DNA of 64,000 nt, taken from positions 1-64,000 of the forward strand of contig JAQYUZ010000052.1 in assembly GCA_033819885.1 (NCBI GenBank), read 5' to 3'. The DNA comes from Microbotryomycetes sp. JL201. Its lineage: Eukaryota; Basidiomycota; Microbotryomycetes. The position numbers and the translations under genes were made by a program. This document shows, piece after piece, positions 1 to 64,000 of the stretch (the first letter of the stretch is position 1; every line of letters starts with the position of its first letter). The notes beneath the pieces were generated by a model, which was given only the letters and a program-made list of their open reading frames with translations, ran no database searches and was not told the origin of the DNA.

Positions 1-814
1 TCGGACGAGTTCAGGAATGCTTTGACCGCGTCAAGAAGCGCTGTAGTCCAGTGCACCATGGTTTGCATACGTCAGCGGCTCCGACGGGTCCCTCGGAGAA
101 CTTCAAACTCCGAGCAGTGCTAGGAGTCATGGCGCTCATCGATCGCCGACCTCGCCACCGCCTGCATCTGGCGCACACAGTTGTCCGAGAGACCCAGTCA
201 AGTCAGATTACTCGCCATAAGATGTCACAAGATAACTCACAGGTCTATGTCTGATGTAAAAGAGCTGTAGTCGACGCAAGCAATTGTCTGAAGTGCGAGG
301 CCCCATTGTTGCAATGGAAACGATGCACCAGAGATCAGAGACGGATGAGGTCAGACTGAAGCAAGAGGCGTTTTTATGAATCACAGTGGTCCGCTTTCAC
401 GTGAGACGCAAACGAGTAAATGATGAGGTGAGGCTGCGCTGCCGCCGAACGAACACATAGCCGCATACTTTGCAAGAAACCGCCTCAGTACAGAGAGATA
501 CGAATGAGCAGTTTCAACCCGCTTGATTGCCAGATGGCGTCGGTATAGTTAAAAGACACGGCATGAGCAGGCGTCAACAGGACAAGAAGCACTGGGCCCT
601 AGGCCACGCGAGTTCCGACGGGGGCTTTTCCTGCGTCAAACATCAATCTATCTCGTACAGCAAGTTAGTTTGGCTAGTATTGCAACAAGGTCGATCATCT
701 ATCTCGTGCTACACGGTTGTTCATTGGTATTGGAAAACTCCACGAGGCTCTCATGGCATGGCCCCCGACACGAGCGGCGTAGCACCTGTCTTGCACACCG
801 GTGCATCCGACACG
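1..814. other. Left-edge region without a supported gene
   Basis: No family or consistent exon chain was recognised here. A reading frame on the + strand runs through about 527-953, and its last part is the first coding exon of the molybdenum cofactor sulfurase. The stretch probably holds the promoter and 5' UTR of that gene, and possibly the end of a gene lying left of the window. Confidence 0.4.
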
Positions 815-3674
815 ATGCTCGGACTGCAGAACGAGGCCGGGCCAGCTGCACAAGAGCGCTCGCGAGGGCAGCAGCAACGCGTGAGCGTGTATGACACTGA
901 TAGCGCAACCTCGTTTGACGAATGGAGAACGAAAGAGTACCCAGCACTGAGCGGTCAGCCTCACGAGCAGTCAGACCTTGGCCAACGCTGACTCTGTACC
1001 TCTGTTCTCTCTCGCCTGCGCGCAGACACGGTCTACCTCGATCATGCTGCGAGTCAGCCAGCGCCCCTCACGCCGCTGCACACGCTCGCATCCGACGTTG
1101 CATCGGCGCTCTATAGCAACCCGCACTCGCGCTCTACAAGCGCGCAACACACTCGCAACCTCGTCGACAAGGTCAGGTCACGTGTCTTGAACGACTTGTT
1201 TGGGATCGATAACGACAGGAGCAACTGCACGTTCGACTGCATCTTTACATCAGGCGCAACAGCTAGCATGAAATTGGTTGCAGACGGCTTTGACTGGTCT
1301 TGCACGCCATCGCCACCACAGGACCCGCCACTATCGACGCCGTCCTCGACCCGATTCATCTACTTCAAACAGTCTCACACAAGGTCAGTGGCCAAGACAC
1401 ACGGGCCAACCAGCAGAACGACACGCACTGACTGACCGAGACTTGGCCTGAGACAGTCTCGTCGGCATTCGCGGCGTCGCACTCGCACGAAACGCCACCG
1501 TCATCGCGGTTGACTCGGTACGAGACTTGCTGAGCGCAATCGCAACCGAAAGCGACAAGCGAACGCTTGTGGCGTATCCTGCCCAATGCAACGTCACTGG
1601 CGCCAGGCTCGGCCTCGACTTGTGTCGACAAATCAAACGCCTCAACCCGCACGCTTACGTTTTGCTGGACGCCGCCGCATACTTATCAACGTCCGTACTC
1701 AATCTGACCAGCTTGTCGTCAGAAGACGCACCAGATTTCGTGGCGTGCTCGTTTTATAAAGTCGTCGGCTGGCCAACAGGCTTGGGTGCTCTCATCGTCA
1801 AACGCTCGGCCGCACACGCAATCGCCCATGATCCATACTTTGGCGGAGGCACAATATCGGCCATGTCGACAAGTGCACCATTCTGGGTCGCCAAAAGGCA
1901 CGTTACGGTCAATTCAGATACGAAAGCTTGGCCAACTGTGCACGACAGGTTCGAGGCAGGCACAGTGCCGTACTTGGACATTGTTGCGCTGAGCCATGCC
2001 CTTGACCACCATCACAAGACGTTTGGATCCCAATACAGGGTCGCCAAACATGCGTCACGTCTGGCAGAATGTGCGAGAGCACAGCTCACCGCACTGCGCC
2101 ATTGGAATGGTGTACCTGCCGTCGTGATCCATCCTGGAGTCGGCTTTTGCTCCGAGCGCGGACCGACTGTCGCCATGTCTATAAAGAATACGAGTAACGA
2201 GCCTATAGGCCATGTTGATATCGACAAGCTTGCAACTCTCAATGGCATTCATCTGAGAACAGGCGGTCTGTGCAACACGGGAGCTTGGTCTACAGCCGTC
2301 GGAATCAATGACGACGATCTCGTCGAGCTAAAATCTCGTGGCAGATCATGCTGGGACGACGAGCAATTTGATGCCAAAGGCACGCCTCTCGGACTCGTCA
2401 GAATCTCGTTCGGCGCGACATCAAGCGCAAGAGATGTTGACGCGTTTATGAATTTCGTCCGGCGCTTTTTTGTGCAATCGGTAAACCTGACGAGTGATCT
2501 GACGTCGAGCCAAACGCGCGTCGAAAGCAGCAAAGTAACGCTCGGTCGTTTGACAGTATGTAGGTCGTATGTGGCTCGCAATTCAGGCTCAAAGCTACGT
2601 ATTAAATCTGAACGCGCTGCAGATCCAATCAAGTCTTGTGCTGGTTTCTCAGTCACGTCTTGGCCCATCGTCCCAACAGGTCTCGTGCACGATCGCGAAT
2701 GGATGCTCGTCGATTCAAGCACAGGTCGAGCAATGTCACAGAAACGCTGGCCTCGAATGGTTCTCATCCGACCTCGGCTCGACCTCAATACGAGCACGCT
2801 AACAATCGAAGCCCCGGGCATGCCGAGCTTGACAATGCCGATCACGACGGGCATGACGACAAGTGCTTGCGACGATGAAGGCTTTGCTGAGAGTAATGGC
2901 GGTCAAGTGCGCGTGTGTGGGGACGTTGTACCGACATCTCATGTCGACGTCGCCGCAGACTCGTGGTTTACGACGTTTCTCGAGCACCCTTGTCGGCTTG
3001 ATCGCGTCGCGACTGACCACTCTAGACACGTACATTCTCATATCCTCGATTCCCGGAGCAGCGACAACTCCGACTCGCACACCGTCCCTTTGCCGTTGTT
3101 GTTGTCGAATGAGAGTCCGTTCTTGATGATTTCGACTCGGTCGGTGGACCAAGTGAACGAATGGATCACGAAAGATGCAGACATCGACGATACCTTGTCC
3201 GTTACGAGCGAGTGTTTCAGGGCAAACTTGCAACTTGACGGTCTTTCACGACCGTTTGCCGAAGACGATATCAACTTTTTGAAAATTGGGGGACGGCAAT
3301 GTTTTCAAACATTGGGTCGATGCAGGAGGTGTCTGATGATTAGTATCAATCAAGATGACGGAACGAGAACAAAGGAGCCTTTCAACTGTCTCTGCTTGCA
3401 CCGTAAAGACGCACAAACAAGCAGAATTCATTTTGGTACGTATCAAGGCATTGTTCTGCCCATTTCGTTTTCTTCCCTTGCCCGAAAACCACAATGGTTC
3501 TTCGGTTACGCAATTTAGAAAAGTGAGAGAGGCTGACTGCTTTGGTCAACGTCGACGACAGGAATGCATCTCGTGTGGAAACCCGAGTTGTCCTCGATGG
3601 ACGATCAACGTGCCACCTTGTCGGTCGGCGACGCTGTTGAAATCATCTGGAACGAACCCCTTTCAGAGCTCTGA
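815..3674 (+). CDS. hxB: Molybdenum cofactor sulfurase (MOCOS/HxB)
   Basis: Transfers sulfur from L-cysteine to the molybdenum cofactor to activate xanthine dehydrogenase-type enzymes. Five exons (815-953, 1026-1383, 1457-2559, 2623-3435, 3562-3674) give about 841 aa, the usual two-domain length. The N-terminal half is a class V aminotransferase/NifS-like domain: DTVYLDHAA, NPHSRS, SGATASMKL, and a CSFYKVVGWPTG segment holding the PLP lysine. The C-terminal half is a MOSC_N plus MOSC module: LTVYPIKSC, GLVHDREWMLVD, then a C-x-R-C motif and VGDAVEIIWNEP just before the stop. The 63-nt intron at 2560-2622 is internal to an open frame and is recognised because removing it restores YPIKSC. The start is not fixed: an in-frame ATG also exists at 758. 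The right neighbour is convergent MED17. Confidence 0.9.
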
Positions 3675-3795
3675 GTGCATGTATGTTTTTTTTTGCGCTT
3701 TAGCATAGTCGCCTGTTTGATGGTTGTCTGAATTGTTGTTGCAACAATCTCATTACGCTCAGTTCGATTTTCCTTCCCTTGTCGGAATTCCCCAT

Positions 3796-6031
3796 CTAAT
3801 CCTTGACGAGTCCGGCAATCAATCTGTCGCTATGCTCTTGCAAGAACGCTTCTAGGTGTTTGACGCTCGCGACTGGCACACCTGTGACGTTTACAGACGA
3901 CGAAGCGACATTACCCAGCTTGTCGCCGCCGGCAGATCGAACCATGAGGAAAGACGGTGCGAGCAACGTCAAAGGTTGGTGAGACGCGTTTGACAATAGG
4001 CTCAAAGGCGTGACAATATGAGGTACGATCGTCGAAAAGGATATCTGGAATGTTATACTGCATTAATTCCGTACGTGTCAGCATGACAAGCCGCGGAAAA
4101 TTTTTGAAAGCGTCATGGATCTCATTTCCTTGTTCTGCTTCTTCTTTGTGTGACTTACGTCTTTGTCGCCCGAAAGATGATTGTACCACCGAGATCTTTG
4201 TCATTGCGCAGCACGCGTTCAATTGATTCGCCAGCATCCCTCGCGAGCACGTCGGCTTCGGATCTAGGTGTAGCTGCTGGCTCGGCACCCCAATATTCGA
4301 CCTCGACACATTGTGACAAGCCAGAGTCTGACGCGGCGTTGACAAACCTGCGGCGTTGCTCTTCAACAACCTTCACAATCGACGACAGACGTTGGCGGTG
4401 TGTCAAGAACGCAGACAACGTTTGTAATATCGGCCGAGACCAGCCTGCGTTCGTTGCCAACGACGTCTGTGATTGCTGAAAGCTCGGGAATGTTTGAGAG
4501 GAGTGACGGCGCCTCGAATTGTACTCTTGTAAGAACAAGAGTCGCAAAAACGGAAGAACGATATATGCGGTCCGGTGTGAGCTCGGCTTGCGGTCTGGAG
4601 CGATAAACTCAGCTGCAGACAGCTTGTTCGAAATCTTCAGTGCATGATATGCGGTCTTACGTGCACAAGTCTCGGCTTACCATTTTGAGCTTGAATGACC
4701 AGTCATAACCTTCCATGACGATGGAATCACCCTGCGTTCGCTTGCCCATAATGAGTCTTGCTTTCGACAAACTGTCATTGCGGATTTCGTTCGAAAGCTG
4801 ATACGAAACGGTTTAGCGGATAATACAAACACTTGCCCGAATGAGCTCACAAAGGCAAACATCTCCTCTGCAAATGCTGCTCTCCGTCGGCCATCCAGTA
4901 CTGCCTCGATCTGTCCACCATGTCTGGCGGGACACTCGAACTCGACTGTGTCTTCTTCACCGCCTACTTGCACAGTCAAGACCATACGTCTCGGCGCTTC
5001 TTTCCCAATTGGCGATTCAAGTACGAGTTCGCGTATCTTGGCAACACTTGCCTTTCTGTACAGCTCGCTCGCCTCTTGAAATCCATAAAACACTCCGACT
5101 TGTTTTGCCAATCTGGCCTCGCCCTTGCCAGACAAAGATGCGCCTGGACCGGTTCCAAGAGGTACAAGCGTGTAAGGCGTCGCCGTTCTCAGATGTAGCA
5201 ATGTCGGCCAAACAGAAGAGCTCAAAGTGGACGCAGTCGGTTCGGCCACGTCAGGTGGCGTACAAGGCAGCAATGCGTCTGCGGCGGCGAAAAACGATGC
5301 AGCAGACGATTTGATCGAAGCCAAAGACATTGCGAGCGTCAGCTTTGCGTTCGGATTCACGTTCGGATCGCTCGACGTTGTTGCCTCGTTCGGCGGCGGG
5401 ACAGTTGGCACGATAGTCAGCGTCTCTGGTTCGAGCGGCAACGAGTCTGTGTCGACCGTCGGTGGGTCCGTCAAGGGCGCAATCACCGACAGCAAGTCGA
5501 GCGCGGTAGCGAGTTCAGTGCGCGCAAGGCTATCCCCGAACGATGGGTCTTAGGTTAGCCAGTCAGGCGAAGGTCGGGATGACAAGGTGACTGACGCCAG
5601 TTGCTCCATCACGTCTGTTGACAGCTGCTTGATCTGATTGACCGACAGTGTGTCATTTTGTCGCTTGTCTCGCCTGTGATCATCTTGGTCGCCATCGACC
5701 TGCTCGTCGTCGTTTGTCGCCTGCTGAGCCTCGATCGACTTTCGTGTCACTTTTGAAAAGTCACCTCGCTCTTGCCAGATCCTCATCAATCTCGCCGCGA
5801 CGTCCTTGTTTGGTGCGTCCCTGTTTGCATTAATGCACGGATGAGCTCACCAGCCTGACGGGGTTCAGTCGCAATGACGAACCGTGAAAACACTTGCAAG
5901 CCGTCATCAGTCACATCAACAAGTCGCGCGTGACGCGCAAACAGGTCGTCGTCGTGATTGTCGTGCGCTACAGCCGGCGGACTCTCTATCAACAAGCTCA
6001 AGCCGCCGCTGCCACCACCGCCGCTGCTCAT
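3796..6031 (-). CDS. MED17: Probable Mediator complex subunit 17 (Srb4/MED17)
   Basis: Likely head-module subunit of the RNA polymerase II Mediator complex, in the nucleus. Six exons (6031-5879, 5804-5596, 5529-4851, 4797-4681, 4634-4159, 4057-3796) join in phase to 631 aa, a typical MED17 length. Family-like features, in order: an N-terminal LSLLIES...VTDDGLQ stretch, RLMRIWQERGDFSKVT, a helical segment DVMEQLALARTELATALDLL, a hallmark-like VGVFYGFQEASELYRK, then GDSIVMEGYDWSFKL, and a C-terminal region rich in short helices (IVLPFLRLLFLQEY). The family call rests on these resemblances, not on a search. The first intron could use a different donor (GTGAGC at 5850), but only the phase-0 pair at 5805-5878 joins the frames. 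The ATG lies 12 bases from that of the divergent small gene at 6044. Confidence 0.6.
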
Positions 6032-6043
6032 GTTAATAGATCA

Positions 6044-6410
6044 ATGACAAGCTCGATCGAAATGCGAGTACGACCTGAGAGCCTGGCAGCGAGGGGTGTC
6101 GAGACGGTCCCAAAGGCGAGAGGCACAGGTGCTACGCTCGGGCCCCGGTTGAAACGGCATGCTCATCAGGCTGTTCGATCGTATGTCAAGAAATGCATTG
6201 TCGAGCACACGAGAGTTGTGGCTGCGCTAGACCAAGGTCGGATTCAAGCTAAAGTTTCATCTTCATCGCAATGCAGGCATAAAAGTGAACGCGGAACCCA
6301 TTGCTGAAATTCCACACCCAAAAAAAAATGTCTCCAATGTGGACATAGAATACGAACAAAAACAAAGTGAAGAGGCTAGAAAAGCTTGCTCCCAAGTCGC
6401 GGCCAAGTGA
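6044..6410 (+). CDS. Small protein of unknown function (108 aa)
   Basis: Two exons (6044-6236 and 6277-6410) with a 40-nt intron (GTCGGA...GCAG) join in phase into a 108-aa basic-then-acidic protein. It starts MTSSIEMRVRPESL, continues AHQAVRSYVKKCIVEHTRVVAALDQ, and ends EARKACSQVAAK. It has no signal peptide or membrane segment and looks mostly helical. I do not recognise the family. Support is the matching phase of the two open frames and the protein-like composition on both sides of the intron. The start codon lies 12 bases from the MED17 start on the opposite strand, so the two 5' UTRs must overlap or be extremely short. The 3' end faces the end of the uL1 gene. Confidence 0.5.
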
Positions 6411-6574
6411 CAAAGTGAATTGCTCCTGCCGTGTTGGTGACCCAGCGTGCGTTCAAGGTATGTTATGAAAGCCTTTCTCAAGACTCTTCCTTTCGTTTCC
6501 GTCGTCGCAGTCGTCATCCCCTCTCCATCTCGTCCGATTATCAATCTGATAGCTGGACCTCGTTCTGGTGACGC

Positions 6575-7476
6575 TTAGAAGATGCGTTGGGGCTTGCCCA
6601 TGGTCGACTTCAAGTTGAGCGACTTGACGTTTTGCCAATTCTTCTTCAAGAGCGAGACGAGGTAGTTGATCGACAACATGACATTGGCCAAGAGCTGATC
6701 ATCAGTCATCTCGACGTGACCGACGGCAACACCAAGGCACAAGACCTTCTTCAACTGGAACTTGATCGTCGATCGGACCTCGTTGACCTTGTTGCCAAGG
6801 TCTTCGGCGTGCGAGACGGGTGTAGGGAACTTGCCAGCCTTGGACAGACCGGGGCCGAGCAGACGAGGGATCTGCTTGATCAAGGCCTCGGAAGCCAAGA
6901 AAGCATCGTACTTCTTGGCGAGCTTCTTGACGAGCTTTTTGTTCTTGTTGAGCTTCTTCAAGTCGTCAACCGACATGTACTCGAGCTCGATGAGCTTGGC
7001 GCGATCAATGTCGGCGGCATCGGCGAGAATGCAGATCGACATACGAGGGCGGGGGATGTTGGGAAGCCTAGCAGATCAAAAACATGGTCAACGACTTGTT
7101 GCTCCACGTTGAAGAGGCGTCTGCGCCAGTCTCGCGGTCGACGCAAAAACGAACGCGACGACCGCTCGTGCCCCCGACCGCAATTTGGGCCATTTTTGCG
7201 GGCTGTTGCGGGACCAAAGAGTCACGTAGAAGCCTAGCTCACTTGATGGTTCCCGAGAAACGCTTGTCGCGCTGGGGGTCGTAGTTCTTCAAGCCGATTT
7301 GCAACTCGACCTGTCCAAAACCACCCATTGCATGTCAGTTGCACAGCGTCAGAAGTCTTGCATGCCATAGAAGAACACACAGTTTCGACAAAGTTGCGCT
7401 TCTTGTCGCCGGTCGACTCCTCCAAGAGGGTCTTGATTTGGCCGCGCACGCTGGAAACGCTGATCTTGGAGGCCAT
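6575..7476 (-). CDS. RPL1: 60S ribosomal protein uL1 (L10a/RPL1)
   Basis: Large-subunit ribosomal protein that forms the L1 stalk and contacts E-site tRNA. Exons 7476-7381, 7310-7243 and 7067-6575 give 218 aa, the normal eukaryotic length. The N-terminus reads [15 protein letters not shown]. Family motifs include [67 protein letters not shown] and a C-terminal [20 protein letters not shown]. The second intron (7068-7242, 175 nt) is among the longer ones here. It is divergent from CHMP1, with 231 bases between start codons that should contain both promoters. Confidence 0.96.
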
Positions 7477-7707
7477 TCTGACGCAAAGGAGGACTTGGGT
7501 CAGACAACGAACATTGTTTTCTTTCGAGGCAGGCTGAGACTCACTTTGACGGTGTGGACACGGCGGAATACACGATCTGGCAAGCGCCCTCGACGAAAAC
7601 TCGGACCCGAGCGGGGCGACGACAGGGGGTCGCCTCAAACCCCCGACCGGGAAGTGCCAGTCGATCGAATGCGCAGTCGCGCTCAGCTCGACTCCAGACC
7701 GACAGCC
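7477..7707. promoter_or_regulatory. Shared divergent promoter region, uL1 and CHMP1
   Basis: The 231 bases between the two opposing start codons must hold both core promoters and 5' UTRs. No obvious TATA box or named fungal element stands out. Confidence 0.4.
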
Positions 7708-8662
7708 ATGTCATCGTCTGGCCTGGAGAGTGAGTCTGCCCCCAATGACATGTATACGTCTACGTGCTTACTGAATCACGGCTGAGTGACAGAGTCGCTC
7801 TTCCAGCTCAAGGTACAGCGCAGCACGCAGAGCGTCATCCTCGTTCACCGAGCGCCAGAAACGGCTGACACTGTACATGTGTAGTTCACGACGAAGCAAC
7901 TGCAGAAACAATCTAAGAAAGCAGCAAAGGACGAGGGTAATGAGAAGGCAAAGCTCAAAAAGGTACAGTCGAGCCAAAGAGAACGCCTCACTTGTGCTGA
8001 CTTGTCGCTCGCGCTTAGGCGCTGCAACAAGGCAACTCGGAAGGCGCAAAGATCTATGCAGCCAATGCGATCCGAAAGAAGAATGAGAGCTTGAACCTGT
8101 TGCGGCTATCCTCGCGGATCGATGCCGTCGCTAGCCGTGTAGAGACAGCAGTCACAATGCGACAGGTGAGCATGAGATCTCTTGTGTGTTTTCTGATGGT
8201 CCGAGTTAACACTTTGGATCCATCAGGTCACCGGGAGCATGGCAGCTGTCGTCAAGAATATGGATCGCGCCATGCAAGATATGAACCTCGAGCGGGTTCG
8301 TTCACGCCGTCCTTTCTCTGAATCAAAGTAGAGTCGCGCAGCTGATACGGATATTTTTAACAATACAGATCTCTGCCGTCATGGACAAGTTTGAATCGCA
8401 ATTTGAAGACATGGACGTTCAGACCGGGTATCTCGAGGGCACGCTCTCGTCCGATAATGCGATTTCTGCGCCAACAGACCAAGTCGAGATGTTGATGCAG
8501 CAAGTAGCAGACGAAGCTGGTTTGGAACTTCAACATGAGATGGGAGCGACCGAATTGACGGCAAACAAGGTGCCGGAACTGACGACGCCACAAGCAACTG
8601 AAGCGCAGGAAGATGCCCTCGCCGCACGATTGAGGGCGTTGCGACCGGCGACGACCAGCTGA
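7708..8662 (+). CDS. DID2: ESCRT-III associated protein CHMP1/Did2 (Vps46)
   Basis: Snf7-family coiled-coil protein of ESCRT-III that recruits Vps4 on endosomes for multivesicular body formation. Six exons (7708-7729, 7793-7812, 7885-7962, 8019-8165, 8227-8295, 8369-8662) join in phase to 209 aa, the family size. Seen: [18 protein letters not shown] at the N-terminus, [38 protein letters not shown], then [15 protein letters not shown], and a C-terminal MIT-interacting helix [12 protein letters not shown]. The second exon is only 20 nt. All introns are 56-73 nt and phases match at every junction. Confidence 0.95.
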
Positions 8663-9642
8663 GACGGGCGTACAGGGGTATGCTTGTCTGAGAACGGTTT
8701 CCAGAGTTGTATTTGGCGGACCCATTGTTGTGTAAATCAAGATTCGGCTTCACACCTCGCAAAGTTTCATAACGACTACAGTACCAAGCGCGCATCCTAC
8801 CTTTGACGCATTTCCAGCCAGGTCATGTCCAGCAATTGTCCTGACGAGACGGGAACGCCAGTCGTCAGTGTCAATCGCAACGGAGATTACCCCCGGCGCA
8901 CTTTATATATCTTTTCCTGGCAAGCCATAGAAAGATCAGACAGGACACGGCGGTATTCAGTCAAAGGTCAAATGCACTAGGACGGAACCAGAGGCAAAAC
9001 TGACTTTTTCGAGAATCGTCTTGCCTTCCTTGTACTTTTGCGACTGGTCAGGCGCAGTGAACTGGAAAGTAGGGATCGAGTCTCGATCAGCCCCTGTTGT
9101 TTGTTACAGCACAGATCAAAGTTCGTTGCGACTTGCATAAGTCCAGCCGAGCTCGCGAGAGCAACCTGTGCACGTGATGGCTGCATGATGGCGTTGCATG
9201 ATCAGCAAAGCAGGCGAAAGCGACGTATGCTCCTTTGCTCATCGCAAGCAAAGCGGATTGACCAAGACTGACGTGCGATTGTGTGCTTGCCCGTTAGAAG
9301 CTGCTTTGTTGCTTTTGCGCCTGTTGTCGTGTTAATACTGGGCAGATTGGGCACTCGGGAGTCAGTGAGATGTAGTGTACGAGCCTTTGACGATTGAGCT
9401 ACGTTGATCTGACGAGGTAAGCAGGTCCGTGGCTGCCCGAGAACGAGCGCGAGACGAGCTCGTCTTGGAGCGCGAGCTCGACCGAGCAATGTCGACACCT
9501 GAACACGGCAACTTGTCGAGGTAGATACGTCAGGGCTGATGGGGCCGACGGCGGCGAGGACGAGGACATGTAACGAGCTGTCGAGTGCACAAGACGGAAA
9601 GAGTGGCGCCCCTCTCGTCCCGACCTCTGTCACGTACACGCG
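8663..9642. other. Gene-poor stretch with one weak small-gene candidate
   Basis: On the - strand a short exon chain can be read from an ATG at 9186 through GTCGCA...TTCCAG into a protein-like segment FTAPDQSQKYKEGKTILEK near 9000-9060. It could then splice on or end nearby. No family was recognised and the ends are not defined, so it is not called as a gene. The rest probably contains the CHMP1 3' UTR and the promoter of the gene starting at 9643. Confidence 0.3.
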
Positions 9643-11328
9643 ATGCCACGCCGCTCTCGCAAGCGTGGAGCCGGGCAGCCCTCCCAATTGTTGGTAGTAT
9701 ACCTTTGCAAGTGTGTCTCCCGTCACTGACCTTGCGAAAGGGGTGTGGACAGGTTCAACGCGAAGCAGCTCGCGCGTCTGCAGGCACTCGGCTACACGGC
9801 GATGCTGAACGACTCCGGACGAGCAACTAAGGCAGCTACCAAGTCTCATCTCTCTACACCAAGCCGGCCTGGAAGGACCTCTTTCACGCTCAACGAGGAT
9901 TCGTCGGAGCTTGCGCAGAGCGACAGCGACACAGATTCATCCTCTGCAATCACGACCGAACGCCAAATGACCAAAGGAATGAGTCTATGGGACATGATGC
10001 GCTTGGCAGAACAAGGCGCTCGAAAGATTGATTCTCAGGCCAGCAACCGGCAAAATGTACGCAGACCTCGACAGCTTCGACGATACGTGCTGAAAATCTT
10101 CTTACAGAGGAGCGATAGGCCCGTCAGGTCCGACGCCACTGATGGAGACTCAGACTCAGACCGGTTATCTGCTTCATCAGAATCTGAATCTGTCCTTGGG
10201 TCCAAGCGTCCACCATTACCGACGGCCGAAGCTATGCGGACGCTTGTTGCACTGCATAAATCGCAAGCTATCACAAGGAGACAAGCTTGGCTTGACCAGA
10301 ATCTTGTTGTCCGGGGCGAAATAGATGCCGAGCAAAACGTCGAGATCCCGGGCGATTCCAATTCGAGATCGGACGACTCGTCTGCGGGTAAGTCAGGTAG
10401 CTGCGATGGACGTTGACCCTGTGCTGAATGCGTTTTCAGAAGATTCTAAGGTGAAGGCTCCGACATCCAGCCCGTCATCTCGATTTTCGCGACTCGCTCT
10501 CCGAAGCTCGCACCAGAAGGGTCAGCTTGACCTACTCGATCACGTCAGGGAGAGGGACATCTGACTCACAGCTCTCTTGCAGGTCTTTCTCAATCTACGC
10601 TGTCACCCCTCCGCCAAGCAGCGCCGACATCTTCACCCTCAAAACTCGAAAAATTCATCAAGGTCACTTGTCGAAAGCGAGACACAGCGTACACCTCGAG
10701 TGATGATCGCATCAACCGCCTTCAACTGCCCGACTTTTTTCAATCGACCGCGTTCGGGTCTCGGACCTTGCGAAGACGAGTAGCTTGGATCGTCGATACG
10801 GCACAAACTTTGTACAGCGATAGTCAGGTGAACAAGGAAGACCGCACGACAACGAGAAGCGCCGGCAGGCCGACGTTGAGCTGGTTTGAACGCGAAGTAG
10901 CTCGTAAGACAGGTCGGACGGATGAATGGTGGCGGCGAGCAAGAAAACTACACGAATTCGAACTCGACTTGAATCTGTCGCAATCACCTGAGTTTCGCCA
11001 GAAGTTTTGCACCGACGATAATGACGCAACGCCTGAACCAACGACGGCCCTGTACAGAGCTTTCGTCGAACACGTCAAGCTGTGTCGTCATGTCGACGAA
11101 ACATGCCGATACTATCACGCCTTAGCCACATTTCATTCATACAGGTTGCCCAAAGGTACAAGTTCGGCAAAACTTCCAACCAAGTTTGGAATTGAGCAGC
11201 CAGACGTTCGACGAGAGTGGCAAGAATTTGCACAGCAGCAAGAGATTTTCAAGAGGCAATTCAGTTGGTCAGACCCTTTGATCGGAACAGCTCGAACACC
11301 AAGTCCACGGAAACGCAAGCGCGAGTGA
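9643..11328 (+). CDS. Unknown 502-aa protein
   Basis: Four exons (9643-9689, 9753-10387, 10440-10520, 10583-11328) join in phase into 502 aa. The basic N-terminus is MPRRSRKRGAGQPSQLFNAK. A Ser/Asp-rich disordered middle follows, with several acidic S-D-S-D-T-D type stretches that look like casein kinase 2 targets. The C-terminal 200 aa are more ordered, with LQLPDFFQSTAFGSRTLRRR, WIVDTAQTLY, TLSWFEREVARKTGRTDEWW, and a very basic end (SPRKRKRE) resembling a nuclear localisation signal. This suggests a nuclear protein, but I do not recognise the family. The first intron uses the donor GTTGGT, the only one that keeps phase with the start codon chosen. Its 3' end lies 14 bases from the end of the convergent BIM1-like gene. 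Confidence 0.75.
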
Positions 11329-11342
11329 AAAGTCTGTTGTTT

Positions 11343-12734
11343 TCAACTAAAGACGATCAACGTACACGAGCCAGCTACGAAAAGAAGGAGGGGGGAAAGA
11401 ACAGAATGAACATTGGCCGCACTAGTGGGAGTCGCACTGGGCACTGAAGCAGATCCGACAACGCCCGTCGCGGCTCCAGCTTGGGAAGCAGAGGTGGTGG
11501 GCGCGGTTGCCACTGTGCTGGCGGCTGCCGGCGTTTGACCTGCAGCGCAAGCTACATTGGCACTCGAGAGTTGGTCCGCTGGGCAAGAGTCGCTGCAATG
11601 AGCGTGATCTCCATGACAGTGACAATCGCAAGCCGTTGACGACAGCTCGTCCTCGTGGTCGTGTGCTTCGTCTGCGTGGTCACCGGCTGCACATTGGGCA
11701 CTAGCGGCACTAATCCTGTCAGAAGAACAACTGTCCGAGCAGTGACCTGCAATTCCACCCAGCGTCAGTCCATCAAAGGGGTCGCTTGGGGTCAAACTTG
11801 AAAAGAAACAAAAGTAAGACACTGACTTTCAGTGCCGTGGCAATGGCAGTTACATTCATCTTTTGCCGGAATCGCGCCTTGGGCGTTCGGACAAAAGTAT
11901 TGACGCAAAGTCATTTCCTCGCCCGTGGTCGAATCCAGAACTGGCTCGCCGTGGTCAATTGCCGGTGCCAAAGCCGTGTCCGCCGGAACGAGCACGATCT
12001 CTGATATGTGTAATGAAGCGCGTACATTAGCGTCATCTTTGCGTGCAATCGCTCTAGGAAAAAAAAAGCCACGCGTACCAGCGCATCTGGTATCTATTTC
12101 GTCGTCACCAGCAGATTCGACGAGCAAAGTCGCCTTGGCGCCTGGAACAAATATAGCATTCTGTGGCAAGGTTAGAGACAAGCAAAGATTGCCGCTCTCT
12201 GGCAATGTGACGTTCTCAGCCAACAAGATGGGCTGTTCATCGACCCGGTGGAACAAAGACACGAAATCAGCGCCTTTGGACGTCCAAGATTACTCTGAGC
12301 GCTCACAAAGCTATCCGTATCGACGACTGTTGTGTTTTCGGTTGTGCTGTTTGACGTGGCTAAAGATATTCTCACTGTACACGCGTGCGAGGCTCTAGGT
12401 CAGACCGGGATCGGGTGGCAAGGACATGGATGACTTGCAAACGTGACCGGCGTCACCGCTGACACTGACGAGCGGATTCTGAGTGCCCCAACTGATGGGT
12501 GTTGACCGTGAACCTCCTCCACAGACGGCGCTTTCTTGCGGAGCAGAGCTTTCTACATTTGTCCACGAACTCTGATTCGAGTTGTGCATGAATGGGACAT
12601 GTATGTCAGGTGTGTCGTTGGCTTAGGCAGGACCAAAGATGTCTCTCACGACTCACACTCGGATAGTTGATGTCGATGTGGGCGGCACTGAACGCTGCAA
12701 AAGCGCTCAAGGCTACGATTGATCTCGCCAACAT
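11343..12734 (-). CDS. GPI-anchored BIM1-like (X325) copper-site protein with His/Cys-rich tandem repeats
   Basis: Predicted cell-surface metal-binding protein. Residues 1-18 are a signal peptide (MLARSIVALSAFAAFSAA); cleavage would expose His19 in HIDINYP as the mature N-terminus, as in BIM1/X325 lytic-monooxygenase-like proteins that bind copper with an N-terminal His. A CGGG motif, then beta-rich segments (VRISLATSN, ESGNLCLSLTLP, GAKATLLVESAG), fit that fold. After about residue 200 come two Cys/His-rich repeats (CNCHCHG...HCSDSC and CDCHCHGDHAHCSDSC, each ending QCAAG or ACAAG), then a Ser/Ala/Thr linker and a hydrophobic GPI-type tail. Clear introns: 12572-12656, 12233-12306 and 11747-11826; the one near 12300-12480 has more than one possible junction. 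The family call is by motif only. It is divergent from a ZIP transporter. Confidence 0.6.
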
Positions 12735-13021
12735 TGCTGTTCTACGTGCGGAGGGTGTCTGACGCACAACAAATCTGTCGACTGATGAGTTGTTCGTATA
12801 CGACAGACACGTGCTCGAGCCGAGAAAAAAATTGAGAGTGGCCCGCGATTGGGGACCGCTCCGGTCGCGCGGATGGTTACGCTGCGTGACCAGGGTCTTG
12901 GCGAAATCTCACACGAGGGAGTTGGAAAAAGAAAGGACATTCATTGACCAACGCAAGACACCGACGACAAACACCCTTTGCTCATTACCTGTCACCGGAA
13001 GGGAACAGACGAAGCGTTCGA
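12735..13021. promoter_or_regulatory. Bidirectional promoter region, BIM1-like and ZIP genes
   Basis: The 287 bases between the two start codons contain a CACGTG E-box (in acagaCACGTGctcg), next to a palindromic TCGTATACGA. I see no match to the yeast zinc-response element ACCTTNAAGGT. Shared control of the two genes is inferred from the arrangement only. Confidence 0.4.
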
Positions 13022-15208
13022 ATGAGGGTCGTTGCCGTGTCCGCATTGGTCGCGTTAGGTTTTGGCGTGCTAGAGGCTCGAGCGCAGTCCAGTGTGTCGA
13101 CTGGCTCACAATCGACCGGACCAAGCGATCAAGGCGTATGCACATTGTCTGGTTCATCAACAAATCAATGGCTATGCTCAAACGGAGCATTCTGCACTTG
13201 GCAAACGACGTCGTCACAATTTGAATGCTTTGGCGGTTCACCAGTCGTGGACGATGACACTGCTTCGAACGGCAGCGATAGTGCAAACGGACCTCCAGGA
13301 CGGACATGCGTCGCTCATAGCGACCATTGGGACTGCGAAGACGGATCTCTGTGCGAGTTGATCGATTCTGTCTGGGTCTGCGAGGGCGGCAGTCACGCGA
13401 GTGGCGAATCTTCCTCGTCCGCAGAAAGTGGATCCGGCGAGTCATGTGTCGTTCATGGTGGTCACACGCACGGAGATTGTTCAAACTCTTGCAATGGAGT
13501 TGACCTCGGCGAGTACGATCTTGACCTGCACATTGTCGCCGTTTTGTGAGTTTGACAGGACAGGATTTGGCAGACGTTTGATGCTGATGGGTGCCTTGGT
13601 TTGGCAGTGTCATGCTGGTGGCATCTTTGGTCGGAGTTCTACTCCCTTTGACATCTGCAAGCTTGTCGAGCAAATCTGTTTGGTCGGCCGTCTTCTTTGC
13701 AGCAAAACATTTGTGAGCCCAGGCGCGCGCCACAAGCAGGTCACCATGAGCAGACAACCTCTTAAACCCTTGACGCGCAGTGGTACAGGCGTCATCATCT
13801 GCACGGCTTTTGTCCATTTGCTCTACCACAGTTTCATCATGTGTCAGTGCCTTTCACCCTGACGGCAGCGCTTTTGTACAGGCCCACTGATTCGCACATA
13901 TCGAACAAGACAGTTGGCAACGCTTGCTTGGGCGAGCTCGTTTTCGAGCCTGCTGCCGCCGCCATCAGTATGGGTGAGTGTGAATTGGCCGCACAAGTGT
14001 CGACACGAGAAGCGAGCTAAGTTGTCGACGTCTTTGCCATCAGCTGGAACGTGAGCGTGTTCATGGAACGGACTTTCAAAAATATCACCGGACACTGATG
14101 ACCTCATTGCACAGATACGTTGTCTTTGGCATCGAGTTCACTGTCATGAGGTGGCTTCGCGCTCGGGCCGACAAGCGAGCTTACCTGGTCGCTCAAAAGT
14201 CCTCTGATCCTGCGACTGCACAGCCGTCCTCGACTCCGTCAAGGTGAGGCTCTTTACCCAGGGCGATTGCTGTTATTGTCGCGAGCTAAACCCCATCTGA
14301 TTCGATCACTGTGGTTAGCGATGACGGCAAGAGGCTTGACGAGTTTGGTCACATGCATGATCATTCTCACGTGCACGATGCAGCCTACGACCAGTCTCAA
14401 GCTCACGCCGACGTTACGATCCTCGAAGGCGGCATCATTTTTCATTCGTGAGTGGCGATATCCGTCTGTCTGTCTGTCTCTCGTGCGCAGGCGCGCTCTG
14501 AGCGAACACTCAAGCTTTTGCGATGATTCACACAGCATTATGATTGGTGTATCACTCGGAGCATCAGGTGGCTCGCAGTGGATTCCGTTGTTTATTGCTA
14601 TCGTGTGGCATCAACTGTTTGAGGGCCTTGCACTCGGGTCTCGGATCGCGTTGCTCGAATGGCCGGTCGGGCACGGGTACAAGAAATGGATCATGGCTGG
14701 TGCTTTTGGGGTGAGAATGCTTTTGAAGGAGCGAGTTGGAAAGATGTTGACTGAAGGCGCTGAAAACTTTCTTGACGCTGGTCAACAGTTCATCACTCCC
14801 ATTGGCGTCGCGATCGGCATTGGCGTCCACTCGAGCTACAATCCAAACTCTGGAGCGGCATTGTTGTCGATTGGAGTGCTGGATGCCATCTCTGCTGGCA
14901 TTCTCATTTATGCTGGTTTGGTAGAGATGCTGTTTCATGATGTGAGTGGTGTTAAGTGGAGGATACAGCATGTCGGCAGGGGGGTTCCAAGCTAATTTTG
15001 AGTTGACGACTAGTTCATGTTGGGTCCGCTGTCGAGAGCTAGTGTCAAAAAGGTGTCGCTCGCGTTTGTATTCGTCTTGCTTGGATCATTGTGCATGGTG
15101 AGCTGGTCTGCTGTCATCTGCGCAGTGTTGCAGGCACGTGCACTGACTTTTGATCTGTCTGTGCGTTCGCGCGCGCGCGCGCAGGCGATTCTTGGCAAGT
15201 GGGCGTAA
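13022..15208 (+). CDS. ZIP-family zinc/iron transporter with extracellular Cys/His domain
   Basis: Plasma-membrane divalent metal importer. Eleven exons, all phases matching, give 493 aa. A signal peptide (MRVVAVSALVALGFGVLEARA) is followed by about 150 extracellular residues with two Cys modules (VCTLSG...FECFGG and TCVAHSDHWDCEDGSLC...CEGG), a Ser-rich linker, and CVVHGGHTHGDCSNSC. Then come TM1 LHIVAVFVMLVASLVGVLLP, the KHFGTGVIICTAFVHLLYHS helix, a His-rich cytoplasmic loop (HMHDHSHVHD), the metal-path helices HSIMIGVSLG and WHQLFEGLALGSR, and a C-terminal ILGKWA typical of ZIP proteins. Exon 14044-14050 is a 7-nt microexon that restores ISMAGTYVVFGIEF. The last intron ends in a (CG)n tract (15168-15182) in place of a pyrimidine tract. 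It is divergent from the BIM1-like gene. Confidence 0.93.
15168..15182. repeat. (CG)7 dinucleotide tract at an intron 3' end
   Basis: Alternating CG repeat immediately before the CAG acceptor of the last ZIP intron (15098-15184), where a pyrimidine tract would normally lie. Confidence 0.9.
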
Positions 15209-15398
15209 GCCGCATTGTCGTAGTAGTAGCGAGTGGTCTGAAACACAGTTGACTAGAATGTCGCTTGCATTTCCTGTGGTAGAAAAGAAAAACAAAGAAA
15301 GAAAAAAAAAGAGGAGATAAAAAGATGATCGACTGGGTTGGGTCCCGAGCGGTTTCGGGCCAAGTTGCGGTTTGTCGCTCGTCTGCGCACCAGCTGCG

Positions 15399-17834
15399 AT
15401 GGTCTCGGGTCTGCACTGCCTGTCGTATGTGGCAGGTACGGCCGCGTTTGTGTTTGTGCTGCTGAGTCTGGGTGAGTGCTGGCGAGCAGATGCCCGTGTG
15501 CAGTGCTGACGTGTATTCGCCGCCGGTCCCGCGTGTCCGCAGCGAGCGGCCTGCTGTACGTCGCAGAAGTCATCGAAGAGCACTCGTCCACAGCAAAGAC
15601 AGTCGGTCAACGGATCGTCTATGTGAGTGACCCTCTCAATCGGCGCTCGGATCGACATGCATCAACTCGACACTGTCCGATCCGACTGAACTCGAGCGAG
15701 GGCCAAAGGGGAAACGAGCACCCTTGTGCAACGCCATGGGGACAGGTGTCTACCTTGGATGGCCAGATCTATCAATGCATCAACGTGCCGTCACGCGTGT
15801 TGCATGTCCCGTGCACACGGCTGGTCCTGAACAAGCCTCCGTAGTCACGAAACGGGCAAATCCGCAGTATTCACGCAACATGTCGCAAACAATACATGAC
15901 GCGCAGTCTGTAGATGCAGTCTGACAACACACAACCAGTCACCACTACTGTGACCGGCCCAAGCTGACTTGTTTATGTCGTTTCCACAACAGGCCATCAT
16001 TCTCGTGCTGATCGCTCTGCACTTTGCCGACGGATTGCCCTTGTATGTTGTGCATTCGCGTTCGGTCTTGCGACTCTGGTCACTACATGATGCTGATGCA
16101 ACAGCCCACATGCAGATCATTGACAGCCCTCGGAGTCGTTAGCCATCTCGTCTAGCAAGTTTCAGCTAAAAATCAAACCGGCAGAAACCTTCGGCAACTG
16201 ACCTTGCCCATTTCACCACAGCCTGCAAAACTTTTCAAGAACTTGGCCATCCATCTCGCTATTATCACCGACGTTTATTCTGTCATGCATTCTCGTCCTC
16301 ACCTCGCACTTTGTCTCGTTCCGCTATTTTTCAGATCGCGCACGCTCAAATGGCGGTTACAACTCGTATAATCGGGGCAGATGGAATCAACATTCTTCGC
16401 ACTATGCCTATGGGCACGATGATACGTTCATGGACGTCGCAACCTACTTTGGCGTCTGCGTTTGGCTCACACCTTGTCAGTTCTCGAGCGGCAATCAAAG
16501 ATGCTCACAGGCGACTCACACACGCTGACATGTGCGCGAAACATGCAGTCTTTCTCTTCCTGTCACTCTCGGCCAACGACAATGTGTTGCCATCTTCGGG
16601 TAAGCCCAAGACGCACGACACGTCTTTCGAGTCGAATTCCTGGCCACTCACCAAGGTTCCCGGTCACACAGGAGAAAAGCCAGCCTCAAACGGAACGGCC
16701 GCGGCGCAGTCACCCGGAGTGTCAAAGAATGGCCGAGTTTCCTCAAGTCCAGTCCACTCTCGCAAACACAGCTCGATGATGAAAACTGCGCTTTCGTCCG
16801 TCTTTGCTGTCGTTCCAAGGTCCCTTCGACCGACTGTTCTTACTCGCGGAGCTGGGTCTCAACGAGACGGTTTGATTGCAACTCCTATGAAGAGCGGGTC
16901 TCAGCCGCCGACACCGTCCGAGGGTCCCAAGACGTGGCCAGCCGGCTCGCCGTCTCCTAGTCTTGCGTACGGATTCCCCCGCATGGATGGCAGTCTGCCT
17001 TCGCCGACATCTCAAACTTCACCAGTCTTGACCCGCAAAAACTCGGGTACGCCAAACGGAGTTGCAGGCACAGGAGCAGCAGCTGCTGGAACGGTGCCGA
17101 CATACAGACCAGCCGTCGGTCACCAGTCCGCCCAAGGTCTCGGCTTGAGGTCTCCTGCTGCACCAGTCAGGAGACACACGACTGAAGAAGGAGTCGGACT
17201 CGGCGTGGCAGCGGGTATGACGAGCAACACGACTACGAATCCTGCTGCGGCCAACGGTGGAGAGTATAGGGCATTGCCTTCACCACTTAGCCGGATCGCT
17301 AGCTCGTCAGGCGGTCCCAGACCTGCAGGTTCAGGTGCGCCATCACCCATCTCGGTCAACGGCTCCTCGTCGGCCGCGCCGTCTCAACCTTCACCTTCTT
17401 CGCCTCGACGGGTATCGAGACCTAATTCGCCGACGAGACAGCTGTTCCAACCTCCGAATCATGTCCCAGGCTCACCCGCTCGAGCAAGTTTCAGCGGACC
17501 GTCTAATCCTCCGTTCGAACCCGGTGTCCGAACGCCACCGAGACGAACACCGTCATCTTCATCTTTGTTGATGCCCGGTCATCCAGCATCTCCAAGGAGG
17601 TCTGTAAGCGAGTGTTTTCCGACAGGAGTACCACCCGTACCTCTCAAGCAACCAAACTTGATTTCGTTCAAGGCTGGACCCCAAAACGGAATCGCTAACG
17701 GCGTTTTGAATGGGGTCAGCGGTGGTGGCGGCGGCAGCGGCAGCGGCAGCGGCGGCGCTACGAGCGTATTGAGCTCAAGGACCGTCAGTGCGACAGGGTC
17801 ACCGGCAAGCATGGTCAAACGCAAAGCGGCATGA
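15399..17834 (+). CDS. SVP26: SVP26/TEX261 ER-exit adaptor with long disordered tail
   Basis: Multi-spanning early-secretory membrane protein that helps package Golgi mannosyltransferases and other cargo into COPII vesicles. Exons 15399-15471, 15543-15622, 15993-16042, 16116-16154, 16222-16475 and 16549-17834 give 593 aa. The first 190 aa are the family core: GLHCLSYVAGTAAFVFVLLS, SGLLYVAEVIEEHS, ALHFADGLPLSLTALGVVSHL, YLQNFSRTWPSISLLSPTF, FVSFRYF, TYFGVCVWLTPFFLFLSLSANDNVLPS. The remaining 400 aa are Ser/Pro/Gly/Thr-rich with polyglycine-serine; yeast Svp26 has about 228 aa, so the tail is unusual. Intron 16155-16221 is of the GC-AG type (GCAAGT donor) and restores HLVYLQNF. Intron 15623-15992 (370 nt) is long for this genome. 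Confidence 0.88.
17721..17757. repeat. GGY/AGC trinucleotide repeat (Gly/Ser tract)
   Basis: GGT/GGC/AGC codon run near the end of the SVP26-like tail, encoding a Gly-Ser stretch. Confidence 0.85.
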
Positions 17835-18045
17835 CTTTGACTCTCTTCATTCTATTTCATGTCTTTGCATTCTTCTGGTCATCGATTCTGTTATGGTCTG
17901 TCTTTATCGTTCTTTGTTAGTTTTTCTTTTAGCAGACTTTTTGTTCTTTGCATTTTGATTCGCCGTGTCGTTCCTGGTTCACTCTGTGTTTGACACAACT
18001 GTGCAATGCAACACTTTTCTAGGTAGGGAACGAGCTGTAGAGCTT

Positions 18046-20880
18046 CTATGTCATGCTCGCATCGGCATCTCCGTTTGGCGCTTCTCCCGCCGCTGCATCA
18101 CCTCTTGTCGTCATCGCCGTCGACTGTACAACCTCTTTTGCATGACCGATCGGTTGTCCCATAAACTTTGCTCTCAACAAGTTGAACCTCTTGCGTTGTT
18201 GAACGGATACACTTGGCGAAGTCCTATCGAGAGCTTGTTCGAAATGTTTTTGAAACACTTTGACTTTCAAAGGCTCGTCCCTGTCTTGGCTCGTGTGTTG
18301 TTCTTGTTGTTGTTGTTCAAAAGGTTTGTCCATCTCGACAGAATCGAAAACGTCCCTCAAAGCCATGACGGCAGCCTCTCTCACCAAAGCGCTCAAATCC
18401 GCACCCGAAAAACCATCAGCTTTGTCACTCAAAGCAATTTCTTGTAAATCAACATGATCGTCCATAGGCGTTTTCCTCGTTTGAGCTTTGAGAATGTCGA
18501 CTCTTTCTTGACGTGTTGGAAGATCGACGTACAAGAGTTTGTCAAGTCGACCAGGTCGAACCATTGCTGGATCCAAAATGTCGGGCCTGTTTGTAGCGCC
18601 AATGACAAACACTTGCTTACGAGGTTCGAGACCATCAAGTTCGGTCAGTAGCGTGTTGACGAGCCGGGCTGATGATTCTGACAGACTGTCGTCTCGACGC
18701 GGAACCATGGCGTCCAGTTCGTCAAAAAAGATGATGCACGGCGATGACGCACGAGCTCGTGCAAATACTTGACGAACGGCACGTTCGGATTCACCGACGT
18801 ACTAGAAAAGTTGACAAGAATGAACCGAAAATCAATCGTCGGCTTGGGGAGGGCGAGCGCGCGAGAATGCAAGACTGACCTTGTTGAGCAATTCGGGCCC
18901 TTTGACAGAAATGAAATTTGCCCGACTTTCGTTGGCAACGGCCTTTGCCAATAAAGTCTTGCCGCAACCGGGCGGGCCCCACAATAGTACGCCGCACGGC
19001 GCCTGAATTCCGAGCATCTGAAACAACTCGGGTCGCTTGATAGGTCTGACGATGCTCATCCGCATCTCTTCACGGATCTGCTGCAACGCTCCCAAATCGG
19101 CCCAGCTGACGTTCGGAACAGTCGTGAACCCTTCTCGTTGCGAAGAGGGTTGAACGACTGACAACGCGGCCGTGAAGTCTGCATTTGTCAGACATAGAGT
19201 CTCGAGCTGGTCCGGCGTCAGCGACGAAGGATGGCTGCGCAAGAATGTAGAAATAGGCAGCAGAGCCAAATTTGGCGGCAACGTTGAAAAAGGTGGCAAT
19301 GAGGAGCCAGGACCGTCTCCCAATGCAGCCGTCGGGCCAGACTCTTCGTTCACCGGAGTGGCCGCACCAGATACAGTCGGTTTCGTGTCAAGCAACGCAT
19401 CCGCCGATTGCGGCGCAGACTCGTCGTCGTCGAGCGCCATGCCATCGGCTTCAGCCGCTTCGGGTCTCAACTCGAGCAGATTGGCTGCGGCTTGCTCCCC
19501 CGGTATCGAATCTGACGGGACCTCGACGCCGAGCTGCTCAAATATCCGCTTGACAGCGATGACTCCAGCTGCGCCCGTTAAAGCGCTCAGGTCGGCACCC
19601 ACGTAACCCGGCGTTGATTTCGCCAGAAACTTGTAATCGAAATCGCCCGCCAACCTCAACTTTGCCATCAATACACGCAAAATTTTCTCGCGCCCTTGCT
19701 CGTCAGGCACGCCCATGGTGATTTCTGCGTCGAAGCGACCTGCCCGTCTCAGCGCTGGATCGAGCGAATCGGGTCTGTTTGTGGCGCCAAGAATCATGAC
19801 AGGCTTGTTACCAGTCTTGTCCCAAGCGAGATCGTCCATGCATGTCAACAACTGAGCGACAATCCTGCGTTCCATCTCGCGCTGTGCAGTCTCTCGTTTC
19901 GGTGTTATTGCGTCAATTTCGTCGATGAACAGAATGCACGGAGCCAGACGCTGAGAAAACAACAAAATTTGAGCACGCGCTAGACCCCCAAATTGAAGCG
20001 TTTGAGCCGGACTTACCGCTGCCTCCTCGAATGTTTCTCGCAGGGTTTTTTCAGATTCACCCGACATGCCAGAAACGATAGACGGAGCCGAGATCGAGAT
20101 GAACGGCATGCCGAGTTCCTGAGATTAGGATCAGAGTGATCAATTGCGTTTCGTTGCGCGAATATACGAGCGTGCTTGACGTACACCGGCAATCGCTCCA
20201 GCGAGCATGGTCTTGCCGCACCCCGGCGGACCAACGAGTAGTACGCCGCGGGGCGGCCGGACACCGGTGTGCAAGTACACTTCTGGGTGACACAATGGCA
20301 GTGCGACGAGCTCGAGCATCTTTTCGACGCACTCGTCAACGCCACCCAAGTCTCTCAGTCTAGTCGTCGGCGGTTCGCGGTCTGCGCCATTGCCTCCTGC
20401 CGCTGCTCCACCGCCAGCCGACCTAGACGTGCCTGTGCTGCTTTTGATTCTCTTTGGCGTGGCCGGATCCCGCGCCAGTCTCAATTTGCGCTTTGTGTTG
20501 CTGCCCGAGGCAGAAGCTTGCGATTGTTCGTCTGCGCTAGCCCCTGACGCGTCGTTACCAGCCGGACTCGAAACAGAAGATTGCAAAGATGGTGATGGGC
20601 CAGCTGATGTGGACGGGACTGGGCCAGACGCATCTTGATCGGCCGTCGCCGATGTTGTCTGCTGCTGCGGCTGCTGTGGACTCGGCGCGGGCGAGTTGAG
20701 ACTGAGCTTCTGCGTTTGCCTTCTCACACCGCTCAAGTGCCTGTTGAGCAGCTGGTAATTGGGCTGCACGACCGTGCACGGCAATGAGCGAGTCAGCGAA
20801 TTGTTCGTGCCACCGTTCACAACTGCATCTCGAGGCAAGACTGTCCAGCTTCGGATGACCGCGAGCAGAGTCTCAAACAT
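18046..20880 (-). CDS. RIX7: AAA ATPase RIX7/NVL, 60S ribosome biogenesis
   Basis: Nuclear double-AAA ATPase that remodels pre-60S particles, related to Cdc48. Exons 20880-20185, 20118-20017, 19950-18880 and 18801-18046 give 874 aa. After a Pro/Gln/Ala-rich region and a basic segment (about residues 60-170), the first AAA domain has [21 protein letters not shown] (Walker A), [11 protein letters not shown] (Walker B), [15 protein letters not shown] and an arginine-finger region. The second has [35 protein letters not shown] and [20 protein letters not shown]. The [16 protein letters not shown] pore region is also typical. The upstream frame is closed by a stop, so MFETLL is the likely start. 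Both Walker motifs are intact, so the protein should be active. Confidence 0.93.
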
Positions 20881-21147
20881 CTCGGATCTGAACTGACCGT
20901 ACTCATGTTGCGTGTCGGGCCGGCGTCAAGGCGGTTTCGGCGGCAAAGCACCACGAAAAATGCTGTCGGTCACGTGACTTGACCTGGATCGTACATGAGC
21001 TCGGCTTGCTACATCTTTCAGCTCCAAAGGTTCTCAAAGTGATCAGACTTTTGAAAATGCTAAACGCACCATGAGTTTTGACCGGCATTGTTCCGCTCGA
21101 GCCGACGAATCACGCGCCCGGCGTTTCTGTTCATCTCGCCACGCACT

Positions 21148-21700
21148 ATGCCTGTCGTCAACCCTACGTACTCGCCATTGCCGTACTCTCCTTCAGGCTA
21201 CAACTCAGCGAGTCAATTCTACGCCTACTATCTTGGTCCGTCGTGGGTTGCCGCAGTGCGGGGCCGCGCGGGGAGGCTGACATGTATCTGTGCCACGACT
21301 GGCAGGCGAGCATTCACAATACAACACTCGCCTCCTTCACCTCGTGGGCACGACCTTTTCGATCGCGCTGCAGACGCGTGCGCTGCTCGGCCTAGCGGTG
21401 CCAAAGGTCGTCTCATTCGTGCAACGCCACCAGCTAGTCACAAACCCCTCAACGCTCACTTCACTGCTCGACTTGGACCTTGCAGTCGGTCTTTCGCCAT
21501 CAGGCGCAGGAAAGGTCCTACTCGCATCTGTTTTTACAGGATATCTATTTGCGTGGATCGCGCACTTTTTTGTCGAGCGGAACAAGCCAGCCACGTTCAA
21601 GCATCCATTCTTCAGCCTGGCGGGCGACTATCGAATGTGGTGGGAGGTAGTCACCGGCAAGCGGTCACTTGCCGCTGCACCCGACGCACCCAAGCTCTAA
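21148..21700 (+). CDS. DUF962/Mpo1-like membrane protein
   Basis: Two exons (21148-21235 and 21306-21700, intron 70 nt) give 160 aa. The family signature is clear: QFYAYYLGEHSQYNTRLLHLVGTT, then a transmembrane segment, GYLFAWIAHFFVERNKPATF, and KHPFFSLAGDYRMWWEVVTG. DUF962 includes yeast Mpo1, an ER dioxygenase in the alpha-oxidation of 2-hydroxy fatty acids; this copy belongs to the shorter subgroup with the pattern GD.RMWW. The conserved His residues (EHS, LHLVGT, AHFF, KHP) that could bind iron are present. A role in lipid turnover is inferred from the family. It is divergent from RIX7, with 267 bases between start codons. Confidence 0.85.
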
Positions 21701-21770
21701 CACCTTGGCCACTTCTTGACGCTTTGCCGATTCCAGTGACTCCTTTGCCGTCCATGTAATCTGAGCCATT

Positions 21771-24599
21771 CTACAGTCCGTACTCTTGCCGTTTCGACTC
21801 GTATGAGAATTTGGATTCTGGGTCGAGAGCAATTGCCCACAGCCAATCATGACTCGCCTGGCGTCTCTGACCGTTTTCGACTCGCAACTCGGCCAGCAGC
21901 GCGCCTTCATTCGACGACATAAACAAATATGACCGGGAATATGGCTCTGAGACACACAACTTACGAAAAGGCCCAGTGTCTTGCACGCTCGATGGTCTCA
22001 GCAAAAGACCCAGTTCGAGATCCCGCAGGGCGCTCTCGAAATCATTCCTGTCAGAATTACCTCGCGTCAAGGACGAGGAGAATCGCTCACAAACCGCTCA
22101 CTGACATGCTATACAGCGCACTTGCTCTCATGAACAAGATTGGATACGCCTCCGTGGTCCAGCATTGACCATTCTCCTGCAATACGACGGGCAGTCTGGC
22201 GCCACTAGGCCTTCTGCGTCGACCAGATGGTGGTACTGACGATCTACCTTCAACAACAAAGGTGTCTGCCGTTTCTGACAAGGCTTTGGCAAATTCTGAC
22301 AAGCCAATTAACAGCGAGTCGAGGGCAGAGAGCGCCTGAATCAAAATTGGTGTTGACAAGGATCCGGTCGACACTTCTTTCTGAACCTGCGCGGATGCGA
22401 GGCAAGCTGTGCGCCGAGTGAGCCATGCTCTGTCTCCTTGATGCTTCTTGGCCGGAGTGAACGCACCAGAGATGTACGGATCTGGACTTGGTTTGAAGGA
22501 CAGCGCAAAGCTGAAATCTCTTGCCGCAGCATCGTAATCCCGGATCTGAATACCCTGGCGCGATCAGTCGGTGAGGTACAAGCCACAACTATATCAGTTC
22601 TTCACCCACACTTGCATAAGCCCAGCCTCTACAGACAAACTCCAAATCGAGATCGTCCGATCCCAAGATTGATTTGTATGCCATATCTGTCGAGACGACT
22701 CTGTTGGCGTTTGCTAGGTCAAGCTGGGCGCCTCTCAAGTCTCCTTGAGCCGTTCGAAGGCAAGATTGGATCGACAGCACGAGAACATCGTTCGGACTTT
22801 GATTGAGGACGATGGAGCAGTCGATGAGAGCCGCTTCCTGGGCGCTGCAAGAGCACAAAGATGATCGTCATTCCCGCCTCAATTCCGTTCATGCCGCCGT
22901 CGGACGTACTTGAGCTCGTACTTGACCAAGGAACGGATTCTCAGAGTCTCGAGCTTTACAGATTTGTCGACGTCCATTTGTTCCATGATGTCGTTCAAGT
23001 CCTGCATGGATCCGTCAAAGTCTCGTATGCGATATAAAGCGATTGCTCGTCTCAAACGTAGCGTGCAAGCAGTAGGCTCGCATAGGATACAATGCGACAA
23101 TCTGTCGACGAGATCAAACATCTGACCGTACGAAGCCACAGCGTACAAACGCAATGTCTCCTTTGAGAGTTGAAGCAATGTCAGGCACACGGAAACGAGG
23201 CCGGACAGTTGATTCCGGGTCTAGCTTTCACCTCTCTGTACAGCTGCCTCTTATTATTCGATTCGGTTCGCCGAGAAGGACTTTGCGTATAGATGGCCTC
23301 ACGAAGCTGGACAACGTCCCCAAGAATTATAAGAGAATCGCTCAGGGTCGGCAAAACATTTTCGATGAGAGACCATCTGTCATATATTAGTCCATCTGCA
23401 AAACGAAGTAAGGTTCTCGTGCTCAGATGAATCTTAAAGAGACATACCGCTCGCAAGAACGGGGTCGATCATGTCGCGCTGGTCGAGAGGGTCTATGAAA
23501 GGCAAAGCGACTTGACCAGCGGGCACTTTCCATGCAGCGCCTTGGTCAAAATCGCTTTCTCGAATCGAGGTCAAGTCAGTGTCGAGGCTGCGAGCGTCCC
23601 AATCCTTAGTCGAAGAGCGTGTGCCAGCACATAGCCTAGACCGCTCGAGAGTCGAGGTTGAAGATTCTGGGGCAGGCAAAAAAGCTGACGCAGACCTTGA
23701 AGTCAAGGCTCTGTTCAAGTTTGAACGGTATGCCACTGTCGGCGTCGAGGATCTGATGCTGCAAACGGAAACGGAGCGTGGAATGGATGAAGAGAATTTC
23801 GTCGAAGGTTCATAAGCTGGACTGGGGCCTGAAGCGGATGGACCGCCGGTGCGTTCTTCCTCTTCTTTGATACGCTCCTGCTCCGACAATCTATCGACCA
23901 GCTGTGAAGCTTGGTTTTAGCGCTCCTCTGGATTTAACGATGGGCAGCCCACTTACTGCGCTAATGATCTTCTCGGCTTCGCCTCCAGTGAAACCTTTGT
24001 CTTTGCCCTTGCCCGCTCCCGCGACGGCCCAAGCTTCTTGTTTGAGCTCTTTGATAGCCTCTTGCAGCCCAGTCCTCGTTGCTTCTCGACAAACGACTTC
24101 AAGGTTGTCGATACTCGAGCCCATCTCGTCCAGCTTGGTCTTGATCTGAGTGGTCGACTGCCGTACGTCTTGCAAAGCCATGAACAGGGCAACCGAGAAC
24201 TTGGAAGCGAACGATTTCGTCAAGCGGTCGTCCAAGTCTTTCAACTTGTCACAAGCTTGCAAAGTTGTCCAGACGGACCTCAGATTCTTGTCGTTGGCGT
24301 GTAACCACTTGCCCGCGTTTGTAAAGTCTTTTTCGATAGAATCGAGCGCTGGGTTGTCTTTACCCAACATGAGTTGCTCCCGTACTCTAAGTCGCTCTAT
24401 GGATATGGACAGGTTATGTGTGAATCCATCCAGTATGTCGAGCACGGCTCGGTTGCGCTTGTGCTGATCGTCTGCAGAAGACGGAATCAGGTTTCAGTTG
24501 GCCAGCTCTGTCGAGTACGCAATCGTACCACGCACAAAACTCGTACAATGACTTTGCGACCATGACAAGGCCACCTGCTGCTGATACTACACCGAGCAT
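21771..24599 (-). CDS. TPR-repeat protein with N-terminal helical domain
   Basis: About ten exons give a protein near 740 aa. The N-terminal 190 aa begin with a hydrophobic amphipathic helix (MLGVVSAAGGLVMVAKSLYE) followed by WYDCHKRNRAVLDILDGF and several long helices. A Ser-rich spacer follows. The C-terminal half has degenerate TPR units: RRAIALYRIRDFDGSMQDLN, CLRTAQGDLRGAQLDLANAN, IQIRDYDAAARDFSFALSFK, and RASALYSMNDFESALRDLEL. Solid introns: 23902-23956, 23396-23447, a GTACTC...ATCAG intron near 24470-24530, and others in phase downstream. The junction near 23200-23340 is not settled. I do not recognise an ortholog; the N-terminal helix pattern resembles fungal HeLo-like cell-death domains only loosely. 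Confidence 0.65.
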
Positions 24600-25264
24600 T
24601 GTTGGTAGCGTGCAACCGTATCACACGGGAACAAGATCTGAAACCTGGCCGACGCCACCGCGTAATCAAAGAAGCAATGGTGAGGTTGGCAGTCCTCGTG
24701 CAGCGGAGAATCTCGAGAAAGCTCAAGCGGGGTTTTCAGAGCTGAGAGGCAGAGACTTCTGAGGGCAATTGACAATGCGAGACAGGAGCGTCTTTCAGAG
24801 GCCGCGGAGCGATTTTACATGGCGAATTGAGGAAGCAGCCTCCTTTTACACGTGCAGTCAAGAACTATAGCCAAGAGATACGTGTGAAGTCGATGGACCT
24901 TTGCTTTGCCCGTGCAAGCTGCAGACGAGGCTCTCTTGTGCGAACCATATTCGCCACGGCTGCCTCTTGTCTTTCCCAGTCTCACTCAAGCACACCCTGC
25001 ATTCGCTTCAAGTATTCCGCGCCAAGGGTCTCTCAGCGGGTTCCTGCCGCGCTACAGCAAGAGCGGCCAAGTCGAACGACCACCGGTGAGCTTGATGCAG
25101 GCCACGTAGCGCCGTCTGCGGCAGAGTACAAGACTCTGTACACGTCAACTCGCGCTTTCTGTTGCGCTCGTACTGCCACTTTCGGCATTCCTGTCCTGCA
25201 ATCGGCCCATTTCTGGTCATCGCACGCGCTGACGGCGAAACCGCGTATTCTCGTACAGCCATTG
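24600..25264. other. Intergenic region, divergent TPR and HUT1 genes
   Basis: A + strand frame stays open from 24827 into HUT1, but its first 146 codons have no family resemblance and look random. Another + strand stretch near 24750-24830 (ending AAERFYMAN) is protein-like, but no splice chain links it to a start. The region probably holds two promoters. Confidence 0.35.
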
Positions 25265-26665
25265 ATGAACGGCACCTCGAAACCTCTGCCGCCTCGGCCA
25301 AGAGGATCGTTGCCGCCGCTTGTCCAGTTTGGAATATGCGTCGGCGGCATCTACTCTAGCTTTCTCGTCTGGGCCTTGGTCAGTCACGTGCCCATCGGAC
25401 ATGACCTCGCCGCTCGCACAGCTGACAGCCGCTGCTCACGAATGATCAGTGTCAAGAGAGGCGTGAGAGAACTTTGTGTGCTTGCGCAAATTGGGCTCTC
25501 AACTGATATCATATTCGTCGTTGCAGTCTCGACCACGCCGTATCCGACTCTTGAGAACCCCAAGGACGCTCACAAGTTCCGGGCCGTTGTCTTTCTCAAC
25601 ACGGTCCAATCAACCTTTTCAGCATTAGCAGCGCTCGCATTCTTGCTCGTCACGAAACGCAAACCGGGTGCCAGATGGCACGAACTTCTCGGGTTGCCAC
25701 TTGGTGTACGAGATCAGAGAAAAAAGGATCTGCTCGCGACGCCGCTGCACGATGCAAATGGCCTTTCATCTGAAAAAACAAGCTCTCACCCGACAGCCAC
25801 TGTCGTTCAGCGCTCTGCAACCGACTTGCTCAAGCTGTACGCGTTCATCGCGCTGGTCGCATCCATGGCGTCACCGTTTGGCTTCCTGTCATTGTCACAT
25901 ATTTCGTTCCCGACATTATTGCTTGGCAAGTCGTGCAAGCTCGTCCCGGTCATGTTCATGAACATTGTGCTGTACCGACGCAAGTTTCCGCTGCACAAGT
26001 ATGCGCTCGTCGTACTCGTTACGGTGGGCATTTGGGCGTTCATGGCATTCAAACCGTCCAAAGGACCAGCAAAAGGCCCGGCAACGAGCTCGCTGCTCGG
26101 CATGACCTTGCTTGGCATCAATCTCGCGCTAGATGGCGTCGTCAACGCCACTCAGGACCACGTATTTGCGACGTTCAAGCCGCTCGACGGACCGCAGATG
26201 ATGCTGTTTATGAACTTGTTTTCGACAATTATCACGTCGGCGGCGCTTCTGTGGCCGTCAGCATTGACACCTTCTTTCCTTGCGCCAGTCGGCAGCGATT
26301 TGCATTTCAACGCGCTCTCTACCGCTCTAGACTTTATTCGTCAGCATCCGCTTGTCAAAGTCGACATCATACTGTTTGGCTTGACAGGTGCCGTCGGCCA
26401 GCTGTTCATTTTTGCCACCTTGTCGTTGTATGGTTCGCTTACGCTCGTTACGATCACGGTTACTCGCAAGATGGCGACCATGCTGTTGAGCGTGTTTGTG
26501 TTTGACCACAAATTGTCTATCGGACAGTGGTTCGGGGTCGCTCTCGTGTTTGGCGCAGTCGTCATGGAAGCCGTGATCGCGCGTCGAGACAAGCGAAAGA
26601 AACCAACAGCTCCGTCAAAGCTTCGACCTTCGCCCAAAGTCAAAGATTCTCGTCGCATGATTTAG
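25265..26665 (+). CDS. HUT1: UDP-galactose/nucleotide-sugar transporter HUT1 (SLC35B1)
   Basis: ER membrane antiporter of the SLC35B family; SLC35B1 moves ATP or UDP-sugars into the ER lumen. Exons 25265-25378, 25450-25462 and 25527-26665 give 421 aa with about ten membrane helices. Family landmarks: QFGICVGGIYSSFLVWAL, CQERLSTTPYP, FLNTVQSTFSALAAL, SFPTLLLGKSCKLVPVM, LLGINLALDGVVNATQDHVF, VGQLFIFATLSLYGSLTLV, TVTRKMATMLLSVFVF. Exon 2 is a 13-nt microexon that alone supplies the conserved Q-E-R motif. The start at MNGTSKP was chosen because homologous sequence begins just after it. The C-terminus is Lys-rich (RRDKRKK), compatible with ER retrieval. Confidence 0.93.
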   Translation: MNGTSKPLPPRPRGSLPPLVQFGICVGGIYSSFLVWALVSHVPIGHDLAARTADSRCSRMISVKRGVRELCVLAQIGLSTDIIFVVAVSTTPYPTLENPKDAHKFRAVVFLNTVQSTFSALAALAFLLVTKRKPGARWHELLGLPLGVRDQRKKDLLATPLHDANGLSSEKTSSHPTATVVQRSATDLLKLYAFIALVASMASPFGFLSLSHISFPTLLLGKSCKLVPVMFMNIVLYRRKFPLHKYALVVLVTVGIWAFMAFKPSKGPAKGPATSSLLGMTLLGINLALDGVVNATQDHVFATFKPLDGPQMMLFMNLFSTIITSAALLWPSALTPSFLAPVGSDLHFNALSTALDFIRQHPLVKVDIILFGLTGAVGQLFIFATLSLYGSLTLVTITVTRKMATMLLSVFVFDHKLSIGQWFGVALVFGAVVMEAVIARRDKRKKPTAPSKLRPSPKVKDSRRMI

Positions 26666-26715
26666 ATCCATTCTCGCATTTTGCAATGATACCCATCTCA
26701 TTCGTCAAGACCCAG

Positions 26716-27536
26716 TCATTGCAACACCGGGTAGCTTTGCAACCCAGAACGGTCCAAGTGCGTCGTGGTCCATCTTCCCTGCCTCCTCTCGATGACATGC
26801 TGTGAGCTTGCATCCTGGCGGCTGTTGTCTTTACCACTGATCAAATCACTGATGTCAATCCCACCCTCGTCATCCATCGATCGCAAAGTGACATTCTCGA
26901 ACGGATCCCGTTGTGCACTCCCGATAGTACCTCGGTCCTGAGCTTTTATTCTTTGAGCAGACACTACGACTTTTCCTATGGCTTGATCGCCTTGGCCGTA
27001 CACGATTGACACGTTTCGCAACGTAGGATCAAGTTGAACGGTCGACAGTTTGATGGCCAAGTCTTGTGCATCACTTTGGCTACTTGGTGCGAGAGCGTTT
27101 ATCAATATTCGAACGTCATGGGACTCGTGAATTTCGAGAGTCGACGTGAGTGGTATCCTCGTTAGATTCAATGCGAACGAATGAGAGTTGACTGTACGTG
27201 CGGACCGCCTCTACGTCAGCATCATGTAAAGTCGAAAGTTCAATCTTTCTACGACGAATATGACTTGCAAATGTACACCTTGGAACAAGATTTCTCGAGA
27301 GTGAAGGTTTTGTCTGCGCCGTCAAAGTCTGTAAATGAAACGACTTGAGTCGGCAGAGGGCACAGATTCAGAGGCGTCGAAGTAGTCTAGAAAGGGCGAT
27401 CATTTGGTGGCGTTCGACGCGCCATGTTTGTATAAAGTGCGCAATGTCAGAGCTTGCAGCAGCAGCGATCAAAGGGTGGTGATTGGGGACTGACGACGAT
27501 AAGCGGTTCGGCTCTCGTCGGCAACGAGAATGGCAT
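26716..27536 (-). CDS. Unknown protein (tentative model)
   Basis: A possible chain begins MPFSLPTRAEPLIV (27536), splices with GTCAGT...TTACAG (27329-27494), continues TKPSLSRNLVPRCTFASHIRRRKIE..VEAVRTYSQLSF, and joins SHDVRILINALAPSSQSDAQDLA. It then runs to the stop at 26716. Phases match at the first junction; the second (GTTCGC...CACGAG) is inferred. The basic leader could be a mitochondrial targeting signal. No family recognised. The C-terminal 40 residues may instead be removed by another splice event. Confidence 0.4.
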
Positions 27537-27884
27537 GACGACAAGTGCAGTGCAACCTTGTGTTTGTAACTGCTTGTCGTTGTGGCTATTGACGCGTCGA
27601 GGCGCGCGATCTTGAACGCGTAAACGCTGAAAAGTGAAACCTGCCGAGCTCGGAAATGTTGCAAACGGTCGCCGCAGGGACGCGCTCCGCGCACCCGTCG
27701 TTTGGGCCAAAAACCACACGCGCCTGGTCTTTGCTCGAGATACGACAACCATACACGCGTCAGCTTGTTCGCCCAAACGCTAGTGCGCGACATGACAAAA
27801 GGCAGCTCCTTGAGATGCATCAACAGCGATTCGTTTCAACGGCAACAGCATGAACATGTACAGCAACATCGTCGAGCCGTGTCC

Positions 27885-30320
27885 ATGTCGATTGGCGAAT
27901 TCCCTCGAGCGAACGGCGGCGGAGCGCACAGACCGCCGTCGTGGATAAGCCAATTGCTCAAGACAGGTCCTCCAGCGCTACCACCAAAGCAAGGCGACTC
28001 GGAGGCAAAGGTCGAGCCAGGCGTGACTGCTCGAGTGTCGTCAAAGTTGAGAGCAACGCGTCGCCAAGGTGCTGCGCACGCGCGTCAGGCCACTCGGACG
28101 AGCTGGGACTTTATGACATTGCAGAAAGACATCAAGAAAGATAGGGTTGGGCATCAAAGGAGTAGCGCGAATCTCGGATCGCCCAAGCGAGCTCTGCCAA
28201 CGCCAAAAAGGCCGCTCCATCCAACAGCCTTGCCAGACGCTGGTGAGCCCCGCCCAACTGTGGAGAAGAGACATAGTTCGATGACTGATGCACGAACGTT
28301 CTTGTCAGATTTTGTCGCGTTCAGGCGCAAGCCGTCTTTGACACACGCAAAACGCATCTCGTTGCCACCTGGCACGCTCTCGTTCACAGCGGCGTCGTCT
28401 GCGCCGCGCAATCCACCACGACGACTCAGAGACGGCTCTTGGGATTGGGACGGAGGCGATAGGTCGCTTTCGGACAGATCTGACCTGGTTGGCCTGACGC
28501 CCAGTCGACCTGGTCACCGTCGGACTCAATCGGCCGACACGATTCAGCTTCCATCAAGGCCGTTGAAAGTCAGCCAAGTGCATTCACCTCATTTTGAGCT
28601 CCCCTCAATCTGGGAAGATGAATCCGAGTCCGTCGACAAGAGCTTGCCAGTGAGACCAACGTTGGCAACTCATAGGAAAGGTTCGGTGGCAAGCTACCGC
28701 AAGCCGGTGCCTGCTCTCGACAGAGTGGCGGACCCGTTCACAGAGGCGACAAATAGCAACGTCGACAGCACTCGACTTGACAAGAATGTGGGCCCAGACT
28801 TGTCGCCGGCCAAATCATCAATCTCGCAGCTCGATTTGCCCGAGTTTCCGCCACCGCCTTCGCCTGCCATGATAGAAGTCAAGTTGCCTTCATTCGAAGA
28901 CGAGGACGGGAGTGACGATCAAGAAACCAAAATGCTGCCACCTACGATTCAACGATCGAATATCTCGGCTCACGACCCCCGTCGGCTGTCTGTGCCACTC
29001 TCAATCGGAAGAGCGCCTTCAGACACAGACACACATTCGATGTACTCGAATAATGACGATATGGAGTACAGGATCGTGTCGTCGTATTTTGAACCATCGA
29101 TTCCTGCTACGCCAAGGTCGACAAAATGTTTCGGCAAAGACGTGTTGACGACAAGCAGGTCAGAGCTAGCAATCACAGGCTTGTCTCACGGGGAAACGTC
29201 ACCAAGATCGACTGCCTTTGGTGCCTCTGGTCCGTCGCCGATCTTTGACTCGGACAATGGGGCGGCAGACAAGACGCCACGCACAACGGTCGATTGTTTC
29301 ATGCCCGTCCAAGCAGTCGATTTTACCTTGCCGTTCGACACTGGCGCCAATTTCGGGGCCTCATCCGAAGCTGAAGACGTTCCGTCCGTATCACGTGACG
29401 AATCGACTCCACCTGCGCGCGCGCTCGCCTCTTTCTTGGGCAACACTACTCGACAAGGTTACAAACCCATCGTTATTGCACCGAGATTCGAGCTCTCTGT
29501 GGCTTCTTCTACCGCGTCTGGGACGGTTGACGGACATTATCGCACATCTCTACCTCCGTCTCCGGTGCCACCCAGTTCCACTTTTACGGACGTGACTAGG
29601 TTTTCGAGCTACACGTTCGGCAATCCTTTCGACAGGGATGACAATGGCGATAAAGCCGAAAGTCCGAATACGAGTTTTCTGGGTTCGACGAAAAGGTCCG
29701 ACTCTACATCGTCTTCGTCCTTGACGACCTCGAGCTTGAATTCATCCCCTCACGTTCGAACGTCGACCGAGAGTAGAAAAGGCAGAGCGAGTGTCGACAC
29801 GGTCGGAACGAAAGCGAGTCTTGGTGTCAATGACGTTTTGAACGAATTTTCTTTCAGTTCATCGGCCAAGAAGAGTCTGTTGACGTATGAGCCTTTTGGA
29901 TTTTGTATGGATCACAATGAGGGTGCGCGCGAGGATTCTGCGCAAGATTCGACGGCGTCGCCCGTCGTGGATCTGGCCAAGCAGAAACGACAGACTTGGC
30001 TCGCGGGCCGGTTTATCGAGCATGATGACGAGCATGATCTCAAACGGGACGTCGAGTCGCAAGAGCCGATCTCGCCTCGTTCGAAAGGCGTTCGGCATAC
30101 ACGACTTGTCGATCAAGCCTCGTTTAGAGAACAGAATGATGACGAAGACGGCTCAGTCATCAGCCCCGAACTCGATTGCCGCTTACTCGATGCCTACATT
30201 GAAAAGGAAGTGCGGCGGAGGGCGAGAGAGAGAGCGCAAAGGTGGGCCGAAGAACGGTGGGAACTTGCTCGCGAGCGAATCGATTTAGATCAAGCTTTCC
30301 AAGTCGGACTCGCAATTTGA
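27885..30320 (+). CDS. Large low-complexity protein, unknown function
   Basis: An uninterrupted frame of 811 codons from the ATG at 27885; in-frame ATGs at 27792 and 27702 extend it. It is Ser/Pro/Arg-rich and predicted to be mostly disordered. Features: WISQLLKTGPPALPPKQ near the start, a basic region with many S-P and R-x-x-S sites (HRRTQSADT, KRHSSMTD), PPSPVPPSS and PPPPSPA proline motifs that could bind SH3 domains, and a conserved-looking C-terminal helix (EKEVRRRARERAQRWAEERW). The composition suggests a phosphorylated scaffold or cytoskeletal/polarity regulator, but this is only an inference. Lack of introns is exceptional in this window. Confidence 0.65.
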   Translation: MSIGEFPRANGGGAHRPPSWISQLLKTGPPALPPKQGDSEAKVEPGVTARVSSKLRATRRQGAAHARQATRTSWDFMTLQKDIKKDRVGHQRSSANLGSPKRALPTPKRPLHPTALPDAGEPRPTVEKRHSSMTDARTFLSDFVAFRRKPSLTHAKRISLPPGTLSFTAASSAPRNPPRRLRDGSWDWDGGDRSLSDRSDLVGLTPSRPGHRRTQSADTIQLPSRPLKVSQVHSPHFELPSIWEDESESVDKSLPVRPTLATHRKGSVASYRKPVPALDRVADPFTEATNSNVDSTRLDKNVGPDLSPAKSSISQLDLPEFPPPPSPAMIEVKLPSFEDEDGSDDQETKMLPPTIQRSNISAHDPRRLSVPLSIGRAPSDTDTHSMYSNNDDMEYRIVSSYFEPSIPATPRSTKCFGKDVLTTSRSELAITGLSHGETSPRSTAFGASGPSPIFDSDNGAADKTPRTTVDCFMPVQAVDFTLPFDTGANFGASSEAEDVPSVSRDESTPPARALASFLGNTTRQGYKPIVIAPRFELSVASSTASGTVDGHYRTSLPPSPVPPSSTFTDVTRFSSYTFGNPFDRDDNGDKAESPNTSFLGSTKRSDSTSSSSLTTSSLNSSPHVRTSTESRKGRASVDTVGTKASLGVNDVLNEFSFSSSAKKSLLTYEPFGFCMDHNEGAREDSAQDSTASPVVDLAKQKRQTWLAGRFIEHDDEHDLKRDVESQEPISPRSKGVRHTRLVDQASFREQNDDEDGSVISPELDCRLLDAYIEKEVRRRARERAQRWAEERWELARERIDLDQAFQVGLAI

Positions 30321-30383
30321 GCGTTAGTTGAGGACTGCTTTACTTCTCGTCATTTTGCAACATGATACAGAGCGGTGCGATGA

Positions 30384-32449
30384 TCATTTTCCGATGCAAA
30401 AGCCAGCAAAGATTTCGCCCAACACTGTTTCAACGTCGACGTGTCCTGTGAGTTTGCCGAGTTCGAGCATGGCGTATCGCAATTCTTCGGCAGCTTCTAC
30501 GACGTCATCCGCATTCTCGGACACGTCGAGAAAGGAAGTGAGGTACGTCGAGCACTGCTCGAGGTGGCGCCGATGTCGCTCGTTTGTGACCAATGGCGTT
30601 TCTGCCTCGTCGTCAGACAAGTCAAACCTGGAACGCAGTCAGCTCACGGTGACGTGCCGCTTTATCTTGGTCAACCGCGCACCTGTGTTTGAGTTCTTTT
30701 AGGAGAGCAGCCGACAGCTCGGATAAACCTTGACCTTCTTGGACGCTGATTGGCCACAGGCCGTGCGACTCGTCACAGTGTCCGATCCATCTTTTCCCGG
30801 CAACTTTTAATGCGTCGCGGATGGCCAACGCGGTGCGCTCGTCAAAGAGTTTTTCGTCAACCTTGTTGATTAGAATCAAGGTTGACTCATCAATCAGCGA
30901 CAGAGTCAGCTCGTCAATCTCCACTGAACCGCCTCGAATAATTGCCGGCAGGGACAGTACGGCCAATTTGATGTCGGAGCTGTCGGCTCTACGCAAAGGA
31001 TGCAATATTAGATCGGAACACCAAGCAGGGATCGCACGTGAACTCACCGCATTAGCGCTCTTTCGATGCCGATCGCCTCGACTTTGTCCGTCGTCTGCCT
31101 CAGACCAGCCGTATCCGCAACAATAACAGGCAAGCCATGATAGTCGAGAGCAAGTTCAACAACGTCACGCGTGGTGCCAGGTGTTGATGTTACAATCGCC
31201 GCTTCTCGTTTGGCTGAAACGCGCAATCAGATTTTCTCTAGACGCTGGTACAGGGACATTGCCGAAGGACTGACCGAGCCAGTTGAGTAAACTAGACTTT
31301 CCAGCATTGGGAGCTCCGATGATGACCAGATGGATTCCGTTACGAATGATTTCACCTCGTCGACCGTCAGACAAATGTTGATTGATCAACTCTCGCAAAC
31401 TTGAAGCTTTTTCTCGCGCTGTCACGTAGCGATCGAAGCGTCGTTGGCGTCCTGGTGCAAGCGAGTGCAGCGTAGAGACTCACACTGGTCAAGCACGCCT
31501 TGCGAGATACCTTCATCCTCTCCAAAGTCGATGAGCGCTTCGATAAGCGCTGAAGCCTCGATGACGGTTTGCCTCATCGCGTCAAACGACCGCTTCATGT
31601 GTCCCTGTCAAGCATTGCCCATCAGTCAGGAGGCAAGCGTTCCTTCTTTGGCGAATTCAATTCCGATACGAACGTTGGCTTGACGGGCAGCGAGTTTGCG
31701 TTGAGATTCCGTTTCGGCTTCGACGAGATCTCGCAAGCCCTCTACCTCTGTCAGATCCATCTTGCCTGCCTCTAGAGCCAATCTGGTGAATTCTCCTGAA
31801 AGGTTGCCACGATCAAAAGCCAGCTTCCACTGTCTCACGCTGATTGCGGCTCTGACCTGGTTCGGCTAGGCGAAAGTCGCCAGGCAAGGTCGGAAAGGTT
31901 TGCAAGAGCAGCCTCGTCAGTGCTGGAGATCCGTGCGTGTGCAGCTCCAAAGTGGGCTGTGCCGTCAACGACGATGATGCTGCGTTTCGATGCAATGCAG
32001 AGGTCAGTCGAGTGGCGCGGGTTGACGGAGGGGCCTGAGCGCGCAAGCAAGGGCGACTCACCTGGAAAGTACAACACGATGGCCTCGTCGAGCACTTGAC
32101 GCGTGACTGGATGGACTATTTTGCGTAAAAGGGCTCGTCTTGGGCGAGGTTGGTTGACGTGTCGAGCTGTGCAGGACTGCGTTGGTGTCTGGTGTGCCGC
32201 AATCGTCATACGGTCGTATACCTGCAGCGCATCGGGTCCGGATATGCGTATGATTGAGATGGCCGTCTTGCCTCTGCCCGTTGCTGGTGCAAATATCGTC
32301 TGTGTTGTCCGAGGCTGGGCAAAACCGTTTGCGGCCTGAGCGACGTCGTGCGCCCGTCTGACGTTTACAGGCAATGGCAGCCTGGGTGGCTGCGGGCACA
32401 TGTTGTTTGACCATTGAGTAATGGTGCGAGCCCACCGTAATCGGGGCAT
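30384..32449 (-). CDS. MSS1: Mitochondrial tRNA modification GTPase MSS1 (MnmE/GTPBP3)
   Basis: With MTO1/GidA it installs the 5-taurinomethyl or carboxymethylaminomethyl group on wobble uridine of mitochondrial tRNAs. Eight exons (32449-32062, 31979-31857, 31795-31674, 31604-31484, 31418-31275, 31213-31048, 30988-30683, 30627-30384) give 537 aa. A basic leader ([13 protein letters not shown]) is a likely mitochondrial presequence. Then: [51 protein letters not shown] (folate-binding domain), [15 protein letters not shown] (G1), TPGTTRD (G2), VADTAGLR (G3), INKVDE (G4), and the C-terminal [11 protein letters not shown] with the catalytic Cys. The usual F-T-G-E-D motif before ELHTHG is replaced (see findings). 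It is divergent from the cyclophilin, 61 bases apart. Confidence 0.94.
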
Positions 32450-32510
32450 GTGTCCTGCAACAAGGCAAAAACGCGCGGTTTGGCGTTCAGTCTTGTTCTT
32501 TCGCAGTGCA
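32450..32510. promoter_or_regulatory. 61-base divergent promoter, MSS1 and cyclophilin
   Basis: Only 61 bases separate the two start codons, so the transcripts must have very short 5' UTRs or overlap. A second in-frame ATG in the cyclophilin (32529) would lengthen this slightly. Confidence 0.4.
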
Positions 32511-33480
32511 ATGGCCTCGTGCTTCATAATGTTCGCCGCAGGCGATGCAGACGCTCATCAGAACCACTTGGACAAGTTTGCAGCGCTCGAACGCTGGATG
32601 GAGGAGCATGCGCAGCAGTATGGCCTGGCAACGTCCCGTGTGGCCCAGTTGGATGAAATTGGCAAAGAGACGCTCGCTGCTGTCTATCCGGTTAGCTGCA
32701 CGCGTTCCTGTTGCCTGCGTTCGCAAGCTTCTGCGGTACTGAACGACTCCTCTGTAGGAACCGATACGCTCGTTCGAGCCTCCGGAATCGCTCGACTTGC
32801 CGCCACTGAAACTCGACCTGTCTACTTCGTCCGGGCTCATAAAGACTGTCAACAATTTCAGAGCTCTCTTGACGAACGAGAAACGGCTCGTGTCGAAGCA
32901 AAAGGCTGCACCGCTTAAATACGAAGGGTCAAAGGTGTTTAGAATCGAAAAGGACTTTGCTTTGCAGGCTGGTGACGTAACACGGCAAGATGGTTCCGGA
33001 GGGGAGAGCATTTGTAAGTCTTGTGGGCTGTATCGGCTCAGGCTCTATCCTAAGCGCATTCGAGCCTTCTTTTGCAGACGGCGGCGCATTCAATGACGAC
33101 AGGGAAGGCCTCAGAACGCAGTTCGAGTACGGAACTCTGGCGATGGCAAATTCTGGCAAAAATTGTGAGCTTCCGCACGCCTGTCACGCATCCGCCTTCT
33201 CACTCGACTCTTCGACCGCCACAGCAAATACATCGCAGGTATGGAAAACTCGTTTATTCCGTTTCACTCTAGAGCTGAATGGGTTCATGTGCAGTTCTTC
33301 ATCGTGCTCACGACAGACCCTGCCAGACTCAAAAAGCTGACGGGAAAGTATGTTGCATTCGGCAAGGTGGACGTCGACGACGCAGATTCACGCGCATGCC
33401 TTGAAAGACTTAACGAGCTCGGTACACCAAAAGGCACACCGAAACAACCTGTATGGATAAACCGGTGCGGCGTCTTGTAA
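32511..33480 (+). CDS. Divergent cyclophilin-type peptidyl-prolyl isomerase with N-terminal extension
   Basis: Exons 32511-32690, 32758-33013, 33078-33164, 33225-33238 and 33295-33480 give 240 aa. The first 85 aa are a helical extension (HLDKFAALERWMEEHAQQYG...). The cyclophilin fold follows: IKTVNNFRALLT, YEGSKVFRIEKDFALQAGDVTR, DGSGGESIYGGAFNDD, YGTLAMANSGKNSNTSQFF, KYVAFGKVDVDDADS and a final CG. Arg, Phe and Gln of the active site are retained (FRIEKDFALQAGD); the Trp and His normally found near the end of the site are replaced (TTDPARLKKLTGKYV), so activity and cyclosporin binding may be weak. The 14-nt exon restores NSNTSQFF. The usual first beta strand is poorly conserved. Confidence 0.85.
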
Positions 33481-33653
33481 TTCATTTCGTTGCGTGCGTC
33501 TGCCTTGTCCATCGCACGTTCGTCCGCAGCACACTAGTCCGTGCACGAATCACTCCTGACGTCCATTCTGACCTCCGCGGACATCTGATCTTTGCCAAAG
33601 CCTTGTTTGACATCATCTCTTTCGCATTCACAACGAGGCTCGTTGCACCTGAA

Positions 33654-35858
33654 ATGTGGCTCTCCATCGCACAAAGACTGAGCGCTCCGTCGCCTGTAAT
33701 CAGGCCACGCTCCCGACCGTTCACTCGGCCGAACTACCATGGATACTTTACGTTTGCGCCGCCAATTATGAGAAACTCTGTCAAACAATCAATTCGTGAC
33801 GAGTATCGGCAACGCGTGTCTACAGTGGCAAAGTTGTCTACCCAGACCAGAATCAAACAAGCCATACGATTCAAGCTCGCTCAAATTGAAAGGAATAAGA
33901 TTATCAAGGCGCAGACGAATCTAAGACAATTGAACACGTGGGACAAGCATGCTCGAACTGTCTCGACTGCGTGCCCTGAGGACAGATCGACCGTTATATG
34001 GCAGCCTCAGATGTCCTCGAGAAGCGCAAAAGTACGATCCCCGTACAAACAAAGTTTTGGTCAGCTTCGCTTCATGTCAACAAATGTTTCTTGTCGTCGG
34101 CTGCTTCCGGCGCACAACGAGTGTCCCGTCACTCGTCTCGGACGGGACAAGGTCAAGCTGACCAACATTCGTTTCGAGGGCGTCCGCTTTCATTCGAGCG
34201 TGATTCAACGTCGAACTGAAATGCTGAACCAGCAGATTCCACCCTATACTGTAAGCTACCAATCTCGCGCCTCCCCTACAAAGGCTCATGATGTGCTGTT
34301 TTAACAGATGGTCGATCTCGGACAAATAATGAGAGACCTTCGCGACCTAGAACTGTACGAGAAGCTTCGCAACGTTAGAGCAAAGTGTAAGTCACCCGGT
34401 CAAGCAATGTCCTGGGCTGAATGTTGGGTGCACACAGCCGCCACCGGCTTCAAGGACGCCACACGTGAGTCCAGCACTTGTAACAACTCGAACCGCTTCC
34501 GTTCTGACTTGGTTGTGGGAATAAAAGGCGCTCTATACCCGCTTTTTCACAGGATCGATTCCGGTCAAGCAAACATTGTCACATTCCAGGAACTGCAGTC
34601 AGCCTTGCCGCCCATCTTTTCAGTTCCATGGACACACATTGCCGAGCGGTTGACAAGCGGCAAAGTATCGGCCCTCGACGGTTTGACAGATTACGAAAAA
34701 GCGGCAATCAATTTTCTCCGCATAAACAAGTGAGACTTGTCAATATTTCGGAGCGAGAGGAAACTTGTTCACAAGATCTCCTCCGGCAGCGTTGGGTCGG
34801 TGCGAGCGTACGAATTTGTCGATGCCGGAGCGAGGACATTTCAAGATCTCGAGGCACTCGCAGCGGCGGGCAAGATTAAACTCACTCACTCGCAGAGGGT
34901 CGGTCTCGTCCACCTCGAAGTGAGCAGTCGATTAGTCAAGTCGGCTTCAAGCTGACGTTCACTTACTTGCAGGACATTGAAAGGCTCATTCCACGTTCAG
35001 AAATGGACCTGCTGGCTTCGACGCTGGCCGATGTTGTGCGGTCTGTTGATCCGACAATGACTTGTGAATGCTTGGGTTCATACAGACGCAAGGCTGAATT
35101 TTCTTCAGACATTGACTTGACGCTGAGGCATGCTTCGTTCGTCGAAAAAGACAACAAAGCAACTGCGTGCGCCATCATGACGAAAGTTGTCGCCGAGCTT
35201 GAAAAGAGGGAATTGGTCAAACCAGAAAACCAGTTGATGAACGGCTGGAAAAAGTATGCCGTAAGCTTCTCGACTTGTACGCAGAGCGTTAAAGAGACTG
35301 ATTTTGAACGACAATCAGGGAATGATCAAACTGCCCAACCACAAACACTTTCGACGGATCGACGTTCGTCTGGCGCCTTCTCACTGTTATCCTTATCTTC
35401 AGCTGGGATGCAAGTCGAGAAACTGAAGCGTCTGCTCCGTGCTGACTCAAGTACTTCGAGACACAGGTTCCGGCGACGCTCTTCTCATGAAGCTTCTCCG
35501 TCACACTGCCAAGCAGAAAGGTTGGTGCCTCAATGAGTACGGGATGGGCACAAAGGTACTTTGCGGCGAAGCAGAGCTATCGTTCTCGACCCTGATTACT
35601 TTGCAAAAAAAAAAAAACAGTTTGACAACTCGGACCAGAACCCAAATGGCTTCAGACCCGGCACGCTCAAAGTCGTGACAAACGAACGAGAAATATTCGA
35701 TCTGCTCGGATTACCTTGGGTGAGCTCGGACCCTCGTGACGAACGAATCAGACGCTGACGAAGATCTGCAGCTCGAGCCTGAAGAGCGCGACTATTCGAC
35801 TTGGCGCGAAAAGTACCTTGGGGCAGGCGTCGATCTCTCTTACGTCCACAAGCTCTGA
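33654..35858 (+). CDS. Family X DNA polymerase (Pol beta/POL4-like) with mitochondrial-type leader
   Basis: DNA repair polymerase. Early exons: 33654-34250, 34308-34386, 34438-34464 (27 nt), 34528-34729, 34790-34919, 34973-35260, then more to the stop at 35858. The N-terminus (MWLSIAQRLSAPSPVIRPRS) is Arg/Ser-rich with no acidic residue, like a mitochondrial presequence, followed by about 180 basic residues of unknown fold. Then come the 8-kDa-like helices (RALYPLFHRIDSGQANIVTF), a helix-hairpin-helix (NVGSVRAYEFVDAGARTFQDL), SQRVGLVHLEDIERLIPRSEM, the catalytic GSYRRKAEFSSDIDLTL (two Asp) and RRIDVRLAP (third Asp). TGSGDALLMKLL, LNEYGMGTK and the terminal LGLPWLEPEERD complete it. The intron near 35380-35450 is the least certain. 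The end lies 53 bases from convergent EFL1. Confidence 0.82.
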
Positions 35859-35911
35859 TTGCGATTGCTTTGGTCTGATACAACACAAGCCAATCAAAAC
35901 AGTCCAAAGTA

Positions 35912-38900
35912 CTAGCCCCGTTTCAGGGTTTTTTGTTTCTCTGCGAATTCCACGACTTTACGCTCAACGGCCATGCCCTGCCAGCGTGAGGTTTGTCAGT
36001 ATTCGCTTTGGCTTTTGCAAACAAGCTGTCGAACGGACCTTGCGCTTCCTGACAGTTTCCATATATCGCTTGGCCACATTTTCTCGATCGGCCTTTTCGC
36101 CTAAATCTTCGAGCTCTTCCTCTGTCGTTGGGACCCAGAATGGATCTTGATCGAGAATTTCATAGCCATGGAAAACGAGTTGAGGACTGGCAGCACCTGA
36201 AGTGCGCGTGCGAATGTCTGCAAAGAAAGCATAGTCAGATCAGATTTTGTACAGGGTGACTACGCATCACAACCCGAATGACTCGCCATCAGCGAACCCG
36301 AAAGACTCGACGACAGGTAGCAAAGCTCTGATCGTGAAGAAAGCTGTTCCTTCCTTCATTTCTTCCGATACGATCCTGCCCTTCCGCTTCGCAACCACGC
36401 CGTATACCTTGCCTAGAACTTCCCCAGACGCTTGAATGTCACAAGAGTACATGGCAAGCAACAGACGAGGAGACCAGTCAAGCAGTCCAGACTTGAAAGA
36501 ATCCTGAGTCGCTGAAATGATCTGCCCTCGAGCCGAAGTCCAACGTTGTCGGACTTGAGCTGGCTCGAGCTCGCCCGCATCCAGGTCGATTTGTTCTAAG
36601 AAGTATGACATGCCGACGATAGGTTCGCCGCACAACGGTCCTCGATTCATGGCAAGCTGAAAGCCGGTGTCAATATTCTCATCCAGTTCACGGACTGACG
36701 GCAAAGTAAATTGCACCGTCGCGGCGCTTTCATCTGTCGCGTTATCCAGCTGGCTTTCGAGCTCTTTGGCATCGATGCTCAAACCTTGCATTTCGGCTTC
36801 GAGTTTGGGCGACCCAGGAGCCGGTGTGCGCAAAGGCACCGGTGTCGCAGTCGACGATGGATGAGCAGCCTGCCTCTCTAGTCGCTTCTTGAGCCTGCAA
36901 CGAAGTCGTCAGTTTCGTGAAAAATCAGCCCAAGCTGTCCAAAAGCTCACGAGCGCGCTCCAGACTTGTCAATGAGCATATTGGGCCCGACCCTCCGTGG
37001 GCCGAAAGCCCAAACGCAATCGGCAAGCCCCGCCCATTCCTTCCCAGAATCCTTCAAAACCCTATCAAGCTCCGTCCAGAATTCTTCAGGTTTAACAGGT
37101 TTCATCTCGTCTGTCGTGACATCTCCTCGTGCTTCATCAGATTCGTCATCGGCTCGGCTTTGACCGACAAGTCCCCTTCGGTCCTGTTGAAGTCGTTTGA
37201 GCGTTGACATGTTGGCGGTCAAGAAAGACGTAATTGAGGGAGGCATTGGCACAGCTCGTATGGAGTACTTGACTAGACCCGAGCCGACTGTACCCAAGAA
37301 GGTTCCTCGAGGATGTTCAGGGTGCTTGGAGGGCACCATTTCTGCCAGTGTATCAGGTCAGCCAAGCAACGATAGAGACTGTTTTTGTAAATTACCTGGG
37401 GCGACTACCGATGTTTCACGAAATGGCACAATGGGCGGCGAGACGGTGATTTCGATCCTTGCAAAACGGTCGCGCAAATCTTTCAAGCAGCGCTGCAGTG
37501 ACTGTGTGAGCCGCATCAAGAAGACATCGAGAGTCGTCATTATGACGTACCTCTAAATGCAATTCGCCTGCCGTAAGAATGACATGCTCGCCGGTTTCTT
37601 GTACAAGCGTTTCGACGCATGGATCAGCTTGATTCAGCATGCGCAAGCCTTCGACGAGCTTTGGCATTTCGGCTGCCATAAACTCTGTCAGCATCAGAGT
37701 TGTTGCAAGCTAAGCAGAAACGGCTCACAAGGCTCTTCCGGTTCGAGAGCGACCCTGACGATCGGAGCCGCCTGTTCCGAGCAATCAGCATGCATGCGGT
37801 AACAAGGCAATCACGGTCGGAAGCTCACATTCGTGGATACACCGGCCAAGTTGACGAGGCATTCCCTGTCTCGCTCGACCTCGCTAGCGCCAAGAATAGG
37901 CCGACCTTTGCCGCTGCTGCACAGCGTCGCGTTCCTCATCACTTTGCCTTCAAGACCCTTGACCGCGAACAGGTTGCCTGCATGCACCTCGGGGACGGCG
38001 ACAAGTTCACGACCCATCATCATGTACAGTTGCTCCACCTCGACTGCTTGCAGATGTTTCGCATTGGACGGATGCGACGGACCTTGGCCAGCATTGTATT
38101 TCGGCAGAACCGCGTACAGAGACTGTCCGACGGCCACAGTGCCAGAGTACAGTCGCACAAAACCGAGCAATGTCTCTGCATTCGGATCGACCTCCTTTAC
38201 CTGGTCCTCTTGTAAACTCTCTCCCTTGTCTTCATCGACGCCGTTCTCGACCGCGTCAGGATCACCTCCCTCTTCGATGATCTTTGTCCTTCGCTCTCTT
38301 GCCTCTTTGATCGCTCTGGCCCTCGCTCGCATGTCGTCGGCTGTAAGTTGTTTCCGCTGGTTCTCGGGCAAATCGCTCGTCTTGACGGAAAACATTTTGC
38401 TGACGTATGCGACACAGAACCTGTCTGCGCCGTCGTCACCTTCGTACAAATCTCGTTCGAGCTTGTTCTGAGGTTCAACTTGTACAGTGCCGTGGCTCAG
38501 ATCTGGGTGGAGCATGTGCGGAACTCGTTCCGCCTGAGCTGCTGGTGGCGGCGGGATTTTGTCAATGACGGCACGGAACGTCGAGGGCGCCAAGGGCAGC
38601 CACTGCGCAAAGATAGCTAAAAGCAGGTTCCGAGTGTCTTTCGATCTGAGGTCCTGCGGTCTAACTTTGACCGATAATGACGTGATAATCTTGTCAATCT
38701 TTGTCGGATTACTGTGCGATATCAGGTCAGGCTGTGTTTCCAACTGGTAATCGCTCCACTCACTTGTTGAGCGTCACAGCGTCGTACACGGCCCAGATAT
38801 TTTCCAGCACAAACTGCACAAAAAGCGGCTTGAGCTTTTTGCCTGTGGCGTCCATTTTTTTCCTGTTGATGACCCTTCTCGATTTCGGATCGAGGTACCA

Positions 38901-39952
38901 GTCTCCCCACAAACATCGATTCAAGTTTGGCTCGCTCATCCCCAACTTGGTGGCATACAGCTGTGCAAATCGGGATATCCGGAAGGCCCAACCGTCGATG
39001 GCCGAAGCAAAAATGACGGTGCCGTTTGACGGGTCGAAATACAAGTTCGAGTCGTCTCGTTCTTGGTATTCTTCATCGACGCCTTCGCCGGCCGCCTCTT
39101 TACGTTCTCGCCACCGCCAATCATCTTCCATTCGGTCAGAGGCAAAGAACGAGCCGACGATGGCATTGACGTCTTCAATAATGCGAGACATGTGGTGATA
39201 TGCTTCCGATGGTGAAAGCTTGAGTTCAGTGATGAGCCTATCAATCTTATTGATAACGAGGATTGGCCTCAGGTGAGACAGGTAAGTCGTCCGTAAGACT
39301 GTGATGGTCTGCAAGCATCGCAAAGGTCAATGAGCTTGGGTTCTAATCCGCTGAAGCGATCTTACCTGTGTGCAGACACCCTCGACCGCATCGACTAGCA
39401 CGAGAGCTCCGTCGCACAACCTCGACGCTGTCGAGACTTCGCTGGAAAAGTCGACATGTCCAGGTGTGTCGATGAGATTGATTCTGTATTCTTGTAGAAC
39501 GGGTTCTGCGTCTAGTGGGGGACGAAACGGGTTACTTTGGACTGTGGGTTCGTGCCAATTCGGTGAACGCTTACCTGGACTTGTCTGGGTCGGTACGCGC
39601 CATTTCAAGCTGACAGCTGAGCTTTCCATCGTAATGCCTCGTTCCTGCTCATCTTCGCGGCTGTCCAAGTATCTGATTGTGCCTGCGAGGCGCGTTGAAA
39701 TGATTCCATTCGAGGCGAGCAGCGAATCGGCGAACGATGACTGCACACAGCCATGCAAAATGAGCATGCTACAATCATAATGTGATGAAGTCCGAGCCGT
39801 ACCTTGCCATGGCTGGAGTAGACCAAGAACGACGGGAGTCAGCTGATTGTGCCGCCGAACCTGTTCGCCCATCTCGAAACCTACTCGACGTGTGCGACTA
39901 TGCACAAATTGCGCGTTCGCGACGTAGGTACGCTCGACAGCTGAGCTGCCAT
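35912..39952 (-). CDS. RIA1: Elongation-factor-like GTPase EFL1/RIA1
   Basis: Cytoplasmic EF2-like GTPase that, with Sdo1/SBDS, releases eIF6/Tif6 from pre-60S subunits. About a dozen exons encode roughly 1000 aa. The N-terminus is [21 protein letters not shown]1 is [19 protein letters not shown], the switch I region has [15 protein letters not shown]3 is [15 protein letters not shown] and G4 is LVINKIDRL. Then: the EFL1-specific insertions (acidic [14 protein letters not shown] region; [14 protein letters not shown]), domain II ([14 protein letters not shown]), domain III ([15 protein letters not shown]), domain IV ([17 protein letters not shown]), and the C-terminal [17 protein letters not shown]...[10 protein letters not shown] 10-nt exon (39803-39812) carries part of the P-loop. 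It fits the ribosome-assembly theme with RIX7. Confidence 0.95.
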
Positions 39953-40991
39953 GACGTATGAGCGAACGGGCACAACGTGCAAAGCGGGAGGTCCGAGCGC
40001 GTTCAGTTTCGGTGCACGTGATCATTTCCCAATCCGATGAGCAGATTTACATGAATAACAAATAGTAAAATTCTGTTCCCTGCATCTGCGCCCTAGCTTG
40101 ATCCCGATACAGCCAGGTTCCTAGTCTGAATGACTCCTGTTCGCAGGCCAAAATGTTGGAAAACTGCCAAAACAACGGGCCTGTTTTATTCACGCAGAAT
40201 GTTTGTGCGAGGCAGTTTAAAACCAGTAGAAGCCGGCGAGCTGAATCATAAGCACGCGCTTCGTACTCGAAGCGTTGGCAAAGAGCTACAAATTTGCGAT
40301 TGGAGGCCCGCGCATCTGACAAGGTGATTAATCATTGGCACCTGACTTTGCATGAAGGTAGCCTTCATGGAGCAGACACAGCTCCTGTGAAACATGTCCT
40401 CCGACCACAGTGCGTCATCGCGCCATTATCTGTCGATGGCAATCACAATGACATTGAAAGCATCATAAGTACGCGGACACAAAGCTCTCGAGGAACACAC
40501 TGGTCGCTTACAGTCATCAGGATGGACCGAGCTGAGATCACCGCACCGAGGGCAGGCTGCGGGTGGCGTTCAGCGCACTGTGTTGGCATGACAATCTGGG
40601 GAGACAGATTGCCCCGCAAAAAGATACACGTGACAGGTGCAATCGCGTGAGCACACCACATGTATACTGTAGATGTCCCACGAGCGCGTGCTTGTGGCAC
40701 TAAAAGTACGTCGACCGGACGGTATTGCCTTTGATTGTCCCACACTGGCGGACAAAGATACACTGTGATCGCGTGCCACATGAGCGAGGCTGTGTCGAGA
40801 TCACTCTTCTTATAGGGTTGTTTAAAGATGGGGCACCAAATTTGTCTCAGAGCGTGTGCTTGAATCAGCCCTTTGTGCTAATTTTAGTCCTCGGTACCGA
40901 ACCTCGCGGTCGTCGGAACCCAATTGCGAAGGCCGGGGGACACGAGGAAAACGGTTCTCTCGCCTTTACGTATCACACGACAGCCTTCAAC
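39953..40991. other. Intergenic region between EFL1 and permease gene
   Basis: About 1 kb between divergent genes. Short frames exist on both strands, but none has family resemblance or a credible exon chain. It probably holds two promoters. Confidence 0.5.
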
Positions 40992-43023
40992 ATGCAGACC
41001 GCACCTGGAATGCTCGGCGTATCGGACGCCGTGCTTGAGAGCAAGGAGAAGAACATTGTCGCCACCCACGCGCACCCTGCCCCTGCGTCACCGCCTGGTA
41101 AGTGGATGCCAGCATTGATACGGCCAGCTCTACACATCTAACAGGACCGAATGCAGCTTATGATCACAGGACGAATGTCATTACGACTGGCCGCAAGGTA
41201 TCGCTCGCAGAGTACATGTTTTACGCTCGGCGCCAGCGAGAGATTGAGCGCAACGACACGACCGTTGTCCATTCCAAAGGCTTGTCGGAGCTCATGCACA
41301 AGATTAAAGATCGAAAGAGCGAGACTTCTTCAGATGTCGACGAGAAAGCTGTTCAAAACTCCGAGTCGTACGAGGCTGCCATTCAAGAGGACCTTGAAGG
41401 TCTCACTGAGCGCGAACGCGATCTCGTCAACGCTCGACGCGCCCTCAGGGTTGCTGGCTGGGCCAGCATCTTTTTCCTTATCACCACCGACATTCTTGGA
41501 CCCTTCAACGCAGGCTACTCGATTTCACAGATGGTGAGTCTCAAAAGGTTGTCCTCTGTATTGAAGCACGACTGAGTGTCTGGCGCAGGGCATGGTTCCT
41601 GGCGTATGCCTTTTTGTGCTCTTTGGCCTCGTCGCCGCACTTTGCGGCTGGTTGCTTCAATTCCTCTTCGTTCGCCTGGATAGTATTCGCTACCCGGTCC
41701 GGACGTTCGGTGATCTCGCCGGTCGTCTGTTCGGTGAATGGGCTCGCCACTTCTGCTCGATTCTGCAAGGTGTCCAGTTGATCCTTAATTGCGGTTTGCT
41801 CTGCCTGTCGAATGGCCAGAGTCTGTCTCAAATTACAAAGGCCCACCTGTGCTTTGTCGTTTGCATCGTCATTTTTGCTCTGATCGGCATGGTAGCAGCG
41901 CAGGTCAGCTGCATTCTGAGCTCAAACTGGATCTCCGTGCAAGTGATGCTGACTTGCACCTGCTCTTCAGATCCGTGGCCTGCAGAATCTGTCTATCTTT
42001 GCAAACGCATCGGTATGGCTCAACATTATCACCATTTTCTTGACAATTGGGTTCATGGCCAACTCGCCTCCCAACGTCGAAGCCGCGATTCAGTCGTATG
42101 GCGAGTCTATCGGGCGAGGACCTGTCGTCGTCAAAGCCGTCAACTCGCTCAGCACCCAGGCTGGCGTCAATGGCGCGTTCAACATGGTGTTTGCCTATGG
42201 AGGAGCGATGATCTTCCCAGAACTCATGTCCGAAATGCGACGTCCGTTCGACTTTATCAAGGGCATGGCTTGCGCTCAACTCTTGATCACGGTCGTTTAC
42301 CTCGCATTCGGTATCACTGTCTACTCGCTTCAGGGACAGTACACATTGGCCCTCGCATACCAAGGTATTGCCAAGTACGGTCTTCAGACCGCATGTAACG
42401 TGATTGCAGTCATCACTGGTGCCATTGCTGCCGCCTTGTGTAAGTCTCTCGATCATCCGTCGAGAATTTTTTTTATCATACTTCATTCTGACCATTCATC
42501 GTAAACTCTAGATGGCAATATTGGCCTCAAAGTCTTTTATGTCAACATTGTTGAAGACTTGCTGCGTGGACCCCCCCTGATGACAGCTTCTGGTCGCATC
42601 GTCTGGTCCGTCCTGACCATCTTGTGGTGGTCACTCGCCTTTGTCATTGGTACGGCCATCCCATCCGTCGGCACTTTGTCCGGTTTGGTCGCGGCTATCT
42701 GCATCTTCCAATTCACATACACGTTGCCACCTGTCATGACGCTCGGCATGATGATGCATGAAGACGCCGCCGTTATGGACGAAGTGTTCACCAAGGAGAA
42801 CCCAAACCCACGTCAACAAGACAGCTGGCGCTCATTTTCTCGGTGGCGCCGCGGTTTCTGCAGTGGCGGTTTGAAGCGCGTTGCTTTCAAGGGCGGTCTC
42901 TTGTTCTTGTTCATTGCCGCGCTCGCGACAGACGGACTTGGTCTGTGGGCCACTGGCACAGTCGTTCGTGAAGCACTCTCAGAAGGTGGCGCCACGAGCT
43001 TTGGCTGCGCCGCCCCAGTGTAA
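40992..43023 (+). CDS. Amino acid permease, AAAP family (MTR-like)
   Basis: Plasma-membrane amino-acid/proton symporter, related to Neurospora MTR neutral and aromatic amino-acid permease. Five or so exons; introns include 41098-41144 (47 nt) and others that end at ATCCGTGGC near 41970 and TATGGCAAT near 42510. The N-terminal 130 aa are cytoplasmic and charged, with EAAIQEDLEGLTERERDLVNA. Then about eleven helices: WASIFFLITTDILGPFNAGY, MGMVPGVCLFVLFGLVAAL, NASVWLNIITIFLTIGFM, FNMVFAYGGAMIFPELMSEM, MACAQLLITVVYLAFGITVY, ACNVIAVITGAIAAALYGN, SVLTILWWSLAFVIGTAIP and a last helix before the stop. The YGG-MIFPE motif is typical of the family. Substrate is not deducible. Confidence 0.88.
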
Positions 43024-43265
43024 GAAAAGTCGGCCGTGGTTCTGGTTTCGGGCGCCGTGTCGTTATGTGAAAAATGTTGAGGCAGTGTTCATTCGAGGTT
43101 GATTTTTTTGTGCATAAGACAATCATGTTGCAAAGCTTCATTATCGCCTTTCTTTTTTTGAGCATTCGCCCACGAGCACGAGCTGTAGACTGCAATAACG
43201 ACTGCGTGTTTTCAATTGCTCATGTTGCATCAACTGAGCGATCGCATTACAACTCCGCTTCCAGC

Positions 43266-44036
43266 TCAGCCATTCCATCTGACCCCTCCTCTCGCGTCTC
43301 TTCCCCGTCTGCCGCTCCCTGGTTCGTCTCTATCTGGAATGCCAGTCTTTGGCAAATCAGGCACGGACGGTTGCTGAGGATGGCTTGGACACCTTGATGC
43401 GAAAAATTGTAGTGAGCGTGCTCGAACGATCTCTTCAACGTCAATTTCGTTGTGGATTTGACGGCGCTGTCCAAAGCGATGTCGAGATGTGGGTGAGACT
43501 ACAGCCAAGCTAGAACATGAATGCAATTGTTCTCACCTTGACGTCTCGTTCTGATTCACCACGACCTTTAAGTGTCGCTTCCCGGTCGAGACCCGTTTCG
43601 ACCGGCAACTGGTTTGCTTCAATACCTTGCGCCACACTGGCGTCACAAAACTAGCGAAAACACTAGTCAGTCATTCTTTTGAAGTGCGTGCGCGCGCGTA
43701 AGAATGCACAATGGCCCTTACCTTGAGCATCTCGCCTCTCTCTTTCCACCTCGCCACCAGCTCGTTCCAAAAGACGTCACATTCGCCGTGTCCGACACCA
43801 CCACCACCACCACTAGTCGTACCATTGTTACCTCTCGCCAAAGCCGCAGCTCTGTTCAATCTCAAGATGATTGAATCGTCCAATGCTCTCGAGTTTCGAA
43901 GCAAAGATTTGAAAGCAGACAAGTTTTGACATAGCGTTGGCGTGATAGCTGTTGTGATTGTTGTCTGAGGGTCGTGGGAGGTAGGTGACTGTGAGATGAT
44001 GTAAGGCGTGCCTAGCAGAGGGCCATTGGTGGCCAT
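43266..44036 (-). CDS. CID2-family (caffeine-induced death protein 2) protein
   Basis: Three exons give about 190 aa. Exon 1 (MATNGPLLGTPYIISQSPTS, LSAFKSLLRNSRALDDSIILRLNRAAA, VFWNELVARWKERGEMLK) ends at GTAAGG. Exon 2 reads FCDASVAQGIEANQLPVE up to SERDVK. Exon 3 has RRQIHNEIDVEEIVRARSLQ and a Cys in ASRCPSHP. This order of helices, with L-D-D-x-I-x-x-R-L-N-R and E-x-I-V-R-x-R-S-L, is that of the CID2/CCDC58 (mitochondrial MIX23-like) family; S. pombe cid2 gives caffeine resistance. The C-terminal 30 residues are Gly/Arg-rich and may reflect a missed exon end. The ATG shares a CATG with a + strand ATG. Confidence 0.7.
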
Positions 44037-44662
44037 GTTGGAGGACGACGTGCCGGGCGAAAGTCAGATCGCCAGCGCACTAATGAAGGTATCAAAGCGT
44101 TGCTCTCGATCGCGTATTGAGTGATCGTCGAACGGGAGAGCTTTGGCTGCAATGGCGAGACAAGGCGAAAGGTGCGATGACGGAATCGCGCCTCACAAAC
44201 CGACGAGTAGCCAAGAGTGACAGCAGTCGAGCTATACGTACAGTACACAGCAGGGATGTGGGTGATCCGAGGTTGTGTCGTGCGGCGGAAGACAAGCAAT
44301 CGATCATTTCGGAACTGCGCAGGTTTGCCACCGGCCACATCCACTCATCCACTGCCGCGCTGGCCGCGAGCATTCTCACGATCTTTTCCAAGCCCGCATC
44401 GGCTGGTCCACGGCGCCAGTCGCGCCGAGTGCACCTCGCAGGTTCGCCAAGCACCAATTTGGGCTCCAAAGTCGACTATCTCGCAACTGAAAGCACCCAT
44501 TGATACCGATCATACACTTTTAGCCTTTTCACTGGCTTGCTTGCGCCTTCTTCGTGCGGAAACGTCCCAGCCTCTGCGCTGCCGACGGTGCTCCCGGGAC
44601 GGCTTGAACATCTGCTCGTCCACTCTACCTCACAGCAATACCGACCCGTTTCGCAGCGCGCA
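44037..44662. other. Intergenic region, divergent CID2-like and TED1-like genes
   Basis: A + strand ATG at 44035 opens a short frame (MLEDDVPGESQIASALMK) that could splice to later open frames, but no consistent chain or family was found. Frames on both strands remain open between 44092 and 44503, which is likely composition. Promoters of both flanking genes should lie here. Confidence 0.35.
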
Positions 44663-47170
44663 ATGCCATCTGTACCACGCAGGAGCACCTCTACCGTTTC
44701 GAGTCCCGTCATTCGAACGCCGTTCCTGTCTCGTCGACGAGTCCTGCGCAGAGATTCTGCTGGCTCGAGCTGGTTCCTGTCGTTCTCCTCGAAAAAGCAA
44801 GCCCTCCAGGCAATCTTGGTTCTTGTTGTCTTGTGGTGTGAATGGGGCACGTTCCATTCTCACGTCAGATGGAATTGCGGGTTTAACGACGAGCCATCGG
44901 CTTTGGGTCGATTGTGGGATCCGAGCAAAGGCGATGGCGGACAATGGACCGTCAATTCAACTTTCAAAGACGCCGGAATGAAACCGTTCCACGTGCTGAT
45001 CGTTTCAGACCCCCAATTACTAGACATGAGGAGTTATCCAGGCAGAGCCAAGATTCTCAAGTGGCTCGGGATGAAAGTTACAGATATGTACGCACGAAAG
45101 AGTTGGAAGTTTGTGACAAACTCAAGGGGACCGGCTGGCGGGCTGGACGGAATCGTTTGGTTGGGTGACTTGCTGGATTCCGGCGTCGAGTCGGTAGACC
45201 AGGCAGAGTGAGTCTCCATCTCGCCGAATGACCGGCACTGTGTCGACCAACTTGCACATGCAGACATTCTCACTACGTGCACCGATTTCACACGTGAGTC
45301 GTTGTCGATCGTTCGCCTGTATTTCCTGCTCAGTTTTCATCACTCTACGCAGAACTTTTCCGCTACCCCGACAGCACATTGCAAAGTCGATCGACTCTTC
45401 GCTACATCCACCCATTCCAACCATATATATGCCTGGTAATCACGATCTCGGACTCCACCTCGAGTCAAACGCCCTCATGTCGTGGGCTCGGGAACGGTTT
45501 CAAGAAGCGTTTGGTCCAACTCAAGGTCAACGCGAATGGGGCGGCTGGGATGTGGTATGGGTAGACTCGATGGCATTGTTGGAAGAAGGTTTGGCAGGCA
45601 CGGAAGCCAAAGCATGGATTGAAAAGGTGGCCAGAAGTAAGCTGGCATCGCCCCTGTCGTATCTCAAACCAGACTGACCGTCGTTCATTTACTAAAGGAC
45701 GTTTGACCAAACCTCGAATGCTATTGTCGCATATTCCTCTGTTCAGACCGGAAGGCACGCCGTGCGGATCGGAGCGCGAATCGGGCAGGCCACTGCGACA
45801 AGGCGCTGGAAAAAATTATCAAAACGAGCTCGATGCCGACACGACAAAATGGCTCGTGGAAAAGCTCAAACCGACAATTGTGTTCAGGTGTGCAGACTTA
45901 GCACGCTCTACAGCCTTGTCCAAAGCTGATGAGCGTGTTTTCGTTTCACTGACAGCGGGGACGATCACGATTCTTGCGTGATTCGTCATCCGTACAATGC
46001 ACCGAAATCAAGTAAACCTGTCGTCGAGACGACAGTCAAGGCTTTTGTGAGCACGCTTCCATGGCTTCGATCCGGGAGCTGTTATTTACGGTGCGTCGCT
46101 TACAGTCGATGGCGATGGGCGTCCGGCGACCCGGCTACTCACTCGTATCACTATACGCCGCCTCTGATCCCTCGGTCCCTTCCACCTCGACGTATACAAC
46201 AACAAACTGCGTTCTGCCCGACCAGATTGGCATTTGGCTCTACGTCTACCTTCCCTTGTTTGCCTTCGTCTTTGGCGTATTCATTCTTCCTAGACTGTTT
46301 CGAAAATCGACGGATCTGTGGACAATCTTGGTCGACAAGTACGGAACTGGTCGAAGGAGGTTGACTTCTGCCCGATCAAATGGTCTCCCCGTTTCACGAT
46401 TTGGGGCTGGCTCGTCGATAAATGGCATGACGAACCTCGGACACCGACCAAGAAACAGTTTAACCAAGATTCTATCTGCTGTCGCGTCGCCAGTCTTGCC
46501 GAAGGGCATGTTGTCGTCTCCTACGGCAGGTGGACGCAAACCCGACTTTGATGATGAAGATTTGGACGGACAGTTTCCGACGTTCCCATATGGGCACTCG
46601 TCCTTTCACCATACAAATCCGACGGGTATGAATGGGGATTTTGCATCGTACCATGCTGGAGTTGGACCTGATGACGGTCCGACAAGCGCTCACGTCTCGA
46701 GTGAGGACGACGATGACGATGACGATGACGATGACGTGGCGGCACGACGAGTCAGAACGGGCTCGTTTGTCATGGGTAGAGGGTCTAGCGGCTTGGGCCA
46801 AGTCAGACGAGTGTCTCGAGTGTGGACCTGGGAGGACCGCAAAGCTCACTCGACTAACGATCATGGATTGTTGATCCGACCTGATTTCGATGGCCGGTTC
46901 GATCAAGAAGTTATTTCAACGTCTTCAAAGAGACCGTTCTATGTTATGCACATTATCGTACCGCTAACGAGGTTTGTGGTCAAACCTCTGGTCAGGTTGG
47001 TGAGGTGGTTCTGGCGCAAACTCGTGTGGGTGCCCAAGCTCGTGGTCGAAAAGCTGTCCCGGTCGACAGTGGGCGGCGTTTTTGTTGCGAGCGTGTCTGA
47101 CACGTACAACATCGTGTGGCCGGCTGTGTTTGCTTGGGCCTTGCTGTGGATTTGGTTCAGCGTGATCTGA
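44663..47170 (+). CDS. TED1/CDC1/PGAP5-type GPI-anchor remodelling phosphoesterase
   Basis: Metal-dependent ER phosphoesterase that removes ethanolamine phosphate from GPI glycans, needed for GPI-protein export. About six exons encode roughly 680 aa. Residues 30-60 contain a membrane anchor (AILVLVVLWCEWGTFHSHV). The calcineurin-like metal-binding motifs are all visible: LIVSDPQLLD, VWLGDLLDSG, YMPGNHDLGLH, MLLSHIPLFRPEG and SGDDHDSCV. A second membrane segment (GIWLYVYLPLFAFVFGVFIL) follows SMAMGVRRPGYSLVSLYAA, then a cytosolic loop with a ten-Asp run from a GAY repeat (about 46706-46737), and a C-terminal helix (NIVWPAVFAWALLWIWFSVI). Introns include one at AAGGCTTTT/GTGAGC. All catalytic residues appear intact. 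Confidence 0.9.
46706..46737. repeat. GAC/GAT trinucleotide repeat (poly-Asp)
   Basis: Run of GAC and GAT codons inside the TED1-like gene, encoding about ten consecutive Asp residues. Confidence 0.9.
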
Positions 47171-47381
47171 ATTGGACGAGGGCTTTTCGGTATGAAACGA
47201 AATCCTTTCCGTGGCGTGTCTTTTGAAATGTTGTAAGATTGATGTTTTGAGGATACTGTTATGGATGCCTGGCAGTCTTTGCTGATCCGTAGGTCGGTCC
47301 GGATGCCGGCGGCAAAGCTCAAACCCGCGCGGAGAGATCTAGCGCATCTTCCGACGCGTGTGTGCGTCACGGGAGGACGAG

Positions 47382-49185
47382 ATGAGCGAGCGCGACTCTT
47401 CTCACTCTTTGCTGCGAGGTCGACATGCCGATGCGCTCGCGCCTGCTCCTCTCGACCCGTCTGATGCGGCCGAGGGTTCGTTCTCGGCTCGTCGATCGCC
47501 TCAAGCGTCGTCTCACGGCCACGGACCAAAGGACGTGCTCCAAAAGATTCTGTTGGCAGGAGTATCAAATCAAGTGCGTGCTTTGCCTGCCATTTATTCC
47601 TTTCAAACTCGGGATCTGTGTCGTTTCGGCCCCACCGCGTGCCGCCAAAGTGCGGAGTAATTCGACGTCAACTCCGCGCATCACACATACGCGTCCAGCA
47701 GTACGACCACGAACTGACGCTGACAATCCAAACCTATATCTGTGCTCGTTGCAGGTGGCAGCATGCGTGACTAACCCGATGGACCTGTAAAGCTCGACGT
47801 GATTGTTGCCGTTTCTGTCTCGTCCTTGACCATCAGTATTGTCCTATTGTTTCAGTGTCAAAGTCAGGCAGCAGCTCGAATCATCAGCCATGCGCGCAGA
47901 AGCCGCCGCCGCCACCGCCACCGCCAACGCGAGCGCCCTCCCGAATCTGGCAACGGCGACGGCCACAAGTTCAAGGTCGGCAGCTCCGACACTGGCGACA
48001 CCGACAATGACAACGACAGCAGCCAATGCGACTGGCTTGGCCAGAGGAATGACGACGCCTTGGTACAAAGTCATGGCGCGTATGATTAAACAAGAAGGAC
48101 CGACGGCGGTTTACAAAGGCCTGAGCGCTAGCCTCGTCAGAGAGGCAACATACAGGCACGTCAACGGACTGATCATCATTCGGCCTACTCTGGACATTCT
48201 GACACGCGCGCTGTCGATCGCTCTTGCAGTGGAATCCGTATGGGAGCGTACGACGGTTGCAAGGCGCTTGTGACGCTTACATTCGGCACAACAAGCTCTC
48301 CCGAATCGTTCGGCACGAAATTATTTGCAGGCATGCTGTCAGGCATGCTAGGCTCGGCCGTTGCCAACCCTGCAGACTTGCTCAAAGTCAGAATGCAAGC
48401 GTTTGGCGCTCAAGGCAGGTTGCGAGACCATGCGCGCGACATTGTCAACGAGAGAGGTTTCAAAGGCTTGTACAGGGCCATCGGTCCAACGATGGTCAGA
48501 GCAGGTATTCTCACGAGCAGTCAGCTGGGCGTGTACGATCACGCTAAACACACGTGAGACGCCAATGCATTCCGTTAAAGTCGTTCTTCTGACGATGTCC
48601 TCACTTTATGTCTGACAAGCTTGATGGACGACTTCCCAAACGTGTTTCGAGAAGGCTTTGCGACACATTTTGCCGCTTCAGGCGTTGCAGGTTTCGTTTG
48701 CAGCGCCACTTCGAGTCCAGGTGAGATTCAGAACGACAAACACATGTGCACACAGGGTGAAAGCTGAGTCGGCGTTGGTTCCCTTTTGCTCAGTCGACGT
48801 TGTCAAGGTCGGTTCGATGCAAAATTAGAGCGTGATGAGCGTTCGCTAACGGACACGACGTAACAGGTTCGAATGATGAGCAGCGAAGGAGCCAACTACC
48901 GTAACGCGTTGCACTGCACGGCCGTCATCCTCAAGAACGAAGGCGAGTGACCATTCACTTGACCATGTGTTCCATATCCGTCTCACCCCGTTTACGTGCA
49001 GGTCCACTCGCGTTTTATAAAGGCTTCACGATGCAAGCGGTTCCTTTCTTTCAAGTTGCATCGGGGGCGTAGCTTGACTGACGCTGTGGAACTGCAGGTG
49101 CTTTCTTCGGCTGTGGCCTCACAGTGTCTTGTCATTGCTAGTGTTTGAGCAATTGCGGAAAGCGACGGGCATCAAACCGATTTAG
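47382..49185 (+). CDS. Mitochondrial carrier protein (dicarboxylate/UCP-like)
   Basis: Inner-membrane solute carrier. About nine exons. The three carrier signatures are TNPMDLVKVRQQLE, ANPADLLKVRMQAFG and SSPVDVVKVRMMSS, each followed by a short-helix motif (EGPTAVYKGLSASLVREATYS; RGFKGLYRAIGPTMVRAG; EGPLAFYKGFT..FLRLWPHS). GIRMGAYDGCKALV, QLGVYDHAKHTLMD and LLVFEQLRKATG mark the even helices. This pattern fits the SLC25A10/14/30 group (dicarboxylate, UCP-like); substrate is not certain. A long Ala/Thr-rich loop (about 60 aa) is inserted after the first signature. Two introns are GC-AG (48156-48229, 49033-49097) and exon 48794-48807 is a 14-nt microexon. The N-terminal 45 aa are Ser/Arg-rich. 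Confidence 0.87.
47902..47932. repeat. GCC-rich trinucleotide repeat (Ala tract)
   Basis: Run of GCC/ACC codons within the carrier gene encoding an Ala/Thr stretch in the first matrix loop. Confidence 0.8.
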
Positions 49186-49505
49186 AAATCAATTCTGTTG
49201 GATAGACGTGATTTCGAATGTTGTAAAGTAAAGTCGGTGCGATGGTAGTATAGAGGATGTACACAATGACTTGTCGTGACAAAGCCGTGACCGCCGCTCG
49301 CTCTGCTTTCGCCCTCGTGTTCTCTCGCCCACGCCTTGACTAGCACAGCACGCGGTCAGCGTCCAAGCGAGACTGCAGGACTCGTTCCGTGACGTGCAAG
49401 ACGCGACAAGACTCTCACCGCGCGATACTTGACGCACGAGCCTCCTCGCGGCGCACACACGATCAGACCAGGCACCACGTGTTACTCATCTACGCCGTCG
49501 TCAAG
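49186..49505. other. Intergenic region before calcineurin B
   Basis: No exon chain or named element seen. It probably contains the carrier 3' UTR and the calcineurin B promoter and 5' UTR. Confidence 0.5.
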
Positions 49506-50656
49506 ATGGGAGCAGGACAGAGTCAGATCTTGCAAGAGATGGAGCAGTCGTCCAATTGTCAGTCACAGGATCGCCTCGCCTACGTTGTGCGAATCTATAT
49601 TCGGGGCATTGCCGCAGATGCTTGGGCACATCACGAATACGTTTGCTGACCAGCATTTCATCCTTTATTCCAACACCCCGGACGTTTTGAACTTTCTCCA
49701 TCGCAAACGTGCACTCCCTCTCCTCTCCGTCGCGACTTGGACACTTGACCCCCCAAAAAAACGGAAACAACAGTCTCTGCACCAGAGATTCAACGACTCA
49801 AGAAACGCTTCATGAAGCTAGACAAGGACGGTTCCGGCTCGATTGACAAGGACGAGTTTCTTCAAATCCCACAAATCGCAAACAACCCGCTCGCCAGTCG
49901 GATGATTGACATTTTTGATGAAGAGTACGTTCACACGTTCTTTTGATGCACGACGCGCCAGGGGACACGAAGAGGACACCGCATACGCGGTTATCAGTCA
50001 AGACGCGGCAAGCGTGACAGTCCTTGCTGACTCGTCGTACCACGTGCAGCGGAAGTGGGACGGTCGATTTTCAAGAATTTGTAGCCGGTCTGAGCGCATT
50101 CAGCAACAAGGGAGAGCGGGAAGAAAAATTAAAGTGTGCGTCCTTCGACAAGAGACGAGAGTGCTTGCTCCGAATTGACGGTCGTGTATCGAATCCTTGC
50201 CATGTTAGTCGCTTTCAAAGTGTACGACATGGACAGGGACGGTTTCATATCAAACGGAGAGCTGTTCCTCGTCTTGAAAATGATGGTCGGCAATAACCTC
50301 AAGGTCAGCTGCAAGCTGCTGCTTTCGGACTCTTACGCTCAAACAACCTTGCTGACCTCGACAATATCCGCCACGCAGGATCAACAACTGCAGCAGATCG
50401 TGGACAAAAGTGAGATCGCTTGCGACAACGAGTCCGTTCAAAAGCACTGACTTTGGCTTGACCTCTGGCCGTCACAGCTCTGATGGAAGCCGATTTGGAC
50501 GGCGACGGCAAACTCAACTTCGACGAGTTCCAAAGCATGGTCACAAACACTGACATTATTCAAAAGATGACTCTTGAGGGTGAGCACGCCACTTTGAAAC
50601 TCGTCCTTGGTTTCTGACGAAATCACGTTGGCACCGGCGTCGCAGACTTGTGGTAG
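49506..50656 (+). CDS. CNB1: Calcineurin regulatory subunit B
   Basis: Calcium-binding regulatory subunit of the phosphatase calcineurin, acting in stress and calcium signalling. Six or so exons. The N-terminus MGAGQSQ begins with the Gly2 needed for myristoylation. After a 240-nt intron: [33 protein letters not shown] (EF-hand 1), [21 protein letters not shown] (EF-hand 2), [26 protein letters not shown] (EF-hand 3), and [20 protein letters not shown] (EF-hand 4). The last residues (MTLEDLW) come from a short final exon ending at 50656. All four EF-hand loops have the expected Asp, Gly and Glu residues. Confidence 0.95.
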
Positions 50657-50861
50657 ACGTCTGTACGGACGATGCACCGCTCGCCCCCCTTTTTTTTTTC
50701 TGCTGTGCGATACCCATGTCTATCATTCGACCTGTTTGTAAAATACCACGCCTGTGCACGCACGAGAAGAGACGTGAGAGAGGCGAATGAAACATCAAAC
50801 AGTACAACAACGACGTTTAAGCTTGCACGGCCCGCTTCTTATACCCCGACAACTGACAATC

Positions 50862-52535
50862 TCACAGTCTAAAACTCATTCCTTGGCCATCTCCGGCTAC
50901 GCCAGCCGCTTTCCTAGACCTCTCCATGACTGCCAGCCCAACACCCGTTTCTGGTACACATTCTAGCAAAATGACGTCAACACCTTTCCTCTTTTCGCCC
51001 TCCTTTCGAATTCTCGTCGTCGTCGGCGGCGAATCGTTTCGACTAAGAGATTCTTCCTCGACTGATCCGATAGATAGGTCGGTCAACGAACGTGTCGCGT
51101 CGTCGAGAACTGAATCAAAATCCAATTCGTCCAAACATCTCAAACCACCAAACAACCTCCTCGCCAAAACTGATCCATTGTCACTCGCAGAACCATAAGA
51201 GTATCTTAGAACAACAGGTTCAACGAGTGGGGTCGGAATGGGAATGTCTTGAGGTTTTGTTTTGGAAGGTGAGAGCTTGACGACTGAAATCTGATCACTG
51301 TCGTTCGAGTTTGAGGTTGACGACAAAGGTTGCGACGACAGAGGTTCGATTCGAGCCCAAGTCTCGTCCGTCAACATGAGTCCGATTCTGAACGGACTCG
51401 TCGTCGTCGAAGAAAACGCAGAGAAACTGATCAAATCCTGGATCGTAGGCAACGTAGCGTCGTCCTCGTTGTTGCCTGCCAAATTTGGCTTGACGAGCAC
51501 TACTCGAGCGTTCGTAGGCGAATAATGCTTGTACTTCATACCTGGCGTGGTCGGTTTTGATTCAATCGCTTTGCTCTTAAAGTGCTTGTTGTAAACTTGA
51601 ATGCCAGACGACCCTGCGACGGTTGCGAACCCGTTCTTTTCGAGAGCTTCTTGCAGTTGTTCGGGAGAGATTCCACCCGCTCTCAATACTCGTAGTTGAC
51701 CACCGCGCGTCCGATCTTGTTCTGTCAATGCAAACTCTGGTTCGACATAATCGACCACCGTGCTTTCCAGTCCGACCAAACATTCGCCTCCGTCCAAGAT
51801 GGCAGCGACACCACGTCCCTTGCCTAAATCATTCCAAACGTGTGTCGCCGAGGTTGGACTGGGTCTCGAACTGAGGTTGGCGCTCGGAGCGGCCAAAGGC
51901 ACGCCAGCTCGTTTAATCAACGTCCTCGCCAAGTCGTGAGCCGGCATTCGAATGGCCAACGATTCGAGACCGGCAGACACTTCTGTCGCGACCTTGTTCA
52001 GAGGTTCGCGCCAAGCTTGATTATCCTCGTTGGTGTCTTTGCCACCTGCGTTCACGGCGGCGGCGGGGCCGGTAGAGGTCGGCCTCGTCACGTCAAAGAT
52101 GATAGTCAACGGGCCGGGCCAGAATTCCCTCATCAAGCAGTCGAGCATGTCGGGCACGGTTTGACCTTTGTTTGGCAGCAAACTGTTGAGCATCTCTCTG
52201 TCGCTGACGTGCACGATCAAAGGATTGTCCGACGGTCTGCCCTTTGCGGCGTAAATTTTCGAGACTGCCGTCGAGCTGAGAGCATTCGCTCCGAGGCCAT
52301 AAACAGTCTCTGTTGGGAAAGCGACCACCTGGTCTCGTTGAAGCAGCTCGGCGGCCTTGACAACTGAAGGATCAGATTCGAGTGGGCCCGAGCGTGAGAC
52401 GGACAAGCGCTCTGCCTCGTCGAATGCCGGTTCTGCGGCTGCAGACATGCTGAAGGTTTTGCGTGATACAATCCGATTGAGAGAGGGGGATGCTTGCAGT
52501 GTCGAATGCTGGAAACGTCGCAGACCTGCGAGCAT
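50862..52535 (-). CDS. SUA5: Threonylcarbamoyl-AMP synthase SUA5
   Basis: Makes threonylcarbamoyl-adenylate for t6A37 modification of ANN-decoding tRNAs. A single exon of 557 codons, rare in this window. Residues 1-30 (MLAGLRRFQHSTLQASPSLN...) look like a mitochondrial presequence; Met30 (MSAAAEP) is a second in-frame start. The YrdC domain follows: AAELLQRDQVVAFPTETVYG, YAAKGRPSDNPLIVH, FWPGPLTII, RMPAHDLARTLIKRAGVPL, APSANLSSRPSPT, DGGECLVGLESTVVD. Then LRVLRAGGISPEQL, a linker with PTTPGMKYKHYSPTNARVVLV, and the Sua5 C-terminal domain. A Ser-rich insertion (about residues 430-450) lies in the latter. Confidence 0.96.
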   Translation of the reverse strand: MLAGLRRFQHSTLQASPSLNRIVSRKTFSMSAAAEPAFDEAERLSVSRSGPLESDPSVVKAAELLQRDQVVAFPTETVYGLGANALSSTAVSKIYAAKGRPSDNPLIVHVSDREMLNSLLPNKGQTVPDMLDCLMREFWPGPLTIIFDVTRPTSTGPAAAVNAGGKDTNEDNQAWREPLNKVATEVSAGLESLAIRMPAHDLARTLIKRAGVPLAAPSANLSSRPSPTSATHVWNDLGKGRGVAAILDGGECLVGLESTVVDYVEPEFALTEQDRTRGGQLRVLRAGGISPEQLQEALEKNGFATVAGSSGIQVYNKHFKSKAIESKPTTPGMKYKHYSPTNARVVLVKPNLAGNNEDDATLPTIQDLISFSAFSSTTTSPFRIGLMLTDETWARIEPLSSQPLSSTSNSNDSDQISVVKLSPSKTKPQDIPIPTPLVEPVVLRYSYGSASDNGSVLARRLFGGLRCLDELDFDSVLDDATRSLTDLSIGSVEEESLSRNDSPPTTTRIRKEGEKRKGVDVILLECVPETGVGLAVMERSRKAAGVAGDGQGMSFRL

Positions 52536-52980
52536 TCACGTCGTTCGCAGCCAAAGTCGGTTCGCTGGCCGTACCAACCGAGCCTACGTCGAGCAAAACA
52601 GCGTCAAAAACCAACTCTCCTGTTTGCTGCGACAAATCACTCGGCTCGATGTGCGGCAACAGCCTCGCAAGGAAAGAGAAAAAAAAAGGTCCGAGCGGGC
52701 CAGTGATGACGTCGATCGCAGGCTGCAGGCAGCAAATCATGCTGCACACTAGCGTCTCAAAGGCCTGTGCCAAGCTCAAGACTCACTCTCCCAAGAGGCA
52801 AGGACAGCACTGGGGTGGTTCGATAGCAAGCTGGACCAAAGTCAAGGCCGGATGTGTATCACGACTCGGCGGCGTGCAGACTCTGAATAGCGGCCACTAT
52901 CTTCACAGCCAAACACATTGTATGGATTGAATTTCAGATCACGTCAACGAGGTAGCATTTCGAGGCCCATTTGCCCTGCT

Positions 52981-53939
52981 TCACACGCCCAGCGATTTCC
53001 CCATGAATTTGCGTTTCTGTTGAGCAGTCAAGCAAGGGTCCAAAATGGTCAGACTCGCCCGGAACACTCGCGCAACGTCTACGCCAACTCGCCTGGAAGC
53101 TCATCCACCACTTGCTGGGTTTGCCTTGACTTTCTGGCGTGTACACTCGTTCCAACAGCCGCAGAACGCTTTCTTGCCTCGCTTGCGTCAGGTATTGTCG
53201 CAAGGCATCTGTCAAATTGAGCAGGTCCACAGATGAGTGCGAGTCGGGTCAGCGTGAAGCTGTTCTCGCGATTCAAGTCGCTCGACCACGCACCTGATTC
53301 TAGCCGATTTGCGGGTGCCTGATACAGATTGTTCATTGGAAACCCTGGCTCGCCGGGCAATGTAAAGTTATCGATTGCATACGACGTCAATTGCTTCTGC
53401 GCTTCCTGTGGAGTCCAGCCTCGGCCTGTCAAGGTGTCGTGGGTCAATCAGCGCTGATTATTTGTTGAAAAGGTGTAGAGCTGCCCGGAAAATTGAATGG
53501 GTTGGCTCACCTTGACTAATCTTTGTGAGGCAGTCGCCAATAAAGAGGATCAAGTAGATCAATACGCGGTCCGCCGGTCCTCTGATCTCAAAGTTGCGAA
53601 ATAGCGAATTTGCTCTGAACAAGTCGAGCGCCTCTGTCACAATGTCATCGCGGGACAGGTCGGCTGTTGGTGGTCGAGTGTCGGTGAGCGCTCGCATGTG
53701 AGGGCCGCGCGCGTGCTCGTAATGAGAACGCCATCAACCTGCACTGACCTGGTGGAGGTGCAGGGCCTCTGATCTTGGATGCGAACGGCAGCAGGCTCAT
53801 GTTGCCGATCAATCGAAAGTCGACGTCGTCATTGTAGCTCGAGTGGTACGCCTGGCGCGCATAGGATGCACAGCACAGCGTGTAGAGTCAGTATTCACTA
53901 ATGTACGCTAAATGCACGTCCGCGCTCGCGTACTGGCAT
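52981..53939 (-). CDS. ARC18: Arp2/3 complex subunit 3 (ARPC3/p21)
   Basis: Subunit of the actin-nucleating Arp2/3 complex. The coding part of exon 1 is only ATGCCA (53934-53939); after the intron 53852-53933 the protein continues AYHSSYNDDVDFRLIGNMSL. Family landmarks: FASKIRGPAPPP, DDIVTEALDLFRANSLFRNF, PADRVLIYLILFIGDCL, GRGWTPQEAQKQLTSYAIDN, PGEPGFPMNNLYQAP, LRQYLTQARQESVLRLLERV, SKWWMSFQ and the terminal KRKFMGKSLGV. The last intron (53017-53092) is GC-AG (GCGAGT donor) and is needed to reach the conserved C-terminus. About 180 aa, the usual length. Confidence 0.93.
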
Positions 53940-54365
53940 TGTGTGGAATGTGGCACAAGCGCGGGCGACAGCGTCGATTGGCTCTGCTGCGGCAATGCTC
54001 GGTGTGCTTCGAGAGGGGCGGCCCCTTATTCATCACTCGGAGAATTTGCCACTCCCTGGACTTGCACAACGTCAACCGGTTCCAGCCAAGAAACAGGAGG
54101 CGCACTTGTCGTCCGGGGCGCACGGGCCGCTCGGCTCTTGCGCTAATTACCATCCCGCCCTCCGCCATCCTGGATCGGTCAGGCCAGCGGCTGATCTGCA
54201 GTCAGTCTCAACTTGTGCGTCCCTGGCACTTGCTCTCCCCTCATTGCTTGAGCTCGCCTTTCGAAACGACCAGTCCTGGCTTGCTTGGTGGTAACACGTT
54301 CACGAGCCGTGACATCCCTCTCACCGACCAAACATCTCCCTCAAAAACTAGTCCTTGCGCGCAAA
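53940..54365. other. Divergent promoter region, ARPC3 and D-glycerate kinase
   Basis: No gene seen. It contains the upstream regions of both genes; no named element recognised. A + strand frame open here begins with non-ATG codons. Confidence 0.45.
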
Positions 54366-55527
54366 ATGTCAGACGTAGCTTCAGACAAGGTTCAAGCAAC
54401 GGCAAAGTTTGTGCTGGAACAGCTCGAGCAACACCGGCAATCTCATAATGTCAACATAGATACACACAAGGTCAGACCTCTTGTTGTTGGAGTGCAAGGT
54501 CCTCAGGGAGCGGGTACGTGTCTTCGTTTCGGCTTTTTGGGGCGCCACTTCCATCGGCAACTAGTGGCTTTCCCCTAGGCTGACTCTACGTCCCAGGAAA
54601 ATCACACTTGACTGGATTGCTGCCAGCGTACCTTTCGAGCGCGCCATTTAACCTCACGTGTGCCTCTGTATCGTTGGACGATTTGTACTTGCCCTATGAC
54701 AAGATGACACGGTTGGGACGGAATCACCCTGACAACAAGCTCCTGCAAGGCAGAGGACAACCCGGCACACACGATCTTTTGCTCGGGCGGCAAATCCTCG
54801 AGAAATTGTCCAATATCAACGGTTCGTCCAACAAGGCCGTCGAGATTCCAATCTACGACAAGTCCTTGCACGCTGGGCTGGGTGACAGAACGGGAGACAC
54901 CGTCAAAGTCATTGCACCCATCGACATTGTGATTTTTGAAGGGTGGATGAACGGCTTCCACTCGTTGCCGACGGATACGCTCGACCAGTGGTACAAAGAA
55001 GCACAACAGGACCCTGTTGCTTTCTCACAGGCGAGAAAGCTTGACTACCAAGAACCTTTCTTTGTACAGCATTCTTTGGACAGCTTGAAAGAAGTCAACG
55101 ACATGCTGGGACAGTACGAAAGAGATTTATGGACGCGGATAGACTGTTTTATCGAAATGAGGCCAGTCGAAATGGGTTACGTGTGGCAATGGAGGTTACA
55201 GGCACGTCGCCGCTCAATCAATTCCTCCGAAAATGAATCACTTTGGCTGACGTGCAGTTGTCGTGCAGCAAGAGCACAATATGATGGCCCAGAACGGTGG
55301 CGTCGGCATGACGGATGAACAAGTGAAAGATTTTATTGCCAGGTAGGCTAAGAGGTTTGTTGCGCGCAGTGGGAACTCTCATGTGCTGACGTCTTTCGTA
55401 CAGGTATATGCCTGGCTACGAACTATTTCTGGACGGTATCGAACGCGCAGACGCACCTTGGCACTCAAAGGGATTACGACTTGTCATCGGACAGCAGCGG
55501 GAAATTGTTGCCACAGAAACGTTCTAG
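54366..55527 (+). CDS. TDA10: D-glycerate 3-kinase (TDA10-like)
   Basis: P-loop kinase of the glycerate kinase/uridine kinase group, phosphorylating D-glycerate at C3. Four exons encode about 310 aa: MSDVASDKVQATAKFVLEQL, VGVQGPQGAGKSHLTGLLPA (P-loop split by an intron between GAG and KSH), CASVSLDDLYLPYDKM, LLQGRGQPGTHDLLLGRQIL, EIPIYDKSLHAGLGDR, DIVIFEGWMNGFHSL and the lid region YVWQWRLQ...QEHNMM. The protein ends MPGYELFLDGIERADAPWHS...LVIGQQREIVATETF. The Asp and Arg residues of the family active site are present. The third intron (near 55210-55256) has an inferred donor. Confidence 0.9.
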
Positions 55528-56207
55528 AATTGCGCAGAAATGGCGATGCAATGAGCGCGCTGGCGCGAGTTTTGCGGCCGAGGGTTTCGGGTCTTCAAGA
55601 TCGCAGACCAGACGCCGCACGAAACAGCTTCTGCAGCCCAGACATGCGGCGTGAGAACCATGTGAAGCATGCATGTCCCAATGTGCGGCGAGATCGTCCT
55701 CTCAGGTCTCCACGCAGGCGGTGGATCGCCGTGTGTGAAATTGCGCAGATCTCGCGGATTGTTTTTGGCATGCGCAGACGGCAGACTGAAGCTGCGTTCC
55801 GCAAAACAGCGCAGGGTCTGGAAGGGCGAGGCGGCCGGCTTGGAAACTCCTGATCTCATCTGATAGCTGAAGATCTGGCGCGCTGGAAGCGCACAGGGTA
55901 TCGGATCACTAACGTCACCATTCGTCAGGCTCTGATGCGACATTCGAGTTTTGCAATCGCATGTGCATGGCTTGTGGAGGCGAGCACAGAAGCCGGCCGC
56001 GCGCCAAAAGCGCTCGCCCGCAGGCTCGTCCGCAGCAATCAGATTGGACACGGGCGGGGGCGAGAAAAAAAAATTCCTAGCGCGCCACGAGGCGACTCTG
56101 CTCATCTCCTTCCTCTCATCTGTCCCTCAACTCGTTTTCTGTCTCGCTGTTCTTGGTAGGCTCCACCCCTGCAACTCGCCACACTCTTACCACCTCCATC
56201 TGGGAAA
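55528..56207. other. Upstream region of the siderophore transporter
   Basis: A - strand frame of about 190 codons stays open here, but it is rich in Pro, Arg and Cys, overlaps no recognised motif, and is probably chance. The region contains an ATCTGATAG element at 55858-55866 (see separate entry). Confidence 0.4.
55858..55866 (+). promoter_or_regulatory. GATA-type element ATCTGATAG upstream of siderophore transporter
   Basis: Eight of nine bases match ATCWGATAA, the site bound by fungal iron-responsive GATA repressors (Urbs1, SreA, Sre1). It lies about 340 bases before the start codon of the transporter. Confidence 0.4.
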
Positions 56208-58646
56208 ATGCCTGGATCAGACAAGTCAGTCCCAGCAACTTGTCTCTTCAAGCTTGTACACTGACCCTCTTTTCTCGCGGCAGGGCATCCACTGACGGCG
56301 CTGTGCCGTCGTACGATGGCACACACCAGCTCAACAAAGAGGAGCAGGAGCCTCGAGTGTCTGCGCTTGAATCGATCGACCAGTCGGCCGGTGTCGCGCG
56401 CATCGCTGCCGTGGCCGATGAAATCACTCCCGGTCTGAGAATCTGGATGTTCTTTGGGTAAGCTTGCTTTGTGGGTGTGAGCGGTTGCACGTTCCACGGC
56501 GCATGATGGATCTCGGCCTGAACCGGCCTGGCGGCCGAGATCGGCTTTGATCAGATAAACTGATCTTGCTCGTTGGTAGCGTATTCTTGATCGCTTATGC
56601 CTACGGCCTCGATGGCACAATCCGTTACACTTATCAAGCCGAAGCAACTTCATCATACGCTTTGCACAGCTTGCTCGCCACCGTCAACGTCCTGCGCTCC
56701 ATCATCGCCGCCGCCGCACAACCGCCTTTGGCAAAGTTGGCAGATGTGTTTGGTCGCTCGTCTTTGATCGCTCTGTCTGTCTTTTTCTATGTCATTGGAA
56801 CCATCGTCGAGGCCTCGTCGACCGGCGTCAAGTCGTTCTGCGGTGGAGCTGTCCTCTACCAGGTCAGCAATGGCCTACTTTTCAGCCTCTGCTGATTGGT
56901 GCTCACAGCGACATCTTTTCAACAGATTGGATATACTGCCGTCATCCTCCTCGTCGAAGTGACGATTGGCGACACGACTTCGTTGAGGTCACGCCTCTTC
57001 TTCTCTTACATTCCCGCCCTGCCCTTCATCATCAATACGTGGGTGTCTGGTGACGTCACGTCTGCCGTTCTTGGCGCCACGACGTGGAAGTGGGGTATCG
57101 GCATGTGGGCCTTGATCTACCCAGTCTGCTCGTTGCCTCTCTTGTCGGCCTTGTGGATCGCTCAACGCCGCGCCAAGCGCCATGGCAAGCTCGATGGTAT
57201 CCAAACTCCTTTCCGACAACTCGGTTTCAAAGGTCTCGCGGTCAAGTTGTTCTGGGAATTGGACGTCATCGGCCTGATCTTGCTCGTCGCCATGTTCGCT
57301 TTGATCCTTTTGCCTTTCACGCTCGCAGGCGGTGAAAGCCGCAGCTGGGGCCGCGCTCACATCATCGTCATGCTCGTCATCGGTGTCCTGTGCGTGCCCG
57401 CTTTCGTCTTGTGGGAGGCCAAGTACGCTCGGTTCCCGGCCGTACCTTTCAAGTTGCTTCGCACGCGTACCGTCTTGGCTTGCATGGGTATCGCGTGCAT
57501 GCTCAACTGCGCATGGTACTTGCAAGGCGACTACCTCTACACGGTCTTGATCGTCGCTTTCAACGAGTCCGTCAAGTCGGCCACTCGCATCACGTCACTC
57601 TATTCGTTCACGTCCGTTCTCGTCGGCGTCGGTCTCGGCGTTGTCGTGCGATTTGTTCGTCGCTTGAAGCCGTTCATGGTGGCCGGCACTTGCATCTTCA
57701 TTCTCGCCTTTGGCTTGCTCATTCGCTACCGCGGAGGCGCCACCGACTCGAAAGGCATGATTGGAGCTCAAGTCGTGCTCGGTGTTGCAGGCGTAAGTTT
57801 TTCACTCTTTGCTGCTGGTGTCCGCATGCTGATCACAAGGATGCCTATTTCTGCAACACCGCCTTCGTTCCTGACCCACTTCACTCTGGCTCGGATTCTC
57901 AAATCTTCATCATTCATTTGCATGCATGTGTGCCTCTTGATAACGCAGGGGTCAGTCTCGGTCTCGTACGCCATATCGCATTTTGCAGAAGCTGACTGTG
58001 CCCCGCTCATACTGCTCTTCGCCTATTGCGCCCACCGCTGCAACTCCCAATTTCGCATCGATTTAGCATGTTCCCATACCCGGCTCAAGCGTTGATTCAA
58101 TCGACTACAAAGAGGCAGCATCTCGCCATCATCACGTCTCTCTACTTGGCAGCTTGTAAATGGTCTAATCTGGGCTGACGCTTCGCGACGTGCACTAACT
58201 CTCACCCGGTCACAGACAACATTGGATCGGCTCTCGGGAACACAATCAGGTGAGTATATGTCGTACACTTTGGTCCGCCGCGAGCGCTGACAGCATTCCA
58301 ATCTCGCAGTGGCGCCATTTGGACACAAGTTCTTCCCGGCCAGCTCCAGCAAAAGCTGTCTGCCGTTTCGACGAATGCCACTCTTGTCTCGTACGCATAT
58401 GGCTCGCCGTTCTTCTTCATTGTCGACTACCCTTGGGAGTCTCCTGAGCGTCAAGCCGTCGTCCTGGCTTACCAACACACTCAAAAGCTCCTGTGCATCA
58501 CCGGTATCTGCCTCAGTGTGCCACTGCTCGTGTTCACATTGATCGTCAGAAATCCTTTGCTCGGCAAGGAGCAGAGTCTGCCTGATGCTGAAAAGTCGGA
58601 AGAGACGCTCGTTCAGGAAGCCATTGCTGGCATCGACAAGAAGTAG
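56208..58646 (+). CDS. Siderophore-iron MFS transporter (SIT/ARN family)
   Basis: Plasma-membrane importer of ferric siderophores. Exon 1 (MPGSDK) ends at 56224. The core has [118 protein letters not shown] and [20 protein letters not shown], then [17 protein letters not shown] and a C-terminal acidic tail. About 14 helices are predicted. Introns include 56458-56579 and a complex region 57793-58066, where a 2-nt microexon is proposed to restore VAGGMFPYP. GATA sites flank and lie within the gene. The siderophore specificity cannot be read from the sequence. Confidence 0.9.
56550..56558 (+). promoter_or_regulatory. ATCAGATAA element in an intron of the siderophore transporter
   Basis: Exact match to ATCWGATAA, the iron-responsive GATA-factor site in siderophore genes of filamentous fungi and smuts. 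Unusually, it sits inside the intron 56458-56579, about 340 bases after the start codon. Confidence 0.45.
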
Positions 58647-58912
58647 ATCACATGCGACAAAAGTCTAAAGGCTTCGGGTCTGACGCTGAACCGTCGAAAG
58701 AGATGCTTGTTCGGGGGGTCTTGGCTAGAACCGTTGAGAAATAGTTATCAACTGGGCGTGTCTCTTTGTTTTTTTTTCCGGGTTTTGATAGAGGGGTCCA
58801 CATATTTCGCTCATTTTTTGTATTATCAATTTATTTGTTTGCGCACCCACCGTCGTTGCTTAGATGCCCAAAGGTTACTGTGAGAGTGCTCGACTCACGC
58901 CCTCGTAGCAAG

Positions 58913-59153
58913 TCAATCGATCTTGAGCAGATACTCGATACCAAGTCCTTGCAACAGGGAAACGACACGTGGCACCGACAGTATTATGCGCGGGCAATCT
59001 GCTCCGGACATATTGGAGAAATGGACGACAGCAAGAAGGATTGGAAGCGGAAGCCAACTCTCGCCGGAAATCTGCATGGATTTCAATCGCGTTAGCAGAC
59101 AGCACTTGAGTTTGCGATTGACGCGTGGCACGTACGATGAGCGCAGTGGACAT
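58913..59153 (-). CDS. Possible small protein (58 aa), tentative
   Basis: Exon 59153-59136 (MSTALI), a 64-nt intron (GTACGT donor, TGCTAACG branch-like site, ATGCAG acceptor), and exon 59071-58913 join in phase to 58 aa: ISGESWLPLPILLAVVHF, NMSGADCPRIILSVP, LLQGLGIEYLLKID. The splice signals are good and the composition protein-like, but no family was recognised. It could be the end of a longer gene whose earlier exons I did not find. Confidence 0.3.
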
Positions 59154-59811
59154 GTTGCAAACATTCCAACTATTGATTGAGTGCGCGCTGTCAGACAGAG
59201 TTTGCTGCTTTCGATATTCAATTTCTGCTTGATCCGGCAGTCGATATACGACTCTGCGCTATGTAGCTCTTAACATCACCTGTATATACGGTCTTCAGAG
59301 AGCAAGGGCAATGACGTCGTGCTCGCCAGATGGACCCGAGGGGAACGCAGCCTCGCTGAGTGGCGCACGGTCCGTTTTTCCTTTGTCCCTTTGCCTTTTT
59401 CCATCACCTCATCTCCACTTAAAGGATGGCAGTAGCATGAGGTGCTGTACTCGCGATACCGTCACAGGCTAGCGAGCCTGGTCTTCAATGTCTCGCACCA
59501 CCCCTCACCGACCCGGTCAGTTTTGGCATGGCGGGTCAGCACAACCCTGGCGAGGAGCCGACAGCCGACTTCCAATGCCCATAGTGCGGAGTCAAGTGAG
59601 TTGAGCACCTTAGTATCGGGCCATTGGTGCTGTTGCAATGTCGGCCTCGGGCCACAGGAGTCATTCGCGAGAGACTCCTCGCAATCTCGATCAAGAAAGG
59701 TTCGAGACGGGGAAGAATCAAGACACCCTCCAACCGGGCGGCACATTCGTAAATGTGGTTTTTGACGTACATGCGGGAACACGGCCAAGTCTGACCCGGA
59801 TAGGAGCCAAT

Positions 59812-59821
59812 GTCCGCGGAC
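59812..59821. promoter_or_regulatory. TCCGCGGA palindrome (PDRE-like)
   Basis: GTCCGCGGAC is a perfect 10-base palindrome containing TCCGCGGA, the everted CCG/CGG element bound by yeast Pdr1/Pdr3-type zinc-cluster factors. Confidence 0.35.
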
Positions 59822-59852
59822 GATGACTGACCAACCGAAACACCGGCCTTGC

Positions 59853-59871
59853 CTGTCCGCTGAACGGACAG
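59853..59871. promoter_or_regulatory. Inverted repeat CTGTCCG-N5-CGGACAG
   Basis: Seven-base arms with a five-base spacer, giving an everted CCG-N5-CGG pair, 40 bases from the TCCGCGGA palindrome. It could be a zinc-cluster factor site or a small hairpin. Confidence 0.35.
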
Positions 59872-60596
59872 CTTGATCGCTTCGCGCGTTTAATCCGGCT
59901 GGTTTAAGCGCATGAAGGTCAAAAACAGCCGGAAAGCTGCCTCTCGGCGGCCGATCGTGGTCGGCCAAAGCGTGAGCGTCGATTTTGGCATGTGACGAGG
60001 CAGAACAAGTGACACTCGGGATAGATCGCACCGCCAAACTGACAATGTTGAAGGCTGCGACCACTGGCTGAGAGAAGAAAAAAGGCAGAAGGTGACAGCC
60101 AAAAGCCCCCGGTGTTCGTGTCAGGTCGCGACTTGCTGTGCCCATTACCTGCGTCTGAGCCGTCTTCATCGTCATCAACGTCCTCAACCCAAATGTTCGT
60201 CTTGACTGGCTTCTCTGATGTGCATATTCAGACCAACGCGAGTATCTCGCCACAAAACGAGAAACCTGCGATGCCCTCTATACAGAGCGGCGGACGACAA
60301 CAATTCCACAATGGCCGAGGCAACACTTGCCAAATGCAAGACGAGCTTGCCGAATGAAGACATAATTCAGGAGATCTTGCTGCGCCGGACGACTCGTCAT
60401 CGCCACCCGTGGCACGAAACGCCGCTTCTCGTTGTGAAACATGCTAGACAGTCAATATCGAATTGAATTACAGTACTAAGAAAGAAGATCAGCCGGTTCA
60501 AGGCACAGGTTTTCCGGTCGACTGCGCCACACGGTTTTGCCGGTCTGCCAAATCGTTCGAGACCGCGCCCAAGAGCGGGCGTACCCGTAAAACTCA

Positions 60597-62486
<1,890 letters not shown>

Positions 62487-63031
62487 CGATCGACCTGCGC
62501 GAGCTTACGGACGCCCCAGCGCGCTCGCCCAGCACGTCAACCAGGATCTAGGCCGAGTTGAGACGGTACAGGTGCTTTTGAGGCCGGCGCGAGTCTGTTA
62601 TGCCTGACGCACAAGGCTCGGACGAGCCCCAACGCAAAGCCTCGGTCCCCCACACTTTGTCAAGGCGGCTGCAGCCTTGTCAGGACGCCGTGTTGACCAG
62701 CACAGTCCAGCAGAGGCATCTGAAGCTGTATGAAACATCGTCGACGAGGTGCTTGCGAGCGTCAAGGACGGGCAGAGGCGCGAGTGACGTCGACGACGAC
62801 CACGTTGGCACGTCGACCGCGCCCGTGCGAATGCACTCGACAACGAACCACACGAAACTCACCATGGCACTCGCGCCTCGCACTCGCTTGGGTGCACCAC
62901 TCGCTTGGGCGTCCATCTTTGCAATAGGTGTAGAACCATTAAAACTTTCCCGGCGGCGGCCCGCTTTCCACGACCAGTCCGCAGCACATCCCGTTTGGAG
63001 ATTAATCTGACAACAACGGCGAGTCGTCGAC
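62487..63031. other. Intergenic region, UGP1 upstream
   Basis: Short frames occur on both strands with no family resemblance. A GTAAGC donor-like site on the - strand near 62500 may belong to a UGP1 5' UTR intron. Confidence 0.4.
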
Positions 63032-64000
63032 TCAAGTAAACGCAACAAACATCCCATGCTCATCCAGAGCCCTTCTCCAATCAACAAACCAACCTCTTTC
63101 GTCCGTCAGCTCCCAGATCTTTTCCACAGCCCTGACGTTTTCAGCGCTCAGGTGCTCTGGCTTTGATCGCGACAGTGCTTGCTTGCACAACGACCTGTCG
63201 AGGGCAGTCACGCAGTTGGTGGCGGCAACGAACCACGGACAGGCTCGTTCAGACATGGTCGACATGGGCATGTGATGGGAAGCAGACGCGACATTGACAC
63301 CATTCGCCACAGTCGACGGAATCGTACCCGTTGCTGCAGTCGCCGACGTAGACTCTGTCGGTGTCGGTCTCGATAAAGGCGCAGCAGGCGCTGGCTCGAC
63401 CGAGTAGTCAAACGGCGGAGTCGTGCGCGACCCAAGCGCAATGATCTGGTCGACAGACTCGCGCAAAGGTGGATGCATCGGCCCGTAACCATGCACCATC
63501 TGATACAGCGTGACCAAAGCCGTCTACCGTAGCAAGCCAACTGTCAGCCTTCCCTCGGCGGACAAACAGTCGAGGCCAACTGACATGTCTCCACATTTCC
63601 TGAGTGACAACGTCATCAACCAACCTGACGCTGTCGAGCTGCAAAGCCTGATCCGATCTCGGGTCGGCCGGTTGCCACTCTCGGATGCTGGTCTCGATCA
63701 CCTTTGACCTTTCTTGAACTAATTGCTCGTCCAACAACTCGTCCTTGTCGACCGATAGATTGACGATAGATGCCAGACACAACAAGAGTCCGACTGGCAA
63801 ACCCATCAACTTGACACTGTTGGTCGGAAACTGTTTCGGCAACCGTCTAGAGCCGTCTGGTCCACTTGCTGGAGCACAAGTTAGGTCAAACAAGCATCGT
63901 CGTTTGTTGAACAAGCAAAAGTTGCGTAACGTGTCGACGTAGGCGAAAGACCTTAGCAAGATCATCAACGGACCACCTTCACTCGTCAAGTCGAGCGTAG
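63032..64000 (-). CDS. Fungal-specific transcription factor, C-terminal part (runs off window)
   Basis: The 3' portion of a gene whose start lies beyond the right edge. Upstream exon (open to 64000): KLMGLPVGLLLCLASIVNLS, DKDELLDEQLVQERSKVIET, SIREWQPADPRSD, DDVVTQEMWRH. A short intron (GTCAGT...CGGTAG) leads to TALVTLYQMVHGYGPMHPPL and VDQIIALGS, a Pro/Thr/Ala-rich linker, then CPWFVAATNCVTALDRSLC and WFVDWRRALDEHGMFVAFT. This order (I-R-x-W, E-x-W-R-x-x-x-L-x-x-Y, W-P-F-F-like CPWFVAA) is that of the C-terminal domain of fungal zinc-cluster regulators (Fungal_trans_2 type). The DNA-binding domain is not in the window, so targets are unknown. Confidence 0.7.

Follow-up and report, generated by a model that had tools for sequence, protein, structure and literature searches.

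A divergently transcribed surface-protein and ZIP-transporter gene pair in Microbotryomycetes sp. JL201 as a candidate metal-capture locus

Do a surface protein and a metal transporter that are transcribed away from each other in the basidiomycete Microbotryomycetes sp. JL201 act together, the first capturing metal for the second? A sequence-only reading of 64,000 nucleotides of contig JAQYUZ010000052.1 (the whole stretch analysed, hereafter the window) had proposed this for a BIM1/X325-like protein and a ZIP importer, based on a near-identical short motif in both ectodomains. Here we examine the gene models, the identity of the two products, the shared motif, and the known fungal loci that this pair resembles.

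The gene pair and its products

The divergent arrangement claimed by the sequence-only reading was recovered with hand-built models: two spliced genes with 287 bases between their start codons, which form an intergenic region common to both (12735-13021). The surface-protein gene (12734-11343, minus strand) has six exons (12734-12657, 12571-12439, 12374-12307, 12232-12079, 12000-11827, and 11746-11343), is open throughout, and encodes 336 aa, with its stop codon at 11345-11343. The ZIP gene (13022-15208, plus strand) has 11 exons (13022-13545, 13608-13712, 13781-13840, 13882-13973, 14044-14050, 14115-14243, 14319-14447, 14536-14710, 14789-14941, 15014-15097, and 15185-15208) and encodes 493 aa. 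In both models splice sites were picked by hand from the DNA alone, without transcripts; codon-position base composition gave no useful coding signal. Intron 2 of the surface-protein gene is of the GC-AG type, and inspection by eye showed an alternative in-frame acceptor whose use would remove LRISLA from a likely beta strand.

The product of the plus-strand gene matched the Pfam Zip family (PF02535) over residues 168-489 (E 4.1e-51, 174.5 bits), which confirms the earlier identification, and its hydropathy segments fit eight membrane helices. As judged by this profile the product is certainly a ZIP; a PDB sequence search with the protein found no match to a ZIP.

The BIM1/X325-like identity of the surface protein proved weaker than claimed, with one remote pairwise match in its favour and no Pfam match. 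Pfam searches assigned no family to the complete protein at E values to 1, nor to three trimmed versions at E values to 10; an X325 family consensus matched the PF20238 model at 6.5e-40. The pairwise match is an end-to-end alignment of the mature N-terminal domain to the solved X325 protein LaX325 (6ibh), with 38 identical columns. The global score of 36.5 was equalled in 2 of 2000 shuffles, in 1 of 5000 with H1 fixed, in 0 of 5000 when Cys were fixed as well, and by none of 145 other ORF pieces. Local alignment with LaX325 was not significant (93 of 2000 shuffles as good), nor was profile comparison by hhalign (probabilities of 1.6% and 0.1%), and a PDB sequence search gave three matches (best E 1.1), none of them X325.

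The LaX325 alignment starts at His19 (codon 12678-12680, minus), the expected mature N-terminal histidine, the protein reading ...FSAA-HIDINYP around an expected signal cleavage site judged by eye; a 19-residue hydropathy scan with a cut-off of 1.6 did not include the N-terminus among its segments. Asp is described as a ligand of the X325 copper brace (PMC7529816), and Asp137, in the sequence AGDD (Asp136-Asp137 codons at 12101-12106, minus), shares a column with the Asp of the LaX325 GGDG, placing a candidate Asp ligand on a Gly-rich loop. The candidate second brace histidine, His69 (12443-12445, minus), lies near the LaX325 histidine but a few columns out of register. At the C-terminus, residues 317-335 (11346-11405, minus) form a hydrophobic stretch with a hydropathy of 2.15 over 19 residues, resembling a GPI-type signal, and the protein is probably GPI-anchored. 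The surface protein resembles Cryptococcus Cbi1/Bim1 and LaX325 (PF20238) in a small domain expected to start with His, in three Cys and the Asp that are in register with LaX325, and in a putative hydrophobic C-terminal anchor signal. It differs from them in the absence of a Pfam match, in the displaced second His, and in two Cys/His modules that separate the domain from the putative anchor. The reported partner of Bim1, moreover, is Ctr1 and not a ZIP (PMC7529816, PMC9258870).

Cysteine/histidine modules in the tail and the ZIP ectodomain

With the introns removed, the surface protein shows two tail modules, CHCHGTESHC and CHCHGDHAHC, 48 residues apart. The sequence-only reading had described one motif, CHGDHAHCSDSC, which is indeed present inside CDCHCHGDHAHCSDSC (C242 to C257, 11630-11583, minus), and had missed a further copy, CHCHGTESHCSDSC (C196 to C209), which is split by intron 5 (11826-11747). 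The complete units, module 1 (C194-C221, CNCHCHGTESHCSDSCSSDRISAASAQC; 11691-11854, minus, across the intron) and module 2 (C242-C269, CDCHCHGDHAHCSDSCPADQLSSANVAC; 11547-11630, minus), keep a spacing of exactly 48 residues at all six cysteines and are identical at 19 of 32 aa. Their core follows the spacing C, H+3, H+8, C+9 (CHxHx4HC), and the tail as a whole holds twelve Cys across two CxCxC modules, plus several His. Two CHxHx3-6HC motifs arose in none of 20000 shuffles of the tail, and one arose in 25 of them.

The ZIP ectodomain has three modules. The first (13139-13228, plus) contains four cysteines (C40, C52, C58, and C69) without a His motif; the second (C96-C120, CVAHSDHWDCEDGSLCELIDSVWVC; 13307-13381, plus) contains a second, weaker copy of the motif, CVAHSDHWDC (C96 to C105); and the third (C142-C157, CVVHGGHTHGDCSNSC; 13445-13492, plus) lies immediately ahead of the first membrane helix. 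The motif first noticed in the ZIP, VHGGHTHGDCSNSC, lies inside CVVHGGHTHGDCSNSC, so that both copies of the near-identical motif are present, the ZIP copy just ahead of the first helix as described. Within this module, CVVHGGHTHGDC at residues 142-153 keeps C, H+3, and H+8, and the motif ends as CxxHx4HxxC, which differs from CHxHx4HC. Modules 1 and 2 form beta strands in a low-confidence model of the ectodomain (mean pLDDT 54.4, pTM 0.28) with two similar runs of four strands, which was too weak for a fold search.

A strict pattern, CxxHxxHx1-4Cx3-4C, which was composed after the motifs had been seen, occurs at two places in the six frames of the 64-kb window, both in this gene pair, compared to an expectation of 0.05 per window from 60 simulations. 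Relaxing the pattern gave six matches against 1.45 expected, three of which lie elsewhere (at 25887, 32540, and 59163). Aligned locally, the tail and the ZIP ectodomain scored 74 against 43.2 ± 7.7, a score equalled in 5 of 3000 shuffles that preserved composition, and the alignment spans two modules in the same order. At the nucleotide level the same regions scored 10, and 480 of 500 shuffles did as well or better. Recent exchange or duplication between the two regions is ruled out by this comparison, and given the lack of DNA similarity the modules may be convergent.

A candidate metal-capture locus and its alternatives

The parallel with PRA1-ZRT1 drawn by the sequence-only reading is apt, since this shared-promoter pair is known from Ascomycota as well as Basidiomycota (PMC3386192, PMC5751234): the two genes are reported to share an upstream region in Candida, Aspergillus, Ustilago maydis, and Sporisorium reilianum (PMC3386192), and their linkage is reported to be kept in 61 of 87 Pra1-bearing species (PMC5751234). 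Zinc sites have been measured on Zrt1, Pra1, and Aspf2 peptides; the Candida Zrt1 site is CHFHAGVEHC, with His156, His161, His168, and Cys162 as zinc ligands, and the zinc-binding tails of Pra1 and Aspf2 are SHCHTHADGEVHC and PNCHTHEGGQLHCT (PMC9780748, PMC8773511, PMC12663325). The two CHxHx4HC motifs of the surface protein have the spacing of the Zrt1 site and resemble the Pra1/Aspf2 tail, each being one residue shorter than the C-terminal CHTHxxGxxHC of Pra1, and the ZIP site at residues 142-157 compares with that at 151-170 in Zrt1 (PMC9780748). Like PRA1-ZRT1 (ZRT101) and aspf2-zrfC, the locus is a divergent pair with a shared promoter that encodes a ZIP and what would be a secreted or surface metal binder, with a Cys/His motif in the binder tail and in the ZIP ectodomain ahead of the first helix. 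Unlike in those loci, the candidate binder is X325-like, lacks HRxxH, and has two tail modules of Zrt1 spacing; it also appears to be anchored and not released.

We favour, with a probability of about 0.45, the reading that this pair is a PRA1-ZRT1-like divergent metal-acquisition locus in which an X325/BIM1-like protein with zinc-site-like tails stands in the usual place of Pra1. The locus looks like the known fungal zinc-scavenging pair with its scavenger replaced by another protein. The surface protein would be exported and tethered by a GPI anchor to the membrane or the wall, its CHxHx4HC tails would bind a divalent metal, most likely zinc, and its X325-like domain may in addition carry its own copper ion. 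From the tails the metal would go to the site in the ZIP ectodomain, and that site would deliver it to the pore; the surface protein would on this view fill the role that Pra1 has elsewhere. The original proposal of surface metal capture for the ZIP is partly supported, and is the best reading, on the strength of the Zrt1/Pra1/Aspf2-type zinc module together with the ordered two-module alignment.

Coincidence would also account for the adjacency if fungal surface proteins commonly carry such Cys/His modules and no functional tie exists between the two genes, which we consider unlikely. Repeats similar to CxxHGDHWHC occur in other fungal proteins; a full-text literature search for them found none. 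The lack of DNA similarity between the tail and ZIP modules is consistent with coincidence, as is the presence of the motif type in at least three other proteins, but those proteins (Zrt1, Pra1, and Aspf2) represent a metal-scavenging pair and not random surface proteins (PMC9780748, PMC8773511, PMC12663325), and the strict pattern is confined to these two neighbouring genes within 64 kb.

The choice of metal bears on a further alternative. Copper would be suggested by the X325-like part of the binder, and zinc by its tail as well as by the ZIP; copper keeps some weight because of one copper-type box in the promoter, TTTGCTCA (12977-12984, plus), 38 bases ahead of the ZIP start codon, which matches the Mac1 site consensus of S. 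cerevisiae and C. albicans (PMC11563359). At the window's own rate 0.013 such boxes were expected, with 13 patterns tried; the zinc boxes tried had no match in the 287 bases. In a copper-limitation module, the X325-like protein would be a BIM1-type copper scavenger and the ZIP would be co-induced, either for copper import or to sustain the zinc supply during copper shortage. We hold this to be unlikely, although the N-terminal His and aligned Asp, the Mac1-type box, and the CxCxC-rich tails are all in its favour, and a similar response is described in Pseudogymnoascus destructans, where a homologue of ZRT1 (log2 change 1.48) and BLP3, which is BIM1-like (4.71), rise together under copper withholding (PMC12113139); the latter two genes are probably not neighbours, as the numbers in their locus tags (VC83_07867 and VC83_01360) differ widely. 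However, the partner of known BIM1 is Ctr1, a scan of 30 of the 78 window ORFs gave no Ctr or metalloreductase family, and His69, the candidate second brace His, does not fall in register. The single 8-base box among 13 patterns is also weak and lies on the ZIP side only, and the text consulted (PMC13343922) gave no binding site for a basidiomycete copper regulator.

A wall-bound metal buffer, in which the tails would serve as an extracellular metallothionein-like protective sink and the ZIP would be induced independently, is very improbable: the twelve Cys and several His of the tail and the reported effect of Cryptococcus Cbi1/Bim1 on cell wall and copper tolerance (PMC9258870) are compatible with it, but beside an importer a feeder makes more economical sense than a sink, and no efflux, metallothionein, or detoxification family was found among the same scanned ORFs.

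A possible though doubtful history is non-orthologous replacement, whereby an ancient Pra1 was lost in this lineage and an X325/BIM1-like protein with two ZIP-type zinc-site modules took over the divergent locus as a combined copper-brace and zinc-tail feeder. A differently folded surface feeder beside a receptor ZIP would be a candidate alternative, would tie the copper-carrier family X325/BIM1 to zinc uptake, and would show that a receptor module and locus layout can outlive the scavenger itself.

No X325/BIM1-ZIP gene pair was among the literature matches listed, in searches that covered few subscription papers. Pattern searches of contig collections gave 1 match for the ZIP and 7 for the surface protein in viral contigs and 13 for the ZIP in prokaryotic genome contigs, none of them confirmed, which says nothing about fungi because the collections are viral and prokaryotic. 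Rfam families and tRNA genes were likewise sought in the window, with 0 matches each. The surface-protein gene was also considered as Pra1 itself, an assignment ruled out by the lack of HRxxH and of a Pfam match. Elsewhere in the window HRxxH occurs by chance in two ORFs, neither with a Pfam match up to E 0.1, at 7285-7782 and 44211-44978.

The divergent pair and its shared Cys/His modules

In gene models built by hand from the sequence, the surface protein is encoded on the minus strand (12734-11343; 6 exons, 336 codons) and a ZIP metal transporter on the plus strand (13022-15208; 11 exons, 493 codons), with 287 bases between the two start codons. Both reading frames are open along their full length, and the splice sites are conventional, bar one GC-AG intron. 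Residues 168-489 of the ZIP match Pfam Zip (E 4.1e-51), and its hydropathy peaks are compatible with an N-terminal signal and eight helices. The ectodomain preceding the first helix (~146 residues) holds three Cys-rich modules, C40-C69, C96-C120 (containing CVAHSDHWDC) and C142-C157 (containing CVVHGGHTHGDC). A single-sequence AlphaFold model of the ectodomain, though poor (mean pLDDT 54.4), gives each of the first two a similar series of four short strands. By eye, the spliced protein also has a His-rich loop between helices 3 and 4 (DEFGHMHDHSHVHD; 14342-14413, plus strand), a usual ZIP feature.

The surface protein starts with a putative signal peptide and then a histidine, as judged by eye; this N-terminus is absent from the segments listed by a hydropathy scan with a cut-off of 1.6. 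There follow a domain of ~133 residues, a Cys/His-rich tail, a linker rich in Ser, Thr, Ala and Pro, and a hydrophobic C-terminal stretch that reads as GPI type. Tail module 1, CHCHGTESHCSDSC, is formed once intron 5 is removed, and module 2, CHCHGDHAHCSDSC, lies 48 residues beyond it; each of the six Cys in one unit lies at this same distance from its counterpart in the other, and the units share 19 of 32 residues, with just 48 of 96 bases identical. One CHxHx3-6HC pattern occurred in 25 of 20000 tail shuffles and two in none, and two CxxHx1-5Hx0-2C patterns occurred in 4 of 20000 ectodomain shuffles. Protein alignment of tail and ectodomain scored 74 (shuffles 43.2 +/- 7.7; 5 of 3000 as good) and placed the two tail modules, in order, opposite ZIP modules 2 and 3. 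Since similarity between them was missing at the DNA level (score 10; 480 of 500 shuffles equal or better), we rejected a recent copy as the source of the shared modules, and their likeness would either be ancient and maintained by selection or have arisen by convergence. The most likely mode of action for the pair is surface capture and handover, in which the tail modules would capture divalent metal at the cell surface and the surface protein would hand it on to the ZIP ectodomain.

Likeness to X325

Although the Pfam library includes a BIM1-like model, which a consensus of the family matches, no family was returned for the whole surface protein or three trimmed versions. We compared its domain with LaX325, a solved X325 protein whose sequence came from a PDB match. 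Global alignment scored 36.5 with 38 identical columns (counted on the printed alignment). Among shuffles, 2 of 2000 reached this score; 1 of 5000 did so when the first His was held in place, and none of 5000 when this His and the Cys were held. None of 145 pieces cut from other ORFs of the window reached it either. The alignment puts the first His, all three Cys and Asp137 in register, but not the second His. In contrast, local alignment was unremarkable (93 of 2000 shuffles as good), hhalign gave probabilities of 1.6% and 0.1%, and a PDB sequence search with the surface protein did not reach X325. Given these divided results, we term the protein X325-like and do not assign it to the family.

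Zincophore and copper systems

The likely zinc site of Candida Zrt1, KKCHFHAGVEHCVDDNNHDA (residues 151-170; ligands His156, His161, His168 and Cys162), is described as stronger than the Pra1 tail, which would permit zinc passage from Pra1 to Zrt1; the corresponding tail sequences are SHCHTHADGEVHC in Pra1 and PNCHTHEGGQLHCT in Aspf2 (PMC9780748, PMC8773511). Both surface-protein tail modules exactly match the Zrt1 spacing C, H+3, H+8, C+9, and the ZIP ectodomain site retains C, H+3, H+8. In Candida, Aspergillus, Ustilago maydis and Sporisorium reilianum, PRA1 and ZRT1 have a common upstream region (PMC3386192); Pra1 is reported in 87 of 102 species, with linkage retained in 61 of the 87 (PMC5751234), and basidiomycete Pra1 retains the C-terminal motif (PMC12663325). 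Identification of the surface-protein gene as Pra1 was rejected, as HRxxH is missing. BIM1 is a GPI-anchored copper binder with Ctr1 as partner (PMC9258870, PMC7529816).

The Mac1-type copper box TTTGCTCA, a Mac1 site in S. cerevisiae and C. albicans (PMC11563359), stands 38 bases upstream of the ZIP start (0.013 expected in 287 bases from its rate across the window; one among 13 patterns tried). Its variants aside, the only other intergenic match was a PacC-type GCCAAG (0.448 expected, 13 patterns tried); the zinc boxes tried had no match in the 287 bases. Across the whole window TTTGCTCA occurs at three sites only (9234, 12977 and 48785, all plus strand). The ZIP, the module and the layout of the locus speak for zinc as the metal, the X325-like domain and the TTTGCTCA box for copper. 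In Pseudogymnoascus destructans, withholding copper raises both a ZRT1 homologue and a BIM1-like protein (PMC12113139), so the pair may have a role that combines copper and zinc.

Surroundings of the pair

The window contains 78 non-overlapping ORFs of at least 110 aa, 30 of which were scanned against Pfam in three scans (cut-offs 0.001, 0.001 and 0.1). Because these 30 included no Ctr, metalloreductase or Pra1 families, the pair seems to be an isolated two-gene module among the ORFs scanned. Clear matches were to housekeeping proteins and a molybdenum-cofactor-sulfurase-like protein (1452-3515, plus strand; class-V aminotransferase and MOSC domains), ~8 kb from the pair. Two plus-strand ORFs containing an HRxxH string (7285-7782 and 44211-44978) had no Pfam match up to E 0.1. 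Three adjacent minus-strand ORFs with Pfam AAA ATPase pieces (18049-20925) probably belong to a single spliced AAA gene or to several.
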